Of a stretch of 64,000 nucleotides of DNA, positions 1 through 64,000 are shown piece after piece (positions within the stretch are counted from its first letter, which is position 1; every line of letters begins with the position of its first letter). The position numbers and the translations under genes were made by a program. The notes below the pieces were generated by a model. It was not told where the DNA came from, did not search any database, and saw only the letters and a program-made list of their open reading frames with translations. The stretch spans positions 1-64,000 of the forward strand of contig ONRC01000003.1 in the NCBI GenBank assembly GCA_900320085.1, in the 5' to 3' direction. The DNA comes from an uncultured Eubacteriales bacterium. GTDB taxonomy: Bacteria; Bacillota; Clostridia; Christensenellales; Aristaeellaceae.

Positions 1-106
1 GAGGTCCAGGAGATGAAATCTCCTGGTTCAGGGGTGCAGGGGGCTGAATAAGCCCCCTGCTTCGTCTTTGCTTTTCACCCTTTACAACACAACTGTTAAC
101 AGTATT
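1..106 (-). repeat. Partial copy C of the multi-hairpin intergenic repeat
   Basis: Read on the minus strand, this matches the first ~100 bp of repeat copy A at 4137: the same end sequence, one variable hairpin, then the identical CCAGGAGAT/ATCTCCTGG hairpin (here about 4-24). The variable hairpin at 36-60 has 10-bp arms GCAGGGGGCT/AGCCCCCTGC, whereas copies A and B have CGAGGGCC/GGCCCTCG, so both arms changed together. The copy is cut by the window edge. Its end at 92-103 is the perfect palindrome ACTGTTAACAGT, upstream of metF. Confidence 0.75.
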
Positions 107-108
107 AG
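81..108 (+). promoter_or_regulatory. Candidate promoter with palindromic operator upstream of metF
   Basis: TTTACA (81-86) and TATTAG (103-108) are separated by 16 bp, and the 12-bp perfect palindrome ACTGTTAACAGT (92-103) fills the spacer. The same palindrome recurs at 4620-4631 before the next operon. A repressor site is an inference; the palindrome also belongs to the repeat end. From 109 to 252 only a small GGGATT/AATCCC hairpin (about 178-193) is visible. I do not see a complete SAM, THF or cobalamin riboswitch. Confidence 0.35.
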
Positions 109-252
109 ATCATGAACAACATGACAGCATTCCTATGATTATATAAAACTGTTTTTCCCCTGGCTTTGCCGTCGGCAGGGATTGCATAATCCCGGCAGGA
201 ATGGTAAAGTAAACGGGAAGGAAATGCAGTACGGAAAGCGAAGTGAAGGCAC

Positions 253-1122
253 ATGGCAGGGGCTTCTTTGGAGCGGATGCTGAATGAAAAGCGACGGCCT
301 ATCCTGGTGGAGTTCGATCCACCCCGGAACGAAAGTCCGGAGGCGTTCATCGGCGGGGCGCGGGCGCTGCACGAAGCGGGGGCCGATGTGATCACGATTG
401 CCGACTGTCCCATCGGCAAGGCCAGCATCGACGCGTGTATGCTGGCGGCGAAGCTGAAACGGGAATACGGCATCGAAACGCTGCCCCACATGGCCTGCCG
501 CGACCGGAACCTGAACGCCGCCAAAGCGCTGCTGATGGGCCTGTCCATGGAGGGCATCGGCCAGGTGCTGCTGGTGACGGGCGACCCGGTGAGCCACGAG
601 GACCGGGAGCAGGTGAAGGGCGTGTTCCAGATGACCAGCCGCACGCTGGCAAAATCCATCGTGGACTTGCAGGAGCAGGGCAGGCTGAACCCCTTCTTCC
701 TCTGCGGCGCGCTGAACGTGAACGCGCAGAACTTCGATAAAGAGCTGGAACGGGCGAAGCGGAAGGAAGAAAACGGCATTCAGGCGTTTTTGACCCAGCC
801 GGTGTCCAGTCCCCGGGCGCTGGAAAACCTGCGTCTGGCCCGGCAATCATTGCAGTCCGCGCTGCTGGGCGGCCTGTTTCCCATCGTGAGCTATAAAAAC
901 GCCTGCTTCCTCAAAAACGAGGTGGCGGGCATGGAGATCGGGGACGAGCTGCTGGCGGCGTATCAGGGGCTTGACCGCCCCGCAGGCGAGGCCATGGGGC
1001 GGCGGCAGTGCCTGATCATGGCCCGGCAGATGCGGGAGAGCGTGGACGGATATTACATCATGACGCCTTTCCGCCGGGTGGAGCTGGTGAAGGGCATCAT
1101 CGAAGACTTGAAACAGCCATGA
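253..1122 (+). CDS. metF: Methylenetetrahydrofolate reductase (MetF family)
   Basis: A 289-residue TIM-barrel protein of the MetF family, which reduces 5,10-methylene-THF to 5-methyl-THF, the methyl donor for methionine synthase. Family-typical segments include the N-terminal VEFDPPR strand, a VLLVTGDPV strand near residue 115, and a QAFLTQPV segment near residue 176 matching the usual 'TQ' strand. Length is normal. The stop overlaps the next start as ATGA, and the two following genes are the MetH reactivation domain and MetH, so this is one translationally coupled C1/methionine operon. The ATG is preceded by GAAGG. Flavin binding and the reducing partner cannot be read from sequence alone. 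Confidence 0.9.
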   Translation: MAGASLERMLNEKRRPILVEFDPPRNESPEAFIGGARALHEAGADVITIADCPIGKASIDACMLAAKLKREYGIETLPHMACRDRNLNAAKALLMGLSMEGIGQVLLVTGDPVSHEDREQVKGVFQMTSRTLAKSIVDLQEQGRLNPFFLCGALNVNAQNFDKELERAKRKEENGIQAFLTQPVSSPRALENLRLARQSLQSALLGGLFPIVSYKNACFLKNEVAGMEIGDELLAAYQGLDRPAGEAMGRRQCLIMARQMRESVDGYYIMTPFRRVELVKGIIEDLKQP

Positions 1123-1775
1123 CGATTGACATTTCAGAGGCATTGCGCTATTTAGGCGCGGACAAAGCGGATGAGGCGACGCGCCGGGCCGTGGAACAGG
1201 CGGCGGAAGAATTGACAGAAAAGTTGGTTCCACGGTTTGTATATAAAGTCTTTTCTGTGGAGCATACGGAGAGCGGCGCGTTCCTGCCGGAAGCCGGGTT
1301 GGCGCTGCCGGGCAAGATGGCAAAATCCATGCTGCAATGCTGCGGTCAGGCGGCGCTGCTCTGCTGTACCTTGGGCGCGGAATTTGACCGGCTGCTGCGC
1401 ATGACCCAGGCGCGGGACATGGCGAAGGCCTCGATCCTGAACGCCTGCGGCAGCGCCTATGCGGAAGCGGGCTGTAACGAAGCCGAAAAGGAAATTGCTT
1501 CGCGGTATCCAAATCTGTATCTGACCGACCGGTTCAGCCCCGGTTACGGCGACCTGCCGCTGAGCATTCAGCCGAGCTTTATCACTGCCCTGGACGCGGA
1601 CAGGCGGTTGGGCGTCACGGTGACGGACAGCCTGCTCATGCTGCCCGCCAAAACCGTGACCGCCGTGATCGGCCTGTCGGAAACGCCCCAGCCCGCCCGC
1701 ATCCGGGGTTGCGGCTGCTGCGCCTTGAAAAAGAACTGCGCCTATCGGGAAAGGGGAACGCACTGTGACTTTTGA
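1119..1775 (+). CDS. Stand-alone cobalamin-dependent methionine synthase activation-domain protein
   Basis: A 218-residue protein resembling the C-terminal activation (AdoMet-binding) domain of MetH, which reductively remethylates cob(II)alamin. In E. coli this is the last domain of MetH; here it is a separate gene between metF and a MetH lacking that domain. A Ser/Gly-rich FSPGYGDLPLSIQ segment near residue 143 matches the conserved R-x-SPGY-type region of the family. It ends in an unusual Cys-rich tail (GCGCCALKKNC), perhaps a metal site. The start is the ATG overlapping the metF stop (ATGA). The 3' end overlaps metH by 11 bp. Confidence 0.85.
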   Translation: MTIDISEALRYLGADKADEATRRAVEQAAEELTEKLVPRFVYKVFSVEHTESGAFLPEAGLALPGKMAKSMLQCCGQAALLCCTLGAEFDRLLRMTQARDMAKASILNACGSAYAEAGCNEAEKEIASRYPNLYLTDRFSPGYGDLPLSIQPSFITALDADRRLGVTVTDSLLMLPAKTVTAVIGLSETPQPARIRGCGCCALKKNCAYRERGTHCDF

Positions 1776-4116
1776 TATTTCCCAAATCACCTTATTGGAC
1801 GGGGCCATGGGCACCATGCTGCAAAAAAGCGGCCTGAAACCCGGCGAAATCCCGGAACTGAAAAACATCGAAAACCCGGAGATGATCGCTGCCGTGCACC
1901 GGGCGTATATTGACGCGGGCAGCCAGGTGGTGTACGCCAACACCTTCGGGGCCAATCGCCGCAAGCTCAGCAAGACAAGCTATTCCGTGGCCGAGGTGGT
2001 CAGCGCGGGCGTGAAGCTGGCGAAAAAGGAAGCAAAAGAAAAAGCCTTCGTCGCCCTGGACATCGGCCCATTGGGCGAGCTGCTGGAGCCGCTGGGCACG
2101 CTGACCTTTGAGGAAGCCTATGACCAGTTCGCGGAGATGATGGTAGCGGGCGCGACGGCGGGGGCCGACCTGGTGGTGATCGAAACGATGACCGACCTGT
2201 ACGAAGCCAAGGCCGCGCTGCTGGCCGCGAAGGAGCATACCGATCTTCCCGTGGTCGTCACCATGAGCTTTGACGCTTCCGGCCGCACCTTCACCGGCTG
2301 CACCGTCGCCGCCATGGCCCACGCCCTGGAGGGACTGGGGGCCGACGCCATCGGTATTAACTGTTCTTTGGGCCCGGTGGAGCTGCTGCCCCTGCTGCGG
2401 GAGCTGCGGCGCAACACCCTTTTGCCCGTCGTCGCCAAGCCCAACGCGGGCCTGCCCGACCCCACCGATGGGCACTATGACCTCTCCCCTACCGATTTTG
2501 CTTCCGCCATGGCGCTGATTCTCCGGGAGGGAGCCGACATTGTGGGCGGCTGCTGCGGCACGAACCCGGATTACATCCGGGCGCTCAAGCAGGTTTTGTC
2601 CGAAAAGAAAGACGTTCGCAGCGTCTATGAACCCCGCAGCGTGATCTGCACCCCCACCGTCACCCTGCCCCTGGACCGGATTCGGGTAATCGGTGAGCGC
2701 ATCAACCCCACGGGCAAGAAGCGGTTTCAGCAGGCGCTGCTGGAAAACGATCTCAATTATATCGTGGACGTAGCCATCCAGCAGCTGGACGCGGGCGCGG
2801 AGATATTGGATGTGAACGTGGGCTATCCCGGCGTGGACGAGGTGACGATGCTGCCCCGGGTAGTCAAGGCTTTGCAGGCGGCGGTGGACGCGCCGCTGCA
2901 ATTGGACTCCGCCAACCCCGCCGCGCTGGAAGCCGCCCTGCGGGTATACAACGGCAAAGCGGCGGTGAACTCGGTCAACGGCAAGGAAGAATCCCTTCAA
3001 ACGATTTTACCGCTGGTGAAGAAATACGGCGCGGCGGTGGTGGGCCTGACCCTGGACGAGGACGGCATTCCCGACACCGCCGAAAAGCGCTTCGCCATCG
3101 CGGAAAAGATTCTGTCCCGGGCCTTGGCCCTGGGCATTCCCCAGCAGGATGTGTGGATCGACTGCCTGACCCTCACCGTGTCCGCCCAGCAGGAGCAGGC
3201 GGAGGAAACGCTGAAAGCCGTTGCCATGGTGCGGAATCAGTTGGGCCTTCAAACGCTGCTGGGGGTCAGCAACATTTCCTTCGGCCTGCCCAACCGCCTG
3301 CTCATGACCCAGACCTTCCTGATCCGCGCCCTCCACGCGGGGCTGACCCTGCCCATCGTGAACCCCAACCAGAAGGACATCATGGACGCCATCGCCGCCT
3401 TCCGGGTGCTGAACGGCGAGGACGGGCAAAGCAAGCAGTATATTACGCGATTTGCCGAAACCAAAACCGAAAGCAAGCCTGCCGCCGCGTTTACCATGAC
3501 CCTGGACGACGCCATTTTGCGGGGCCTGAAAACCGAAGCGGGACGCATGGCGAAGGAAGCGCTGAAAACGGAAGCGCCGCTGGCCCTGGTGGAGGGGCAT
3601 TTGATTCCCGCGCTGGACAAGGTGGGCGTGGACTATGAGCAGGGAAAGGTGTTCCTGCCCCAGCTTCTCTCCGCCGCCCAGGCGGCCCAGGCGGTATTTG
3701 AGGAAATCAAAACCGTATTGGCGAACACCGGCGCGAAAACCGTCAGCAAGGGAAAAATCGTCATTGCCACCGTGCAGGGCGACATTCACGACATCGGCAA
3801 AAACATCGTCCGAACCGTGCTGGAAAACTACGGCTATACCGTCATCGACCTGGGCAAGGACGTGCCGCCGGAAAAGGTCGTTCAGGCCGCGAAAGAACAC
3901 AGCGCAAAACTGGTGGGCCTCTCTGCCCTCATGACCACCACCCTCCCCGCCATGGAGGAAACCATCGGCCAGCTGCGCCGCATGGACAATCCTCCCGCCG
4001 TCATGGTGGGCGGCGCGGTCGTGACGGAAAGCTGGGCCCAGTCCGTCGGCGCGGATTACTACGCCAAGGACGCCCGCGCCGCCGTGGGCATTGCCCGGCA
4101 AGTGTTTGGAGAATGA
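1765..4116 (+). CDS. metH: Cobalamin-dependent methionine synthase lacking the activation domain
   Basis: A 783-residue MetH that transfers the methyl of 5-methyl-THF to homocysteine through methylcobalamin. Order of domains: homocysteine S-methyltransferase barrel (1-300; zinc motif GGCCGT near 259-264), pterin-binding domain opening with VIGERINPTGKK (about 310-570), B12 cap domain (about 585-660), and the B12-binding Rossmann domain with DIHDIGK near 673-679, whose His is the lower axial cobalt ligand. E. coli MetH has ~1227 residues; the missing ~330-residue activation domain is supplied by the gene just upstream. The start is GTG with AAGGGG upstream, overlapping that gene's stop. Confidence 0.95.
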   Translation: MTFDISQITLLDGAMGTMLQKSGLKPGEIPELKNIENPEMIAAVHRAYIDAGSQVVYANTFGANRRKLSKTSYSVAEVVSAGVKLAKKEAKEKAFVALDIGPLGELLEPLGTLTFEEAYDQFAEMMVAGATAGADLVVIETMTDLYEAKAALLAAKEHTDLPVVVTMSFDASGRTFTGCTVAAMAHALEGLGADAIGINCSLGPVELLPLLRELRRNTLLPVVAKPNAGLPDPTDGHYDLSPTDFASAMALILREGADIVGGCCGTNPDYIRALKQVLSEKKDVRSVYEPRSVICTPTVTLPLDRIRVIGERINPTGKKRFQQALLENDLNYIVDVAIQQLDAGAEILDVNVGYPGVDEVTMLPRVVKALQAAVDAPLQLDSANPAALEAALRVYNGKAAVNSVNGKEESLQTILPLVKKYGAAVVGLTLDEDGIPDTAEKRFAIAEKILSRALALGIPQQDVWIDCLTLTVSAQQEQAEETLKAVAMVRNQLGLQTLLGVSNISFGLPNRLLMTQTFLIRALHAGLTLPIVNPNQKDIMDAIAAFRVLNGEDGQSKQYITRFAETKTESKPAAAFTMTLDDAILRGLKTEAGRMAKEALKTEAPLALVEGHLIPALDKVGVDYEQGKVFLPQLLSAAQAAQAVFEEIKTVLANTGAKTVSKGKIVIATVQGDIHDIGKNIVRTVLENYGYTVIDLGKDVPPEKVVQAAKEHSAKLVGLSALMTTTLPAMEETIGQLRRMDNPPAVMVGGAVVTESWAQSVGADYYAKDARAAVGIARQVFGE

Positions 4117-4136
4117 GACTTTTTCTATTTTTTACA

Positions 4137-4631
4137 TTCTTAACAGCTATGTTGTGAAGGGTGAAAATCAAGAACGAGGCGAGGGCCTGTGCGGCCCTCG
4201 TGCACCTGCACCAGGAGATTTCATCTCCTGGACCTCAATAGCGGATATAGCTTGAACTGGTGAATTGGCTTGGCACCCGCTGATATGGGAAGGAACGCGG
4301 AAGTCTGGCTTGGCGCCATTGTGCTTCTGGCCCGGCGGCAAAGCCGCCAGCCCGGATGCAAAGCATCCGGGGAAAGCCAGGGAATCATCCGAGGGGAAAG
4401 TTCACTTTCCCCCTCGGATGTTCCCGCGCTTTCTTGGGCCAGAAGCCCTCAAACTTTCCATCACCCCAGCGCGCCAGGCGGAGCTTGTCTGCTTATCCCA
4501 ACTACGTTATTTCGCCAGTTGTGGGTCCAGGGCGGTCACCGCCCTGGCGCAGGCCTGGGGGCGCGCAGCCCCCAGCGTCTCCTTACCCGCTGCCTTTGGA
4601 ATTTACCTTTGAGAACACAACTGTTAACAGT
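4137..4631 (+). repeat. Multi-hairpin intergenic repeat, copy A (~495 bp)
   Basis: Fills the metH-4668 gap. Terminal inverted repeats are imperfect (4137-4162 against about 4605-4631, the right end carrying ACTGTTAACAGT). Hairpins in order: 4180-4200, 4211-4231, 4334-4348, 4351-4371, a long interrupted stem 4372-4433, 4527-4547 and 4555-4575. An 11-bp long-range helix (4323-4333 with 4436-4446) closes the central three hairpins. Copy B at 10615-11073 is the same element inverted, with several stems altered on both arms. No sizeable credible coding frame was recognised. It could be a structured RNA or a non-autonomous mobile palindrome. Confidence 0.85.
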
Positions 4632-4636
4632 ATAAA
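4608..4636 (+). promoter_or_regulatory. Candidate promoter at the right end of repeat A
   Basis: TTTGAG (4608-4613) and TATAAA (4631-4636) are spaced by 17 bp. The perfect palindrome ACTGTTAACAGT (4620-4631) lies between them, as at copy C before metF. The repeat end may thus supply an outward promoter for the gene at 4668. The -35 is weak. Confidence 0.35.
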
Positions 4637-4667
4637 ACATGAATCATAAAACAGGGGGAAAAAGAAA

Positions 4668-5336
4668 ATGCCCGGAAAACCGATTTTTCGCTGTCATTAC
4701 CGGGGCAGGCTGAACCTGCCGCCGGAGGAAACGCCGGCATATTCTTCTGCAATAACCGCCTGCCGGGAAAAGGCGGAAGCGCTGATTGCGGAGGGGAAGC
4801 TCATGACCGCCGCGCTGTACATCTACGGGCGGCAGCTGTTCCTTTACTATGAAGCCATCGGGGAGGAAACGGGGCCGGAAGCTTTCATGGCGCCTTTGAC
4901 GCCGCTGCTTTCTCTCTGGCCCGAGAAGGAAAAAGACCTTCCCTGGGCGAAAATGTATCACATCTACTGGCACTGCGAGCCCAGGGATGAAGCGGATTGG
5001 CGTCGTGACCCCAAACCCCTGCGCCGCCGGGGCCGGATCGCGTACCTCAAGCACGATACGCTGTTTGAGTATGTGTACCACCATTTCGCCATCGTAAGGG
5101 AAGGACTGCTGAAGGGCGACAGATATATGTCCATTGCCCTGCATGAGGACGTTCTGTTCAGCTACTTTGAAGAGCCCCGCTCCTCCGTCAACATCCGCCG
5201 GGTGGACAGCCCCGAATCCCAGGCAATTCAGGGCTGGATGGATGTGGACCCGGAGGCCCACTTCATTCCCCTGCCCGGCAGCAACGGGCAGAATTTCCTG
5301 CTGCTGCCCGAATGCTTCGCGGTGGGGCAGGAATAG
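4668..5336 (+). CDS. Hypothetical protein upstream of GH27 alpha-galactosidase
   Basis: A 222-residue protein I do not recognise. It has no signal peptide or membrane segment. Visible features are an acidic/aromatic middle, a strongly basic PLRRRGRIAYLKHD patch near residues 119-132, and an HHFAIVREGLLKGDRYMSIA helix-like stretch near 139-158. It starts at an ATG after AGGGGG and is separated from the GH27 gene by 70 bp, half of which is a TTGGAACTTTGAA-type repeat. Co-transcription with the glycosidase is likely, suggesting a role in galactoside use, but this is only positional inference. Confidence 0.6.
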   Translation: MPGKPIFRCHYRGRLNLPPEETPAYSSAITACREKAEALIAEGKLMTAALYIYGRQLFLYYEAIGEETGPEAFMAPLTPLLSLWPEKEKDLPWAKMYHIYWHCEPRDEADWRRDPKPLRRRGRIAYLKHDTLFEYVYHHFAIVREGLLKGDRYMSIALHEDVLFSYFEEPRSSVNIRRVDSPESQAIQGWMDVDPEAHFIPLPGSNGQNFLLLPECFAVGQE

Positions 5337-5343
5337 GAAAAGC

Positions 5344-5385
5344 TTCTATTCGTTTAGAACTTGGAACTTTGAATTTGGAACTTCA
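5344..5385. repeat. Half copy of the TTGGAACTTTGAA repeat family (R6)
   Basis: The stretch TTTAGAACTTGGAACTTTGA and its continuation matches the right arm of the palindromes at 14511-14592 and 46041-46126. Only one arm is present here. Confidence 0.5.
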
Positions 5386-5406
5386 TGAAAGAAAGAGGGG
5401 ATTGTT

Positions 5407-6687
5407 ATGATCGCGCAATACCCACCCATGGGCTGGAACAGCTGGGACTGCTACGGCGCGGCGGTGACCGAGGACACGGTACGCGCAAACGCCGACTACA
5501 TGGCGAAGAACCTGAAAGACTACGGCTGGGAATACGTAGTGGTGGACATTCAGTGGTATCAGCCCACCGCGCAAACCCACGCTTACGAACCCTTCTCCGA
5601 CGTGGTGATGGACGATTACGGGCGGTTGCTGCCCGCAAAAAACCGTTTCCCCAGCGCGGCGAACGGCCAGGGCTTCAAGCCCCTGGCGGATTACGTGCAT
5701 TCCCTGGGCCTGAAATTCGGCATCCACATCATGCGGGGCCTGCCCCGGATGGCGGCCCACCGGCATTTGCCCATCCTGAACAGCACAGCACGCTGCGATG
5801 AAGCGGCGAACCCCAATTCCATCTGCGCCTGGAATCCCGACATGTACGGCACCCGGGCCGACCTGCCCGCCGCCCGGGAATACTACGACAGCATTTTCCA
5901 GCTTTACGCCTCCTGGGGCGTGGACTACGTGAAGTGCGACGACATTGCCCGGGAGTATCCTCACTGCAAGCGGGAAATCGAAATCATTTCCGAAGCCTGC
6001 CGGAATTGCGGGCGGGACATCGTGCTGAGTCTCTCCCCCGGGCCTGCGCCCGTGGAGCAGGCGGAGCACCTGAAACGGTACGCCAACCTCTGGCGCATCA
6101 CAGATGATTTCTGGGATGAATGGCGCTTGCTCAAGGCCATGTTCGAGCGGGCGGAAAAGTGGTGCATTCACGCGGGGCCCGGCCACTGGCCGGACGCGGA
6201 TATGCTGCCCGTCGGCGCGCTGCGGCAGTGCTACGCCCAAGACGGCGAGGGCCCCGACGCCGGGGAGCGCAGTCACCACGGTTGGACGAACTTCACCCAG
6301 GCCGAGCAGCGCACCATGATGACCCTCTGGTGCATGATGCGCTCGCCCCTCATGATCGGCGGCGACCTGCCCAAGAACGACGCATTCACCTTGAAGCTGC
6401 TCACTAACGCGCCGCTGTTGGCGATTGAAAAGGAAACCTGGTGCGCGCATCCCGTCTGCGCTTGCGAAACCGCCTGCTGCTGGATCGCTCCGCGCAAGGA
6501 CGGAAAGGGGTGTTACGCCGCCGTGTTTAATCTGTCCGACGAGGAACAGACCCTCACTTTCCCCAACGACGCCCTGGAAGGAACATTCAAAACCGCCACA
6601 GAGCTGTGGAGCGGAAAGCCCGCCAACGGTCCCCTCTCCGCTGTCCTCCCGCCGCATGACGCCGCCGTATGGGAGATCACATATTGA
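5407..6687 (+). CDS. GH27 family alpha-galactosidase (cytoplasmic)
   Basis: A 426-residue glycoside hydrolase of family 27, removing terminal alpha-galactosyl units from raffinose-type sugars or galactomannan fragments. It opens with the clan GH-D signature PPMGWNSWDCYG. The nucleophile Asp lies in DYVKCDD (about residues 176-182) and the acid/base Asp in RITDDFWDEW near 230-239. A beta-sandwich C-terminal domain follows from about residue 345. There is no signal peptide, so it acts on imported sugar. The start follows GAGGGGATTGTT. GH27 also contains alpha-N-acetylgalactosaminidases and isomalto-dextranases, so the exact substrate is open. A strong terminator follows. Confidence 0.9.
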   Translation: MIAQYPPMGWNSWDCYGAAVTEDTVRANADYMAKNLKDYGWEYVVVDIQWYQPTAQTHAYEPFSDVVMDDYGRLLPAKNRFPSAANGQGFKPLADYVHSLGLKFGIHIMRGLPRMAAHRHLPILNSTARCDEAANPNSICAWNPDMYGTRADLPAAREYYDSIFQLYASWGVDYVKCDDIAREYPHCKREIEIISEACRNCGRDIVLSLSPGPAPVEQAEHLKRYANLWRITDDFWDEWRLLKAMFERAEKWCIHAGPGHWPDADMLPVGALRQCYAQDGEGPDAGERSHHGWTNFTQAEQRTMMTLWCMMRSPLMIGGDLPKNDAFTLKLLTNAPLLAIEKETWCAHPVCACETACCWIAPRKDGKGCYAAVFNLSDEEQTLTFPNDALEGTFKTATELWSGKPANGPLSAVLPPHDAAVWEITY

Positions 6688-6700
6688 TTTAAATCAATAA

Positions 6701-6747
6701 AGGCATGAAATCCGCCGAAAACCGGCCGCGATTTCATGCCTTTTTTG
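6701..6747 (+). terminator. Rho-independent terminator after the GH27 gene
   Basis: The arms GGCATGAAATC (6702-6712) and GATTTCATGCC (6730-6740), with additional GCC/GGC pairing inside, are followed by TTTTTT. Confidence 0.85.
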
Positions 6748-6761
6748 CAGAAATGACTTTT

Positions 6762-7649
6762 TTACGTTTTCAGAAAATCGTCAATCAGTTCCACTGCCCG
6801 CTCCGCGGGGTCAGCGCTCATATCCAGCCAATGGAGGTTTTCCTCCTTGCGGAACCAGGTCATCTGGCGCTTGGCGAAGCGCTTGATAGCGCGGGCCAGC
6901 TCGTCCAGCATCTGGTCATAGGTCCACTGTCCCAGCAGGTATTCGGTGATGTAGCGGTACTCCAGGCCCAGCTTGGTGAGGAATTCCGTGCTCACGCCCG
7001 CGGCCATCAGCCCCTTCACCTCGTCGATCATGCCCTGATCGAGCCGCCGCTCCAGCCGTTCGTCGATGCGCTGCTTCAAAATCTCCCGGGGCCAGGTGAC
7101 GCCTAATTTTAACACTTCATAGCGCGGCGAACGCCTGCCGGGGTGGTAGTCGTCCGCGGCCAGACGCTCCAAGGCGCGCATGACCCGGTTGCGGTTTTTG
7201 GGGTCGATGTCCGTATCGGGCAGCTTTTCTTTCAGCATGTCATATAATGCGGGGGTTTCAAAGGTTTCCAGGTGCGCCCGGAGCTCCAGGTCGGGTTCGA
7301 TCTCGGACAGCTCGTAGCCGTCGATCACCGCATCCACATACAGCCCGGTGCCGCCCACCAGGAAGGGGAGCTTTCCCCGTGATAAAATATCGTCGATGGC
7401 CCCGTAAGCCAGACGCTGAAAATCCGCCATGGAGAAAAACGCTCCCGGCTCGCACACGTCGATCAGGTGATGGGGCACGCCCTTTGCTTCCCCCAGCGTG
7501 ATTTTTCCGCTGCCCAAGTCCAGCCCGCGGAACACCTGCCGCGAATCGGCGGAGACCACCTCTCCCCCATACCGCGCGGCCAGTTCGATCCCCAGTCCGC
7601 TCTTTCCCGACGCGTTCGTGCCCATCACGGCGATCAGCTTGCCCTGCAT
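6762..7649 (-). CDS. miaA: tRNA dimethylallyltransferase
   Basis: A 295-residue MiaA, which adds the dimethylallyl group to N6 of A37 in tRNAs reading UNN codons, the first step to (ms2)i6A. The P-loop GTNASGKS is at residues 10-17, followed by the family segment SADSRQVFRGLDLGSGK (about 34-50), the PFLVGGTGLYVDAV motif near 92-105, and the TWFR segment near the C-terminus. Length is near the family norm (~300). It is transcribed alone from a good promoter at 7782-7810, and its 5' UTR contains a ~105-bp palindromic repeat. Confidence 0.95.
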   Translation of the reverse strand: MQGKLIAVMGTNASGKSGLGIELAARYGGEVVSADSRQVFRGLDLGSGKITLGEAKGVPHHLIDVCEPGAFFSMADFQRLAYGAIDDILSRGKLPFLVGGTGLYVDAVIDGYELSEIEPDLELRAHLETFETPALYDMLKEKLPDTDIDPKNRNRVMRALERLAADDYHPGRRSPRYEVLKLGVTWPREILKQRIDERLERRLDQGMIDEVKGLMAAGVSTEFLTKLGLEYRYITEYLLGQWTYDQMLDELARAIKRFAKRQMTWFRKEENLHWLDMSADPAERAVELIDDFLKT

Positions 7650-7667
7650 AAAAACCTCCAGGATGAT

Positions 7668-7772
7668 AAAGAGTTCAGAGTGCAGAGTTCAGAGTGCAGA
7701 TTGTTTTGTCCGTATATGAAGCCATGTCTTACAATATAAATCTGGACTCTAAACTCTGAACTCTGTCAACTG
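7668..7772. repeat. AGAGTTCAGAGTGCAG-type palindromic repeat (R5) in the miaA 5' UTR
   Basis: The left arm is an iterated AGTTCAGAGTGCAG motif (about 7670-7702); the right arm (about 7738-7766) is its imperfect reverse complement (ACTCTAAACTCTGAACTCTG). Related copies occur at 41148-41250, 51507-51622 and, as one arm, 61640-61685. Here it lies between the miaA promoter and start codon and so would be transcribed as a hairpin. Confidence 0.7.
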
Positions 7773-7781
7773 TTCCTTCCG

Positions 7782-7810
7782 ATTCTACCACAGCGTTTTA
7801 CTCATGTAAA
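7782..7810 (-). promoter_or_regulatory. miaA promoter
   Basis: On the minus strand, TTTACA (7805-7810), a 17-bp spacer and TAGAAT (7782-7787), with TGG immediately before the -10 (extended -10 character). Confidence 0.65.
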
Positions 7811-7940
7811 GTCTGACCGAAAGAATTCCAGATTGCTTGCGCGTTGTTTAAATATACAAATATCAATGCATATCATGAATAATTCCTCGCAATTATTCAA
7901 TGTATTTCCACTGTTTTTGAATAAAAATTCAATTTTCCTA

Positions 7941-7969
7941 TTGACAATCCATTTTTCGGGTGGTATACT
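7941..7969 (+). promoter_or_regulatory. Promoter of the amino acid ABC transporter
   Basis: A perfect TTGACA (7941-7946), a 17-bp spacer and TATACT (7964-7969) preceded by TGG. The surrounding 7830-7960 is strikingly AT-rich, consistent with an UP-element and strong expression of the binding protein. Confidence 0.8.
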
Positions 7970-8016
7970 TGCATTCGTTCTCAGGGATCAAATGAAATTT
8001 TAAGGAGGCTTATCCC

Positions 8017-8757
8017 ATGAAAAAAATGATCGCTGTGCTGGCCGCGATGGTCATGCTGTGCTGCTGCGCGTTCGCCAGCGCCGAAACCCTGCTTTACGCC
8101 ACCAACCCCGAATATCCGCCCTTTGAATCCATGGACGACAACAACCAGGTCGTCGGCTACGACGTGGACCTGATCAACGCCATCGGCGAAAAGATCGGCA
8201 TCGAATTCCAGGCGGAACCCATGGCTTTTGACGCGGTGGTTTCCTCCGTGCAGACCAACCCCAACATGATCGGCCTGTCCGGTATCTCCATCACCGACGA
8301 GCGCAAGCTCTCCGTCAACTTCTCTGACGGCTACATCGACGCCGGTCTGGTGGTCGTGATGAAAGCCGACGCGGGCTTCAAGACCATGGACGACCTGAAG
8401 GGCAAGCTGATCGGCGTCCAGCAGGGCACCACCAGCGACTTTAAGGCCGAAGAAATCACCGGCCAGGAGAACGTGATGCGCTACGCCACCTTCATCGACG
8501 CCATGCTGTCCCTGCAGGGCAACAAGGTGGACGCCGTGATCGTGGACGCTCCCGTGGGCCAGGCCATCCTTGCCAGCATGAACGACCCGTCCCTGATCAT
8601 CACCGACATCGACCTGGGCGCGGCTGACTGGTACGGCATCGCCGTGAACAAGGACAACGTGGAGCTGCTGGAAAAGATCAACGCCGCGCTGGCCGAGCTG
8701 AAGGCCGAAGGCTTCCTGGATACCCTGGCCTCCAAGTATTTCGGCAGCGCCGAATAA
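8017..8757 (+). CDS. Polar amino acid ABC transporter, substrate-binding protein
   Basis: A 246-residue secreted solute-binding protein (SBP_bac_3 type). An N-terminal signal peptide (MKKMIAVLAAMVMLCCCAFA) is followed by the family start LLYATNPEYPPFESMDDNNQ and GYDVDLINAIGEKIG. Cysteines in the signal (CCC at about 14-16) may allow lipidation. It binds the ligand for the permease at 9036 and ATPase at 9820. The fold is shared by glutamine, cystine, arginine and lysine binders; the ligand cannot be assigned. It has a strong promoter and is followed by a hairpin, so it may be made in excess over the membrane parts. Confidence 0.9.
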   Translation: MKKMIAVLAAMVMLCCCAFASAETLLYATNPEYPPFESMDDNNQVVGYDVDLINAIGEKIGIEFQAEPMAFDAVVSSVQTNPNMIGLSGISITDERKLSVNFSDGYIDAGLVVVMKADAGFKTMDDLKGKLIGVQQGTTSDFKAEEITGQENVMRYATFIDAMLSLQGNKVDAVIVDAPVGQAILASMNDPSLIITDIDLGAADWYGIAVNKDNVELLEKINAALAELKAEGFLDTLASKYFGSAE

Positions 8758-8781
8758 TCCTTCCCCGGAAATGAATTTATC

Positions 8782-8812
8782 GCCGTAAGGGGACTTTCCC
8801 CTTACGGCATTT
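8782..8812 (+). terminator. Hairpin after the amino acid-binding protein gene
   Basis: GCCGTAAGGGGA (8782-8793) pairs with the reverse-complementary arm ending at 8808. Only a weak T-run follows, so it may be a partial terminator or an mRNA-stabilising hairpin within the transporter operon. Confidence 0.6.
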
Positions 8813-8814
8813 GT

Positions 8815-9002
8815 ACTATTGATCCCCCAATGACATCTTGAACATTTTCGTGACCCATTGTAGGGGCGGATATCATCCGCCCGCATTGCGAATCATTCTG
8901 GCTTCTGATTTTCCAGCGATTGCAATACCATGCAAACGGGCGGATGATATCCGCCCCTACATGTGTCCCTGCGCCCCTGGCAAAATACGTTGAAGGATCA
9001 AT
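8815..9002. repeat. GTAGGGGCGGAT palindromic element (R2), ~190 bp, MITE-like
   Basis: Two perfect 25-bp inverted arms (8859-8883 and 8937-8961) flank a 53-bp centre. Outside them, ATTGATCC...AACATTTT (from 8816) is matched in inverted order by AAAATACGTTGAAGGATCAAT (ending about 9001), giving an outer imperfect terminal inverted repeat. A related half-copy is at 16300-16332. The element separates the binding-protein gene from its permease gene. Confidence 0.7.
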
Positions 9003-9035
9003 TGGCGCAGAAATAATAAAGTAGGAGTGAACCGC

Positions 9036-9830
9036 ATGATCTTTGAGCAGTGGTGGGAGGCCATCCAGCCCGCCTTGCAGAGCAACACGCTGAATTTCTG
9101 GCAAACGATTTACAAGGAAATCTACCTGAACGTGATCAAGGACGGCCGGTGGCTGAACTATCTCCAGGGCTTGGGCAAGACCCTGGAGGTGTCGTTCTTT
9201 GCCATTCTGGTAGGCCTGTTCCTGGGCACCATCCTGGCCATCCTGCGGCTGCCCCAGATCAAGGACATGGACATGCGCGGCAAGGGCTTTTTGAAGCAAT
9301 TCGGTGCCGCGGTGGTGCGCTGCCTGTCCCGGCTGGCGGGGGGCTACATCAACCTGATGCGTGGCACGCCCTTGCTTTTGCAGGTATTGCTGATCAACTT
9401 CGGCGTGTTCGGCTCCATCCGCATTGAGAAAATCATTATCGGCGTGATCGCCTGCGGCCTGAACAGCGCGGCCTACGTGGCGGAAATCGTGCGCGGCGGC
9501 ATCATGAGCGTGGAGAAGGGCCAGACTGAGGCGGGCCGTTCCCTGGGCCTGTCGGGCTTCCGCACGATGATGTACATCGTATTGCCCCAGGCGGCGAAAT
9601 CCGCCCTGCCCGCCATGTGCAACGAGTTCATTTCCCTGATCAAGGAAACCTCCGTGCTGTCCTACATCGCCCTGACTGAGCTGACCAAGGCCGGCGACTA
9701 CATCCGCTCCCGCACGTTCTCGGCCTTCACGCCCTACATCGTGTCCGGCCTCCTGTATCTGATCGTCACGCTGACGCTGACGACGCTCATCGGCAAGCTG
9801 GAAAGGAGGCTGCGCAACAGTGACCACTGA
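9036..9830 (+). CDS. Polar amino acid ABC transporter, permease
   Basis: A 264-residue inner-membrane permease of the HisM/GlnP type. It has the typical [17 protein letters not shown] first helix, a RGTPLLLQ motif near residue 110, and the EAA-loop region [24 protein letters not shown] near 165-190 that docks the ATPase. About five membrane helices are visible. The ATG at 9036 is preferred over the GTG at 9027 because AGGAG (9023-9027) lies 8 nt upstream. It overlaps the ATPase gene by 11 bp. About 50 residues between the first two helices are charged, longer than usual. Confidence 0.9.
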
Positions 9831-10563
9831 TGTGATTATTTCCGTAAAGGATCTGGAAAAGCATTTCAACGACGGCGAGCTGAAAGCCCTGCGGGGCGTC
9901 AGCGCCGACATCCACAAGGGCGAGGTGGTGGTGGTCATCGGCCCCTCCGGCAGCGGAAAATCCACCTTCCTGCGCTGCCTGAACCTGCTGGAAACGCCGA
10001 CCAAGGGCGTGATCACCTTTGAGGGCGTGGACATCACCGACCCCAAGGTGAACATCAACGTACACCGGCAGAAGATGGGCATGGTGTTCCAGCACTTTAA
10101 CCTCTTCCCCCACATGACGGTGCTCCGGAACATGACCTTAGCCCCCATGAAGCTGCTGAAAAAGAGCAAAAAGGACGCCGAAGAAAAGGCCATGGGTTTG
10201 CTCAAGCGGGTAAACCTGGAAAACCGTGCCGACGCCTATCCCAGCCAATTATCCGGCGGCCAGAAGCAGCGCATCGCCATCGTGCGCGCCCTGTGTATGG
10301 AACCCGAAGTGATGCTCTTTGACGAGCCCACCTCCGCCCTGGACCCTGAAATGGTGGGCGAGGTGCTGGACGTAATGAAGCGCCTGGCCAAGGACGGCAT
10401 GACCATGGTGGTAGTCACCCATGAAATGGGCTTCGCCCGGGAGGTGGCCGACCGCGTGCTGTTCATGGACGAAGGCCAGATCGTGGAGGAGGGCACCCCC
10501 GATCAGATTTTCTCCAACCCCCAGCAGCAGCGCACCAAGGATTTTCTGAATAAAGTATTGTAA
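9820..10563 (+). CDS. Polar amino acid ABC transporter, ATP-binding protein
   Basis: A 247-residue GlnQ/HisP-type ATPase that powers the upstream permease. Walker A is GPSGSGKST (about 45-53), the Q-loop VFQHFNLF, the signature LSGGQKQR and Walker [14 protein letters not shown], with the switch His in VTHEMGFA. The GTG start has AAAGGAGG about 10 nt upstream and overlaps the permease stop. A strong hairpin terminator follows immediately. Confidence 0.95.
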
Positions 10564-10570
10564 ATCAAAT

Positions 10571-10610
10571 CGTCCCCGTTCGGCTTGAAACGAACGGGGA
10601 CGGATTGTTT
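10571..10610 (+). terminator. Terminator of the amino acid ABC operon
   Basis: CGTCCCCGTTCG (10571-10582) pairs with CGAACGGGGACG (10591-10602), followed by a GATTGTTT tail. Confidence 0.8.
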
Positions 10611-10614
10611 ATGG

Positions 10615-11073
10615 GGCACTTTAAATCACTATCTACAAATGGAGGAAAGGGAACGCTGGGGGCTGCGCGCCCCCAGACCTGCGCCAGGGGGATGATCCCC
10701 CTAGACCCGCAACTTGCGAAAGAGCATCGTTGGAATAAGCAGACGATCTCCGCCTGACGCGTTGGGGTTACGAAAAGTTTGAGGGCTTCTGGCCTAAGAA
10801 AGCCTAGGAAAATCCGCAGGGGAAAGTGAACTTTCCCCTGCGGATTTTCCTAGGCTTTCCCCGGATACAAAGCATCCGGGTTGGCGGCTTCGCCGCCGGG
10901 CCAGAAGCATAACGGCGTCAAGTCAAACTTCCGCGTTCCTCTAAGCATCAGCGGGAACCAAGCTGTTTTACACAATCAAGCTGCTTCCGCTATTGAGGTC
11001 CAGGAGATGAAATCTCCTGGTGCAGGTGCACGAGGGCCGCACAGGCCCTCGCCCCGTTGTGAATTAAAGTGCC
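10615..11073 (-). repeat. Multi-hairpin intergenic repeat, copy B (~459 bp, inverted relative to A)
   Basis: Lies between convergent glnQ-type and tatD genes. Terminal inverted repeats here are GGCACTTTAAATC (10615-10627) and GAATTAAAGTGCC (11061-11073), unlike copy A's ends. Hairpins: 10656-10676, 10684-10704, a perfect 29-bp stem with TGAA loop (10798-10826/10831-10859), 10883-10897, 11000-11020 and 11031-11051. The helix GCTTCTGGCC (10785-10794) with GGCCAGAAGC (10899-10908) encloses the centre as in A. Several stems differ from A on both strands yet remain paired. No sizeable credible coding frame was recognised. Confidence 0.85.
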
Positions 11074-11098
11074 ATTCAATTCATTTGGATAGCCGTCA

Positions 11099-11872
11099 TC
11101 AGTCATTTGGAATCCGATACAGCGCGCAGGCGTTATCCCAGGTGATTTGGGCCATTTCCTCCACGGACAGGCCGCGCAGCTCGGCCAGCTTGGTCAGGGT
11201 ATAAACCACATGGGCAGGCTCGTTGCGGCGGCCGCGCCTGGGCTCGGGGCTGAGGTAGGGGCTGTCGGTTTCCACCAGCAGCCGGTCCAGCGGCACTTCC
11301 TGGGCGGCAGCCTGGAGGTGGGGCGCTTTTTTGAAGGTCAGCGGCCCGGCGAAAGAGATATAAAAACCCATCTTCACGTATTCCCGGGCGATTTCCTGAC
11401 TGCCGGAAAAGCAGTGGATGATGCCCGCTGGCAGGCGCTTGCAGGAGCGGAAAAAGTCCACCATGTCCCCGTGAGCGTCGCGGATATGAAAAATCACCGG
11501 CACATCCAAGGGTACTGCCAATTCTACTTGCTCCGCCATCACGCGCTTCTGCACGTCCCGGGGCGACAGGTCGTAGTAATAATCCAGCCCGATTTCGCCC
11601 AGCGCCACCACGCGGTCTGCCCGAAGCAGCTCCGTCAGCTGATCCAGGTAATCTTTCGGCGCGTCCTTGGCTTCATGAGGATGCACGCCCGCCGCGGCAA
11701 ACACGCCCGCATGGGTTTGCGCAAAATCAATGCACCGCCGGGAGGAAGGCAAATCGCTGCCCACGCAGACGCAGCGCCTGACCTCCGCATCAATCATTCT
11801 TTGGTAGGCTTCCTCCCGGTCTTCGTCGAATTTTTCATCGTCCAGGTGGCAGTGGGTGTCAAACACATTCAC
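11099..11872 (-). CDS. tatD: TatD family metal-dependent DNase
   Basis: A 257-residue TatD/YcfH-family TIM-barrel hydrolase. Metal ligands are visible in DTHCHLD (5-11), GEIGLDYYY, a HIRD segment, IIHCFSGS and the C-terminal VETDSPYL. The family has 3'-exonuclease and D-aminoacyl-tRNA-deacylase-like members; the cellular role here is not defined. It is the last gene of the minus-strand division cluster, but a terminator at 11892-11920 separates it from divIVA, so it may have its own promoter. Confidence 0.92.
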   Translation of the reverse strand: MNVFDTHCHLDDEKFDEDREEAYQRMIDAEVRRCVCVGSDLPSSRRCIDFAQTHAGVFAAAGVHPHEAKDAPKDYLDQLTELLRADRVVALGEIGLDYYYDLSPRDVQKRVMAEQVELAVPLDVPVIFHIRDAHGDMVDFFRSCKRLPAGIIHCFSGSQEIAREYVKMGFYISFAGPLTFKKAPHLQAAAQEVPLDRLLVETDSPYLSPEPRRGRRNEPAHVVYTLTKLAELRGLSVEEMAQITWDNACALYRIPND

Positions 11873-11891
11873 GTCTCCATAACTCCTTTAC

Positions 11892-11920
11892 GCAAAAAAC
11901 CGGCGCGATTTGCGCCGGTT
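11892..11920 (-). terminator. Terminator after divIVA
   Basis: Minus-strand reading: AACCGGCGC / GCGCCGGTT stem (11898-11906 with 11912-11920) followed by a run of six U. Confidence 0.85.
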
Positions 11921-11933
11921 CATATTTACTTTG

Positions 11934-12497
11934 TTATTCAAACAGCGCGTTTTCCGCTTTCAGAATATGCGCCTGATCATCGATCAGCCGCTGGAAGCGT
12001 TCGCGGTAATCCCGGGCGGCGGCTTTCAGCTCGTCCACTTCCTTTTCCAGGGCGTTGCGCTGATCTTCGAGGGAGCCGATCATTTCGGCAGCCTTCTTTT
12101 GCGCGTCATTCAGGATGTCCTGGGCTTCCTGCTTGGCGTCGGCCAGAGTTTCATCATACACCTTCTGCGCGCGGGCCAGCAGCTTCTGGGCGGCCTCGCT
12201 CGCCTCCTGCCGCTGGGGCGCGGTTTCTTCCTTCTTCACCACCGGCGCGGGAGCGGGCACAGGGACAGGAGCGGGAACCGGAACAGGCGCAGGTGCAGGC
12301 GTGGGCACAGCGGCAGGCGCATAGGCGTTCACAGAAGCGGACTGGCTCAGCCGTTGATTCAGCGTGGTGATTTCTTCCTGCAGGGCGACCATTTCATCAC
12401 AGATTTCATCCAGAAACTCGTCTACCTCGCTGGGGTCATACCCGCGCATTTTGATTTTAAATTCTTTTTCCTCGATCATCGCAACGGTGATAGCCAT
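11934..12497 (-). CDS. divIVA: DivIVA-domain cell division / polarity protein
   Basis: A 187-residue DivIVA-type protein that recognises curved membrane and recruits division or polar factors. The N-terminal membrane-binding module contains FKIKMRGYDPSEVDEFLDEI (about 13-32), the family hallmark. A low-complexity linker of alternating Pro-Val/Pro-Ala (about 62-88) follows, then a long C-terminal coiled coil (about 98-185, rich in A, E, K, Q). It is the last member of the yggS-sepF-yggT-divIVA order conserved next to ftsZ/ylm genes in Firmicutes. The linker is coded by a short GC-rich tandem repeat (12240-12310) likely to vary in length. Confidence 0.92.
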   Translation of the reverse strand: MAITVAMIEEKEFKIKMRGYDPSEVDEFLDEICDEMVALQEEITTLNQRLSQSASVNAYAPAAVPTPAPAPVPVPAPVPVPAPAPVVKKEETAPQRQEASEAAQKLLARAQKVYDETLADAKQEAQDILNDAQKKAAEMIGSLEDQRNALEKEVDELKAAARDYRERFQRLIDDQAHILKAENALFE

Positions 12498-12547
12498 GAT
12501 GATTGCTCCTTTCCGATTCTTGCTTGGGAATGTTGTTTTTCAGCCCT

Positions 12548-12808
12548 TCAGAAAAAGATACCCAGAATGACCCGAACCAGATAGCACAGCGCGGCCGCCG
12601 CCACGGGGCCCAGATCAATTTTGAACTGCCGGTCAGGGAACAGACGGGCAACCGCCCGGTTGCCGATTTGGATTCCCGGTTCGCACAGGCGGGACAGCGC
12701 AGCCATCCAGGGGCGCTGCGGACCGCCGATATAGGGGAGCGCAAACACCACCAATTGCATCAGCGCATAGATGCTGAGCAAAAACCGAATCAACCGAATC
12801 AGGATCAT
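12548..12808 (-). CDS. yggT: YggT family membrane protein
   Basis: An 86-residue YggT/YlmG-type membrane protein with two hydrophobic segments (about 5-27 and 65-86) around a charged loop containing LCEPGIQ, similar to the family's P-E-P-x-L region. It is typical of the ylm cluster next to sepF and divIVA; its function is poorly defined, with links to division and osmotic tolerance. It is on the small side for the family. Confidence 0.8.
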   Translation of the reverse strand: MILIRLIRFLLSIYALMQLVVFALPYIGGPQRPWMAALSRLCEPGIQIGNRAVARLFPDRQFKIDLGPVAAAALCYLVRVILGIFF

Positions 12809-12853
12809 CGCTTGTACCCCCTTTTTTATTCTCCTGCGGAAAACAATACAGCT

Positions 12854-13795
12854 TTACTGCGCCGCCGCCGCGTGCTCGTCAGGCGCGTAGCCGACGCCCG
12901 CGGGCCGGTTGGAAAACGACGGAATGGACGAATCCTGCATCAGAGGACGCTGATAGAAATCCTGAGCGGCCTGTTCCGGAGCGGCCGTACGCTGGGTGAA
13001 ATCCTGCGGTTGGCCGTAGGGCTGAGCCTGGGGAGCGGGCTGCTGCACGGGGTTGGTATACAGAGGCCGCTGCGGGGCCGCATAGGCGGGATTCGTCTGG
13101 TAAGCGGCGGTCTGCGGACGGACGGGGCCGGCGTTCATCTGGTTGGTGGCCTGATCTGCAAAAACAGCCAGCGTCTGGGGCGCCAGCAGGTAAACGCCAT
13201 AGCGGGACACCTTGGTGATGGTGGCGGTCAGGGAATAGCAGGCGCCGCTGAGCGTATCCACCAGGCGGCGCATATCGCCGGGGTTGGTGATGTTTTCCAT
13301 CACGATCAGCACCGCGTCGCCATTGCGCAGCAGGGTGATGGCGCTGCGGCAGTCGCTCATGCCGCGGGCGTTGATGATGCGGGCGCTGAGCAGGCCGGAG
13401 GACGGCTGCTGCGCAGGCTCCTGCACGGGCGCTTCCGGCTGCTGCCCGCCAAAGTCCACCTGCACCACGTTGCTGGCGTGCTGGGCTGTGCGGCGGAAGC
13501 GCTGGGGATGTTCGGGCTGGGGCGTGAACTGCGCCTGGGCCTGCTGGGGCTGCTGATAGGGCTGCTGCACAGGCTGATAAGCCTGCTGGTAACCGCCGTA
13601 ATACTGCTGCTGATTGGGCTGTTGATAATTCTGGAACTGCTGGCCCTGCGGCTGCTGGGGAGGCGTGGGCTCCTGGTCGGCGAATGCGCGTCCCTTTCGG
13701 GGGACGTCAGGGACATCCCTGCCATCGTAAAAGAAATTGGAATACACCTGAGACGCCTTGTTTTTCACCGTCCTGAAAAAATCCGCGAAAGCCAT
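12854..13795 (-). CDS. sepF: Cell division protein SepF with long Q/P-rich linkers
   Basis: A 313-residue SepF, which anchors and bundles FtsZ at the division site. The N-terminal membrane-binding helix (MAFADFFRTVKN) and the conserved core (about 135-215, with SARIINARGMSDCRSAITLLRNGDAVLIVMEN-type signature in segments) are present. SepF is usually ~150 residues. Here a Gln/Tyr/Pro-rich linker (about 42-105) and a disordered tail of ~95 residues (after 215) nearly double its length. Neighbours yggS, yggT and divIVA support the call. Confidence 0.93.
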   Translation of the reverse strand: MAFADFFRTVKNKASQVYSNFFYDGRDVPDVPRKGRAFADQEPTPPQQPQGQQFQNYQQPNQQQYYGGYQQAYQPVQQPYQQPQQAQAQFTPQPEHPQRFRRTAQHASNVVQVDFGGQQPEAPVQEPAQQPSSGLLSARIINARGMSDCRSAITLLRNGDAVLIVMENITNPGDMRRLVDTLSGACYSLTATITKVSRYGVYLLAPQTLAVFADQATNQMNAGPVRPQTAAYQTNPAYAAPQRPLYTNPVQQPAPQAQPYGQPQDFTQRTAAPEQAAQDFYQRPLMQDSSIPSFSNRPAGVGYAPDEHAAAAQ

Positions 13796-13819
13796 TGCCT
13801 GACATCCTCCTGAAAATTG

Positions 13820-14485
13820 TTATCGAAATAGGGCCGAGCCCACGCGCACCATCGTGGCCCCGCACCGGGCGGCCAGCGCGTAATCCTGGGACATACCCAT
13901 GGATAATTCCGTCATGTCCGTTCCCTGCACCGCTTCCTCGCGGCATTGATCCAGCAGCGCGCGCATCCGCGTAAACAGGGGAACGATCTCATCCTCCGCC
14001 GCGCCCAGCGGCATCATCGTCATCAGGCCCTTGACCCAAAGGCCCGGCAGCCTGGCGCAGTCCCGCAGGAAGGGAAACAGCTCCTCCTCCGTGACGCCGC
14101 CTTTTTGCGGCTCCCTGGCGATGTTTACCTGAATAAGCACCGGCATCCGTAAGCCCGCTTTCTGCGCCTGCCGGTCGATTTCCTGGGCCAGAGAAGCGTG
14201 ATCCAGCGAATGGATCAGGCATACATCCTTTATTATATATTTTACTTTGTTGGATTGCAACTGCCCAATGAGGTGAATTGAAAATTTTCCTTCCAGAAAG
14301 GGCAGCTTGTCCCGCAGGGACTGCACCCGGTTTTCCCCGATGTCGGTCACGTTCAGATCCTTGAGCGGCAGGATTTCCTGCGGCGTGGAATACTTTGTCA
14401 CCGCAATCAGCTTCGGGCATCGGCCCCAGGGTTCGCTTTCCCGTTTCAGGGTATCCATCACCTGGGCCACACGGTCTTGCAGCAT
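13820..14485 (-). CDS. yggS: YggS family pyridoxal phosphate homeostasis protein
   Basis: A 221-residue single-domain alanine racemase-fold protein (YggS/YlmE/PROSC) that binds PLP and maintains PLP and amino acid balance. The PLP lysine lies in LIAVTKYS (about 26-33). IGENRVQ, HLIGQLQSNKVK and the C-terminal LSMGMSQDY and RVGSALF segments are classical. It sits in the ylm division cluster just upstream of sepF, with 24 bp between them. Confidence 0.95.
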   Translation of the reverse strand: MLQDRVAQVMDTLKRESEPWGRCPKLIAVTKYSTPQEILPLKDLNVTDIGENRVQSLRDKLPFLEGKFSIHLIGQLQSNKVKYIIKDVCLIHSLDHASLAQEIDRQAQKAGLRMPVLIQVNIAREPQKGGVTEEELFPFLRDCARLPGLWVKGLMTMMPLGAAEDEIVPLFTRMRALLDQCREEAVQGTDMTELSMGMSQDYALAARCGATMVRVGSALFR

Positions 14486-14510
14486 TTCTTTTCCTCCGTA
14501 TGGAGAAATC

Positions 14511-14592
14511 AGTTTTTAAGTTCCAAGTGATAAATTCTAAGCTGAAAAATGATGACAAGCCGCTTGGAACTTTGAACCTGGGACTTAAAACT
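14511..14592. repeat. TTGGAACTTTGAA palindromic repeat (R6) between the HlyD-like gene and yggS
   Basis: The left arm AGTTTTTAAGTTCCAAG (14511-14527) is matched by an inverted arm (14563-14592, starting CTTGGAACTTTGAAC and ending TTAAAACT). It fills nearly the whole 112-bp gap. Confidence 0.6.
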
Positions 14593-14597
14593 CCTTA

Positions 14598-16142
14598 TCA
14601 GAACAGCCTTACCATCACGCCTTCATACACCACTTCGGGCTTGTCCGGCACCACATAGGCATACATGCCGTCGTCAGAAACGGAAATGACCTCCACGCCC
14701 GTCCAGTATTCTCCGCCCTCAGTGGCCATGACGATGCCTTTGCGGCCGTTCTGAACATAGATCGCGTTGGCGGGCACCGTCAGGCTGGACACATTTTCAC
14801 TCAGCCGCACCTGACACTGCCGCAGATACATCACATCGGGCAGGAAGCTCACGTCGCTGACCTCCAGCCGCACCAGCAGTTCACCGCCGGAGCGGGCGCT
14901 GTCGATGACGGTGGCAGGAAGGGGATGGTTGTCAAAGCTCTCGATCACCAGGTTGAACGTCTGTCCGTTGGCGGGCGTACGGTCCTGGTCATGGCAAAGC
15001 ATCAGCACCGCCCACTTGTCCTCCCGTACCATACGGTAAATGTCGGCTGCATTGCGGGCCGTGACGGTGGTTTCCAGCGTGGGCACCTGGCCGTTGTACA
15101 TGGCCCGAACCTGGGTGGGGCTGTAATCGGCATAGGTGTTCATGTTCAGCGCTTTTTCAAACCCGTCGGTGTAGAAGCTCACCAGCCCGTCCGCCGGGGC
15201 GGCGAACTGCTTGGTCCAGGTGGAAATGCGCTGAAGCTGGGTGTTTTCATCGTCGTACAGGCGGGTCAGCTTTTGTTCGTCAGGATACTTCTGCTTAATA
15301 TACAGCTGCTGGTTTTCCATGGCTTGCTTGAGCAGCTTTTCCTGCACGCTCACGCTGCCCTGCGCGCCGTGCACCAGGCGCTGCACCTCCATCGCCCGGG
15401 ACTGCACCTGGGTCATCAGGTTCAGCAGCGTGGAATCCGTGGAGGCCCCGGAAATCAACAGTTTGTGGTAATCCTTGATCTGATCCCGGTAGTGCTTGAG
15501 GGTCGTCCACTCCTTGGTATTGAAGCCGGACGTGTAGATGGTGGCCACCAGGTCGCCGCGCTTCACCCGACTGCCCTCATCCACCAGGTAATCGATTTGG
15601 GACACATTTTCCTGTATGTCCACCGTTTCACTGCGTACAAGCACCGCGTCGCCGGTGTAGGAAGCCGACATGGAACCGTATTTCACCATGCCGTACTGCG
15701 TCCGTCCGGGCGTCAGCATCCGCCACGCCAAGAAGCCGCACAAAGCCAGCACGGCGATCACCAGCACGATCAGGCCCCATTTGGGCCTGGAGCGCCGCGG
15801 ACGGGACATGCCGGTCTTGGGCACCTGGTATCCCGGCCCGGCAGCAGCCGGAGCCTGGGGTGCTTCTTCATAGGGCGTACCGGGCTGCGGCGCATTCCCG
15901 TAATCCGGGCCGGGCATCGCCGGGCTGCCCATGCCATAATAATTGGGCTGCATGGCAGGGTCCGGCGCAATCTGCGCCGGCGGAGGCGGCGCGCCCGGCA
16001 TTTGGCCGCTGCCGACCTGCTGACCCGGCACGGGCCGCTGAACCCATTGATTCAGCATGGGCGGCTGATCCCACGGGGAAGGGCCTGCACCCTGGCCGTT
16101 TGGGTATCCGCCCTGCGGATTGGAACCTTGAGGGGGCTGCAT
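14598..16142 (-). CDS. HlyD-like membrane-anchored protein at the head of the ylm/sepF cluster
   Basis: A 514-residue protein. The N-terminus (1-115) is low-complexity Pro/Gly/Gln, followed by a basic stretch and one transmembrane helix (about 122-141, KWGLIVLVIAVLALCGFLAW), then an extracellular region with membrane-fusion-protein character: a YGSMSASYTGDAVLVRSE barrel start, a helical hairpin (about 215-300) and C-terminal beta domains. Firmicutes ylm clusters often carry an HlyD-like gene here. No exporter is adjacent, so a cell-envelope or division role is an inference. The ATG at 16142 is chosen because GGAGG lies 5 nt upstream; a TTG four codons earlier is unlikely. Confidence 0.75.
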   Translation of the reverse strand: MQPPQGSNPQGGYPNGQGAGPSPWDQPPMLNQWVQRPVPGQQVGSGQMPGAPPPPAQIAPDPAMQPNYYGMGSPAMPGPDYGNAPQPGTPYEEAPQAPAAAGPGYQVPKTGMSRPRRSRPKWGLIVLVIAVLALCGFLAWRMLTPGRTQYGMVKYGSMSASYTGDAVLVRSETVDIQENVSQIDYLVDEGSRVKRGDLVATIYTSGFNTKEWTTLKHYRDQIKDYHKLLISGASTDSTLLNLMTQVQSRAMEVQRLVHGAQGSVSVQEKLLKQAMENQQLYIKQKYPDEQKLTRLYDDENTQLQRISTWTKQFAAPADGLVSFYTDGFEKALNMNTYADYSPTQVRAMYNGQVPTLETTVTARNAADIYRMVREDKWAVLMLCHDQDRTPANGQTFNLVIESFDNHPLPATVIDSARSGGELLVRLEVSDVSFLPDVMYLRQCQVRLSENVSSLTVPANAIYVQNGRKGIVMATEGGEYWTGVEVISVSDDGMYAYVVPDKPEVVYEGVMVRLF

Positions 16143-16299
16143 GATTTCCTCCAACTCAAAAGGATAACTCTGATTGATTCGTCATGCTGTGAAGAAAGTC
16201 CTTCTTTTTTTACAAAAGTTTTGCGATTTTGAGAATATTTCCAGATTTAGGCATTGGACAACCACTGATTCATTCATCGTATGTAGAAAGGATACAAAT

Positions 16300-16332
16300 T
16301 TATGGTAGGGGCGGATATGATCCGCCCGCATT
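16300..16332. repeat. Half copy of the GTAGGGGCGGAT repeat (R2)
   Basis: GGTAGGGGCGGATATGATCC plus CGCCCGCATTGCAG matches the left arm of the element at 8859 with one change. No second arm is seen nearby. Confidence 0.55.
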
Positions 16333-16436
16333 GCAGAATTGCGACAACGCGGAAAAATGCAGCAAGCGTAAAGATTTTCTCCACTTAGGAATTAGATATG
16401 CAGCTTTATCATCTGGAACGAAGATAATATCCCCAC

Positions 16437-16540
16437 TGTCATCCCGACCGAAGCCGACCCAGAGGAGAGGCGAAGTCGAGGAACCTGGGAACTGGATAAA
16501 GATGCCTCTCCCAGATCCCTCCACTCCGGTCGGGATGACA
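16437..16540. repeat. TGTCATCCCGACCG inverted-repeat element (R4)
   Basis: Perfect 14-bp terminal inverted repeats, TGTCATCCCGACCG (16437-16450) and CGGTCGGGATGACA (16527-16540), bound a 104-bp unit. A related unit is at 61468-61597. It lies downstream of the sirtuin gene, in the non-coding 16143-16573 interval. The rest of that interval shows only an R2 half copy and an R7 fragment. Confidence 0.65.
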
Positions 16541-16547
16541 AGCTAAA

Positions 16548-16592
16548 ATTTCCTAATGCCTAATACCTATTGCCTAATCCCTACTCCCTCCC
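16548..16592. repeat. TGCCTAATACCTATTGCC repeat fragment (R7)
   Basis: Short direct iterations of 'CCTAATnCCTA' resemble the arm GTTGCCTATTGCC at 32667-32683. It overlaps the end of the sirtuin gene. Confidence 0.35.
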
Positions 16593-17317
16593 ATCAGCTT
16601 CATCGTCTCCCGGAGCGTCTCCCCGATCGGCTGGTCGATGAGCAGGTCGGCCTGGCGGTCCATGTGCGTGGGCGAACGGTTGATGATCACCAGCCTGCCC
16701 CGGTAATTTTGCACAAAGCCCGCCGCCGGGTACACAGCCAGGGATGTGCCGCCGATGATCAGCAGATCGCTGGCGGCGATGGCGTCCAGCGCGTCCTCAA
16801 TGGCATCGGTGGGCAGAGATTCTTCATATAATACGACGGCGGGCTTGATGATGCCGCCGCAGGAGCAGCGGGGCACGCCGTCGCTGTGGAGAATATCCTC
16901 CAAGGAATAAAACCTGCGGCAGCGGGTGCAGAAGTTTTTGTGCACCGTGCCGTGCAGCTCGATCACATGCTGACTGCCCGCCGCCTGATGCAGCCCGTCA
17001 ATGTTCTGGGTGATCACGGCGGTCAGGATGCCCCGGCGCTCCAATTCGGCCAGGGCTTCATGGGCGGCGTTGGGCTTTGCGTTCGGGAACAGCATTTTTT
17101 TGCGGTAAAAGCGATAGAATTCTTCCGTATTGTTTTGGAAAAAAGTATGGCTCAGAATCGTTTCAGGCGGATAGCGCCATTCCTGGTTGTACAGTCCGCC
17201 GGTGCTGCGGAAGTCCGGGATGCCGCTCTCCGTCGATACGCCCGCCCCGCCAAAGAACACCGCCCGTCTGGCATCCTTCAGCATCTGCGCCAGACGTTCC
17301 ACCTTGGATAAATCCAT
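16574..17317 (-). CDS. cobB: Sirtuin NAD-dependent protein deacylase
   Basis: A 247-residue class-U/III bacterial sirtuin that removes acyl groups from lysines using NAD+. Motifs: GAGVSTESGIPDFRS (about 24-38), TQNIDGLH (about 113-120), the catalytic His in ELHGT, and a zinc ribbon C-x2-C (CTRC) then C-x-C (RCSC; closer than the usual C-x2-C). The family GTSL and INRS segments follow. Its own promoter is at 17357-17385. Substrates probably include acetyl-CoA synthetase-type enzymes, an inference from the family. Confidence 0.93.
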   Translation of the reverse strand: MDLSKVERLAQMLKDARRAVFFGGAGVSTESGIPDFRSTGGLYNQEWRYPPETILSHTFFQNNTEEFYRFYRKKMLFPNAKPNAAHEALAELERRGILTAVITQNIDGLHQAAGSQHVIELHGTVHKNFCTRCRRFYSLEDILHSDGVPRCSCGGIIKPAVVLYEESLPTDAIEDALDAIAASDLLIIGGTSLAVYPAAGFVQNYRGRLVIINRSPTHMDRQADLLIDQPIGETLRETMKLMGGSRD

Positions 17318-17356
17318 ACTCCATACCCTCCCGTCTTTTTATTTTCTTTTGTGCAT

Positions 17357-17385
17357 ATTATGGCGCGTCAGGCCGCGATTGTCAA
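17357..17385 (-). promoter_or_regulatory. Sirtuin gene promoter
   Basis: Minus strand: TTGACA (17380-17385), 17-bp spacer, CATAAT (17357-17362). Confidence 0.7.
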
Positions 17386-17496
17386 GGAAAAATGGAAGGT
17401 TCCCGGTTGAATCGTACCAATGAATACATACATAGCACAAAGAAAGAAACGAATATTTGTTAAATTTTCAGGATAGAAAAGTCAAGGAAAATTGTG

Positions 17497-17502
17497 TATA
17501 AT
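17497..17502 (+). promoter_or_regulatory. -10 box upstream of msmK
   Basis: A perfect TATAAT preceded by TTGTG. No good -35 is seen at 16-18 bp. The transcript would have a ~70-nt leader before a strong AAGGAGGA site and the ATG at 17579. Confidence 0.5.
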
Positions 17503-17578
17503 AAGTCCATCCGAAAGGGAGGCGCATGTACGCCCGACCCGGAAGAATATCACGAAACAATTTGAAGGAGGATTCATC

Positions 17579-18700
17579 ATGTCCAGCGTATCTCTGCAGC
17601 ACATTTACAAAATCTATGCCGGCGGCGTCACTGCCGTGAGCGACTTCAACCTGGATATCGAAGATAAGGAATTTATCGTTCTGGTCGGCCCCTCTGGCTG
17701 CGGCAAGTCCACCACCCTGCGCATGGTCGCCGGTCTGGAAGAAATCTCCGACGGCGAACTGTATATCGGCGACAAGCTGGTCAACGACGTCGCGCCCAAG
17801 GATCGCGACATCGCCATGGTGTTCCAGAATTACGCTTTGTATCCGCATATGACGGTTTATGATAACATGGCTTTCGGCCTGAAGCTGCGCAAGACCCCCA
17901 AGGACGAAATCAAGCGCCGCGTGGAAGAAGCCGCCCGTATCCTGGACATCGCCCACCTGCTCAACCGTAAGCCCAAGGCTCTGTCCGGCGGCCAGCGCCA
18001 GCGTGTTGCTCTGGGCCGCGCCATCGTGCGTGAACCCAAGGTCTTCCTGATGGACGAACCTCTGTCCAACCTGGACGCCAAGCTGCGTGTTCAGATGCGT
18101 ACTGAAATCACCAAGCTGCATCAGCGCCTGCAGACCACCTTCATCTACGTTACCCACGACCAGACCGAGGCCATGACCATGGGCTCCCGTATCGTCATCA
18201 TGAAGGACGGCTTCATCCAGCAGGTTGACACTCCCCAGAACAACTACGACTTCCCCGCCAACAAGTTCGTGGCCGGCTTCATCGGCAGCCCCCAGATGAA
18301 CTTCTTCGATGCCCGCCTCCAGAAGGAAGACGGCAAGATCGTGGCCGTGTTCGGCGACAACAAGATCGTTGTTCCTCAGGAAAAGGTTGCCAAGCTGAAG
18401 GACGAATCCTACATCGGCAAGGAAGTCACCCTGGGCATCCGTCCCGAAAACATTGACGATGCTCCCGAATTCGTGGCCGAGCATCAGGATGCTACCATGA
18501 AGGTGCACGTGGAAGTGACCGAACTGATGGGCTCCGAAACCTATCTGTACTTCTCCACCTCCGGCAAGGCCGAAAACGTGATCGCCCGCGTTGATCCCCG
18601 CACCAAGACCCGCGCCGGTGACGACGTGGTGGTGGCCATGGATACCAGCCGCCTGCACTTCTTCGACAAGGACACCGAAGAAACCATCCTGAACCGCTAA
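17579..18700 (+). CDS. msmK: MsmK/UgpC-type sugar ABC transporter ATPase (shared, orphan)
   Basis: A 373-residue ATPase energising CUT1-type sugar permeases. Walker [10 protein letters not shown] (about 37-45), Q-loop [13 protein letters not shown], signature LSGGQRQR, Walker [14 protein letters not shown]-loop VTHDQTEA, then a C-terminal TOBE/MalK regulatory domain (about 235-373). It stands alone without permease or binding protein, as is usual for the single MsmK ATPase that serves many sugar transporters in Firmicutes. The ATG follows AAGGAGGATTCATC. Codon use is rich in GTT/CGT compared with neighbours, suggesting high expression. Confidence 0.93.
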
Positions 18701-18721
18701 TCCTTTATCATCGTTTTTCAG

Positions 18722-18752
18722 CCGGAAGGGGTAAAGCCCCTTCCGGTTTTTT
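18722..18752 (+). terminator. msmK terminator
   Basis: CCGGAAGGGG (18722-18731) pairs with CCCCTTCCGG (18737-18746), followed by TTTTTT. Confidence 0.92.
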
Positions 18753-18856
18753 GCTTTCCAGCAATCTACGCAAGCTGTGAACCCGCGCGGCTTACCCTGT
18801 TTTTTCACCTTCCGCTTCCCTGGGCATAAACTGAAAAGCACAGGAGGTGGGGCGGA

Positions 18857-19087
18857 ATGAAGAATCTGGCGGATCTGTGCTTGGGGGAAACGGGATGGGT
18901 GCGTAATGCGGCGGGCGGATTGAGCCAACGGCTGCGCGACCTGGGGTTCACCCGAGGCGCGGGGGTGGAATGTCTGCTGGCCGCGCCGGGATGCGGGATG
19001 CGGGCGTACCGCGTGCGCGGCGCGGTGATCGCCCTGCGGCAGCGGGACGCCCGGCAGGTGATAATGGAGGACGGGCGGCATGAGTAA
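18857..19087 (+). CDS. feoA: Ferrous iron transport protein A
   Basis: A 76-residue SH3-fold FeoA, the small cytosolic partner of FeoB in Fe(II) uptake. The conserved core LSQRLRDLGFTRGAGVECLL is at about 22-41. The ATG has GGAGGTGGGG upstream. The 3' end overlaps feoB by 8 bp, so the two are translationally coupled. No Fur box is clear in the 150-bp upstream region. Confidence 0.92.
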   Translation: MKNLADLCLGETGWVRNAAGGLSQRLRDLGFTRGAGVECLLAAPGCGMRAYRVRGAVIALRQRDARQVIMEDGRHE

Positions 19088-21116
19088 AGCGCGCGCCATC
19101 GTCCTGGCCGGCAACCCCAACGTGGGAAAATCCACTGTTTTTAACGCCCTCACCGGCCTGCGCCAGCATACGGGCAACTGGCCCGGAAAAACGGTCTCGG
19201 CGGCCCGGGGAACCTGCGAGCTGGATGGGGAAGCATTCACCATCATCGACACCCCCGGCGCTTATTCCCTCCACGCTCACTCCGCCGAGGAGGAAGCGGC
19301 CATGGAAGCCATCTGCTTTGGCCACGCCGACGCGGTGATCGTGGTGTGCGACGCCGCATGCCTGGAAAGAAACCTGAACCTGCTCTATCAGGTGATGGAA
19401 ATTACTGATCGGGTAGTGCTGTGCCTGAACCTGCTGGATGAAGCGGGAAAGCAAGGCATTCGGGTAGATATGAATGCTTTGTCCGGTTTCCTTGGCATCC
19501 CGGTGGTCGGCGCCTGCGCGCGGGACGGAAAAGGCATGAAAGAATTACTGCGGGCAGCCAGCCGCACGATGGATCATAACGCTGAACCAAAGCGGGCAGG
19601 TTATTCATCCGCCATTGAGCAGGCGGCAAGTGATCTGGCCGAATGCCTGCGGGAGCCACTGAAAGGAATCATCAATCCCCGCTTCGCCGCGCTGCGATTG
19701 ATGGAAAAGGACGCCTGCTTCCGCCGGGAGCTGGCCAAACGCATGGTCATCAATGCCTCCATCGAAGCGGCCATTCAGCGGGCCCGCGACCAGACCGGAC
19801 TGAGCCCAGAGGAATTGTCCGCCCAGCTGACGGAAAGCGTCTATCATGCAGCCGAGGAGGCCTGCACCTTATCAGTGCATACAACCAAACAGCGTACCGA
19901 AAACCAATTGAAATGGGATCGGCGACTGACCGGCTGGGCGGGCGTGCCGGTGATGCTGCTGCTTTTGGCCGTTGTTTTTTTCATCACGCTGAAAGGGGCC
20001 AACTGGCCGTCGGAAGGGCTGACTGCGTTCTTTGCAAAGGCAGAAACGATCCTCCAAAATGGGCTGGAAGCGCTGCATTTGCCTGACTTCTGGACGGCGC
20101 TGCTGACGGAAGGCGCGTTCCGCACGCTGGGCAAGGTGGTGGCGGTGATGCTGCCGCCCATGGCGATCTTCTTTCCCCTGTTCACGCTGCTGGAAGATTC
20201 GGGCTATTTGCCCCGCGTCGCCTTTACCCTGGACGGGATGTTTGAGCACTGCCATGCCTGCGGCAAGCAAGCGCTGACCATGTGCATGGGCTGCGGCTGC
20301 AACGCAGTGGGCGTGACGGGCTGCCGCATCATCGACAGCCCCAGGGAGCGGCTGATCGCCGTGCTGACCAACAGCTTCATTCCCTGCAATGGCCGCTTTC
20401 CCATGCTGTTTGCCATGCTGACGCTGTTCTTCGCGGGGGGCGGGCTGGGCGGCGCGCTTGCGTCGGCGGGGCTGCTGACCGGTTTGGCGGCGCTGGCGGT
20501 AGGGGTGACCCTGGGCGTGTCGCGGCTGCTGTCCGTCACGGTGCTGAAAGGCGTTCCTTCCTCTTATACGCTGGAGCTGCCGCCTTACCGCAAGCCCCAG
20601 TTTGGCCGGGTGATCCTGCGCTCCTTGCTGGACAGGACGCTGTTTGTGCTGGGCCGGGCAGCGTCGGTAGCCGCGCCTGCGGGCGTCATCATTTTCCTGC
20701 TGACCCATTTGCAAGCGGGCGGGCAGACCTGGCTTGCGCATATCACGGCTTTCCTGGACCCGCTTGGACGGCTGATGGGGCTGGATGGCGTCATTCTGGC
20801 GGGCTTCTTATTGGGCTTCCCGGCGAATGAAATCGTGCTGCCTATGATCCTGCTGGCCTATACCGCGGGCGGCAGCTTGCAGGAGATGACCAGCCTGACC
20901 GCCTTGGGCGGCATCCTGCGCGCGCATGGCTGGACGGCGCTGACCGCCCTGAACCTGATGCTCTTTTCCCTGTTTCATTTTCCCTGCGCCACCACGCTGC
21001 TCACCATCCGCCGGGAAACGGGGAGCGCGAAATGGACGGTCTTCGCATTTTTTCTGCCCACAGTCATCGGGATGATTTTGTGCATGATGATGGCTGGCTT
21101 TGCAAAAATTTTCTGA
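19080..21116 (+). CDS. feoB: Ferrous iron transporter FeoB
   Basis: A 678-residue FeoB. The N-terminal G domain has GNPNVGKST (G1, about 11-19), DTPGAYSL (G3) and NLLDEA at the G4 position (NxxD). A helical GDI-like region is followed from about 285 by the membrane part with two Gate motifs; the pore segment contains the conserved cysteines in MCMGCGCNAVGV (near 401-412). C-terminal ~150 residues carry further helices. Length matches compact Firmicutes FeoB. It imports Fe(II) under anaerobic conditions. Confidence 0.95.
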   Translation: MSKARAIVLAGNPNVGKSTVFNALTGLRQHTGNWPGKTVSAARGTCELDGEAFTIIDTPGAYSLHAHSAEEEAAMEAICFGHADAVIVVCDAACLERNLNLLYQVMEITDRVVLCLNLLDEAGKQGIRVDMNALSGFLGIPVVGACARDGKGMKELLRAASRTMDHNAEPKRAGYSSAIEQAASDLAECLREPLKGIINPRFAALRLMEKDACFRRELAKRMVINASIEAAIQRARDQTGLSPEELSAQLTESVYHAAEEACTLSVHTTKQRTENQLKWDRRLTGWAGVPVMLLLLAVVFFITLKGANWPSEGLTAFFAKAETILQNGLEALHLPDFWTALLTEGAFRTLGKVVAVMLPPMAIFFPLFTLLEDSGYLPRVAFTLDGMFEHCHACGKQALTMCMGCGCNAVGVTGCRIIDSPRERLIAVLTNSFIPCNGRFPMLFAMLTLFFAGGGLGGALASAGLLTGLAALAVGVTLGVSRLLSVTVLKGVPSSYTLELPPYRKPQFGRVILRSLLDRTLFVLGRAASVAAPAGVIIFLLTHLQAGGQTWLAHITAFLDPLGRLMGLDGVILAGFLLGFPANEIVLPMILLAYTAGGSLQEMTSLTALGGILRAHGWTALTALNLMLFSLFHFPCATTLLTIRRETGSAKWTVFAFFLPTVIGMILCMMMAGFAKIF

Positions 21117-21237
21117 AAGCATGTTTTTTGTGGCAGGAATTTTCCATTTTCCGTCGAATTATATGAATCAGAAACAGAGGATAAAGCAAAAACGTCGGAG
21201 GGCTCCCGGCCATATAACGAGAGAGGAGTTGTTCCTA

Positions 21238-21777
21238 ATGAAGACCAACATCACTGCGAAGAACATGGTTGTCACCCCGGGCATCAGCAACCGGATCTTC
21301 AAAAAAACCGCCACCATGGAGCGGTATCTCAAGCCTGATACAGAAATGTTTGTGCGTCTGCGCAAGGAAAGGGACGAGCGCATCTGCGAAATCACCGTAC
21401 CGATGAAGGATGTGACGCTGCGCGCGGAATCCTCCAGCAAGGATAACCTGTTTATGTCCATCGACAGCGCTCTGGCCAAGCTGGAACGCCAGATCCTGCG
21501 CCACCGCACCAAGCTGGAAAAGCGTCTGCGGGAGGATGCCTATAAGGAGGAGACCCCCGAATTCATCGAGGACATCACCGCCTACGGCCCCTCCGACCGC
21601 AAGATCGTGCGCACCAAGGAATTCCCCGTCCGCCCCATGGCTGTGGAGGACGCGATCCTGCAAATGGAATTGCTGGGCCACACCTTCTTTGTCTTTGTCA
21701 ATATTGAAACCGAGCGCACCAACGTGCTTTATCTGCGCAAGGATGGCAACCTGGGCCTGCTGGTTCCGGAGGCCTGA
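21238..21777 (+). CDS. hpf: Ribosome hibernation promoting factor, long form
   Basis: A 179-residue long-form HPF (RaiA/YvyD type). The N-terminal S30AE domain (about 1-105) blocks the ribosome A and P sites. The C-terminal dimerisation domain (about 125-178: VRTKEFPVRPMAVEDAILQM, then GHTFFVFVN) drives 100S ribosome formation. The ATG at 21238 follows GAGAGGAG; longer upstream in-frame sequence is not family-like. A strong terminator follows. Confidence 0.95.
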   Translation: MKTNITAKNMVVTPGISNRIFKKTATMERYLKPDTEMFVRLRKERDERICEITVPMKDVTLRAESSSKDNLFMSIDSALAKLERQILRHRTKLEKRLREDAYKEETPEFIEDITAYGPSDRKIVRTKEFPVRPMAVEDAILQMELLGHTFFVFVNIETERTNVLYLRKDGNLGLLVPEA

Positions 21778-21796
21778 TTTTTTCGTCCCTTTATGT

Positions 21797-21820
21797 GAGC
21801 CCCTTTTGGGGCTCTTTTTT
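21797..21820 (+). terminator. hpf terminator
   Basis: GAGCCCC (21797-21803), TTTT loop, GGGGCTC (21808-21814), TTTTTT. Confidence 0.92.
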
Positions 21821-21917
21821 GTGCGATGCTTACAAAAATTCCCCACCTTGGCGGCAGGATAATTGGAATAAAGAAAGAATAATATAAGCATTAACGATAT
21901 AAGGAGGAACCCCTGTT

Positions 21918-23066
21918 ATGGCTGACCGCATCGTTCTCAATCCCATTTCTTATCATGGCCACGGCGCCATCGAAAACATCGTGCCCGAGCTGACCGCTCG
22001 CGGATATAAAAAGGCCTTCGTGGCCACCGACCCCGACCTGCTCAAGTTCGGCGTGACCAAAAAGGTGACCGACCTGCTGGACAAGGTCGGCTTCGCTTAT
22101 GAAGTGTACAGCAATATTAAGGCCAACCCCACCATCGAAAACGTGCAGACCGGTGTGGCTGCTTTCCGGAAAGCGGAAGCGGACTGCATCGTGGCTGTGG
22201 GCGGCGGCAGCGCCATGGACACCTCCAAGGCCATCGGCATCATTATTAACAATCCTGAATTCGCCGACGTGCGGTCCCTGGAGGGAGTGGCCCCCACCAA
22301 GAAGCACGCCGTGTTCACCATCGCCGTGCCCACCACCGCCGGCACCGCCGCCGAAGTGACCATCAACTACGTGATCACCGACGTGGAAAAGAAGCGCAAG
22401 TTCGTGTGCGTGGACGTGAACGACATCCCCGAGGTGGCCGTGGTGGACCCCGATATGATGTCCACCATGCCCAAGGGCCTCACCGCCGCCACCGGCATGG
22501 ATGCCCTGACCCATGCCATCGAAGGCTATATCACCAAGGGCCACTGCGCCATTTCCGATATGTTCCATCTGGAAGCCATCAAGCTGATCAGCCACAGCCT
22601 GCGCGCCGCCGTGCAGAACGATCCTGACGGCCGCGAGGGCATGGCCCTGGGCCAGTACATCGCGGGCATGGGCTTCTCCAATGTGGGCCTGGGCATCGTG
22701 CACAGCATGGCGCACGGCCTCTCCGCCCTGTATGACACCCCCCACGGCGTAGCCTGCGCCATCATCCTGCCCTTCGGGCTGGAATACAACGCGCCGGTCG
22801 CTGGCAAGCGCTATCGCGCCATCGGCATCGCCATGGGCGTGGACGGCATCAACGAGATGGACGATGAAGCCGCCGCCGCTGCCACCATCGCCGCCGTGAA
22901 GAAGCTGTCCGCCGACGTGGGTATCCCCGCCGACCTGAAGGGCATCCTGAAGGACGAGGACGTGCAGTTCCTGAGCGACTCCGCCTTCGCCGACGCTTGC
23001 CGCCCCGGCAACCCCCGCGATACCAGCGTGGAAGAAATCAAAGCGCTGTACCGCAGCATGATGTAA
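21918..23066 (+). CDS. Iron-containing alcohol dehydrogenase (FucO-like)
   Basis: A 382-residue group III iron-type alcohol dehydrogenase. NAD-binding motif GGGSAMDTSKA (about 95-105). Metal ligands Asp and His lie in the TGMDALTHAIEGY region and in GIVHSMAHGLSALYDTPHGVACA (about 257-279). Closest by pattern to lactaldehyde/propanediol oxidoreductase (FucO) and related primary alcohol dehydrogenases, which re-oxidise NADH in fermentation. No fucose or rhamnose genes are adjacent, so the substrate is open. AAGGAGG precedes the ATG. Confidence 0.9.
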   Translation: MADRIVLNPISYHGHGAIENIVPELTARGYKKAFVATDPDLLKFGVTKKVTDLLDKVGFAYEVYSNIKANPTIENVQTGVAAFRKAEADCIVAVGGGSAMDTSKAIGIIINNPEFADVRSLEGVAPTKKHAVFTIAVPTTAGTAAEVTINYVITDVEKKRKFVCVDVNDIPEVAVVDPDMMSTMPKGLTAATGMDALTHAIEGYITKGHCAISDMFHLEAIKLISHSLRAAVQNDPDGREGMALGQYIAGMGFSNVGLGIVHSMAHGLSALYDTPHGVACAIILPFGLEYNAPVAGKRYRAIGIAMGVDGINEMDDEAAAAATIAAVKKLSADVGIPADLKGILKDEDVQFLSDSAFADACRPGNPRDTSVEEIKALYRSMM

Positions 23067-23070
23067 CGTG

Positions 23071-23122
23071 AAAAAAGATCAGGGGTTTCGCCGCATCCAA
23101 GCGGCTGAACCCCTGTTTTTTA
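23071..23122. terminator. Bidirectional-looking terminator after the alcohol dehydrogenase
   Basis: CAGGGGTTTCGCCGC (23080-23094) pairs imperfectly with GCGGCTGAACCCCTG (23101-23115), flanked by A6 upstream and T6 downstream. Confidence 0.88.
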
Positions 23123-23137
23123 TACCTCTGCTTTGCC

Positions 23138-23166
23138 TTGACGCTCTTTGCCGCAGGGGATATAAT
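23138..23166 (+). promoter_or_regulatory. tcdA promoter
   Basis: TTGACG (23138-23143), 17-bp spacer, perfect TATAAT (23161-23166). Confidence 0.8.
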
Positions 23167-23198
23167 GAGATCATTCCGGAAGGACGGAGGAAAAATCC

Positions 23199-23918
23199 AT
23201 GGAGCAATTTGAGCGGGAAGCGCTGCTGATCGGCCGGGAGGGCGTGGGAAAATTGCGTTCAAAGCGCGTGGCGCTGTTCGGCATCGGCGGCGTTGGCGGA
23301 TATGTGGCGGAGGCGCTGATCCGCTGCGGCGTAGGCAGTCTGGATTTTTATGATAACGATCAGGTGGCGCTGTCCAACCTGAACCGCCAACTCATCGCCC
23401 TGCACAGCACCATCGGCCGGGACAAGGTGGACGTGATGACGGAGCGCCTGCGGGACATCAACCCCGATGCGGTGATTGCCGGGCATAAGCTGTTTTACCT
23501 GCCGGAGGAAGCGGACAAAATCGACTTTGCTTCCTTTGATTATATCGCCGACGCCATCGACACCGTAGCGGCGAAGCTGGACATCGCCGAACGGGCGTAC
23601 CGCCTGAGCGTGCCGCTCATCAGCGCCATGGGGGCTGGTAACCGCCTGGACCCCACCCAATTCAGGGTGGGAGATATTTTTGAAACGGAAAACTGCCCCC
23701 TGGCCCGGGTGATGCGGCGGGAACTGAGAAAGCGGGGAATACCCACCCTGAAGGTGGTTTATTCCACCGAACCCGCCCTGACGCCGCAGCCCGGCCCTGA
23801 CGTTCCAACGGAAGAAACCCGCCGCCGCGCCACCCCCGGCAGCATGGCTTTTGTACCCCCGGTGATGGGGCTCATCATGGCTTCCGTGATCGTGAAGGAT
23901 TTGCTGGATACGCCCTGA
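23199..23918 (+). CDS. tcdA: tRNA threonylcarbamoyladenosine dehydratase
   Basis: A 239-residue E1-like ThiF-fold enzyme that cyclises t6A37 of tRNA to ct6A using ATP. GIGGVGGYVAEALIRCGVG (about 28-46) is the nucleotide site, DNDQVALSNLNRQ the conserved Asp/Arg segment, with the family's GAGNRLDPT and SMAFVPPVMGLIMAS at the C-terminus. The two CxxC zinc sites of ThiF/MoeB are absent, as in TcdA. It is followed after 19 bp by the YjbR-DUF3795 fusion gene, probably in the same transcript. Confidence 0.92.
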   Translation: MEQFEREALLIGREGVGKLRSKRVALFGIGGVGGYVAEALIRCGVGSLDFYDNDQVALSNLNRQLIALHSTIGRDKVDVMTERLRDINPDAVIAGHKLFYLPEEADKIDFASFDYIADAIDTVAAKLDIAERAYRLSVPLISAMGAGNRLDPTQFRVGDIFETENCPLARVMRRELRKRGIPTLKVVYSTEPALTPQPGPDVPTEETRRRATPGSMAFVPPVMGLIMASVIVKDLLDTP

Positions 23919-23937
23919 CCGCAAGGAGGAACGCAGG

Positions 23938-24561
23938 ATGAAATATCCCTGGATCGATGAATACCTTTTGTCCAAGCGCGGCGTGACCAAGGACTTGCAG
24001 CCGGACTGGAACTGGATACGGTATCATATCGGCGGGAAAATGTTTGCCGCCATTCTGCTGGATGATCAAAACCAGCCGTATTATATCAACCTGAAGCTGG
24101 AGCCACTGGAAGGGGAAATACTGCGGAAGGACTGGCCCGACATCATCCCGGGCTATTACAGCAACAAGCAGCACTGGAATTCCGTGAAGGCCGATGGCGC
24201 TGTGCCGGACGAGCTGCTCAAAACGCTGCTGAACCGATCGTATCATCTGGTGCTGGCAGGATTCGCCCGGCAAAAGCAGCGGGAGATTTTGGGGCTGTCC
24301 TGCTGCGGTACGGATTGCGCGGACTGTTCCTTTTACAGAAACGAATGTCCCGGCTGCAACGCCTGCGGCGGAAAAGTGTTCCATGCGCCGAAGGGCAAGC
24401 CCTGCCCCATTTTCGCCTGCTGTGTGAACCGGCATAAATTTGCCACCTGTGCCGCCTGCCCGGACATGCCCTGCCAGCTTTGGCGCGATACCCGCGACCC
24501 GTCGCTATCGGAAGAAGCGTTTGAGCAAACCATTGCCGAGCGCGCGGCACGGCTGAAATGA
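23938..24561 (+). CDS. YjbR/MmcQ-like domain fused to a Cys-rich DUF3795-like domain
   Basis: A 207-residue two-domain protein. Residues 1-115 resemble the YjbR/MmcQ (CyaY-like) fold: KDLQPDWNWIRYHIGGKMFA, a central strand YYINLKLEPLEGE and a PGYYSNKQHWNSV segment. Residues 118-190 are Cys-rich, with CCGTDCADCSFYRNECPGCN and further C-x2-C pairs, matching the DUF3795 pattern, probably a metal-binding zinc-ribbon-like unit. Both domain families are functionally uncharacterised. It follows tcdA by 19 bp and ends in a perfect bidirectional terminator. The fused order is the main point of interest. Confidence 0.75.
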   Translation: MKYPWIDEYLLSKRGVTKDLQPDWNWIRYHIGGKMFAAILLDDQNQPYYINLKLEPLEGEILRKDWPDIIPGYYSNKQHWNSVKADGAVPDELLKTLLNRSYHLVLAGFARQKQREILGLSCCGTDCADCSFYRNECPGCNACGGKVFHAPKGKPCPIFACCVNRHKFATCAACPDMPCQLWRDTRDPSLSEEAFEQTIAERAARLK

Positions 24562-24564
24562 TGT

Positions 24565-24606
24565 GCATACAAAAAACCGTGGACGCATCCACGGTTTTTT
24601 GTATGC
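24565..24606. terminator. Bidirectional terminator between the YjbR-DUF3795 and amylosucrase genes
   Basis: A perfect palindrome: GCATACAAAAAACCGTGGA (24565-24583), loop CGCA, and its reverse complement to 24606. It has a T6 tract on each strand and serves the two convergent genes. Confidence 0.95.
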
Positions 24607-24612
24607 TCCTCT

Positions 24613-26460
24613 TTATTCCTGGAACAGCCATTTGAACCCGCCCGCGGGCAGGGTAACGGATTTTGCATCGGTTTCTTCGCCGGTCAGCAGATCGGCGTAG
24701 CGATCAGGGTCGTTGACCCAGGCGATTTGTTCTTTATCGGAAAAGTTGAACAGCGCCAGCAGCTTTTCGCCCTTGTTGTAGCGTCCGATGCCCAGCACGT
24801 GGTCGTTGCCGGTGTTCAGCAGCCAGGCGTCCGCCGCGCCGTCGAACACCAGATGATCGGCCCGGAGCGCTTCAAACCGCTGGATGGCGGCAAAGAGCTT
24901 TCCCTCCACCGTGGTTTCGTCGTGGCGCAGTTCGGCTTTCTTCCAATCCATATTGCCCCGGTGGAGGTAGCGGCTGTCGTCGGCTTTCAGCGGGTCGCTG
25001 CGGTACTCGTTGTCATTCTCCTGGGCCACCTCGTCGCCGCTGTACAATACGGGCAGGCCGCTCATAGTGAACATGAAGGCGTGCAGCATGATGTCCAGCC
25101 GCACGGCTTTTTCCATAGCGTCGGCGTCGCCGTCCTTCCGGGCCTTTTCGATGCCGCACAGGGACGCTGTGGTGCCGCACAGCCGGGCGTCGCCCAGGCG
25201 CGGATCGTCGTTGTACAGTTCGCCCATGGATGGGCTGCCGGGCCATTTGCCGGTGAGGTAATCGTTCAGGTATTTCTTGTGAGGCACCTCCCGCTGGCCG
25301 AACTGGCCGAGGAACTCATAATCCAGGCCCCAGCCGATGTCGTCGTGGCAGCGGAGATAGTTGAGGAAGGTGTACTGCTTGGGAAGAGAAAACACCTGCT
25401 CCATCTGATGCGCCAGCAGCCGTACGTCCTTGGTGGCCACGGTGTGCCAGATGGAGGCCATGGTGGTCACGTTATAGAGCAGATGACATTCGGGCTTTTC
25501 CACTGTGCCGAAATAGGGCACCACCTTGCTGGGCTCCATCACCACTTCGCCCAGCAGCAGCGTGCCGGGGCACACGATTTCGCACACCATGCGCATCATA
25601 CGCACCAGGGTATGCACCTGCAGCAGGTTGCGGCAGGTGGTGCCCAGGGCCTTCCAGATGTAGGGCACCGCGTCCAGACGGATGATGTCAATGCCGTTGT
25701 TGCACAGGTACAGCATGTTGTCCGTCATGTCGTTGAACACGGTGGGGTTGGCGTAGTTCAGATCCCACTGGTAGGGATAGAAGGTGGTCATGACCACCTT
25801 TTTCGCTTCCTCGCACCAGGTGAAGTTGCCCGGCGCAGTGGTGGGGAACACCTGAGGCACGGTCTGCTCGTACCAGTTGGGAATGTCCCAGGTGTCATAG
25901 AAGAAATAGCGGCGCTGGTATTCCGGGTCGCCCGCCCGGGCTTTCTTCGCCCATTCGTGATCCTCACTGGTGTGGTTCATCACGAAGTCCAGGCACACGG
26001 CGATGCCCCGCTCATGGCACTTTTCGGAAAGGTTGTACAAGTCCTCCATCGTGCCCAGCTCGGGCTGCACCTTCCGGAAATCGCTGACGGCGTAGCCCCC
26101 GTCGCTGCGGCCCTTGGGGCTTTCCAGCAGGGGCATTAAATGGAGGTAGTTCACGCCGCAGTCGGCGATGTAATCCAGCTTTTCCTCCACGCCCTTGAGG
26201 GTGCCCGCGAAGGCGTTCACATACATCAGCATGCCCACCAGTTCGTGGCCCTTGTACCAGTCAGGGTAGGCTTCCCGCGCCCGGTCCATGGTTTTCAGGC
26301 TTTCAGGACGGGCCTTGTAGCTGCGGTAGAGCATATCCACGAAATACTCATAGGCGCCCATGTCGCTGTGGTACAGCTCGCAGTACAGCCATTTCAGCTC
26401 GTCCTCGTGGCGCTTGAAGCGGGAAGCGAATTCACCCTTCCATTCGCTGCGGTCGATCAT
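24613..26460 (-). CDS. Amylosucrase-type GH13 enzyme
   Basis: A 615-residue GH13 subfamily 4-like enzyme, which transfers glucose from sucrose to glucan or hydrolyses it, freeing fructose. An N-terminal helical domain (1-85) precedes the barrel. GH13 motifs: DFVMNHTS (about 158-165), nucleophile Asp in IIRLDAVPYIW, acid Glu in LLLGEVVM, and CHDDIGWGL with the conserved His-Asp pair. A beta-sandwich domain C follows. No signal peptide, so it acts inside the cell. The start overlaps the fructokinase stop (ATGA), pairing fructose release with phosphorylation. Sucrose hydrolase is an alternative within the same subfamily. Confidence 0.88.
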   Translation of the reverse strand: MIDRSEWKGEFASRFKRHEDELKWLYCELYHSDMGAYEYFVDMLYRSYKARPESLKTMDRAREAYPDWYKGHELVGMLMYVNAFAGTLKGVEEKLDYIADCGVNYLHLMPLLESPKGRSDGGYAVSDFRKVQPELGTMEDLYNLSEKCHERGIAVCLDFVMNHTSEDHEWAKKARAGDPEYQRRYFFYDTWDIPNWYEQTVPQVFPTTAPGNFTWCEEAKKVVMTTFYPYQWDLNYANPTVFNDMTDNMLYLCNNGIDIIRLDAVPYIWKALGTTCRNLLQVHTLVRMMRMVCEIVCPGTLLLGEVVMEPSKVVPYFGTVEKPECHLLYNVTTMASIWHTVATKDVRLLAHQMEQVFSLPKQYTFLNYLRCHDDIGWGLDYEFLGQFGQREVPHKKYLNDYLTGKWPGSPSMGELYNDDPRLGDARLCGTTASLCGIEKARKDGDADAMEKAVRLDIMLHAFMFTMSGLPVLYSGDEVAQENDNEYRSDPLKADDSRYLHRGNMDWKKAELRHDETTVEGKLFAAIQRFEALRADHLVFDGAADAWLLNTGNDHVLGIGRYNKGEKLLALFNFSDKEQIAWVNDPDRYADLLTGEETDAKSVTLPAGGFKWLFQE

Positions 26461-27398
26461 TTGAGCCCCTCCTCCACTTCTTCTCTCGTCGGCATGGCGG
26501 GAATCGCGCCGGGGCGGCTGGTGGTGAGGGAGGCGGCCTTATTGGCAAAGCGGACGTAGGCGTTCAGGCCGTCGGCGGTCAGGCCCTCCAGCCCGCCATG
26601 CAGAGCGATGCGGCTGAGCAGCGCGCCGAAGAAGGTGTCGCCCGCGCCGTTGGTGTCGGCCACCTTGACCTTGAAGCCCTCCACTTCACCCTCCAGATCG
26701 CCGTAGCGCCACAACGCACCGTTGGGGCCCAGGGTGACCACGGCCAGCTTCACGCCTATGTCCATCAGCTTCTGGGCCGCGGCGTGGGGATTCTTGACCC
26801 CGCAGAGCAACATGGTTTCCTCGTCGCTGATTTTCACGATGTCGCAAAGCGGCAGCACCGCCCGCATTTGCAGCATGGCGGCGTCCTCGTTCTGCCAAAG
26901 CACGGCGCGGTAATTGGGGTCATAGGTAATGATGGCTCCGTCCTTCTTGGCGGCGGACACGGTGTTCACGATGGTGTCCCGGCAGGAAGGATCGGTCAGG
27001 GAGACGGAACCAAAGTGCAGGATGCCCGTGCCCTTCACGGCCTCGATGGCCTTCGCCGCGTCGATGCGGGTGTCGGCGCCGGGCTTGCGGTAGAAGGAAA
27101 AGCTGCGCTCGCCCGTGGCGTCCACGGTCACGACCGCCAATGTCGTGTTGGTCAGGGGCGTCACCTGCAGACCGTCGATATTCACATGGTATTTGATCAG
27201 CGTTTCTTTGAGCAGCGCGCCAAAAGCGTCCTCGCCAATGCAGCCGACGAACGCGCTTTCCACGCCCAGCTTGGCCGCGGCCACCGCCACGTTGGCGGGA
27301 GCGCCGCCGGGATTGGCGGCAAAGTGGGGAATGCCGTTGGCGTCGATTTGGGTTTGCGTCATATCAACCAAAATTTCTCCGACCGCAGTGATTTTCAT
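26457..27398 (-). CDS. PfkB-family fructokinase
   Basis: A 313-residue ribokinase-fold sugar kinase. The N-terminal signature GGAPANVAVAAAKLG is at about 31-45; the catalytic Asp lies in DTNGAGDTFFGALL near 240-253. Family pattern and the coupled amylosucrase gene point to fructokinase (fructose to fructose 6-phosphate). The ATG at 27398 is chosen with GGAAGG upstream; 24 extra in-frame residues would overlap the promoter region. First gene of a two-gene sucrose operon with promoter at 27442-27470. Confidence 0.9.
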   Translation of the reverse strand: MKITAVGEILVDMTQTQIDANGIPHFAANPGGAPANVAVAAAKLGVESAFVGCIGEDAFGALLKETLIKYHVNIDGLQVTPLTNTTLAVVTVDATGERSFSFYRKPGADTRIDAAKAIEAVKGTGILHFGSVSLTDPSCRDTIVNTVSAAKKDGAIITYDPNYRAVLWQNEDAAMLQMRAVLPLCDIVKISDEETMLLCGVKNPHAAAQKLMDIGVKLAVVTLGPNGALWRYGDLEGEVEGFKVKVADTNGAGDTFFGALLSRIALHGGLEGLTADGLNAYVRFANKAASLTTSRPGAIPAMPTREEVEEGLK

Positions 27399-27441
27399 AG
27401 TCCGCACCTTCCTTTGCTGAGGTGAAAAATCATTCGTCCAA

Positions 27442-27470
27442 ATTATAACATCCGCCCGGAAGAAAAGCAA
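27442..27470 (-). promoter_or_regulatory. Fructokinase-amylosucrase operon promoter
   Basis: Minus strand: TTGCTT (27465-27470), 17-bp spacer, perfect TATAAT (27442-27447). It diverges from the AraC operon promoter, with their -35 boxes ~40 bp apart, so one regulator could serve both. Confidence 0.75.
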
Positions 27471-27511
27471 CGTAAAAACAAAAATTCAAAAAGAAACATG
27501 GCGGGAAGGGG

Positions 27512-27540
27512 TTGATTATTTCCGCGGGATGCATTATAAT
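27512..27540 (+). promoter_or_regulatory. AraC/sugar ABC operon promoter
   Basis: TTGATT (27512-27517), 17-bp spacer, perfect TATAAT (27535-27540). A leader of about 180 nt precedes the AraC gene. Confidence 0.78.
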
Positions 27541-27726
27541 ATGCCTGACAAAAAGAAAGATCAAAACCTGCTTTGCGTTATGTGCGTGAAAGTGCGCATT
27601 TTCCTGAATAATTGTATAAATTCAGGAAAAAGATGACGGATTGTGACATGTTTCCCTCAGTTTTTCCATAGAGCGTTTTCCCCGGAGAGGGACATAAACT
27701 GCTTTGGCGAAAGGAGGAAGATTCCG

Positions 27727-28554
27727 TTGAAAGCCTTTTACGAGCTTCGGAAAGACAATTTCTTTGTCGGCCCCATGACGGAATATCCTTTCCCTCTGCA
27801 TGTGCATGAAACGGTGGAATTGGTCATCGTGCTCAACGGCGAATGCACCGTGCAGATCGACAGTCAGGAATACACCCTTTTTCCCGGTGACGCGGCCATC
27901 GCTTTCCCGCTCACACCGCACGCCTACAATGCCCAGGCAGAAGGAACGAGGGGCTTTACCGCCATTTTTCCCGCGGACACGATCGCCGAATTCTCCAGCA
28001 TCTTCCATACCATGCTTCCCAATGAACCCATCGTGCGGCGGGAGCGGGCCGGGGAAGAAGCGCTTCGCATGGCGGAAGCGTTGATGCAGGACAAAGAACA
28101 GCAGCATTTGCATCTGGCGTATCTGCACGTGATCCTGGCCCATATCCTGCACGCGCTATGCTTTCATCCGTCGGCGGCGTACAATGAACGCGGCCTGGGG
28201 GCGCGGGTGGTGCGGTATGTGTACGACCACGCCTGCGACAGCATTACCATCAGCAGCGCCGCCCACGACCTGGGCATCAGCGAAAGCCACCTGAGCCACC
28301 TGTTCGCCCAGCAGTTCCACGTCAATTTCCGCGCGTTCATCAACGCTATCCGCATTGATAAAGCAACCATGCTCATGCGCGATCCTTTCATGACCCTGAC
28401 CCAGATTTATTACCAGTGCGGCTACGACAACATGCGCACGTTCCGCCGCGCATTCGTTCAGGAAACCGGTATGCTGCCCGCCGCCTATATGCGCGCCGTC
28501 CGCCACGGAGGCGCCGACAACGTAACCAAGGCTCCGGTTGAGCCTAAAAAATAA
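27727..28554 (+). CDS. AraC-family regulator with N-terminal cupin
   Basis: A 275-residue regulator. The N-terminal cupin (about 15-95: PLHVHETVELVIVLNGECTV segments with the HxH pair) probably binds a sugar; the C-terminal double helix-turn-helix (about 170-265: AHDLGISESHLSHLFAQQF then YYQCGYDNMRTFRRAF) binds DNA. Start chosen as TTG at 27727 with AAAGGAGG about 9 nt upstream. It precedes a sugar-binding protein gene by 19 bp and likely controls that operon; control of the divergent sucrose operon is also possible. Confidence 0.85.
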   Translation: MKAFYELRKDNFFVGPMTEYPFPLHVHETVELVIVLNGECTVQIDSQEYTLFPGDAAIAFPLTPHAYNAQAEGTRGFTAIFPADTIAEFSSIFHTMLPNEPIVRRERAGEEALRMAEALMQDKEQQHLHLAYLHVILAHILHALCFHPSAAYNERGLGARVVRYVYDHACDSITISSAAHDLGISESHLSHLFAQQFHVNFRAFINAIRIDKATMLMRDPFMTLTQIYYQCGYDNMRTFRRAFVQETGMLPAAYMRAVRHGGADNVTKAPVEPKK

Positions 28555-28573
28555 AAAAGGAGTGTACCCTACC

Positions 28574-29680
28574 ATGAAGAAACTGTTGTGCCTCGTGCTG
28601 GCTCTGGTCATGAGCCTGATGTGCGTCTCCGCGATGGCCGAAGGCGCCGCCAAGAAGGTCGGCATCTCCATGCCCACCCAGTCCCTGGAACGCTGGAACC
28701 GTGACGGCGAATACCTCAAGCAGCAGTTTGAGGCCGCCGGTTACGAAACCATCCTGACCTATTCCGACAACAAGAACGACCAGCAGGTGAACGACATCGA
28801 CAACATGCTCAGCCAGAACGTGGATCTGCTGATCATCGCCGCCATCGACGGCGACGGCCTGAACACCGTCATGGACCGCGCCGCTGAAGAAGGCGTGCCC
28901 GTGATTTCCTACGACCGTCTGATCGGCAACGACGCCGTGTCCTACTATGTGTCCTTCGATAACTACACCGTCGGCACCCTGCAGGGCAAGTTCGTGGAAG
29001 CCGCGCTGGATCTGGCCAACGCCGGCGACAAGACCTTCAACATGGAATTCACCGCCGGTGACCCCGCCGACAACAACGCCGGTTACTTCTTCAACGGCGC
29101 TTTCGACGTGCTGAAGCCCTACATCGAAGCGGGCACCATCAAGGTCGTTTCCGGCCAGACCGAATTCCAGCAGGTGGCCACCGCTCAGTGGAACACCGAC
29201 ACCGCCCTGAACCGCGCCTCCAACCTGCTGGCTTCCTACTATGCCGACGGCACCGTGCTGGACGCCTGGCTGTGCTCCAATGACTCCACCGCCGCTGGCG
29301 TGGCCCAGGCCATCGAAAGCGACTATGCCGGCGACAACGCCGTGATCGTGACCGGTCAGGACGGCGACATCGCCAACCTGCGCAACATCGTGGACGGCAA
29401 GCAGACCATGACCGTTTACAAGAACGTTGCCAACGAAGCCATCGTGACCCTGGAAGTGGCCAAGGCCATCCTGGAAGGCGCTGAAGTGGGCGAAGCCCTG
29501 ATCGCCAACTTCGGCGGCATCGAATGCGCTTTCGATACCACCTCCTACTTCACCTCCGAAGGCCACTTCACGCCTTCCTTCCTGCTGGTGCCCACCGTGG
29601 TCACCAAGGACAACCTGGACTACCTGGTTGACACCGGCCTGTACGCCATGGGCGACGACGGCTACCTGATCGCCAAGTAA
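28574..29680 (+). CDS. ChvE-like multiple-sugar ABC binding protein
   Basis: A 368-residue periplasmic-binding-protein-like sugar receptor with signal peptide (about 1-22, ending SAMAEG). The family pattern KKVGISMPTQSLERWNRDGEY, DLLIIAAIDGDGLN, PVISYDRLI and TGQDGD matches ChvE/XylF-type proteins, which bind xylose, arabinose, glucose or galactose. Downstream MmsA-like ATPase and MmsB-like permease complete the transporter. It is probably surface-anchored by another means, as no clear lipobox is seen. Two strong hairpins after the stop probably raise its expression over the membrane genes. Confidence 0.9.
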   Translation: MKKLLCLVLALVMSLMCVSAMAEGAAKKVGISMPTQSLERWNRDGEYLKQQFEAAGYETILTYSDNKNDQQVNDIDNMLSQNVDLLIIAAIDGDGLNTVMDRAAEEGVPVISYDRLIGNDAVSYYVSFDNYTVGTLQGKFVEAALDLANAGDKTFNMEFTAGDPADNNAGYFFNGAFDVLKPYIEAGTIKVVSGQTEFQQVATAQWNTDTALNRASNLLASYYADGTVLDAWLCSNDSTAAGVAQAIESDYAGDNAVIVTGQDGDIANLRNIVDGKQTMTVYKNVANEAIVTLEVAKAILEGAEVGEALIANFGGIECAFDTTSYFTSEGHFTPSFLLVPTVVTKDNLDYLVDTGLYAMGDDGYLIAK

Positions 29681-29693
29681 TTATCTGAAATCA

Positions 29694-29760
29694 TGCTCTG
29701 CCCCGGCAGCGGGGCAGAGCAATTTGATGCCTATGGGCGGGGCCTGGCCCCGCCCCTTTT
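29694..29760 (+). terminator. Two tandem hairpins between the binding-protein and ATPase genes
   Basis: First stem TGCTCTGCCCC / GGGGCAGAGCA (29694-29721). Second stem GGGCGGGGC / GCCCCGCCC (29735-29755) with CTTTT tail. Likely a partial terminator or 3' stabiliser within the operon. Confidence 0.75.
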
Positions 29761-29797
29761 CTTGAAACACCGTTACCGTAAAAAGGAGGAATCGCGC

Positions 29798-31333
29798 TTG
29801 GCTGACGTGATCCTGGAAATGAAAAACATCACCAAGGAATTCCCGGGCGTCAAAGCGCTGGACAATGTAAACCTGGTGGTGGAACGCGGAGAAATCCACG
29901 CCCTGATCGGGGAAAACGGCGCGGGCAAATCCACGCTGATGAACGTGCTTTCCGGCATTTATCCCTACGGCACCTATACGGGGGAAATCTACTACAACGG
30001 AAAGCTGTGCCAGTTTAAAACCCTGAAAGAATCCGAAGAGCAGAATATTGTGATCATTCACCAGGAATTGGCCCTGATCCCCCTGCTGTCCATTGGGGAA
30101 AACATGTTCCTGGGCAATGAGTTTAAAAATAAATTCGGTTATATCGATTGGAACAAAACCTACGCCGAAGCGGAAAAGCATATGAAGCAGGTGGGCCTGC
30201 ACGAATCGCCCCACGCCCTCATCAAGGATATCGGAACGGGCAAGCAGCAGCTGGTGGAAATCGCCAAGGCCTTTTCCAAAAATGTGAAGCTGCTGATTCT
30301 GGACGAGCCCACCTCCTCCCTGAACGACGAGGACGCCAAGATGCTGCTGGACCTGCTGATGGAATTTAAGAAGCAGGGACTCACATCCATCATCATTACC
30401 CACAAGCTGAATGAAATCATTTACTGCGCGGATAAGGCCACCATCCTCCGCGACGGCGCCACCATCGAAACGCTGGTGAAGGGCGTGGATGAATTCAGCG
30501 AGGACCGCATCATCAAAGGCATGGTGGGCCGTCCCATGGAGGATCGGTACCCTGCCCGGGAGCATCATGTGCAGGACGAAGTGAGCCTGGAAGTAAAGGA
30601 TTGGACGGTTCATCATCCGCTGTATCCCGAAAAGGTGGTCGTCAATAACGCCTCCTTCAAGGTGCACAAGGGCGAGGTGATCGGCTTTTCCGGCCTGCAG
30701 GGCGCGGGGCGCACGGAGATGGCCATGTCCATTTTCGGCAAGAGCTACGGCACGGGCATCACCGGCACGCTGAAAATCCACGGCAAAGAAACGCAGCTGA
30801 AAAATCCCGAAGCCGCCATTCACGCGGGCCTGGCGTATGTGACGGAGGACCGGAAAACCAACGGTCTGCTGCTGAATGAAAGCATCCGGTTCAACACCAC
30901 CCTGTCCCGGCTGGACAAGGTGTGCAGCAACGGCATCATCGACCGGGACAAGGAACGGGACGCCGCGGAAAAGATGAAGGAAGAAATGGGCACAAAAACC
31001 CCCACCATCGAGCAGAAGGTGGGCAACCTGTCCGGCGGCAACCAGCAAAAAGCGCTGCTGGGCAAGTGGATGTTCACCGAGCCCGACATCCTCATCCTGG
31101 ACGAACCCACCCGCGGCATCGACGTAGGCGCCAAGTACGATATTTACTGCCTGATCAATCAAATGGTGGATCAGGGAAAATCCGTGATCATGATCTCCTC
31201 CGAAATGCCGGAGCTGCTGGGCATGTGCGACCGGATTTACGTGATGAACGAAGGCAATCTGCTGGCTGAGCTGGACGCATCCGAAGCCACCCAGGAATCC
31301 ATCATGGGCTATATCCTGCGGGACGGCAGGTAA
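29798..31333 (+). CDS. Multiple-sugar ABC transporter ATPase (MmsA/MglA type)
   Basis: A 511-residue duplicated ABC ATPase of the CUT2 family. First half: Walker [10 protein letters not shown] (about 37-45) and Walker [13 protein letters not shown], but a signature of the form GTGKQQ. Second half: the characteristic degenerate P-loop GLQGAGRTE, a good signature LSGGNQQK and Walker [13 protein letters not shown]. It starts at TTG 29798 with AAAGGAGG 8 nt upstream. Acts with the binding protein upstream and permease downstream (46 bp). Confidence 0.9.
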
Positions 31334-31378
31334 TCACGCTTTCCAGCAAAATAAACTGAAAAAAAGGAGTGACGCCTC

Positions 31379-32605
31379 ATGGCAGCCACAGCCAAAGCGC
31401 CCGCTCAGGCGAGCGGTACAAACAAGGTTTTAAAGTTCCTGACGAAAAATTCCATGACCATTGCCCTGATCGCGGTGTTCGTCCTGTTCTATTTCCTCAC
31501 GGACGGCCGGCTTCTGTACGCTCAGAACATGAGCAACCTGCTGCTGCAAAACGGCTATGTGCTGGTGCTGGCCTGCGGCATGCTGCTGTGTATCCTCACC
31601 GGCGGCAACATCGACCTGTCCGTCGGCTCCGTCATCTGCCTGACCGGCGGTCTGGCCGCGGTACTGAGCACCAACATGGGCTGGAACGCTTACATCACCG
31701 TACTCCTGTGCCTGCTGGTGGGCCTGGCTGTCGGTATTTGGCAGGGCTACTGGATCGGCTATGTCCGCATTCCGCCCTTCATTACCACCCTGGCAGGCAT
31801 GTTCATCTTCCGCGGCCTGGGCCGCCTGGTGCTGGACAGCAAAACCGTGCCCATCAAGGATAAAGCCTTCACCAATCTGTTCACCTCCTACATCAACATT
31901 CCAGGGCTGGACGTGATTTCCACCAAGCAAAACCCGGTGGACAATCCCCACATCTGGTCGCCCCTGGTCATCGGCGGCATCGTGGTGGTGCTGATTCTGG
32001 TCATGACTGCCCGCTCCCGCCTGAACAAGCGCAAGAACGGCTACCATCAAAACAGCGCCTTGGTGGATTACGGCAAGGTGATCGTGATCAGCGCGCTGGT
32101 GATGTGGTACTGTTCTCTGCTGAGCCAGTACAAGGGCATCTCCGTCATGCTGGTGTGGGTGCTGGCCATCTGCCTGATCTATTACTTCATCACCTCCAAG
32201 ACCGCATTCGGCCGCTACTTCTACGCCGTGGGCGGCAATGAGAAGGCCACCCGTCTGTCCGGTATCAACACCAACAAGGTTTATTTCCTGGCGTATGCCA
32301 ACATGGGCCTGCTGGCCGGTCTGTGCGGCCTGCTGTGCCTGGCCCGCGTCGGCTCCGTTTCCGGCCAGACCGGTACGTCCTTTGAAATGGACGCCATCGC
32401 GTCCTGCTTCATCGGCGGCGCTTCCGCATACGGCGGCAGCGGCACCATCGGCGGCGTGGTCATCGGCGCTATGCTGCTGGGCGTGCTGAACATGGGTATG
32501 TCCATCATGGGCATCACCGACTCCTGGCAGTACGTGGTCAAGGGCGGCGTTCTGCTGGTCGCCGTCATCTTCGACGTAGTGTCCAGCCGCAAGTCCGGCA
32601 AGTAA
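31379..32605 (+). CDS. Multiple-sugar ABC transporter permease (MmsB/GguB type)
   Basis: A 408-residue CUT2 permease with about ten hydrophobic segments. Typical segments: ILTGGNIDLSVGSVICLTGG (about 76-95), PPFITTLAGMFIFRG, and near the C-terminus CFIGGASAYGGSGTIGGVVIGA. The extended central loop (about 165-235) is characteristic of the GguB/XylH group. AAAAGGAG precedes the ATG. Confidence 0.92.
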   Translation: MAATAKAPAQASGTNKVLKFLTKNSMTIALIAVFVLFYFLTDGRLLYAQNMSNLLLQNGYVLVLACGMLLCILTGGNIDLSVGSVICLTGGLAAVLSTNMGWNAYITVLLCLLVGLAVGIWQGYWIGYVRIPPFITTLAGMFIFRGLGRLVLDSKTVPIKDKAFTNLFTSYINIPGLDVISTKQNPVDNPHIWSPLVIGGIVVVLILVMTARSRLNKRKNGYHQNSALVDYGKVIVISALVMWYCSLLSQYKGISVMLVWVLAICLIYYFITSKTAFGRYFYAVGGNEKATRLSGINTNKVYFLAYANMGLLAGLCGLLCLARVGSVSGQTGTSFEMDAIASCFIGGASAYGGSGTIGGVVIGAMLLGVLNMGMSIMGITDSWQYVVKGGVLLVAVIFDVVSSRKSGK

Positions 32606-32613
32606 GGATGAAA

Positions 32614-32683
32614 GGCAATAGGCAGCAGGAAAAGAAAATTCTGGGCAAAATATTTTTATGGCTGACTCCTGTTGCCTATTGCC
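32614..32683. repeat. GGCAATAGGCAGCAGGA inverted repeat (R7)
   Basis: The left arm (32614-32630) and right arm (32667-32683) are inverted with 16 of 17 positions matched, around a 36-bp AT-rich centre. It sits between the permease gene and the small membrane protein gene. Confidence 0.6.
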
Positions 32684-32708
32684 TGATCCCAAAAAAGAGG
32701 GTGCTTTC

Positions 32709-32963
32709 TTGAAAAACGAAAGAATCCATTCCACGCTGCTCGGCGTTGTGGGGGCGTATCTGATCTTCCTGGCGTACCAGCTCTTTGAAAAACGGGCCGA
32801 CGCTGACGCCTCCATGCCTCCGGCCTTGCGCATTGTATTCATTGCTTTTTTCGGCCTGGCAGGGGCTGCGGTGATCGTTTACGCCTTCCTTGTGTGGAAG
32901 AAAAGCCCCAAGGAAGATGGGCAGGAGCAGCCGCGCAAGGACGATGAAAACACCCTGAAATAA
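32709..32963 (+). CDS. Small two-helix membrane protein
   Basis: An 84-residue protein with two hydrophobic segments (about 9-26 and 40-65) and a charged Lys/Glu/Asp-rich tail. I do not recognise a family. It starts at TTG 32709 (LKNERIHSTLL) after a GAGGG site. It may be the last gene of the sugar ABC transcript, though an R7 palindrome lies between. A role is not inferred. Confidence 0.55.
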   Translation: MKNERIHSTLLGVVGAYLIFLAYQLFEKRADADASMPPALRIVFIAFFGLAGAAVIVYAFLVWKKSPKEDGQEQPRKDDENTLK

Positions 32964-32981
32964 CGAAACGGGAGGAACGCG

Positions 32982-33416
32982 ATGGAGGAACTGCTGGCGG
33001 CGCTGGCACAGGCGATAGAGGATTACCGGACGGCGCTGAAGGAATGTGAGACAAAGTACAGGCCGACGGACGGACTGCTTGGGTTCGGCCATTCCATCAA
33101 GGACGATCCCTGTCATGGGCAGGTGGATGAGCGTGTGGAAAAGATCGTTGCTGAAATCCACGACGCCGATCCTTCTCCCCAGGATGCGGAAAAAGCCGCG
33201 CTGATGCTGCTGGCCCGGGACGATGTAACCTCCTGGCCCATATCGGCCCAATTCATGCTTCGTGCCCTTGAGCGCCACAGCATCCCGCTGATTCCTTCTC
33301 TTTCCCCTGAAACAGCCAACGCGCTTCTGAAAAAATACAACGAGCGCTATAAGCGCTGGGAACGCTTTCCCGCGCAGAATGAAGTGTTTAAAGCGCTGAA
33401 AGCGCGCGCGAAATAA
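32982..33416 (+). CDS. Hypothetical cytosolic protein
   Basis: A 144-residue protein without signal or membrane segments. I do not recognise it. It looks helical: a start MEELLAALAQAIEDYRTAL, a central acidic segment, and a basic C-terminus KKYNERYKRWERFPAQNEVF. A good GGGAGG site precedes the ATG. Spaced 18 bp from the small membrane protein gene and followed by a strong terminator, so it probably ends the operon. Confidence 0.65.
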   Translation: MEELLAALAQAIEDYRTALKECETKYRPTDGLLGFGHSIKDDPCHGQVDERVEKIVAEIHDADPSPQDAEKAALMLLARDDVTSWPISAQFMLRALERHSIPLIPSLSPETANALLKKYNERYKRWERFPAQNEVFKALKARAK

Positions 33417-33431
33417 CCGCATCCCGTTCTT

Positions 33432-33457
33432 CCGTCCGGTTCGCCGGACGGTTTTTT
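33432..33457 (+). terminator. Terminator after the 32982 gene
   Basis: CCGTCCGG (33432-33439), stable TTCG tetraloop, CCGGACGG (33444-33451), TTTTTT. Confidence 0.93.
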
Positions 33458-33515
33458 GTTCTACTTCTTTATCACTCCGCATACCCTTTGTGCAGAAGCG
33501 ATAGGAGGGACGAAC

Positions 33516-35054
33516 ATGGAATTTGAATGGATCCGTGAGAATATGGAAACCGAACAGGTGATTGCGGCAAAGCCCACGCAGGTAGCCGTGGAAACGGAGG
33601 TAGCGCTGCCCGGCGGGCTGCGGGAGGAGGCGCGGGTTTACTATGCCGACGCGACGGCGGCGGTGAACGGCGGCGAGCTGACCGGCAGCCGCGCCACGGC
33701 GGATGGACGGGTGACGTTTCATGTGCTGTACGGTCAGGGCGACTTATCCAATGTTCGAGCGCTGGAAGCGACGGCGGATTTTTCCCAGGTCCTGCCCCTC
33801 AAAGAGGATTATGGACAGCTGGCCGCGGTGCGGCTGCAGCCCAAAGCCACGGTACAAAATGTTTCCGCGAAAGCATTTAACGGGAGACTGCTGCTCCAGG
33901 CGATTCTGAATCTGTCTGCCGAAGCAAGCCTGCCCCGCACGGTGTCCTTTATCCGGGATGTAGCTGACAGCCCGGAAATCCAGAAAGCCAGCCAAACGAT
34001 TGCCATGCAGCGCACCGTGGGGGAAGGAGAAGCGCAGAACCTGTTCCGCGAGGAATTTGAACTGTCCGACGTGCTGAAAATCACGGACACGCTGTTTGCC
34101 ACCGCTGAAGCACAGGTGGAGGACATCATGGGCGGCGCGGACGGCAAAGCGGTGGTCACCGGCACCGTCACCATCGACGCCTACCACACCTCGGGTTTAC
34201 CAGGCCGTTTGCTGGTGTACACCCGCCACACCATGCCCTACGAGCAACAGGTGACGCTGTCCGGGGCGCTGGGCACGGCGCTGGCAGCGCAGACCACGGT
34301 GAAGGACGTGGCGGTGCTCAGCCAGGAAACGGAGGACGGCGGGCGGCTGATGCGTGCGGAAATCCAATTGGTGACGGCGATTCGGGCAGTGGAAGACCAG
34401 GAAATGTCCGTCCTGCGCGACGCTTTCACGACGGGCGGCGACGCGCTGGAATTGCAGCCGCGTCAGGTGGTTTTCCGCAGCGGTACGGTCAACGAAACCG
34501 CAGCCGAGAGCGGCCGTACCGTGATGGCCCTCCCCGAGGGTTCGCCGCGGGTGAAAACGCCGCTGCTGGCGTTTCTTCGTCCCATCCTGGTCAGCGTGGA
34601 AAAACAAAAGGACAAACTGGCCGCGGACGGCGTGCTGGACATGACGCTGATCTATCAGACGGACGACAGCGAGGTGCCCGTGTCCGTGCGTCAGGAGGAA
34701 GCCTTTCACACCGTATTTTCCACCGAAGCGCTGCCCGGCGACGACCTGACGCTGACCGCCGCCCAGGTGGAGCCCAGCGCCGTGACCGGCGACCGGGTGG
34801 AGCTGAAATATATTCTGCGGCTGCACGCCGACGGCGTACGCAAGGGCGAAGCTGCGCTGATTGCGGATGCCGCCGCCGTGACCGCGCCGGAAATCGGAAA
34901 GGGCATCGTCCTGTATTATTTACAGCCCGGTGAAACCGTATGGGATTTGGCGAAGCGATACCGCGTCCCCTTGGAGGATATTACTCGCCTCAATCCCAAT
35001 TTGTCCGATCACCCCGCTGCCGGGACCCCGGTGATAGCCTACAAACGATCATAA
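33516..35054 (+). CDS. SPOCS (DUF3794) and LysM domain protein, spore-coat type
   Basis: A 512-residue protein. Repeated beta-rich modules (about 10-130, 150-285, 300-450) fit the SPOCS/DUF3794 domain found in Clostridia spore-coat and cortex proteins. The C-terminus (about 458-510) is a LysM domain: LYYLQPGETVWDLAKRYRVP then LNPNLSDHPAAGTPVIAY. No signal peptide, consistent with deposition on the forespore from the mother cell. GGAGGGACG precedes the ATG at 33516. It suggests a spore-forming lineage, although one gene does not prove sporulation. Confidence 0.82.
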   Translation: MEFEWIRENMETEQVIAAKPTQVAVETEVALPGGLREEARVYYADATAAVNGGELTGSRATADGRVTFHVLYGQGDLSNVRALEATADFSQVLPLKEDYGQLAAVRLQPKATVQNVSAKAFNGRLLLQAILNLSAEASLPRTVSFIRDVADSPEIQKASQTIAMQRTVGEGEAQNLFREEFELSDVLKITDTLFATAEAQVEDIMGGADGKAVVTGTVTIDAYHTSGLPGRLLVYTRHTMPYEQQVTLSGALGTALAAQTTVKDVAVLSQETEDGGRLMRAEIQLVTAIRAVEDQEMSVLRDAFTTGGDALELQPRQVVFRSGTVNETAAESGRTVMALPEGSPRVKTPLLAFLRPILVSVEKQKDKLAADGVLDMTLIYQTDDSEVPVSVRQEEAFHTVFSTEALPGDDLTLTAAQVEPSAVTGDRVELKYILRLHADGVRKGEAALIADAAAVTAPEIGKGIVLYYLQPGETVWDLAKRYRVPLEDITRLNPNLSDHPAAGTPVIAYKRS

Positions 35055-35092
35055 CGTGATTTCTCTGCTTTCCCGCTCGCTGTCAAGGATTG

Positions 35093-35138
35093 AAAAAGCA
35101 CCAGGGCCTCCCGTGCCGGGAAAACCCTGGTGCTTTAT
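35093..35138. terminator. Bidirectional terminator between the SPOCS gene and putP
   Basis: AAAGCACCAGGG (35095-35106) pairs with CCCTGGTGCTTT (35125-35136), with an inner TCCCG/CGGGA hairpin. It has A- and T-rich flanks. Confidence 0.85.
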
Positions 35139-35172
35139 TGGCATCGCATTCTATCATGCGAAGGACGGACGA

Positions 35173-36639
35173 TCAGGCTTTGTCCTCAGCTACGTGGCCG
35201 GAGGCAACCGCGTCAAAGATCGCCGTCACATCCTTGCCGGGCGCTTTGCTCAGGAGAGACACCGCCACGGCGGCGATCAGCCCGCACAGGAAGCCGGGAA
35301 TGATTTCATACAGCCCGAAGCTGCCCAGGAAAGCGAGCCACAGGATATCCACCGCAGCGCCAACCACGATACCGGCCACCGCACCGCCGAAGGTCAGCCG
35401 CCGCCAGAACAGGCTGAGCAGAATGACCGGGCCGAAGGCCGCGCCGAACACGCCCCAGGCGTTTTCCACCAAACCCATGATGGTGCCGCTGTTGGGGTTG
35501 GATGCGATCAGGAGCGCCACCATGGCGATGACGAGCACCACCACGCGGCCCATCCAGAACATTTCCTTATCGCTGGCCTTGCCCTTGCGGAAAATGGGCT
35601 TGTACACATCGCTGGCAAAGGCCGACGCGCTGGCCAGCAGCTGGCTGTCCGCCGTGGACATGGAAGCCGCCAGGATGGCGGAGAGCAGGATACCGCTCAC
35701 CACCGGCGGGAAAATGCGGCGCACCATCTGGATGAACACGGTGGAGCTGTCCTCGATCTCGCCCAGCAGCATCCGGCCAACAATGCCGGAAACGACCGCG
35801 AAGCCCAGGATCAGCAGCGTCCAGGTGACGCCGATCGTGGCGCTCTTTTTGATGTCCTTGTCAGAACGCACCGACATGAAGCGGATGATGATGTGCGGCA
35901 TGCCAAAGTAACCCAGACCCCAGCCCAGGCCGGACAGCACGTCCTTCCAATCGGTGAACAGGCTGAAATATCCTGTAGCGGCGTGTTCCAGATTCGCCGC
36001 GCCGTTCCCGCCCTGGATGAAGCTGAGGGCAAAGATGGGGGCTACCAGCAGCGCGCCCAGCATCAGCAGACCCTGGAAAAAATCCGTCCAGCACACGGCG
36101 GAGAAGCCGCCCATGAAGGTGTAGGAGATGATGACCACCGCCGCGACGTACATGGCCACCGTCGGGTCAATGCCCACCACGGTGTGAAACAGCGTGCCGC
36201 AGGCCTTGATGCTGCTGGCGGCATACACCGTATACGCCACCAGGAAAATGACGGCGCAGATCACCTGCATGGCTTTGCTGCCGGACAGGAAACGGTTGGT
36301 CAGATACTGGGGGATGGTGATGGAGTCCTTGGCGGCAATGGAATACCTGCGCAGCCGCGGCGCTTCAAAAATCCAGCTCAGGGTATAGCCGATCGCCAGA
36401 CCAATGGCAATCCACGTTTTCCCTACGCCAAAGGCGTACACCGACGCGGGCAGGCCCATCAGCACCCAGGCGCTCATGTCCGACGCGCCGGCCGACAGGG
36501 CCGACACCCAGGGACCCATTTTTCTGCCGCCCAGGAAATAATCCTTTTCATTGGTGTCTTTGCTGCGGAGGAAGAAATAAACACCGATGCCGACGGTGAA
36601 GATCAGATAGAGGATAAAAATGACCAGCTCAGTATTCAT
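35173..36639 (-). CDS. putP: Sodium/proline symporter (PutP, SSS family)
   Basis: A 488-residue sodium:solute symporter with ~13 membrane helices. Family features: the DYFLGGRKMGPWVSALSAGASDMSAWVLMG start in segments (about 33-62), the helix-2 region GLPASVYAFG, the second sodium-site helix SAILAASMSTADSQLL (about 322-337) and an FGPVILLSLFW segment. Imports proline with Na+ as nutrient or osmolyte. Start at 36639 has AAGGAG 11 nt upstream; an ATG seven codons earlier has none. A hairpin with U-tracts on both strands lies upstream (36711-36748). Confidence 0.92.
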   Translation of the reverse strand: MNTELVIFILYLIFTVGIGVYFFLRSKDTNEKDYFLGGRKMGPWVSALSAGASDMSAWVLMGLPASVYAFGVGKTWIAIGLAIGYTLSWIFEAPRLRRYSIAAKDSITIPQYLTNRFLSGSKAMQVICAVIFLVAYTVYAASSIKACGTLFHTVVGIDPTVAMYVAAVVIISYTFMGGFSAVCWTDFFQGLLMLGALLVAPIFALSFIQGGNGAANLEHAATGYFSLFTDWKDVLSGLGWGLGYFGMPHIIIRFMSVRSDKDIKKSATIGVTWTLLILGFAVVSGIVGRMLLGEIEDSSTVFIQMVRRIFPPVVSGILLSAILAASMSTADSQLLASASAFASDVYKPIFRKGKASDKEMFWMGRVVVLVIAMVALLIASNPNSGTIMGLVENAWGVFGAAFGPVILLSLFWRRLTFGGAVAGIVVGAAVDILWLAFLGSFGLYEIIPGFLCGLIAAVAVSLLSKAPGKDVTAIFDAVASGHVAEDKA

Positions 36640-36710
36640 AAGTGGTTTCGCTCCTTCCATGCTTTAGCGGTCAAATGCAGAATTTTCTTCTGCTTGGTAA
36701 TTTTATACAC

Positions 36711-36748
36711 AAAAAGCCCGTTCGTTAAATCAAAACGGGCTGTTTTTT
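36711..36748. promoter_or_regulatory. Terminator-like hairpin in the divergent putP / AAA-CYTH region
   Basis: AGCCCGTT (36715-36722) pairs with AACGGGCT (36734-36741). It is followed by G and T6 on the plus strand and by T5 on the minus strand. It lies upstream of both divergent genes, so it may insulate them or attenuate putP. Confidence 0.55.
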
Positions 36749-36814
36749 GCATAAATATTGTATTTTTGTATTTCTTCTCTATTTCCGCGTTCCGGTCAAA
36801 TTTCCAAAATGATA

Positions 36815-36843
36815 TTGAAATCTTTTTTCGCGTATTGTATCAT
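36815..36843 (+). promoter_or_regulatory. AAA-CYTH gene promoter
   Basis: TTGAAA (36815-36820), 17-bp spacer, TATCAT (36838-36843); only about 14 nt remain before the ribosome-binding site GGAGG. Confidence 0.65.
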
Positions 36844-36863
36844 ACAGATGGGAGGTGGAGATC

Positions 36864-38012
36864 ATGCGGGAGGACGCATTGGGCAGCCGGACGGAAACGA
36901 AAGGCGCGGTGAATCCCAATCAGAAAATCACAAAAATCGTGATCACCGGGGGCCCCTGCGCGGGCAAAACCACGGCGATGAGCTGGATACAGAACGCCTT
37001 TACACAAAAGGGCTATATGGTGCTGTTCGTGGATGAAACGGCCACCGAGCTGATCGGCGGCGGCGCGCCGTGGAAGTTCACCAAATCCAACCGGGATTAC
37101 CAGTTTCGCCTGACGGAACTGATGCTCGCAAAGGAGCAGGCGTTCACGGAAATCGCCAAGACCTTCGACGCCGATAAGGTGCTCGTGGTGTGCGACCGCG
37201 GGGCGCTGGACAACCGCGCCTATATGAGCGACGAGGAATTCCGCTATGTGCTCAAGCGCCTGGACACCAACGAAGTGGCCCTGCGCGACCATTACGACGC
37301 CGTGTTCCACCTGGTCACGGCGGCCAAAGGCGCGGAACAGTTCTACACCTTGGCCAACAACGCCGCGCGGTATGAAACCGTGGAGGAAGCGGTGAAGGTG
37401 GACGATTCCCTGATCACATCTTGGACGGGGCATCCGCACCTGCGGGTCATCGACAACCGGTTCGACTTCGACGAAAAAATGCTGAACCTGATCGGGGAAA
37501 TATCCTCCTTCCTGGGAGAACCCCGGCCTGTGGAAACGGCCCGCAAGTTCCTGATCAGATACCCCGATGTGCAGGCTTTGGAAAAGAAGCCCAACTGCCA
37601 GGCAGTGGACATCATGCAGGCCTACCTGCACAGCGAGGTGCCCGGCGAGTTCATCCGCATCCGCCAGCGCGGACGGGATGGGAATTATATCTACTATAAA
37701 ACCCGCAAACGCTATATTGAGGGCGGCAAGCGCATTGAGCTGGAAGAGCGCTTGACCCAGGATGAATACCTGGACCTGATGATGCAGGCCGATCCCGCCT
37801 ACCGCCCCATTCGCAAACGCCGCTATTGCCTGAGCGAAAACGGGCTGTACTACAACATCGACCTGTATCCCCAGTGGAACGATCAGGCGCTGATGGAAAT
37901 CGAGCTGTACAAAACCGACCAGGAAGTGAAAATACCCGAGGGCATCGAGGTCATCCGCGAAGTCACGGGCGAAGTGGAATACACGAATCCGTATATCGCC
38001 AAAATCAAATGA
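36864..38012 (+). CDS. AAA-type ATPase fused to a CYTH-like domain (TTD14-like)
   Basis: A 382-residue two-domain protein. The N-terminal NTPase (about 22-195) has Walker A GGPCAGKTT (29-37) and a CDRGALDNRAYM segment like the AAA_28/NadR kinase group. The C-terminal half (about 205-380) has CYTH (triphosphate tunnel) character: FIRIRQRGRDGNYIYYKTRKR, an E-x-E-like pair in the IELEERLTQDEYLDL region and MEIELYKTD. The arrangement resembles animal TTD14 and related bacterial proteins of unknown role. The ATG at 36864 is 8 nt from GGAGG. Single-gene unit. Confidence 0.75.
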   Translation: MREDALGSRTETKGAVNPNQKITKIVITGGPCAGKTTAMSWIQNAFTQKGYMVLFVDETATELIGGGAPWKFTKSNRDYQFRLTELMLAKEQAFTEIAKTFDADKVLVVCDRGALDNRAYMSDEEFRYVLKRLDTNEVALRDHYDAVFHLVTAAKGAEQFYTLANNAARYETVEEAVKVDDSLITSWTGHPHLRVIDNRFDFDEKMLNLIGEISSFLGEPRPVETARKFLIRYPDVQALEKKPNCQAVDIMQAYLHSEVPGEFIRIRQRGRDGNYIYYKTRKRYIEGGKRIELEERLTQDEYLDLMMQADPAYRPIRKRRYCLSENGLYYNIDLYPQWNDQALMEIELYKTDQEVKIPEGIEVIREVTGEVEYTNPYIAKIK

Positions 38013-38040
38013 CGCGGAAAGCCATAGCGCCCGGCAGGCT

Positions 38041-38604
38041 TTACACGGCTGTGTTCAAAGCAATTTCCACAAAGCGGCGAACCGTACCTGCAAAGTGCTC
38101 CGCCCGTTCTGGAATCGCGGGGACATGGATAAAGACCGTCGGGACGCGGCTGGCTGTTCCCACCAGATAATAGGTGTCATTGCAGACAAACGTGCCCGCG
38201 TCATCGGAGACGGCAATTTCAAATCCTTCTGCCTGCATATCCGCCACGATGCGCGCCACGGATACAGCAGTATGATATACATTCGGGCCGCCCGGAAGGA
38301 TGGCTTCCTGCGCAGGCTGGTAACCTTCATTGTCCGGAATCCTTGCATTCCGGACATTTTTTGCGTTCAGCTCCGGCGTGACCGCAGTCCGTTTGCCCGC
38401 CTCGCCTAGCAGCACGATGAAATCCGCGGGATGGCGCAGGGCTTCCTCCGCCGCCCGGCCAAACACCACGGGCAGCGTGACCTTCGTCACCTGCCAGCCG
38501 CCGATCCTGTCCGGCAGGCGGCGCAGCACCTCCAAAGAGGTATTCACCGAAGCGCCGCCGAAGGGTTCAAAGGCCGTGATCAAAACGCGATGTGCCTGTT
38601 CCAC
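38041..38604 (-). CDS. pcp: Pyroglutamyl-peptidase I
   Basis: A 187-residue cysteine peptidase removing N-terminal pyroglutamate. ITAFEPFGGASVNTS (about 9-23) is the family start. The catalytic triad is visible as Glu near 78 (in TPELNAKN), Cys141 in DAGTFVCNDTYY and His160 in FIHVP. Slightly short against the usual 205-215. It follows the MarR gene by 15 bp in the same orientation. Confidence 0.92.
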   Translation of the reverse strand: MEQAHRVLITAFEPFGGASVNTSLEVLRRLPDRIGGWQVTKVTLPVVFGRAAEEALRHPADFIVLLGEAGKRTAVTPELNAKNVRNARIPDNEGYQPAQEAILPGGPNVYHTAVSVARIVADMQAEGFEIAVSDDAGTFVCNDTYYLVGTASRVPTVFIHVPAIPERAEHFAGTVRRFVEIALNTAV

Positions 38605-38619
38605 GCCTGCATCCTCCCT

Positions 38620-39084
38620 TTACGCCATGCTCTGCACCAGCTTATGCAGCAGCTTGTACAGGTCAAAGGCCTCATCGTGGGTCAGCGGGATGCAGCCGCC
38701 CACCTGGAAGGGAATGTCCTTCACCCGCTGGCGCAAATCCCAGCCCTGCTCCGTGATGGTCACGGTCACCACACGCTCGTCCTGCTTGGAGCGGCTGCGG
38801 GCGATATAGCCGCATTCCTCCATTTTTTTCAGCAGCGGCGTGATGGTGCCGTTGTCCAGATACAGCCTGCGGCACAGATCGCCCACCGTGGCGCTGCCGC
38901 TTTCCCACAGGGCCAGCAGCACGATGTACTGGGTATAGGTAATGCCCAGCGGCTTCAGGTACGGCGTGTAATGGTTGACCACCTTCCGCGCCGCCGCGTA
39001 CAGCGGGAAGCAGAGCTGGCTGTCCAGGTGCAATTGGGGAAGGTCGTCCTTTTGATTCTGTTCAGGATCGGTCATGGTCGTCAC
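38620..39084 (-). CDS. MarR-family transcriptional regulator
   Basis: A 154-residue winged-helix regulator. The recognition region GSATVGDLCRRLYLDNGTIT (about 70-90) and the wing RSRSKQDERVVTVTITEQG (about 103-121) are typical. A Cys in QLCFPLYAAARKVVNHY (about residue 24) matches the redox-sensing Cys of the OhrR type, so oxidant sensing is possible. First gene of a probable operon with pcp. Confidence 0.9.
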   Translation of the reverse strand: MTTMTDPEQNQKDDLPQLHLDSQLCFPLYAAARKVVNHYTPYLKPLGITYTQYIVLLALWESGSATVGDLCRRLYLDNGTITPLLKKMEECGYIARSRSKQDERVVTVTITEQGWDLRQRVKDIPFQVGGCIPLTHDEAFDLYKLLHKLVQSMA

Positions 39085-39163
39085 CTGCCCTTCTTTGTGG
39101 AGAAAAGATTCTGAAATGATATGATAAACTAGAATTTGAACGATTTACTTCAGGTTTACTATG

Positions 39164-39688
39164 TCATGTAATTTTTCTTCCCATCTCTATCCGCATATTG
39201 TGTTCTTCAGGTCCGTTGTTTGAATAAGCGTATCGGTCAAAGCCGATGATTTCAAACCCATTTTTCTGATAAAAAGAAACAGCTTTGAAGTTGAAGCTCC
39301 GTGTTTCAAGCACCGCCATCCTTGCACCGCTGTTCACAGCGTCAAGCATCATTCTGTCCAGAAGCAGCGTTCCAATCCCACGTCTACGGTCTGATTCGTC
39401 AAAAACACAGATGTTAGTAATTCGGAAGCGGTTATTCCACTTCTCCAAGAAGCCCTCGACAAATCCAACCATCCTTCCATGTTCAAACGCGCCATAGGCT
39501 GCCGGGTCTTCCAGCCAGTCTGACAGCATGTAATCATGAATTGACATCTTCAATTCAGTCTCGGAATAAACCCATTTCATTTCAAAACCATTATTCCCGG
39601 GTTCAATGGACAAATACTGATCCGAAAGGAATTCAGCATTGTATTTCTTGCCTTTGTATCCATTGTAATTAAGTCGATTGATCTCCAT
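39164..39688 (-). CDS. GNAT family N-acetyltransferase
   Basis: A 174-residue GNAT acyltransferase. The acetyl-CoA loop is RRRGIGTLLLDRMM (about 110-123) and the C-terminal strand AVSFYQKNGFEIIGFDRYAY is typical. N-terminal ~40 residues are less conserved. Its substrate is unknown. Codon use appears less GC-biased than neighbours (for example many AAT, TTT and ATA codons), hinting at recent acquisition. Confidence 0.85.
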   Translation of the reverse strand: MEINRLNYNGYKGKKYNAEFLSDQYLSIEPGNNGFEMKWVYSETELKMSIHDYMLSDWLEDPAAYGAFEHGRMVGFVEGFLEKWNNRFRITNICVFDESDRRRGIGTLLLDRMMLDAVNSGARMAVLETRSFNFKAVSFYQKNGFEIIGFDRYAYSNNGPEEHNMRIEMGRKIT

Positions 39689-39769
39689 TATTATCTCTCC
39701 TTTGACAGATCATCACATTGGGGGGCTGCTCAAAGACAAGTCCCGAGTTGTCGATCGATAAGCTGCCAT

Positions 39770-39819
39770 AAAACCAATGGCGCAATTCACCACCGGGCTG
39801 GTGATGAAATGCGCCATTA
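39770..39819 (-). terminator. trxA terminator
   Basis: Minus strand: a long imperfect stem AATGGCGCA...TGCGCCATT (39776-39818) followed by GGTTTT. The rest of the 39689-39831 gap shows nothing further. Confidence 0.6.
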
Positions 39820-39831
39820 CCGTCTGCGATA

Positions 39832-40146
39832 TTACAGGTTGCCTTCGATCCAGGACGTGATCATGGGTTCGGGCTTGAAGCCGATGGACTGATCCACGAA
39901 CTGGCCGTTCTTGAGCAGCACCAGGCAGGGCACGGAATTGACCCGGAACGCCATGGCCAGCTCGGGCGCTTCGTCCACGTCCACGTTGTAGAAATCCACC
40001 TTGCCCGCCAGCTTTTCGCTGACGCTCTCCACCACGGGGGCCAGCATCCGGCACGGGCCGCACCAGGTCGCGGAGAAATCCACCACCGCCACGGCGCTCT
40101 TCTTGGCTTCGTTTTCAAACTGTTCCGCGTTAATCTTCTTAACCAT
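39832..40146 (-). CDS. trxA: Thioredoxin
   Basis: A 104-residue classical thioredoxin with active site WCGPC (about 28-32) and cis-Pro in NSVPCLVLL. An extra Cys follows the cis-Pro. It lies downstream of a TrxB-like reductase and a glutathione peroxidase in the same orientation, forming a peroxide-reduction set in which thioredoxin carries electrons to the peroxidase. Confidence 0.96.
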   Translation of the reverse strand: MVKKINAEQFENEAKKSAVAVVDFSATWCGPCRMLAPVVESVSEKLAGKVDFYNVDVDEAPELAMAFRVNSVPCLVLLKNGQFVDQSIGFKPEPMITSWIEGNL

Positions 40147-40172
40147 GATTCTAATCTCCTTTTTTGTTTTTT

Positions 40173-40260
40173 CTGGGGGAAACCATTCTTAGCCTTCCCC
40201 TCGCAGGGGAAGGTGGCCCGCAGGGCCGGATGAGGTTTTCCAAAGAATGGCTTCCCCCAG
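40173..40260. repeat. CCTTCCCC..GGGGAAGG repeat (R3) within a GGGGGAAACC hairpin, trxA-trxB gap
   Basis: An outer imperfect hairpin CTGGGGGAAACCATTCTT (from 40173) / AAGAATGGCTTCCCCCAG (to 40260) encloses CCTTCCCCTCGCAGGGGAAGG (starting near 40193) and a GGCCCGCAGGGCC hairpin with GGATGAGG. The same architecture is at 52163-52242; the outer hairpin alone is at 58550-58596. Confidence 0.65.
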
Positions 40261-40262
40261 GA

Positions 40263-41123
40263 TTACTTCCGTTCTTTCTGATCCAGATACGCCACCGCGC
40301 TGAGGGCGGCTACGTTGCCTTCCCCGGCGGCCTTGATGTACTGGTAGGGGGTGCCCACGATGTCGCCGCAGGCGAAGACGCCGGGAATGCTGGCGGCCAT
40401 CTTGCGGTTCACCACCACGTGCGCGCCCTCCGTTTCCAGGCCGGGTACCAGCTGGCCGGGGGCCACGGCCTCCCGCAGCACGAACACGCCATCCACAGTA
40501 TACCCGCTTTCGGCGGTTTTGACAACCCTTTCCTGTCCGTCGCTTTCGATGCCGACCACCTTTTCCCGGATGACCTTTACGGATTCGGGCAGGTGGGTTT
40601 CATCCTTGTAGGTGGGGAAGTACAGCACTTCGCTGCACACCTCGGACAGGAACGCGGCTTCCGCTTCCTCCCGGGGGCTGTAGCCGATCACGGCGGCGCG
40701 TTTGCCCCGGTACAGGGGCGCGTCGCAGGTGGCGCAGTAGCTGACGCCCCGGCCCAGCAGCTCGTTTTCTCCCGGCAGAGGCTTGCCCTGCACCACGCCG
40801 GTGGCCAGGATGACGCTGGAAGCCTCCAGCATGTCTTCCCCCGCCTGAAGGGCGAAGAAATCGCCCATAGCGTACACGGCGCTGACCCGCTTTTCGGTGA
40901 TCTCAATGCCCATCTGGTCGATGTGGCGCTGGAAGGCCGCGGCCAGGTCGGCGCCCTTCACGGCGGGGAAGCCCAGATAATTCTGGATCTCGTGGGCCTT
41001 GCTGAGCTTTTCGGTCAAATCCTTGCTGCCCAGCAGCAGCACTTTTTTATTGCGGATCGTGGCTGTGATGGCGGCGGACAGCCCTGCTGGGCCTGTGCCG
41101 ATGATGGCGATGTCGTAGCGCAT
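40263..41123 (-). CDS. TrxB-like flavoprotein lacking NADPH-binding motifs
   Basis: A 286-residue thioredoxin reductase-like flavoprotein. FAD motif GTGPAGLSAA (9-18), redox CATC (130-133) and FAD-binding ACGDIVGTPYQYIKAAGEG near the C-terminus are intact. The NADPH-domain motif GxGxxA/S is replaced by GYSPREEA (147-154), and no HRRxxxR-like phosphate clamp is seen (YFPTYKDE instead). This pattern fits ferredoxin-dependent flavin thioredoxin reductase or another NADPH-independent type. Start ATG 41123 is 7 nt after AGGAGG. Clustered with trxA and gpx. Confidence 0.8.
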   Translation of the reverse strand: MRYDIAIIGTGPAGLSAAITATIRNKKVLLLGSKDLTEKLSKAHEIQNYLGFPAVKGADLAAAFQRHIDQMGIEITEKRVSAVYAMGDFFALQAGEDMLEASSVILATGVVQGKPLPGENELLGRGVSYCATCDAPLYRGKRAAVIGYSPREEAEAAFLSEVCSEVLYFPTYKDETHLPESVKVIREKVVGIESDGQERVVKTAESGYTVDGVFVLREAVAPGQLVPGLETEGAHVVVNRKMAASIPGVFACGDIVGTPYQYIKAAGEGNVAALSAVAYLDQKERK

Positions 41124-41147
41124 AGTCAAACCTCCTGGCGTCGGTTG

Positions 41148-41250
41148 TTCGAGAGTACAGAGTTCAGAGTACAGAGTACAGATGTTTTACCTGATCAAAG
41201 GACGGGTGCATACAGACAAAATAAACTGTACTCTGTTCTCTTCTCCCCGT
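41148..41250. repeat. AGAGTTCAGAGTACAG repeat (R5) between gpx and trxB-like gene
   Basis: A left arm of iterated AGAGTACAGAGTTCAG (about 41152-41181) and a short right arm ACTGTACTCTGTTCTCTTCT (about 41227-41246). Fills most of the 126-bp gap inside the peroxide-defence cluster. Confidence 0.6.
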
Positions 41251-41792
41251 TACAGCAGCTTCTCCACGCAGGCAGCGACGTCCTTCATGGGGGCGGTGGG
41301 CTCGAAGCGGGCCACCACATTGCCCTGACGGTCCACGACGAACTTGGTGAAGTTCCACTTGATGTCGGGATTGTTCTTGTAATCCTTGTCGATCTTATGC
41401 AGCATCGCGCCCATGGCCAGCGCCACGGGGCCGTGACCGAAGCCCTCGAAGCCCTTCTGGCTCTTCAAGTACTGGAACAGGGGCAGGGCGTTTTCGCCGT
41501 TCACGTCGCTCTTTTTCATCTGGGGAAACTGGGTGTTGTATTTGAGGGTGCAGAATTCATGAATCTCGTCGTCGGTACCGGGGGTCTGACCGGCGAACTG
41601 ATTGCAGGGCACGTCCACGATTTCCAGTCCCTTTTCATGGAACTTTTCATACATTTCTTCCAGGTCTTTGTAATGGGGCGTGAAGCCGCAGCCCGTGGCG
41701 GTGTTCACCACCAGCACCACCTTTCCCTCAAAATTCTTCATGGATACTTCTTCGCCCTTGGGGGTGGTCACAGCGTAATCGTAAAAATTCAT
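41250..41792 (-). CDS. Glutathione peroxidase family (thioredoxin-dependent type)
   Basis: A 180-residue Gpx-family peroxidase. The peroxidatic residue is Cys35 in NTATGCGFTPHY (a Cys rather than selenocysteine); catalytic partners Gln/Trp/Asn lie in PCNQFAGQ and KWNFTKFVVD. A second Cys near 81 (HEFCTLKYN) fits the resolving Cys of 2-Cys, thioredoxin-dependent members. First gene of gpx, trxB-like, trxA, with a strong promoter and a palindromic site at 41848-41859. Confidence 0.92.
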   Translation of the reverse strand: MNFYDYAVTTPKGEEVSMKNFEGKVVLVVNTATGCGFTPHYKDLEEMYEKFHEKGLEIVDVPCNQFAGQTPGTDDEIHEFCTLKYNTQFPQMKKSDVNGENALPLFQYLKSQKGFEGFGHGPVALAMGAMLHKIDKDYKNNPDIKWNFTKFVVDRQGNVVARFEPTAPMKDVAACVEKLL

Positions 41793-41847
41793 CTTCGCGT
41801 CCTCCTTTAATTTTGTTTATGTGATTCTGTTGATCGCCGGTATTTAC

Positions 41848-41890
41848 ATTTGATCAAATATAATATTACCACATAAATTTATTTTGTCAA
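41848..41890 (-). promoter_or_regulatory. gpx promoter with adjacent palindrome
   Basis: Minus strand: TTGACA (41885-41890), 16-bp spacer, TAATAT (41863-41868). The perfect 12-bp palindrome ATTTGATCAAAT (41848-41859) sits at the expected start point and may be an operator. Confidence 0.65.
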
Positions 41891-41967
41891 TCCCTTTTTT
41901 CAGTTTTTCCCATAAATATTTCAAGCAGATAATGAAGCGCGTTTTTTCCGATCCTGTTTCGTCCGGC

Positions 41968-41996
41968 TTGATTTTCACGGCCGATAGGACTATACT
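41968..41996 (+). promoter_or_regulatory. Promoter of the amidotransferase-phosphoesterase-endonuclease operon
   Basis: TTGATT (41968-41973), 17-bp spacer, TATACT (41991-41996). Confidence 0.75.
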
Positions 41997-42026
41997 GAAA
42001 GCAGCAGAAAAAAGGGGGCATCCATT

Positions 42027-42725
42027 ATGGTGTTGATCGGCGTAACGCCTGCGCAAAGCGACAAAGGAAACATCACGGTCAATCAGGATTATTTGAATGC
42101 CATCATGCGCGCCGGGGCTGTGCCGGTGCTGCTGCCGATGACGGAAGATGATAAAGCCCAGACAGCGCTGCTGTCCCGGCTGGACGGACTGCTGCTGAGC
42201 GGCGGAGCGGACGTTGCCCCCGCGCTGTACGGGGAGGAAACGCTGCCCTGCTGCGGAGAAATTCTGCCCATCCGCGATTCCTTTGAGATCGGGATTTTTC
42301 AGAAAGCGCTGAAAGCAAGCCTGCCTGTGCTGGGCATCTGCCGGGGGATACAGGTCATCAACGTGGCGCTGGGCGGCACGCTGTATCAGGACATCGAAAC
42401 CCAGCTGAAAGGCGCGATCAAGCATCCCTGTTATGATACCCCGCGGGACAAGGTTCACGAGGTAACGGTTACGGAAGATTCCCTGCTTTACCGTGCCAGC
42501 GGGCTGACCCGGTTCGGCGTGAACAGCCGTCACCATCAGGGCATCAAGCATTTGGGCAAGGGGCTGGTCGCTACGGCGTATTCCGGGGACGGGCTGATCG
42601 AGGCTGTCGATTATCCCCAGGCCCGGTACGTTACGGCGGTACAGTGGCATCCTGAATCCCTGAGCGACCGGTATCCGGAAGCCCAAACGATTTTCAACGC
42701 GTTTGTGGAGGCTTGCAAAGGATGA
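42027..42725 (+). CDS. Class I glutamine amidotransferase-like hydrolase (PuuD/peptidase C26)
   Basis: A 232-residue class I GATase-fold enzyme. The nucleophile is Cys in LGICRGIQ (about 107-114) and the His-Glu pair lies in AVQWHPE. LLSGGADVAPALYGEE and the NSRHHQGI segment are typical of gamma-glutamyl-GABA hydrolases (PuuD), which cut gamma-glutamyl amides. No other putrescine-pathway genes are nearby, so the substrate is open. Stop overlaps the next start (ATGA). Confidence 0.88.
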   Translation: MVLIGVTPAQSDKGNITVNQDYLNAIMRAGAVPVLLPMTEDDKAQTALLSRLDGLLLSGGADVAPALYGEETLPCCGEILPIRDSFEIGIFQKALKASLPVLGICRGIQVINVALGGTLYQDIETQLKGAIKHPCYDTPRDKVHEVTVTEDSLLYRASGLTRFGVNSRHHQGIKHLGKGLVATAYSGDGLIEAVDYPQARYVTAVQWHPESLSDRYPEAQTIFNAFVEACKG

Positions 42726-43453
42726 CAGACATCGCGCTGGTGGCCGATCTGCATGGCAATTGGCCCGCCGCCCAGGCGGTGGAGCAGGATATCAAGCGCC
42801 GGGGCATCACGCGCATCTGGTGCCTGGGCGACGTGGTAGGCAAAGGCCCGTCGTCGGACAGGACCTTCGATTGGGCGCAGGCCAATTGTGAATTCATTTT
42901 GCAGGGCAACTGGGACGAGGGCATCGGGAAAAAGATGTTTCCCAAGGATCAGTTTTATTATGACCAGCTGGGGCCGCGTCGTATGCAGGCGCTGGTGGAT
43001 TTTCCGATGGAACGCCACTGCTGGTTCTCCGGAAAAAAGATGCGGCTGTTCCACGGGCGGCCCATCCTGCCCGAGCCTTATTTCGTTCATGAGGATCACG
43101 ACCTGCTGGCCCCCTACTTTGAGCCGGACTTTGATATTGTGGGCTATGGCGACGTGCACCGTCAGGGCGTGCGGCTGTTTGGCTACGGTCGGCTGCTGTT
43201 CAACACCGGAAGCGTGGGCAACGGCTTTGGCATCGCCATGGCGCAGTATGCCATTCTGCGGGGCGAGCCCGACAGCCGGGTGGAAGCGGCGCTGGACGTG
43301 AGCATGGCCATGGTGCCTTACGACAAGGAACAGGCCATCCGGGATACGGTCGAAGCGGGACAGCGGGGGCTGGTGAACGCGGATTTGTTCGTGAAGGAAA
43401 TCCAGTCGGGCCGCTATGCCCGCGGCACAGGGAGGGCGAACAAGGCGCTATGA
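42722..43453 (+). CDS. Metallophosphoesterase (YfcE/MJ0936-like)
   Basis: A 243-residue calcineurin-like phosphoesterase. Metal motifs: ALVADLHGNW (D-x-H), CLGDVVGKGP (GDxxxxGP), LQGNWDEG (GNxD) and GYGDVHRQG near 142-150 (the usual GHTH altered to GDVH). GSVGNGFG follows. Family members are phosphodiesterases with varied substrates. The ATG at 42722 overlaps the upstream stop, with GGAGG 10 nt before. Coupled to the endonuclease IV-like gene by another ATGA overlap. Confidence 0.85.
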   Translation: MTDIALVADLHGNWPAAQAVEQDIKRRGITRIWCLGDVVGKGPSSDRTFDWAQANCEFILQGNWDEGIGKKMFPKDQFYYDQLGPRRMQALVDFPMERHCWFSGKKMRLFHGRPILPEPYFVHEDHDLLAPYFEPDFDIVGYGDVHRQGVRLFGYGRLLFNTGSVGNGFGIAMAQYAILRGEPDSRVEAALDVSMAMVPYDKEQAIRDTVEAGQRGLVNADLFVKEIQSGRYARGTGRANKAL

Positions 43454-44295
43454 TCCGATTCGGCCCGGCGGGCAATTCCGATTCCTTTTACGCCCAGGGA
43501 TATAAGGCCAGCTGGCAGGCCCCTGCCTGGCTGCGGGGCATGGGCCTGAGCGCGTATGAATATTCCTTCGGGCGGGGCGTGCAGTTGAAGGAGGACATGG
43601 CGGACAGAATCGCCGGGCTTGCCCGGGAAAACGACATTGCCGTCAGCGCCCACGCGCCGTATTTTATCAATCTGGCCAACCCTGACCCGGAAAAGCGGGA
43701 GGGTTCCTTCCGTTACATCACCGACAGTGCCCGGCTGGTAACCCACTTAGGCGGCGACCGGGTGGTGGTGCACGTAGGCGCGATGATGAAGCTGGAACGG
43801 GAAGAAGCGCTTCAGAACTGCCGGGAGGGTATTCGAGAAGCATATCTGCGGCTGGACGACATGGGCTTATCGCAGGTGCATCTGTGCCCCGAAACCATGG
43901 GACGGCCCAGCCAGATCGGGGATTTGAAGGAGACCCTGGCCTTCTGTTTGCTGGACGAGCGGCTCATTCCCTGCATCGACTTTGCCCATCTTCATGCCCT
44001 GGGCCACGGCGCGCTGAACACCACGGAGGACTTTGCCGCTGTGCTGGACGCAATCGAAGCCGCCCTGGGCCTGGAACGCGCCCGGAGGATGCACGTGCAT
44101 TTTTCCACCATCGAGTTCGGCCCCGCCGGGGAAAAACGCCACCGCACCTTCGCCGATGAGAAATTCGGCCCCCGGTTTGAACACCTGGCCCCGCTCCTGA
44201 AGGAGCGCGGCTATGCGCCCCGCATTATCTGCGAATGCCACGGCACCATGGCCGAGGACGCGAAAACGATGATGGAGATGTTTCAAGCGCTTTGA
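43450..44295 (+). CDS. Endonuclease IV-like AP endonuclease family protein
   Basis: A 281-residue AP2Ec-type TIM barrel. Metal-site segments: VSAHAPYFINLAN (about 65-77), VVVHVGAMM, a CPETMG in place of LENTAG, CIDFAHLHALGHG and a MHVHFS strand followed by HRTFADEKFG. These match endonuclease IV's H, E, D, H ligands. Endonuclease IV repairs abasic sites; the family also includes sugar isomerases, but the overall pattern favours Nfo-like. Third gene of a fully overlapping operon (ATGA at 43450). Confidence 0.82.
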   Translation: MIRFGPAGNSDSFYAQGYKASWQAPAWLRGMGLSAYEYSFGRGVQLKEDMADRIAGLARENDIAVSAHAPYFINLANPDPEKREGSFRYITDSARLVTHLGGDRVVVHVGAMMKLEREEALQNCREGIREAYLRLDDMGLSQVHLCPETMGRPSQIGDLKETLAFCLLDERLIPCIDFAHLHALGHGALNTTEDFAAVLDAIEAALGLERARRMHVHFSTIEFGPAGEKRHRTFADEKFGPRFEHLAPLLKERGYAPRIICECHGTMAEDAKTMMEMFQAL

Positions 44296-44299
44296 ATTC

Positions 44300-44336
44300 A
44301 GTAGCAGTTCAAATTCCAAGTTATAAGCTGAGATTG
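44300..44336. repeat. Half copy of the AGTTCCAAGTT repeat (R6)
   Basis: CAGTTCAAATTCCAAGTTATAAGCTGAG matches left-arm sequence of R6 elements at 14511 and 46041. A single arm only. Confidence 0.4.
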
Positions 44337-44354
44337 TATATGATTCCTCCCAAG

Positions 44355-44382
44355 AAAAAAGACCGCCGAAGCGGTCTTTTTT
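44355..44382. terminator. Bidirectional terminator between the endonuclease IV-like gene and groL
   Basis: A6, GACCGC (44361-44366), CGAA, GCGGTC (44371-44376), T6. Serves the two convergent operons. Confidence 0.95.
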
Positions 44383-44390
44383 CAATTGCC

Positions 44391-46025
<1,635 letters not shown>

Positions 46026-46040
46026 TCAATCTCCTTTTTT

Positions 46041-46126
46041 AGTTCTAAGTTTCAAGTTCTAAGTTTTATTGTTCTAAGCCAATGGTCGCTATTCTGCTTG
46101 GAACTTAGAACTTTGAACTTAGAACT
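46041..46126. repeat. AGTTCTAAGTTTCAAG palindromic repeat (R6) between groES and groEL
   Basis: A left arm (46041-46065) and right arm (46102-46126) of 25 bp are inverted with only two mismatches, separated by 36 bp. It is transcribed within the groESL mRNA and could act as a processing or stabilising hairpin. Confidence 0.75.
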
Positions 46127-46142
46127 CTATTATTCTAAATAA

Positions 46143-46469
<327 letters not shown>

Positions 46470-46496
46470 TTAGCACTCATAATCATTGAGTGCTAA
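46470..46496. promoter_or_regulatory. CIRCE operator of groESL
   Basis: A perfect TTAGCACTC (46470-46478), 9-bp spacer, GAGTGCTAA (46488-46496): the HrcA-binding inverted repeat. Confidence 0.97.
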
Positions 46497-46509
46497 ATCA
46501 TCCTTGCAT

Positions 46510-46538
46510 AGTGTACTTCATAAACGGATTTGGCGCAA
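46510..46538 (-). promoter_or_regulatory. groESL promoter
   Basis: Minus strand: TTGCGC (46533-46538), 17-bp spacer, TACACT (46510-46515). The CIRCE operator lies directly downstream. Confidence 0.6.
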
Positions 46539-46657
46539 ATGGCATTTTCTCCAAATTCCTGAATTTTATCCGATTGGAAGGAATTATTGATGAAATTTCC
46601 TGATTTTGACCATATTATCTCAAAATATCTTTGATTTTCTCTTGATTTTAAATTTCC

Positions 46658-46686
46658 TTTCCAATTGTGATATTCTGTGGTAAAAT
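46658..46686 (+). promoter_or_regulatory. mutY operon promoter (extended -10)
   Basis: TTTCCA (46658-46663), 17-bp spacer, TAAAAT (46681-46686) with TGG directly before the -10. The 46540-46680 stretch is very AT-rich. Confidence 0.5.
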
Positions 46687-46728
46687 GGAAATACGATTTT
46701 ACCCGGTTTTCCGAACGGAGGCGAAGCC

Positions 46729-48249
46729 ATGTTTTCCGCCCTGCTGCTTGCCTGGTACGACGAGCACAAGCGCGTGCTGCCCTTCCGGGGCACGAAGGAC
46801 CCCTACCGCATCTGGGTCAGCGAGATCATGCTCCAGCAGACCCGCACCGAAACGGTGGGGGCGTATTACACGCGCTTTCTGAACCGCTTCCCGGACGTGT
46901 TCGCCCTGGCGGAAGCGCCGGAGGAGGATGTGCTGAAATGCTGGGAGGGGCTGGGCTACTATTCCCGCGCCCGGAATTTGCATAAGGCGGCAAAAGCTGT
47001 TGCGGAACAGTATGGCGGCGTGTTCCCGGCTGACCTGGATTTGCTGCGGGCGTTGCCTGGCGTGGGGGATTACACCGCCGCGGCGGTAGCTTCCATCGCC
47101 TTTGACCTTCCCGCCCCCGCCATGGACGGCAACCTGACCCGGGTGCTGTCCCGCTTCCACGGCGTCCGGGAGGATGTTGATATTCCCGCCGTCAAGCGAC
47201 GCCTGGCCGACCTGGGCCGGGAGGACATGCCCGGTTCCCGCTGCGGGGATTTCAACCAAGCGCTGATGGACTTAGGCGCGACGGTCTGCACCCCCGGCAC
47301 CCCGGACTGCGAAGCCTGCCCCCTGCGGCCGCTGTGCAACGCCTATCGGGAAGGCGACGCGGAAACCCTGCCCATCAAGGCCGCCGCCAAGCCGCCCAGG
47401 GATGTGGTCATGGCCGTGGCGCTGATCACCTGTCGGGGCAGAATTTGGATGACCCAGCGGAAGGAAACGCTGCTGAAAAACCTGTGGGTGTATCATTTGA
47501 CAGAGAATGATGAAAACCGGCAGGATATGGAAAAAGGCATGAAAGCCCTGGGCATTCAGGTTTCCTATAAAAACGAGCTTGGCAATGCCCGCCATATTTT
47601 CACCCACCGGGTGTGGAACATGACGCTGTATCATTATGAAGCGGCGTCCGCCGAATGCAAGGAAGGCCGCTTTGTCACCCTGAAAGAGATGAACGCCCTG
47701 CCCATTCCCACCGCCATGAAAGCCGCGAAGGAGCAGGCAGTCCGGCTGCTGACACCGGACATCGTGAAAGCAGATGAAGCGCTGCTGCCCGAAACCGCCG
47801 CCGCCTATTCCGCCAGCTGGAAAGCGAGCCACGCCGCCCATTGCAGCGCTGAATTTCTGAAACGGCACAGCCCGGAATATATGGAAGCGAAGCTGCGGGA
47901 GCATATTGCCAAGCGGCATGATGTGTTTGCTTTGCGGATGACGGACAAAACCGTGGGCGCGCTGGTAATCGGCAAAGCGGAAAATGAATTGGTTTCGCTG
48001 TACGTGCTGCCGGAATACCAGGGCACAGGCATCGGAAAAGCAGCGGCGGCCTTCGCGGTCAAAACCATGGAAGAAAACCGCCCCATGAAAGTGACCGTGC
48101 TGACGGATAACGAACGGGCCAAAAAGCTGTATGCTTCCTTTGGTTTCACGCGCATCGCCGAAACCCGTATGCTGGACGTGAAACAAAAGGTGATGGAATG
48201 CGATTTGATCCGCCCACCGTTCGCGGAAGAAGGAGAGGAAACCAAATGA
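46729..48249 (+). CDS. mutY: MutY adenine glycosylase fused to a C-terminal GNAT domain
   Basis: A 506-residue fusion. MutY removes A mispaired with 8-oxoG. The glycosylase core has catalytic Glu32 (WVSEIMLQQTRTE), helix-hairpin-helix LPGVGDYTAAAV (109-120), catalytic Asp133 (AMDGNLTRV) and the [4Fe-4S] ligands Cys187/194/197/203 (C-x6-C-x2-C-x5-C). A NUDIX-like 8-oxoG-recognition domain spans about 228-345. Residues about 355-500 form a GNAT acetyltransferase: SLYVLPEYQGTGIGKAAAAF (CoA loop) and NERAKKLYASFGF. Typical MutY stops at ~350. The reading frame is uninterrupted across the junction. Coupled (ATGA) to an ACT-domain gene. Confidence 0.88.
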   Translation: MFSALLLAWYDEHKRVLPFRGTKDPYRIWVSEIMLQQTRTETVGAYYTRFLNRFPDVFALAEAPEEDVLKCWEGLGYYSRARNLHKAAKAVAEQYGGVFPADLDLLRALPGVGDYTAAAVASIAFDLPAPAMDGNLTRVLSRFHGVREDVDIPAVKRRLADLGREDMPGSRCGDFNQALMDLGATVCTPGTPDCEACPLRPLCNAYREGDAETLPIKAAAKPPRDVVMAVALITCRGRIWMTQRKETLLKNLWVYHLTENDENRQDMEKGMKALGIQVSYKNELGNARHIFTHRVWNMTLYHYEAASAECKEGRFVTLKEMNALPIPTAMKAAKEQAVRLLTPDIVKADEALLPETAAAYSASWKASHAAHCSAEFLKRHSPEYMEAKLREHIAKRHDVFALRMTDKTVGALVIGKAENELVSLYVLPEYQGTGIGKAAAAFAVKTMEENRPMKVTVLTDNERAKKLYASFGFTRIAETRMLDVKQKVMECDLIRPPFAEEGEETK

Positions 48250-48617
48250 CCCTGCAATTGCTTGACCAGACCTTTACCGTCTGCCAACTGAACAACATTT
48301 CCGACGCCGACCTGTCCGCTCCTTTCACATTTTTCGCCCGCACGGATGAGGAAATTTCGCTGGTGTGCCCGGTTTCGTCTTGCCCCTCCAATGCGCTGAA
48401 CCGTCAGGACGGCTGGCGCTGCCTGCGTATCGCGGGCGTGCTGGACTTCTCCCTGGTCGGCATCCTGGCCCGCGTGGCGGACTGCCTCGCCAAAGCCCAG
48501 GTGCCGCTGTTCGCCGTGTCCACCTACAACACGGATTATATCCTGTTCCGGGAGCGGCACGCCTCCGCCGCGCTGGACGCGCTGAAAGCAGCGGGGTATG
48601 ACATTCTGGAGGGATAA
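48246..48617 (+). CDS. ACT-domain-like protein
   Basis: A 123-residue protein resembling the small ACT_7-type proteins that follow various metabolic genes: WRCLRIAGVLDFSLVGILARVADCLAKAQVPLFAVSTYNTDYILFR in pieces (about 57-103) gives the beta-alpha-beta ACT pattern. ACT domains bind amino acids or other small ligands. Ligand and partner are unknown. Start ATG overlaps the mutY-GNAT stop. Confidence 0.75.
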   Translation: MTLQLLDQTFTVCQLNNISDADLSAPFTFFARTDEEISLVCPVSSCPSNALNRQDGWRCLRIAGVLDFSLVGILARVADCLAKAQVPLFAVSTYNTDYILFRERHASAALDALKAAGYDILEG

Positions 48618-48619
48618 GC

Positions 48620-49390
48620 ATGAGAATCGGCGCTTATCAATTTGCTGTAACGGGAAGCATCGAAAACAATTACGCCCATATCAAGGCCGGAATCGAAAAG
48701 GCTTTTCAATCCGGTGTCCGGCTGCTGCTGTTTCCGGAATGCGCGGTGACGGGATATCCGCCCCACTGCATCCCATCCTCGGCGGACGTGGATTTCGATC
48801 AAGTCCAGCGTGTCCATCATCAGATACAGACTTTATCGGAACAATATCAAATGTACATCGTCGCGGGAACCATCATCAAAGAGAGCGGCAAGTATTTTAA
48901 CAGCGCCGTTGTCTTTTGCCCGGATGGAAAGCAGGAGGTTTACAGCAAGCGCGCGCTGTGGGGCTGGGATCGGGAGAACTTTTCCCAGGGTCAGCAAGTG
49001 GGGGTGTTCCATGCTGATTCATTGAAAGTGGGGATTCGCATTTGCTTTGAAGTGCGCTTCCCGGAATATTTCAGAGAACTGTATCGGGAACAAACCGACC
49101 TGAACCTGATTCTTTTTTACGACCGAACCGATCAGGAAAACCCGGAAAGATACCGCCTCATTCAGGGACACATTCAAACCAGAGCGGTCGAAAACGTGTG
49201 TTATACCCTCACCTGCAACACCTGTGCTCCCTTCCAGACCGCTCCCACCGGTATGTTTGACCGCTCAGGCTGGATGGTGAGCGAACTGGAAAGAGGAAAG
49301 GAAGGTCTTTTGCTGTATGACCTCGAAAAAGCCCCTTTGAACTTTGGGGAATTGGGCAGGAAAGAAATCTCCGATTTGCTGATGGAGTGA
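48620..49390 (+). CDS. Carbon-nitrogen hydrolase (nitrilase superfamily)
   Basis: A 256-residue nitrilase-fold amidohydrolase. The catalytic triad is visible: Glu in LLLFPECAVTGYPP (about 40), Lys in EVYSKRALWGWDREN (about 111) and Cys in VGIRICFEVRFPEYF (about 143). Substrates for such proteins include omega-amides, carbamoyl-putrescine and deaminated glutathione; none is indicated here. It follows the ACT gene by 2 bp, ending the mutY operon before a strong terminator. Confidence 0.88.
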   Translation: MRIGAYQFAVTGSIENNYAHIKAGIEKAFQSGVRLLLFPECAVTGYPPHCIPSSADVDFDQVQRVHHQIQTLSEQYQMYIVAGTIIKESGKYFNSAVVFCPDGKQEVYSKRALWGWDRENFSQGQQVGVFHADSLKVGIRICFEVRFPEYFRELYREQTDLNLILFYDRTDQENPERYRLIQGHIQTRAVENVCYTLTCNTCAPFQTAPTGMFDRSGWMVSELERGKEGLLLYDLEKAPLNFGELGRKEISDLLME

Positions 49391-49400
49391 TAGTAAAAAG

Positions 49401-49437
49401 AAAAAAGCAGGAACGCGCGAAACGTTTCTGCTTTTTT
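49401..49437. terminator. Terminator between the nitrilase-like gene and metG
   Basis: AAAAAAGCAGGAACG (49401-49415) pairs with CGTTTCTGCTTTTTT (49423-49437) with one G-U pair; works in both directions for the convergent genes. Confidence 0.88.
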
Positions 49438-49455
49438 GTTGGTTGAAAAGGCAAA

Positions 49456-51480
49456 TCAGCCGATTTCCGCGCCAGCGGGCATGATGGGGTCAGCCGTCAG
49501 GAGGCGGAGGGTTTCGGTGCCGTCATCGTTTTTCGCCACGGAGGACAGCAGCATGCCCTGACTTTCGATACCCATGATCTTGCGGGGGGCCAGGTTGGCC
49601 AGCAGGATCAGGTTCTTGCCAATCAGGTCTTCGGGGTTATGGAACTTGGCGATGCCGGACAGCACGGTGCGTTCCTCGTCGCCCAGGCTCAGGCGGAATT
49701 TCAGCAGCTTTTCGCTCTTTTCCACCCGTTCGCATGCCAGCACCCGGGCGACCCGCAGCTTCACCTTTTCAAAATCGTCGAACGCGATGCAGCCTTCGGG
49801 GATTTCCTGCTTCTTCTTTTCCTTCTTTTCGGCCTTCTGCTCTTTCTTTTCCTGCTTGGCTTCGGCCTTTGCCGCCTTCTTTTCTTCCTTCTCGTCGGGG
49901 TTCAGAGCTTCCAGTTCCTTCTTGATGTCGATGCGGGGGAACAGGGCTTCGCCCTTGCAGACCTTGATCCCGGCGGGCAGCTTGCCGAAGGAATCCAGGG
50001 ATTCCCAGGATTTCAGCGCTTCGTCGGAAACGCCCAGCTGCTCGAAGATCCGGTCGGGGGTGGCGGGCATGAAGGGACGGATCAGCACGGCCACGAACCG
50101 CACGCATTCCGCCAGAGTCAGCAGCACGTTGGCCAGCCGGTCCTTCTTTGCTTCGTCCTTGCCCAGCACCCAGGGCTGGGTCAGGTCGATATACTTGTTG
50201 CATTCGCCGATGACCTTCCAGATTTCCGCCAGCGCCTGGGAGTATTGCAGCTTGTTCATCTGCTCCTCCACCATCCCGGGCAGGGCGGCGCAGTGCTCTT
50301 TAAGGGGCGCGTCCACTTCATTGTCCACCGCGTCCGTCCAAGCGGGCAGGACGCCATCGAAGTACTTTTCGATCATGGCCACGGTGCGGCTGACCAGGTT
50401 GCCCAGGTCGTTGGCCAGGTCGGCGTTCATGCGGGTGAGGAAGGCTTCGTTGGTGTAGTTGCCGTCCGCGCCGAAGGGCATTTCGCGCAGCAGGTAATAG
50501 CGCAGGGCGTCGGCGCCATAGCGGGCCACGATGGGCTGGGGATAGACCACGTTGCCCTTGGACTTGCTCATCTTGTCGTTGCCGAACAGCAGCCAGCCGT
50601 GAGCGAACACCTGCTTGGGCAGGGGCAGACCCAGAGCGTGGAGCATGATGGGCCAATAGATGGTGTGGAAACGGACGATTTCCTTGCCCACCAGGTGCAC
50701 GTCGGCGGGCCAGTATTTTTTGAACAGCTCGTCGTGGTCGGTGCCGTAGCCCAGGGCGGTGATGTAATTGGACAGGGCGTCGATCCACACGTACACCACG
50801 TGCTTATCGTCAAAGTCCACCGGCACGCCCCACTTGAAGCTGGTGCGGCTGACGCACAGATCCTGCAGGCCGGGCTTCAAGAAATTGTTCAGCATTTCGT
50901 TGGCGCGCTTGGCGGGCTGGATGAAATCGGGATGGGTTTCGATGTAGTCGATCAGCCAATCCTGATACTTGCTCATGCGGAAGAAATAGCTTTCCTCCTG
51001 CATGGCTTCCACGGGGCGGCCGCAGTCCGGGCAGCACTTGACGCCGTCCTTTTCCACCACCTGGGTGGGGGTCCAGAAGGATTCGCAGGGGGTGCAGTAC
51101 AGGCCTTCGTAGGCGCTCTTGTAGATGTCGCCCTGCTCGTAGAACTGGCGGAAGATTTTCTGCACGATCTTTTCGTGCCGCTCCTGGGTGGTGCGGATGA
51201 AATCGTCGTACTCGATTTCCATCAGCTTCCACAGTTCCTTGGTATTTGCCACGATCTCGTCTACATACGCCTGGGGGGTCACGCCCTTTTCGGCGGCCTT
51301 GCGCTCGATCTTCTGGCCGTGCTCGTCGGTGCCGGTGAGGAAGTAGGCGTCGTAGCCGGTCAGGCGCTTGAAGCGGGTCATGGCGTCGGCGGCCACGGTG
51401 GTGTAAGTGTGGCCGATGTGCATGTTGCCCGAGGGGTAGTAGATGGGGGTGGTGATGTAGTAGGTCTTTTTCTGGTCCAT
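49456..51480 (-). CDS. metG: Methionyl-tRNA synthetase
   Basis: A 674-residue class I synthetase charging tRNA-Met. HIGH signature at 21-24 (GNMHIGHTYTT), zinc-binding Cys pairs in LYCTPCESF and CCPDCGRP (type with one zinc knuckle set), KMSKSKGNVV near 300. A Lys/Glu-rich linker (about 535-585) leads to a C-terminal EMAP/Arc1p-like tRNA-binding domain (about 580-674: ARVLACERVEKSEKLLKFRLSLG). ATG with AAAGGAGTGA upstream. Its ~570-nt leader holds a T-box riboswitch, an R3 insertion and an R5 repeat. Confidence 0.97.
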   Translation of the reverse strand: MDQKKTYYITTPIYYPSGNMHIGHTYTTVAADAMTRFKRLTGYDAYFLTGTDEHGQKIERKAAEKGVTPQAYVDEIVANTKELWKLMEIEYDDFIRTTQERHEKIVQKIFRQFYEQGDIYKSAYEGLYCTPCESFWTPTQVVEKDGVKCCPDCGRPVEAMQEESYFFRMSKYQDWLIDYIETHPDFIQPAKRANEMLNNFLKPGLQDLCVSRTSFKWGVPVDFDDKHVVYVWIDALSNYITALGYGTDHDELFKKYWPADVHLVGKEIVRFHTIYWPIMLHALGLPLPKQVFAHGWLLFGNDKMSKSKGNVVYPQPIVARYGADALRYYLLREMPFGADGNYTNEAFLTRMNADLANDLGNLVSRTVAMIEKYFDGVLPAWTDAVDNEVDAPLKEHCAALPGMVEEQMNKLQYSQALAEIWKVIGECNKYIDLTQPWVLGKDEAKKDRLANVLLTLAECVRFVAVLIRPFMPATPDRIFEQLGVSDEALKSWESLDSFGKLPAGIKVCKGEALFPRIDIKKELEALNPDEKEEKKAAKAEAKQEKKEQKAEKKEKKKQEIPEGCIAFDDFEKVKLRVARVLACERVEKSEKLLKFRLSLGDEERTVLSGIAKFHNPEDLIGKNLILLANLAPRKIMGIESQGMLLSSVAKNDDGTETLRLLTADPIMPAGAEIG

Positions 51481-51506
51481 GGGAATCACTCCTTTGAAGG
51501 GATTGG

Positions 51507-51622
51507 ACGGAGAGTTCAGAGAACAGAGTGCAGAGTTCAGATGATATGGTTTATCCACAGCATAGCTTTGTGATGTTGCTGTCTCATCTGTACTCTGTAC
51601 ACTGAACACTGTACGCTCTTTT
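51507..51622. repeat. AGAGTTCAGAGAACAG palindromic repeat (R5) in the metG leader
   Basis: A left arm of iterated GAGTTCAGAGAACAGAGTGC (from 51512) and a right arm ATCTGTACTCTGTACACTGA with following GTACGCTC (to about 51617). Lies between the T-box terminator and the metG start codon, so it is transcribed only when the T-box reads through. Confidence 0.65.
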
Positions 51623-51637
51623 TGTTGCTGCGGGAGA

Positions 51638-51674
51638 GAAAAACGCCCCCGCATCGGTGTTCGATGCAGGGGCG
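51638..51674 (-). terminator. T-box-controlled intrinsic terminator of metG
   Basis: Minus strand: CGCCCCTGCATCG (51674-51662), loop, CGATGCGGGGGCG (51656-51644), then five U. Its 5' arm follows the T-box sequence within ~10 nt, as expected for the mutually exclusive antiterminator. Confidence 0.9.
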
Positions 51675-51742
51675 TAAATGCTTACGCGGTACCACCCTGG
51701 TTTTACGCGTTTCTTTGGCTTCGTGTTTTTCAATGAAGAAGG

Positions 51743-51847
51743 CACCTCATCAGTCAGGCTTCGCCTGACAGCTTCCCCTCAAGGGGAAGCCTTTTTTGCC
51801 TTCCCCTTGAGGGGAAGGTGGCCCGCGTCAGCGTGTCGGATGAGGTG
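51743..51847. repeat. R3 palindromic repeat inserted within the metG T-box leader
   Basis: Closed by CACCTCATC (51743-51751) / GATGAGGTG (51839-51847). Contains three inner hairpins: AGTCAGGC/GCCTGACA (51752-51770), GCTTCCCC/GGGGAAGC (51771-51790) and CCTTCCCC/GGGGAAGG (51799-51818). Confidence 0.8.
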
Positions 51848-52058
51848 ATTTAACAATCATCATTGGGCGACATTTATATGCGGTAGAAACGCGCCTTCAT
51901 TCAGCGGATATCGGCGCTGCCCGGCGCGGGCTGAACGTGCTTGCCCGCGCATGCTCCGGGGCCATGTTCCCGCGCATCCCGCCGCCGCCTTTCACCTTGC
52001 GCGGCTCTCTTTGGGCGTTCTGACGCGGTACTCTTCCCTTCCTCGCATATATGGTTCT

Positions 52059-52087
52059 ATCTTAATGAATAAAACCCGGTTTGTCAA
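52059..52087 (-). promoter_or_regulatory. metG promoter
   Basis: Minus strand: perfect TTGACA (52082-52087), 17-bp spacer, TAAGAT (52059-52064). Start of the T-box leader about 7 nt downstream. Confidence 0.82.
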
Positions 52088-52162
52088 GCGGTTTATTCAT
52101 AGAAGCAGAGGAAAACGAAAGCTGAAATATATGTTTCCTCTTTCGCCTTTCTCGGAAGGGGT

Positions 52163-52242
52163 CTGGGGGAGCCGCCTTCCCCTCGCAGGGGAAGGTGGCG
52201 CGAAGCGCCGGATGAGGTGATCCAAAGAGCGGTTCCCCCCAG
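52163..52242. repeat. R3 repeat inside a GGGGGA..TCCCCC outer hairpin, downstream of queT
   Basis: Outer arms CTGGGGGAGCCG (from 52163) and CGGTTCCCCCCAG (to 52242) enclose CCTTCCCCTCGCAGGGGAAGG and a GGCGCGAAGCGCC hairpin with GGATGAGGTGA. Probably also works as the queT transcription end. Confidence 0.7.
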
Positions 52243-52266
52243 CAATGTATTCATCAGCTTTTCGTA

Positions 52267-52743
52267 TCAAAAGATCTTGGTCTTGGACAGCGCCTTGTAC
52301 AGCAGCAGGCCCAGGATGCCACAGGCGATGACTTCGCCCGCGCCGACGGTCAGCATCAAATACCAGAAGGAATCGGGCACGCCGTAGACCTTTTGCAGCA
52401 CGATGGGCACGATGATGGCATTGCTCAATACCGGAGGAAACCAGGCCAGCAGGGGCTTTTTCCGCAGCAGGTAGGTGCCGACGGCGCCGATGAGGGTGGC
52501 CAGGCTGCCGAACACAACGTCCCACGGGGCGCAGCCGGTGACCAAATTGGCAAGGATACAGCCCACGGTCAGGCCCGGCACAGCGGCGGGGGTAAAGCAG
52601 GGCAGGATCGTGAGGGCTTCGGACAGACGGACCTGAATGGCTCCGCTGGCCAGGCCGAAGGCGTTTGCCACCAAAGTCAGGACCACATACAGCGCGGCGA
52701 TGGCTCCGCCGATCGTCAAGGTTTTGACATCGAATTTTTTCAT
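52267..52743 (-). CDS. queT: QueT family queuosine-precursor transporter
   Basis: A 158-residue membrane protein with 5-6 hydrophobic segments. The start LTIGGAIAALYVVLTLVANA, the GAIQVRLSEALTILPCFTPAAVPGL core and GCAPWDVVFGSLATLIGA match QueT, the substrate-specific ECF component importing queuosine precursors (preQ1 or preQ0). ATG at 52743 follows AAAGGAGATTTTGAC. The leader carries a preQ1-riboswitch-like pseudoknot, supporting the function. Confidence 0.9.
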   Translation of the reverse strand: MKKFDVKTLTIGGAIAALYVVLTLVANAFGLASGAIQVRLSEALTILPCFTPAAVPGLTVGCILANLVTGCAPWDVVFGSLATLIGAVGTYLLRKKPLLAWFPPVLSNAIIVPIVLQKVYGVPDSFWYLMLTVGAGEVIACGILGLLLYKALSKTKIF

Positions 52744-52830
52744 GTCAAAATCTCCTTTCATGAGGATGGCGCTCTGGCGCATCCTGTTTTTTCCGGATGG
52801 GTGGCGCAGGTGTTCGCGCATCATCCGCTG
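52744..52830 (-). promoter_or_regulatory. Candidate preQ1 riboswitch upstream of queT
   Basis: Minus strand: P1 stem CGGATG (52827-52822) / CATCCG (52799-52794), a loop containing CCTG (52810-52807), and an A-rich tail GAAAAAACAGG (52793-52783) whose CAGG can pair with the loop CCTG: an H-type pseudoknot with A-tract as in preQ1-I. Downstream, CAGGATG can alternatively pair with CATCCT (about 52770-52765), and that CATCCT overlaps a TCCT able to mask AGGA of the ribosome site. Loop is longer than the preQ1-I norm, so the class is uncertain. Confidence 0.5.
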
Positions 52831-52853
52831 CCGAATACAGTCGGCAATTCAAG

Positions 52854-52882
52854 AGCATATCACAGATTTTTATGCATGGCAA
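52854..52882 (-). promoter_or_regulatory. queT promoter
   Basis: Minus strand: TTGCCA (52877-52882), 17-bp spacer, TATGCT (52854-52859). Confidence 0.65.
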
Positions 52883-52962
52883 GCTCTTTTTTGACGCATG
52901 CTATGCTTGACGCGCGGCATGGCGCGTCAGACTGTGCAAGCACCGAAAGGAGAAATGTTCTC

Positions 52963-53133
52963 ATGACTGACCCGAAAAACCAGTGCATCCATTGCTCCGT
53001 GGAATCCTGCCGCCACCTGCGGGAGGACAAGGGCATCTGTTCCCTGGAAGCTATTCAAGTGGCCCCCACGCCCATGGCCTACTCCGGCGACCCTGCCGAT
53101 GAGAGCATGTGCCAGAGCTACGAAACCAAATGA
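52963..53133 (+). CDS. Small Cys-rich DUF1540-like protein
   Basis: A 56-residue protein with cysteines in NQCIHCSVESCRHL, a GICSLE and a C-terminal ESMCQSYETK, the DUF1540 arrangement of a small metal-binding domain common in Clostridia. Function unknown. AAAGGAG precedes the ATG at 52963. It overlaps the next start (ATGA). Confidence 0.8.
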   Translation: MTDPKNQCIHCSVESCRHLREDKGICSLEAIQVAPTPMAYSGDPADESMCQSYETK

Positions 53134-53387
53134 GCGGCTCGGTGAGACCGCCGCGGACACAGCCCGTCCCGCCGCCCCCGGACGCTTCCGTGCCGGGAAA
53201 GAAGCACAAGAAGAAGCGCCGGGAACAGGACGACAGCGCCTTCTTCAATCTTGACCAGGCCGCCAGCGCTACGGAATGCACCGGCCTCCTGGCCGCACAG
53301 GTACAGAATGAGGAGGAAGCCGAAAGCCTCTCTGCTCTGGAGGGAATTCACGTCATTCAGCCCCCGCGTCAAACGAAGCCGGAGTAA
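53130..53387 (+). CDS. Hypothetical small basic-acidic protein
   Basis: An 85-residue protein: Pro-rich start (PPRTQPVPPPPDASVPG), a Lys/Arg block (KKHKKKRREQ, about 24-33), then an acidic Ala/Glu-rich helix region. I recognise no family. It is likely disordered. Translationally coupled to the DUF1540-like gene, so the two probably function together. Confidence 0.6.
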   Translation: MSGSVRPPRTQPVPPPPDASVPGKKHKKKRREQDDSAFFNLDQAASATECTGLLAAQVQNEEEAESLSALEGIHVIQPPRQTKPE

Positions 53388-53425
53388 AAAAACGCCTGCC
53401 AGCTTGCTGACAGGCGTTTTTTTAT
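53386..53425. terminator. Bidirectional terminator after the DUF1540 pair / VanW gene
   Basis: A-rich flank, ACGCCTG (53392-53398) with CAGC/GCTG inner pairing and CAGGCGT (53411-53417), then T7. Confidence 0.93.
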
Positions 53426-53427
53426 TG

Positions 53428-54453
53428 TTATAACGCTTTGTATATGGCGATGGTCAGCGCGCCGTCCTGGGCGGAGGCGTCGATACGGATGGGGAAGGGA
53501 TAGTCGTTGCGGAAGCGAAAGTTCAGCGCGCTGTTGCCGACGGCCGCGTCCACGCCGATGGGCAGATAGCTGGCCCCGTTGTCGCCGTGGGCCCGGCGCT
53601 GCAAAACGGTCAGGCCGGGCAATTGCAGCACCACGTTATAGAGGGTGGAGCTCACCTGGCAGGTGCCGCCGCCGTAGCCCAGGTTCAGCCCGCCTTCAGC
53701 CAGCACGCCCGCGGGCAGATACCCGTTCCTGGCGCTGTACGGCCCCATATCGCGGTTGAAGTTCAGCTCCGTCCCCGTGTAAATCGGGAACACGTTCATC
53801 TTGTCGCAGGCCACGGTAATATTGTTGATGCGGTTCAGGTTGCTTTCGTCGGTGGTGATTTTGTAGAAGGACGTGTAGGACGCAATCGGCGCGTCGGTGT
53901 CGGCGGTTTCCGCGATTTCGTACACAGGCGTTACGCCGTCCAGCAGCCGGGAATCAATGTAGCCGTACTGCCGGTGATAAATCACCTTGCCATACCCTTC
54001 CTCAAATCCGATCAGGCTAATCCGCGCCCCTTGGTGCAGGGTGATAAGCGTCTGTCCTCCGCCCGGCGCGCTCCATACAGGCGCGTCCAGGGCCCCGACT
54101 GTCGCCAGATAATGGTTGAAATCCACGCCATAGGGCGGGGTGGTGGTGGGATCGATGGTCTTGGGGTTTTCCAGGCATACACGCTTTACATAGCCCGTCT
54201 TGTGGTCAGCTTCATAGGTGACCAGCGCGAAGGAGGGGTTCAGCGCGTGCACCACCACCCGCACGTTTTCGGGAATGACGCCGATCTGGTTAATACCGTT
54301 GGTGGTTTCCCAGTCGCTAAAATATTTGCAGGCCAGGCGCGTACGGGCGTAGTACAGCCGGGCGGAGGTGTCCGGCTTGTTTTCCGCATAGCAAAAAGCC
54401 CCGGAAAGGGGCAGAAGCAGCACCGCCAAAAGCAGGGCCAAAAAACGTTTCAT
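53428..54453 (-). CDS. Secreted SH3-VanW domain protein (second of a tandem pair)
   Basis: A 341-residue protein with signal peptide (about 1-23: MKRFLALLLAVLLLPLSGAF). A bacterial SH3-like repeat region (about 30-170, TGYVKRVCLEN, APVWSAPGGG, YGYIDSRLL) precedes a VanW domain (about 195-340) with LNFNRDMGPYSARNGYLPAG, GGGTCQVSSTLYNVVLQLPGL and RRAHGDNGASYLPIGVD. VanW domains occur in wall-associated proteins and vancomycin-resistance clusters; their activity is unknown. It follows its paralogue by 2 bp. Confidence 0.85.
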   Translation of the reverse strand: MKRFLALLLAVLLLPLSGAFCYAENKPDTSARLYYARTRLACKYFSDWETTNGINQIGVIPENVRVVVHALNPSFALVTYEADHKTGYVKRVCLENPKTIDPTTTPPYGVDFNHYLATVGALDAPVWSAPGGGQTLITLHQGARISLIGFEEGYGKVIYHRQYGYIDSRLLDGVTPVYEIAETADTDAPIASYTSFYKITTDESNLNRINNITVACDKMNVFPIYTGTELNFNRDMGPYSARNGYLPAGVLAEGGLNLGYGGGTCQVSSTLYNVVLQLPGLTVLQRRAHGDNGASYLPIGVDAAVGNSALNFRFRNDYPFPIRIDASAQDGALTIAIYKAL

Positions 54454-54455
54454 GT

Positions 54456-55466
54456 TCAGGTCGTCTCCTTATAAATCGCCACGAACAGGGCCAGGTCATG
54501 GGTGGACGCGTCGATACGGATGGGGAAGTCAAAGTCGTTGCGGAAGATAAAGTTCTGGGTGTTGGTGCCGGAGGCGGCATCCATGCCATGGGGCAGATAG
54601 GAAGCCGCGTTCGCTCCGTGGGGGTTGCGGCGCAGCACGGTGATGCCGGGCAGCTGCATGAGGCTGTCCCACAGGGTGGAGCTGACCTGGCAGGAGCCGC
54701 CGCCGTAGCCCATCTTGGTTTCGCCGTCCTTGAGCACCGGGGCCAGCTTATAGCCGTTGGCCGCGCTGAAGGGACTGACCACGTTGTTGAAGTTCATGCT
54801 TTCGCCGGGCTGGAGCACCTTGCTGATCAATTCGCAGCAGCGGGCCAGGTTCACGATACGGTCCGGGTTGTTGGAATAAAAGGACGTGAACACGGAAATG
54901 GGGGTTTCGCTGTCCGCCGTCTCCACGCTGTCCGCCACGGGATACAGCTCAGTCAGGTCGTTGGTGTCGATGTAGCCGTACACCCGCTTGTGGATCACCT
55001 TGGCCCAGCCCTCTTCGATGCCGCAGATGGAAATGCGCGCGCCTTCGGTGAGGGTGGACAGGGTTTCGCTGTCGATGCTTTTTTCCGCCTTCACTTCTAC
55101 GTCCCGGTCAATCACGGTGTAATATTCCTGGGGCGTGACGGGATAGTCGGGCACGGCGCCGGCGTTGGGGTTGTCCGTCACGTCGATACGGTGGCGCAGC
55201 ACATAGCCCACGTCATTGCCCAGCTTGATGCCTACCCAGCCGGGGGTGATCTCCACGATTTCGATTTTGTTGCCGGGGCTCATGGTGCGGACGACCCTGC
55301 TGTCCGAATCCATCTTTTCATAAACATTGGTGTAGCTGTTGGCGAAACGGCGGGTGATAATGCCGTTATAAATGGTTTTGCCGACCTTTTTCTTTTCCGC
55401 GGCCTGGGCGGAAGGCAGCGCCAAACACAGAACCAGCGCCAGCAGTAAAACGCGCTTGAGCTTCAC
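54456..55466 (-). CDS. Secreted SH3-VanW domain protein (first of a tandem pair)
   Basis: A 336-residue paralogue of the next gene. Signal peptide MKLKRVLLLALVLCLALPSA, two SH3-like repeats (about 25-185: NVYEKMDSDSRVVRTMSPG, VEVKAEKSIDSETLSTLTEG, YGYIDTNDL) and a VanW domain with MNFNNVVSPFSAANGYKLAP, GGGSCQVSSTLWDSLMQLPGI and RRNPHGANAASYLPHGMD. The two share the VanW core but differ in the SH3 region, pointing to old duplication. GTG start at 55466, 8 nt after GGAGG. Confidence 0.85.
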   Translation of the reverse strand: MKLKRVLLLALVLCLALPSAQAAEKKKVGKTIYNGIITRRFANSYTNVYEKMDSDSRVVRTMSPGNKIEIVEITPGWVGIKLGNDVGYVLRHRIDVTDNPNAGAVPDYPVTPQEYYTVIDRDVEVKAEKSIDSETLSTLTEGARISICGIEEGWAKVIHKRVYGYIDTNDLTELYPVADSVETADSETPISVFTSFYSNNPDRIVNLARCCELISKVLQPGESMNFNNVVSPFSAANGYKLAPVLKDGETKMGYGGGSCQVSSTLWDSLMQLPGITVLRRNPHGANAASYLPHGMDAASGTNTQNFIFRNDFDFPIRIDASTHDLALFVAIYKETT

Positions 55467-55629
55467 GATGATAACCTCCGTGTGTTCCTTGGGTACTGAC
55501 TTACGAAAATACGCCTCGTAAGTCAATGTATAGTATATCACGAAAAATGAAAATGGCAAATCTGTTCAGGGAAATTTTACATTTTCTGAGTAAAAAAGAG
55601 CGAAAAAAGGAGCGAAAAGGCGGGACCGC

Positions 55630-55658
55630 TTGCAATCATGGACGGGATAGCGTATAAT
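55630..55658 (+). promoter_or_regulatory. ychF promoter
   Basis: TTGCAA (55630-55635), 17-bp spacer, perfect TATAAT (55653-55658). Confidence 0.75.
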
Positions 55659-55709
55659 ACAAGGGCTGAAAAGCGCCGAGAAAGTAAGAAGCAAAGGGGA
55701 TTATACAGT

Positions 55710-56807
55710 ATGAAGCTGGGCGTGGTCGGACTTCCGAACGTGGGAAAAAGCACTTTGTTTAACGCCATTACAGGCGCAGGCGCACAGGCCGCCAACTATC
55801 CTTTCTGCACCATCGAGCCCAACGCGGGCATCGTGGCCGTGCCGGACAACCGGCTGACCACCCTGGCCGATATGTACCATCCCAAGAAGGTGACCCCCGC
55901 CACGGTGGAATTCGTGGACATTGCCGGGCTGGTGAAGGGCGCCAGCAAGGGCGAGGGCCTGGGCAACAAGTTCCTGTCCCACATCCGGGAGTGCGAAGCC
56001 ATCGTGCACGTGGTGCGCTGCTTTGAGGATGAAAACATCATCCACGTGGACGGCAGCGTAAACCCCGCCCGGGACATCGAAACCATCAACTTAGAGTTGA
56101 TTTTCGCCGACATGGAAACCGTCGCCAAGCGGGAGGACAAGGCCCGCAAGCTGATCAAGACCGGCGAAAAGAAATACGGCGAGGAAGCCGACCTGGCTGC
56201 GCGGGTTTTAAAGCACCTGGAATCCGGCAAGCCTGCCCGCACCTGCCCGCTGACCGACGAGGAAAAGGAAATCGTCCGCGGCTGGTTCCTGCTCACCACC
56301 AAGCCCGTGATCTACGCTGCCAACATCGCGGAAGATCTGGTGGCCGAGGACGAGGACAGCATCGACTTTGTGAAGCAGGTCAAGGCCATCGCCCAGGAGG
56401 AGCAGGCCGAGGTGCTGGTGATTTCCGCCCAGATCGAGGAAGAAATCGCCCAGATGGAGCCGGAGGAAAAGGAAGAATTTTTGCAGGAAATGGGCATCGG
56501 CCAGAGCGGCCTGGACCGGCTGATTCAGAAGTGCTATCATCTGCTGGGTCTCATTTCCTTCCTGACCGCCGGCGAGGACGAGTGCCGCGCCTGGACCATC
56601 ACCCGGGGCACCAAAGCGCCCCAGGCCGCGGGCAAAATCCATACCGACTTTGAGCGCGGCTTCATCCGCGCCGAGATCGTGCCCTTTGAAACCCTGCATC
56701 AGCTGGGCAGCATGAACGCCTGCAAGGAAAAGGGCCTGGTTCGTTCCGAGGGCAAGGATTACGTGATGCAGGACGGCGACGTGACACTGTTCAGGTTCAA
56801 CGTCTGA
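55710..56807 (+). CDS. ychF: YchF/OLA1 family redox-regulated ATPase
   Basis: A 365-residue Obg-family P-loop protein that prefers ATP. GLPNVGKSTLFNAIT (7-21), an intact switch IIA segment FVDIAGLVKGASKGEGLGN (about 67-85), and NIAED at the position of NKxD, the hallmark of ATP-specific YchF. A C-terminal TGS domain (about 280-365) ends in QDGDVTLFRFNV. It associates with ribosomes and stress response. Start at ATG 55710 after GGGGATTATACAGT. Confidence 0.96.
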   Translation: MKLGVVGLPNVGKSTLFNAITGAGAQAANYPFCTIEPNAGIVAVPDNRLTTLADMYHPKKVTPATVEFVDIAGLVKGASKGEGLGNKFLSHIRECEAIVHVVRCFEDENIIHVDGSVNPARDIETINLELIFADMETVAKREDKARKLIKTGEKKYGEEADLAARVLKHLESGKPARTCPLTDEEKEIVRGWFLLTTKPVIYAANIAEDLVAEDEDSIDFVKQVKAIAQEEQAEVLVISAQIEEEIAQMEPEEKEEFLQEMGIGQSGLDRLIQKCYHLLGLISFLTAGEDECRAWTITRGTKAPQAAGKIHTDFERGFIRAEIVPFETLHQLGSMNACKEKGLVRSEGKDYVMQDGDVTLFRFNV

Positions 56808-56830
56808 TATAGATTAGGATAAATTTTAGG

Positions 56831-56859
56831 TTGTATTTTATCTGCATTTTGTGTATACT
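56831..56859 (+). promoter_or_regulatory. phd-doc promoter
   Basis: TTGTAT (56831-56836), 17-bp spacer, TATACT (56854-56859). The expected start point is ~10 nt before the GAGGTG site, so the ATG at 56878 is the likely antitoxin start. Confidence 0.6.
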
Positions 56860-56877
56860 ATGGATGAGGTGATTGTT

Positions 56878-57120
56878 ATGCTGGTAAACACAAATGCAAT
56901 GGTTAGTATCTCCGAGGCGAACCAGAATTTTTCCCGTATAGCGCGGATGGTGGATGAAAAAGGCTCCGTGGTGATCATGAAAAACAATGCCCCGCGCTAT
57001 CTGCTGATTGATTTCAGCCAAGCGGAAACCATGCAGGTCGCGGCGGATGACGACGTGCTGGCTGTTTCTTCCCGATTGATCGCCAAAAACCGCACGGCGT
57101 ATGAGGTTCTTGCAAAATGA
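56878..57120 (+). CDS. phd: Phd/YefM-family antitoxin
   Basis: An 80-residue antitoxin. MLVNTNAMVSISEANQNFSR is the conserved dimerising DNA-binding start; GSVVIMKNNAPRYLLIDF is the family's second strand region. The C-terminal helix would neutralise the Doc toxin. Start chosen at 56878 (GAGGTG about 7 nt before) over 56860. Stop overlaps doc as ATGA, so the pair is translationally coupled and likely autoregulated. Confidence 0.88.
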   Translation: MLVNTNAMVSISEANQNFSRIARMVDEKGSVVIMKNNAPRYLLIDFSQAETMQVAADDDVLAVSSRLIAKNRTAYEVLAK

Positions 57121-57494
57121 GGGTTCTGGCGAAGCGCCAGCTCCTTCTGCTGCATGAACAGCTGATCAACGAAACCGGCGGCAGCCATGGCCTGCGGGAT
57201 GAAGGTTTGCTGGAATCAGCGCTGTCATCACCTTTTCAGGAATTCGATTCCTATACGCCTTATCCCACCATCCAGCAAAAAGCGGCCCGTCTGGGATACA
57301 GCCTGGTGATGAACCATCCGTTCATTGACGGCAATAAACGGATCGGGGCACACGCTATGCTGACGCTGCTGGCACTTAACGGCATTGATCTTTCTTATAC
57401 TCAGGAAGAGCTGGCAGATATTTTTCTCGAAGTTGCGGCAAGCAAAATTCGATACGAAGAATTGCTGACCTGGTTACTGAACCATCAGGAATGA
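57117..57494 (+). CDS. doc: Doc-type Fic-domain toxin
   Basis: A 125-residue Fic-fold toxin. The motif HPFIDGNKRIG (67-77) matches HPFxDGNKR of Doc kinases, which phosphorylate EF-Tu and stop translation; Fic AMP-transferases have HxFxxGNGR instead. All key residues (His67, Asp71, Lys74, Arg75) are intact, so the toxin looks functional. Coupled to the phd antitoxin upstream; 38 bp before the NYN gene. Confidence 0.92.
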   Translation: MRVLAKRQLLLLHEQLINETGGSHGLRDEGLLESALSSPFQEFDSYTPYPTIQQKAARLGYSLVMNHPFIDGNKRIGAHAMLTLLALNGIDLSYTQEELADIFLEVAASKIRYEELLTWLLNHQE

Positions 57495-57532
57495 ATCATG
57501 AGTAATACAAAGTTTAGGAGGAAATCATTCTT

Positions 57533-58525
57533 TTGAGCACATCCCGTTTCGCGTTATTTGTGGATTTGGAAAACTGCGGGGCCAAGGCGGCTACGCTGAA
57601 CAATATTCTGGACAAGGTGAAGATTCGCGGTGATATTTTGCTGGGCAAGGTATACGGCTACACGGACCGGTTCAGCGATCTGAAAGAGGTGCTTCTGTCC
57701 AACACCTTCACCGTGGTGCCGTCGATTCGCTACGGCTTCGCGCAAAAAAACAACGCCGACATCATGCTGGTGATCGACGCGCTGGAGGTGGCCTACACCA
57801 ACCCGCTGATCGATTCCTTCTGCATCGTGTCCGGCGACAGCGATTACACCCCCCTGGTGGGCCGCTTAAAGAGCATGGGCAAGTTCGTGCTGGGCATCAG
57901 CCGCAGCGAGGTGGCCAGCAGCATTTTCATCAACGCCTGCAATGAGTTTCAGTTTCTGGAAACCGTGTCCTCCGTCAGCCGGGACAAGCGCTCCAGGAAG
58001 CCCCAGAGTAAGGACGAGCCCCTGGACGACGCGGGCCTCAACAAGATTTTAGAGGGCATCCTCAGCGAGCAGACTGACGAGGATGAAATGTACGCCAGCG
58101 AGCTCAAGGGCGTGCTGCTGCGCCTGCGGCCGGACTTCAACGAAAAGTCCTTCGGCTGCGCGTCCTTCGGCAAACTGCTGAACAAGCTGGCCGCGAAGTT
58201 CGGCACCATCCGGGTGAAGAACGACAACTACAACGTGCTGGTGTCCCTGAACGCCGACGCGCCGGAAGAAACCGCCGCGAAAAAGCTGACCGCCGATACC
58301 TGGCGCGCCGCATTTACCGAGCAGCTGCAGCGGTATAAGGACGACGGCTTCGAGCGCATCAATCCTTCCATCCTGAAGGCCGACATTCAGGCAGCGTATC
58401 CCGATTACTCCGAGCGCTCCATCGGGTTCAAGCGCTTCTCCGACGTGCTGAAGCAGATGGAAAAGGAACGCCTGCTGGCGCTCGAAATGGACGAACAGAA
58501 GAACATGTTAATTAAGATGCTGTGA
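57533..58525 (+). CDS. NYN (PIN-like) nuclease domain with two LOTUS/OST-HTH-like domains
   Basis: A 330-residue protein. The NYN domain (1-150) has the acidic residues of PIN-like RNases: Asp11 in FVDLENCG, Asp76 in NNADIMLVIDAL and Asp102/104 in VSGDSDYTPLV. Two C-terminal winged-helix LOTUS-like modules follow (about 165-245 and 265-330, each of 'AxFxKLLxKLA / RFSDVLKQME' type) that bind RNA in eukaryotic MARF1/TDRD proteins. Probably an RNA-processing factor; targets unknown. TTG start with TAGGAGG upstream. It lies just after phd-doc, but has its own ribosome site. Confidence 0.82.
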   Translation: MSTSRFALFVDLENCGAKAATLNNILDKVKIRGDILLGKVYGYTDRFSDLKEVLLSNTFTVVPSIRYGFAQKNNADIMLVIDALEVAYTNPLIDSFCIVSGDSDYTPLVGRLKSMGKFVLGISRSEVASSIFINACNEFQFLETVSSVSRDKRSRKPQSKDEPLDDAGLNKILEGILSEQTDEDEMYASELKGVLLRLRPDFNEKSFGCASFGKLLNKLAAKFGTIRVKNDNYNVLVSLNADAPEETAAKKLTADTWRAAFTEQLQRYKDDGFERINPSILKADIQAAYPDYSERSIGFKRFSDVLKQMEKERLLALEMDEQKNMLIKML

Positions 58526-58549
58526 TTTTATGGTTTCCTCGGAAAAGGG

Positions 58550-58596
58550 TGTGGGGGAAACCGCTCTTTGACCTCCAAAGAGCGGTTTCCCCCACA
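58550..58596. terminator. Perfect hairpin between the NYN gene and pmbA (empty form of the R3 outer hairpin)
   Basis: A 21-bp perfect stem: TGTGGGGGAAACCGCTCTTT plus G (58550-58570) with its reverse complement (58576-58596) and a 5-nt loop. The arms match the outer hairpins of the R3 elements at 40173 and 52163 but lack the inner module. It serves as a likely terminator for convergent genes, though U-runs are weak. Confidence 0.75.
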
Positions 58597-58621
58597 TTGA
58601 TTTTTTTCTGATTTTATTCTT

Positions 58622-59965
58622 TTATTTTCCCGCCACGGCGATTTCGCCCACGTCCACGGAGGGACTGCCGATGGGGCTGCCGGGGAAGGTGAGGTCGCTG
58701 CCCACGGCGCGGATGTTTTTGAGCAGCTGGTAGAAGTTGCCCGCCACGGTGATCTGCTCCACGGGCTGATCCTTCTTGCCGTCCTTCACGGTGTAGCCCT
58801 GGGCGATCAGGGAGAAGTCGCCGCTGATGGGGTTCGCGCCCGCGTGCAGGCCGCTGACCTCGGTGATCACCAGGCCGTCGCCCATATCGGCGAGCAGCTC
58901 CGCCTGGGTCTTTTTGCCGGGCTTTAAGTAGAAGTTGCTGGGGCTCACGTTCACGGCCCCGGCGTAGCCCGCTTTCGCCGCGTTGCCGGTGGTTTTGACC
59001 CCGGCCTTCCGGGCGGTTTTCAGGTTGTGCAGCAGGGTGGTCAGCCTGCCGTTTTCGATCACGGCTTTCGTAAAGGTGGCCACGCCTTCGGCGTCAAAGG
59101 GCTGGCTGGCCAGGCCGCCGGGCAGCAGCGGGTCGTCCATGAGGGTGACGATTTCGGAAGCGATCATTTCGCCTTCCTTGCCCGCCAGCAGGCTCAGGCC
59201 CTTCTGGGCGCTTTCGGCGGAGAACACGCCCGCGAACACGCCCAGCAGATCGGGCATGCACTTGGCGTCGATGATTGCCCGGTAGGTGCCGCTGGGCACG
59301 GGGGCGGCGTGGAGCATGAACAGCGCTTCGTCCACCGCTTCCTTGTCGATTTCGTCGGCGTTCAGATCGTCAAAATTCCGCGTTACCTTGAAGCCGCTGC
59401 CCGTGGACACGCGCTCGCCCTCCTTGGCGGTGGCGCTGACGTAGCACACGGCCATGTTGTCCCGGGCGGACAGGTTCAGGCCATAGGAGTTCACGATGCG
59501 GGTCGCGCCGCTGCTGGTGGAGATCATGTTGTAATTCAGCGCGGTGATACGCCCGTCCATCGCCAGGGCTTTCTTTTCGATGTCCTGGATCAATTGCAGC
59601 TTCTTCTGTTCCGGCACTTCGTCCAGGGAGGCGTTGTAGTTGTCGATCTGCGGATATTCCTTGTCGCCCTGGTAGATTTCCTGTACGTCATCATCCTCAG
59701 TCAGCTCGGCGCTTTCCTTGACGGCCTGCACCAGCTGGGCCACCGCTTCTTCATCGAAGGCTTCGGTGGCGGCGTAGCCCATCTTGCCGTTGTACAGCCC
59801 GCGGAGGCTTAGGCCCCTCGTCGCGTGCACGGTGTAGTTGGCGATTTCGCCCTTCACGCACATGGCGCGGAAGCTGTCACCGGAGGAAAGGTAGATTTCG
59901 GCGGCTTCAATGCCCTGCTTTTTGGCTTCGTCCAACAGCGCTTGAATGAATTGTTCGATAGTCAT
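58622..59965 (-). CDS. pmbA: PmbA/TldE-like partner of the TldD peptidase
   Basis: A 447-residue TldE (PmbA) subunit, the non-catalytic partner that forms a peptide-degrading heterodimer with TldD. It shares the TldD fold (N-terminal MTIEQFIQALLDEAKKQGIEAAEIYLSSG, central NLSARDNMAVCYVSATAKEG, C-terminal GDGLVITEVSGLHAGANPISGDFSL in parts) but lacks the HExxxH zinc motif. It follows tldD by 18 bp. The complex processes small modified peptides such as microcins in enterics. Confidence 0.92.
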   Translation of the reverse strand: MTIEQFIQALLDEAKKQGIEAAEIYLSSGDSFRAMCVKGEIANYTVHATRGLSLRGLYNGKMGYAATEAFDEEAVAQLVQAVKESAELTEDDDVQEIYQGDKEYPQIDNYNASLDEVPEQKKLQLIQDIEKKALAMDGRITALNYNMISTSSGATRIVNSYGLNLSARDNMAVCYVSATAKEGERVSTGSGFKVTRNFDDLNADEIDKEAVDEALFMLHAAPVPSGTYRAIIDAKCMPDLLGVFAGVFSAESAQKGLSLLAGKEGEMIASEIVTLMDDPLLPGGLASQPFDAEGVATFTKAVIENGRLTTLLHNLKTARKAGVKTTGNAAKAGYAGAVNVSPSNFYLKPGKKTQAELLADMGDGLVITEVSGLHAGANPISGDFSLIAQGYTVKDGKKDQPVEQITVAGNFYQLLKNIRAVGSDLTFPGSPIGSPSVDVGEIAVAGK

Positions 59966-59983
59966 GGTTCTTTCCTCCCTTCC

Positions 59984-61363
59984 TTATCGTCCGCCCACGG
60001 TGAGCTCGCTCACGCGGATCATGGGCTGGCCCACGTTGGTGGGGATGCTGCCGCTGATGGAGCCGCACATACCCTGGGCCATCTGCATGTCCTTGCCCAC
60101 CCGGTCGATCTTGAGCAGGATCTCGCTGCCCCGGCCGATCAGGCTGGCGCCGCGCACGGGATGGGCGATCTTGCCATCCTTGACGAGATACCCTTCGTCC
60201 ACGGCGAAGTTGAATTTGCCGGTGGTGGGCTCCACGCTGCCGCCGCCCATTTTCCTGGCGTACAGGCCGTCGCCCATGGTGGCGATGATTTCGTCGTTGT
60301 CGTCGTTTCCGGCGGCGATGTAGGTGTTGCGCATGCGGGAGGTGGGGGCGAACATGTAGCCCTGACGCCGTCCGCTGCCGGTGATGGGCATGTTCATGCG
60401 GCGGGCGTTCAGCTTGTCGATCATGTAGTTTTTGAGAATCCCGTTTTCGATCAGCACCAGCTTGGTGGTGGGGGTGCCCTCGTCGTCAATGTTCAGGCTG
60501 CCCCATTCGTTGGGGATGGTGCCGTCGTCAACGGCGGTCACGCAGTCTGCCGCCACCTTCTGGCCCAGCTTCCCGCACATTTCGCTGTTGCCGATGGCAA
60601 CCGACGTGGCCTCCAGGGAATGGCCGCAGGCTTCGTGGAAGATGACGCCGCCAAAGCCGTTGTCGATCACCACGGGCATCACGCCCGCCGGACACACCGG
60701 GGCGTGGAGCATGGTGCGGGCCTGCTGGGCCGCTTCCTTCGCCATGGCTTCCGGGTCGATCTTTGAATTGAAGATTTCAAAGCCCTGCATCCCGCCGGGG
60801 GAGACGTGGCCCGTCTGGTTTTCCGTGCCGTTGGAAGCAATGGCGTTGATATACATACGGGTATACACGCGGGTGTCGGTGGTGAACAGGCCTTCGCTGT
60901 TGGCGATCCAAACCCGCTGCACGCTGTCCATATAGCCGATACTGCTCTGCGTGATTTCGGGTTCTTCCTTGAGCACGGCCTGGGCTTCCTTCATCTTGGC
61001 CACCTTGCGGGCGGCCTGAACGGCCTCGGGCATTTCCTGGATGAAATGGATGTTAGGCACGTCGCTCCACACCAGGTCCTTGGCGGTGTAGAACTCTTTA
61101 CCCTGGATGGCGGACGCCGCGCGCCGGGCGCAGTCCATCAGGCCCTTTTCGGATGTGTCATTGGTGTACACATACACGCCCTGGAAACCGCTGAACACGC
61201 GCACGCCCGCGCCGTGCAGACGGCGGCTGTTCACGCTCTCCACCTTGCCGGAGAGCATGGAGATGTTGTTGTTCTTGCGGTCCTCCAAAAAAATTTCGGC
61301 AAAGTCGCCGCCCGTTTTCAGGGCTTCGGCAATGACCGCCTGGGCAACGTTTTGGTTGAGCAT
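59984..61363 (-). CDS. tldD: TldD family metalloprotease
   Basis: A 459-residue TldD. The zinc-binding HExxxH is visible in GGVIFHEACGHSLEATSV (about 230-247). The family N-terminus AGVRVFSGFQGVYVYTND and the C-terminal PGKF-like region PTTGKFNFAVDEGYLVKDGK are intact. Acts with PmbA. First gene of the pair. AAGAGGAGG precedes the ATG. No obvious peptide-precursor gene is adjacent. Confidence 0.93.
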   Translation of the reverse strand: MLNQNVAQAVIAEALKTGGDFAEIFLEDRKNNNISMLSGKVESVNSRRLHGAGVRVFSGFQGVYVYTNDTSEKGLMDCARRAASAIQGKEFYTAKDLVWSDVPNIHFIQEMPEAVQAARKVAKMKEAQAVLKEEPEITQSSIGYMDSVQRVWIANSEGLFTTDTRVYTRMYINAIASNGTENQTGHVSPGGMQGFEIFNSKIDPEAMAKEAAQQARTMLHAPVCPAGVMPVVIDNGFGGVIFHEACGHSLEATSVAIGNSEMCGKLGQKVAADCVTAVDDGTIPNEWGSLNIDDEGTPTTKLVLIENGILKNYMIDKLNARRMNMPITGSGRRQGYMFAPTSRMRNTYIAAGNDDNDEIIATMGDGLYARKMGGGSVEPTTGKFNFAVDEGYLVKDGKIAHPVRGASLIGRGSEILLKIDRVGKDMQMAQGMCGSISGSIPTNVGQPMIRVSELTVGGR

Positions 61364-61467
61364 AATGACCTCCTCTTGCAGTGGTTTGATTCGATGCTTT
61401 GGGGAAACATTTGGATACTTTCAGTCTGAATGAGGGGTTAGGGAAATGGGGTAAGTCAACCCCAACC

Positions 61468-61597
61468 TGTCATCCCGACCGAAGCGAAGCGGAGTGGAGG
61501 GACCTGAGAGTTGGGTATCATGTTGCTTGGTGGAGTGCGTTTCTCAAAGGTCCCTCGACTACGCCTCACCTCTTGTTCGGCTTCGCTCGGGATGACA
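61468..61597. repeat. TGTCATCCCGA inverted-repeat element (R4), second copy
   Basis: The left end TGTCATCCCGACCGAAGC (from 61468) is matched by an inverted right end GCTTCGCTCGGGATGACA (to 61597) with one mismatch. The 130-bp unit resembles 16437-16540 and lies between the GH5 gene end and tldD start. The remaining part of 61364-61692 holds only an R5 arm. Confidence 0.65.
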
Positions 61598-61639
61598 ATG
61601 TAAGCTGATGAAAAAATGTTCGTCCTTGGATTTCAAAGC

Positions 61640-61685
61640 ATACAGTATAAAAACTGTACTCTGCACTCTGATCTCTGTACTCTCT
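61640..61685. repeat. Single arm of the R5 repeat after the GH5 gene
   Basis: AACTGTACTCTGCACTCTGA and the following CTCTGTACTCTC match the right arm of the R5 palindromes at 7738 and 51593. Confidence 0.5.
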
Positions 61686-61692
61686 TTTCTTC

Positions 61693-62889
61693 TCAGTCCG
61701 CTTCCGGCAACTTTTCATACCCGGCGTAGCGCATCATGGCGTCCACGACCTGCTGGTGAGGGAAGGTGCAGGTCTTGCGGTCCAGCAGGCCGAAGCGTTC
61801 GCCATTGCCGGAAAACACGTTGTTGTCCCACCAGAACACGGGCAGGTTGCGGGCGCCGGCGGTGGCGGCGTAGAAGGCTGTCCAGTCCACGCGATCCTGC
61901 ACGTTGTCGCCCTTCACCATCGCGCCGAACTCGCCGATGATGACGGGAATGCCGTTGGTGATGTAGCGGTCATACAGCTCGTTCATGAAAGACACGATTT
62001 CCTGCTTCTGCGTCTGGGTGCCGAAGGTGGAAACGCCGGGCATTTCCAGCGCGAAGGAATAAGGCGTGTAGGCGTGGACGGACACGATGAGCCGGTTGTC
62101 GGCGGTGTCCTTGGGCAGGGTGAAGTAATCGTTCAGGACGCAGGTGGGCGAGGCGTCATAGCCCGGCACCATCAGGTAGCGGGTGGCGTTGCTGCCGCCG
62201 GAGGCGCGCACGGTGTCCACAAAGAGCTGGTTCAGCTCGTTCAGCACTTTCGCGGAATCCAGGCAGTCCTGATTGTTGGCGTCGAACCACCATTCGTTGG
62301 CGTGGTTCACCATGCGGGGCTCGTTCATGGATTCCAGGATCAGATGGTCGTCGTAGTCCCGGAAGCGGGCGGCCAGCTGGGTCCAGATGGTTTCGATGTA
62401 GCGGGCGGATTCATCCTTGTGGGCGGGGGTGGGCAGGAACTGGTCCTCGTCGTGGTGGATGTTGAGGATCACGTACATGCCGCGGCTGTAAGCCCAATCC
62501 ACCACCTCCTGCACGCGGTTCAGCCATTTTTCGCTGATCTGGTAGTTTTCGTCCACATGGTCATGCCAGGAGGCGGGCACGCGGATGGCGGTAAAGCCCG
62601 CGTTTTGCAGGGCTTCGATCATGCGTTCCTCGGTCCTGATGCCGACCCAGGAGGTTTCCACCGTCATTTCATCGGCGTTTTTGTTCCAGCCTCCCTTGAT
62701 GGCGTCGAAGGTGTTGCCCAGGTTCCAGCCCACGCCGACCTGCTTGAGGAAGGCCATGGCCTCGTTATCCGGGATGGGGCGGCGCTTGATGTCCAGGTCA
62801 GGCACCTGCGCACTTTCCGCTTGAGCGCAGGCGGTAAACAAAGACAACAGGACGCACAGGATCATGAACAGACTGATTCCTTTCTTCAT
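61693..62889 (-). CDS. GH5 family cellulase / beta-glucanase, secreted
   Basis: A 398-residue glycoside hydrolase family 5 enzyme. Signal peptide about 1-27 (MKKGISLFMILCVLLSLFTAC); the Cys after LFTA may be a lipobox, which would anchor it at the surface. Barrel motifs: VGVGWNLGNTFDA, TAIRVPASWHDH, acid/base Glu in ESMNEPRM (about 155-162) and nucleophile Glu in VIIGEFGAM (about 295-303), plus FWWDNN. This fits subfamily 2/4-type endoglucanases; xyloglucan or mannan activity cannot be excluded. ATG follows AGGAGGAGCTCCCT. It lies 20 bp after the phosphohexomutase gene. Confidence 0.9.
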   Translation of the reverse strand: MKKGISLFMILCVLLSLFTACAQAESAQVPDLDIKRRPIPDNEAMAFLKQVGVGWNLGNTFDAIKGGWNKNADEMTVETSWVGIRTEERMIEALQNAGFTAIRVPASWHDHVDENYQISEKWLNRVQEVVDWAYSRGMYVILNIHHDEDQFLPTPAHKDESARYIETIWTQLAARFRDYDDHLILESMNEPRMVNHANEWWFDANNQDCLDSAKVLNELNQLFVDTVRASGGSNATRYLMVPGYDASPTCVLNDYFTLPKDTADNRLIVSVHAYTPYSFALEMPGVSTFGTQTQKQEIVSFMNELYDRYITNGIPVIIGEFGAMVKGDNVQDRVDWTAFYAATAGARNLPVFWWDNNVFSGNGERFGLLDRKTCTFPHQQVVDAMMRYAGYEKLPEAD

Positions 62890-62909
62890 AGGGAGCTCCT
62901 CCTTTTTGA

Positions 62910-64000
62910 TCACTTCATATACTGCGCCAGCGCTTCAGCCAGCGTTTTTTCCTGTTTTTCGGCGGCCGCCCGGTCGGGGGCGGAGATGGACAGATAGATT
63001 TTCAGCTTGGGTTCCGTGCCGGAGGGACGCACCACCACGGACGCGCCGCCGCTGAGATAGAATTTCAGCACGTCGGAGGGCGGCAGGCCGTCCAGGCCGG
63101 GGGCGTAGTCCAGCGCCTTTTCGATGGTTCTTCCGCCGATTTCCTTTAAACCGCTCCGGAAGGACTGCATGATGCCCTGCATCTTGTCAAAGCCCGCCGC
63201 GCCTTCAAAGGCGAAGGAATGGAGGGTATTCAGGCAGTAGCCGTATTCCGCGTAAAGCTGCTTGAGCTTTTGCAGCAGGCTGACGCCATGCTGCTTGTGC
63301 CAGGCGAACATTTCGCAGATCAGGAAGGCCGCGTCCACGGCGTCCTTGTCCCGCACATAGGTGCCGGACAGGTAGCCGTAGCTTTCCTCAAAGCCGAAGA
63401 TGTAGCGCTCCGGGTGGCCCTCCGCTTCCAGGCGGCCGATGGTTTCGCCGATGAACTTGAAGCCCGTCAGCACGTTACGGGTTTCCACGCCGAAGTGGGC
63501 GGCGATTTTTTCGCCCATGTCGGTGGTCACGATGGTCTTGACCAACACCGGGTTTTCAGGCATTCTGCCCAGGGCCAGGCGGCGGTGGCAGATATAGTCC
63601 AACAGCAGCATGCCGGTCTCATTACCGGTCAGCAGCTCATATTCGCCCTGGGCGTTTTTCACCGCGATGCCGCAGCGGTCGCAGTCCGGGTCGGTGGCCA
63701 GCAGCAGATCGGCGTTCAGTTTGGCGGCGGTTTGCAAGCCCAGCTCCATGGCTTCCCGGATCTCGGGATTGGGGTAAGGGCAGGTGGGGAAATGGCCGTC
63801 GGGCTGCTCCTGCTCCTTGACCACCGTCACGTTGGTGTAGCCGCTTTCCCGCAGGGTGCGCAGGACGGGCTTTAAGCCAGTGCCGTTGAGCGGGGAATAC
63901 ACGATCGCCACGTTCTTGTCGATTTGTTCCTCCCCCAGTAGGGACTGCTTTTTCACTTCCTCCACGAAGTCCGTGTACACCTGGTCGGGAATATAGCTGA
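62910..64000 (-). CDS. Phosphoglucomutase/phosphomannomutase family, 5' end cut by the window
   Basis: The C-terminal ~362 residues of an alpha-D-phosphohexomutase; the frame is open to the right edge, so the start and the phosphoserine loop of domain 1 lie outside. Visible: metal loop DPDCDRCG (DPDxDR), a GFKFIGE segment, sugar-binding GFEESYGYL and the phosphate-binding RPSGTEPKLKIY of domain 4. The GFEESYG and NPEIREAMEL patterns fit the PgcA-type (~570-residue) phosphoglucomutase of Firmicutes, linking glucose 1-phosphate and 6-phosphate. Precedes the GH5 gene by 20 bp in the same orientation. Confidence 0.92.
   Translation of the reverse strand, partial: SYIPDQVYTDFVEEVKKQSLLGEEQIDKNVAIVYSPLNGTGLKPVLRTLRESGYTNVTVVKEQEQPDGHFPTCPYPNPEIREAMELGLQTAAKLNADLLLATDPDCDRCGIAVKNAQGEYELLTGNETGMLLLDYICHRRLALGRMPENPVLVKTIVTTDMGEKIAAHFGVETRNVLTGFKFIGETIGRLEAEGHPERYIFGFEESYGYLSGTYVRDKDAVDAAFLICEMFAWHKQHGVSLLQKLKQLYAEYGYCLNTLHSFAFEGAAGFDKMQGIMQSFRSGLKEIGGRTIEKALDYAPGLDGLPPSDVLKFYLSGGASVVVRPSGTEPKLKIYLSISAPDRAAAEKQEKTLAEALAQYMK

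Follow-up and report, generated by a model that had tools for sequence, protein, structure and literature searches.

A dispersed palindromic repeat within the Stem III loop of a methionine-specific T-box leader

The role of Stem III in T-box riboswitches was long unclear (PMC6197855). This stem is part of the aminoacylation discriminator, in which the flanking purines are conserved and the stem and loop are variable (PMC7583486), and the purine motif around it reads 5'-RRRNG-Stem III-AA-3' (PMC7778990). A review reports Stem III insertions mainly in translational T-boxes, and insertions without known function in every domain (PMC7583486). The metG leader described here resembles T-boxes whose Stem III or helix A2 carries insertions (PMC7583486) in that its insertion lies in the discriminator region and the core is retained. 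In contrast to those insertions, which are described as lineage-specific and frequent in translational T-boxes, the metG leader is transcriptional and its insert is a mobile-type repeat. A partial literature collection yielded no papers that trace T-box Stem III insertions to mobile repeats or note their recurrence. In the reading that we consider likely, the insert, called R3, is a tolerated insertion of a dispersed, palindromic, MITE-like repeat at the Stem III tip of a Met-specific transcriptional T-box that would still sense tRNA-Met.

The window, the whole stretch of DNA that was analysed, comprises 64,000 nucleotides from an uncultured Eubacteriales bacterium of the rumen. The earlier note had recognised a T-box in the metG leader, with its motif at 51698-51685, and the present analysis agrees, adding that the leader is read on the minus strand throughout. 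Its parts and the neighbouring repeats are as follows.

49456..51480, minus strand: metG, methionyl-tRNA synthetase (674 aa), the regulated gene (open reading frame)
51510..51618: R5, an imperfect inverted repeat beyond the T-box, in the gap from terminator to start codon
51643..51675, minus strand: intrinsic terminator with a 14-pair stem and then TTTTC
51665..51698, minus strand: antiterminator with T-box bulge (AGGGUGGUACCGCG...ACGCCCCU), from covariance-model alignment and pair probabilities
51698-51685, minus strand: T-box motif AGGGTGGTACCGCG
51665..52052, minus strand: T-box leader (RF00230) with Met specifier AUG in GAACAUGG, a full-length covariance match
51703..51894, minus strand: Stem III, its loop enlarged, bounded by the basal arms GCGCGUUUC / GAAACGCGU, from covariance-model alignment, pair probabilities and covariation
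51743..51847, minus strand: R3, inside the Stem III loop, from repeat analysis and folding
52059..52087, minus strand: promoter TTGACA-17-TAAGAT, directly 5' of the T-box (10/12 matches)
52146..52243: palindrome of the type called E2, with an R3-type half unit replacing part of one arm, 5' of the promoter

The leader matches RF00230 over the entire model (82.6 bits, E 2.8e-18, model positions 1-219 of 219). The gathering score of this family is 93, so the leader is missed by a default Rfam scan; such a score is normal in this genome, since just one of its 15 T-boxes exceeds the gathering score and 14 fall below it. The likeness to a classic transcriptional long-Stem-I T-box extends to the Stem I motifs, the AUG specifier, Stem II, Stem III between GAAGG and AA, a UGGU bulge, an antiterminator/terminator pair and an aminoacyl-tRNA synthetase gene downstream. 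With a promoter in front and metG adjoining, the T-box parts are complete. Apart from TTGACA-17-TAAGAT the region has no promoter-like site (shuffle mean 0.3), the specifier loop GAAC-AUG-GCC carries an AUG that fits the downstream gene, and a UGGN T-box bulge is present within the competing antiterminator/terminator pair. The purine motif is present as GAAGG before and AA (UAAAA) after Stem III, as in insert-free relatives. The leader differs from an RF00230 T-box in its Stem III loop, which is larger by about 165 nt, 105 of them belonging to the dispersed repeat. Spans are ordinary, at 201-261 nt, for the other 14 T-box matches of the genome.

R3 lies within the leader before the antiterminator, as had been proposed, but its insertion point is not a linker between the 5' domain and the antiterminator; it is the Stem III loop. 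The covariance model leaves 168 nt, including R3, unaligned in apical Stem III, and the arms GCGCGUUUC/GAAACGCGU are fully paired around the insert (9/9 positions). R3 occupies the middle of the loop, flanked by about 40 nt on its 5' side and 30 nt on its 3' side of additional sequence, which is not R3 and is also missing from insert-free leaders. Two refutation tests put forward with the original proposal have been run. T-box covariance alignment places R3 within Stem III, yet not as normal Stem III, which in close relatives is a short hairpin, and comparison of relatives' metG leaders found R3 to be common to none of those examined. R3 is an element on the Stem III tip and not normal Stem III. 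On direct reading, CAAUGA and UCAUUG in the flanks (window 51848-51885 and 51713-51742) pair across R3. The 3' flank of R3 resembles that in the leaders L002 and L003, and these features suggest an older extension of Stem III.

The 105-nt palindrome noticed earlier at 51743-51847, closed by CACCTCATC/GATGAGGTG, is confirmed as R3 and consists of two inverted units of 45-50 nt whose heads point outward in the window copy. In each unit a small hairpin lies between a CACCTCATCMG head and a CTTCCCCTYRAGGGGAAG tail. Copy numbers are pattern-based counts: the head pattern has 84 matches in the 2.9-Mb genome, against 0 for the reversed control pattern. It is also common in two close relatives (68 and 29 matches); in other members of the genus it is scarcer, rare or missing. 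R3 also has 105 blast matches. The paired R3-type copies that were read in its own genome mostly have their heads facing each other over a spacer of about 25-52 nt. Most copies (L205-L244) are composites of about 215 bp in which the spacer sequence is often conserved, and the outward-facing window copy is unusual among them. Nesting of R3 and E2 like that at window 52146-52243 occurs elsewhere in the genome (L160, L166, L209).

R3 shares with MITE/REP/BIME-type repeats its short length, palindromic form, high copy number, paired units and lack of evident coding capacity, and has the terminal inverted repeats (CACCTCATC/GATGAGGTG) and high copy number of a MITE. It differs from them in having no RAYT match in its own genome and no named family found. 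Direct reading revealed no evident target-site duplication at the window copy. A search for RAYT (Y1 transposase, PF01797) in the 91%-complete genome gave 0 matches, so a REP/RAYT origin of R3 is unsupported. A strict R3 pattern had 0 matches in 291 genomes of the class, a pattern that also missed R3's own genome and is thus no guide to how widely R3 has spread. Among titles and abstracts searched for the repeat sequence, no paper evidently describes R3.

The metG gene is 82-97% identical throughout the genus, and the named relatives carrying it are rumen Christensenellaceae/Clostridia MAGs. Twenty-five metG leaders of the genus could be read over the whole stretch between specifier and T-box. 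Stem III is bare in 16 of them, and the 9 that have inserts carry them always in the Stem III loop. The distance from GAAGG to the T-box is 27-39 nt in bare leaders versus 200 nt in the window. The most frequent of these inserts is E2, a palindrome of the form GTTTTCTGGGGGAAACC...GGTTTCCCCCAGACCCCC, found in metG Stem III of six leaders (L002, L007, L010, L013, L017, L193); its half-site has 126 matches in the genome of the window. A third repeat family, E3 (AAAGTGGAAA...TTTCACTTT), occupies metG Stem III of L027 and has 71 matches in that leader's genome. L021 has an unclassified hairpin, about 50 nt long; the contigs of L003 and L025 end within or beside such inserts. Well-supported branches of the metG protein tree force at least 3 changes in the E2 label, in keeping with recurrent insertion at the same site. 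One close clade of this tree mixes R3, E2 and bare leaders, and no exact empty site from the same species is present among the leaders compared. The Stem III helix averages 8.5 bp in 8 insert carriers versus 7.4 in 17 insert-free leaders. It also covaries across 25 metG leaders, a set that includes L044 from outside the genus, omits L193 and counts L024 low because of misregistration by one base; the observed mean is 7.76 versus 4.96 in shuffles, and 0 of 2000 shuffles reached as high.

T-boxes were fully listed in 21 genomes (15 + 140 + 145, about 300), and matches spanning at least 273 nt were inspected, a threshold below which shorter inserts could be missed. Outside metG, repeats appeared only in two hisS leaders (L187, L200), both with E2 in the Stem III loop in opposite orientation. 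Altogether, 11 of the roughly 300 T-boxes contain repeat or hairpin inserts, and all repeat inserts found are in Stem III. If insertions fell at random over about 225 nt, with a loop offering at most about 15 nt, a rough estimate of the chance that 5 distinct element/gene combinations would all lie in the loop is p near 1e-6. This clustering mirrors survival among insertions and is no evidence of targeting. T-box spans of 273-314 nt beginning with AAAGGCGAUGACGAAG were rejected as inserts; they form one leader type recurring in many genomes (L185-L201), in which the Stem II loop and the linker behind it contain long additional stretches, and its scores lie far under the Rfam cut-off. L192 was likewise rejected as a Stem III insert, having a long Stem II loop instead. 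All insert-carrying leaders that were scored fall below the RF00230 gathering cut-off; because large inserts lower covariance scores, default scans under-report such T-boxes.

The idea that R3 folds on its own is supported by structure prediction. The metG-strand RNA of the repeat has a folding energy of -66.6 kcal/mol (z -10.0 versus shuffles), and no terminator-like site was found in it on that strand. Over the Stem III-to-antiterminator segment, predicted pairing is the same with or without R3, at 0.96-1.00 for Stem III and 0.83-0.95 for the antiterminator AGGG/CCCU pairs. For the whole leader with Stem III formed, thermodynamic predictions, made without tRNA, tertiary contacts or kinetics, give ON and OFF energies of -174.2 and -185.2 kcal/mol with R3 and -108.2 and -119.2 kcal/mol without it, a gap of -11.0 kcal/mol in both cases. 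Regulation of metG would probably be retained despite R3. The opposite (plus) strand of R3 has a terminator-like hairpin and T run at window 51771-51790.

Folding calculations also allow for a harmful R3. An alternative OFF structure lacking Stem III, with R3 ACGCGGGCCACC paired to the T-box strand, has an energy of -189.9 kcal/mol, 4.7 kcal/mol better than the OFF structure keeping Stem III, and this pairing occurs in the whole-leader MFE; the unpaired left part of R3 could in this way capture the T-box strand and bias the leader to termination. Such capture, however, needs Stem III and the R3 closing stem to open, both of which form earlier in transcription, so the whole-leader MFE that breaks Stem III was set aside as unlikely during transcription. 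The pairing is also unpopulated in the segment ending at the antiterminator, and the T-box core parts are all kept, with signs of decay absent. Damage to the switch is therefore quite improbable. A misjoin at the repeat during metagenomic assembly is very improbable. The genome is in 90 contigs and is probably a MAG like its named relatives, and the contigs of two genomes (G021 and G018) end at inserts in the same place. Against an artefact, the two sides of R3 pair 9/9 in Stem III and, on direct reading, again through CAAUGA/UCAUUG nearer R3, different inserts occupy this position in independently assembled relatives, and the remaining 14 T-box matches of the genome are of ordinary span.

Inserts at this position might instead be favoured, if hairpins in Stem III pause or delay RNA polymerase and so lengthen the time for tRNA binding before the terminator. 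Hairpin-forming inserts do recur in metG and hisS Stem III, and a pause of 30-60 s at Stem III is reported for glyQS (Grundy and Henkin 2004, as cited in PMC6197855). Their distribution nevertheless makes selection for pausing unlikely. The inserts are sporadic: for its 5 tips on the tree of metG proteins, E2 takes 5 changes, a count no better than that of shuffled labels. They are also unrelated in sequence and confined to 11 of about 300 T-boxes, a pattern that fits survivorship of random insertions. The broader proposal that the genus's Stem III tips have repeatedly captured mobile palindromes as kinetic modules, tuning tRNA sensing species by species, is likewise doubtful.

Tolerated insertion at a permissive tip is the simplest reading, because the core is intact, independent cases share the same site and the elements are unrelated. 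By this mechanism, R3 would have landed in the Stem III tip of the metG T-box and would fold on itself, pointing away from the discriminator core, and for these two reasons tRNA-Met sensing would persist. Stem III tips would be permissive, whereas insertions elsewhere in the leader would be removed by natural selection. The reported variability of the stem and loop between conserved purines (PMC7583486) fits tolerance at the tip. The earlier note had called the locus a natural test of insertion tolerance, and the case is stronger than proposed, since the same loop is filled by other repeats or hairpins in 8 related metG and 2 hisS leaders. At the Stem III tip, the leaders of close relatives have between 0 and about 200 additional nt; they form a natural test series that could reveal the part of Stem III that is important and any effect on sensing of the transcription distance from Stem I to the antiterminator. 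Mobile palindromes would also explain where some, at least, of the 'curious insertions' of T-boxes come from.

The second repeat noted before the metG start codon, R5, is indeed an imperfect inverted repeat located between the terminator and the ATG. Its 35-nt arms (51510-51544 / 51584-51618) are 77% complementary. The stretch from terminator to start codon (window 51510-51618) is a second landing place for inverted repeats in many relatives; examples upstream of metG occur in L003, L012, L014, L020, L022 and L023.
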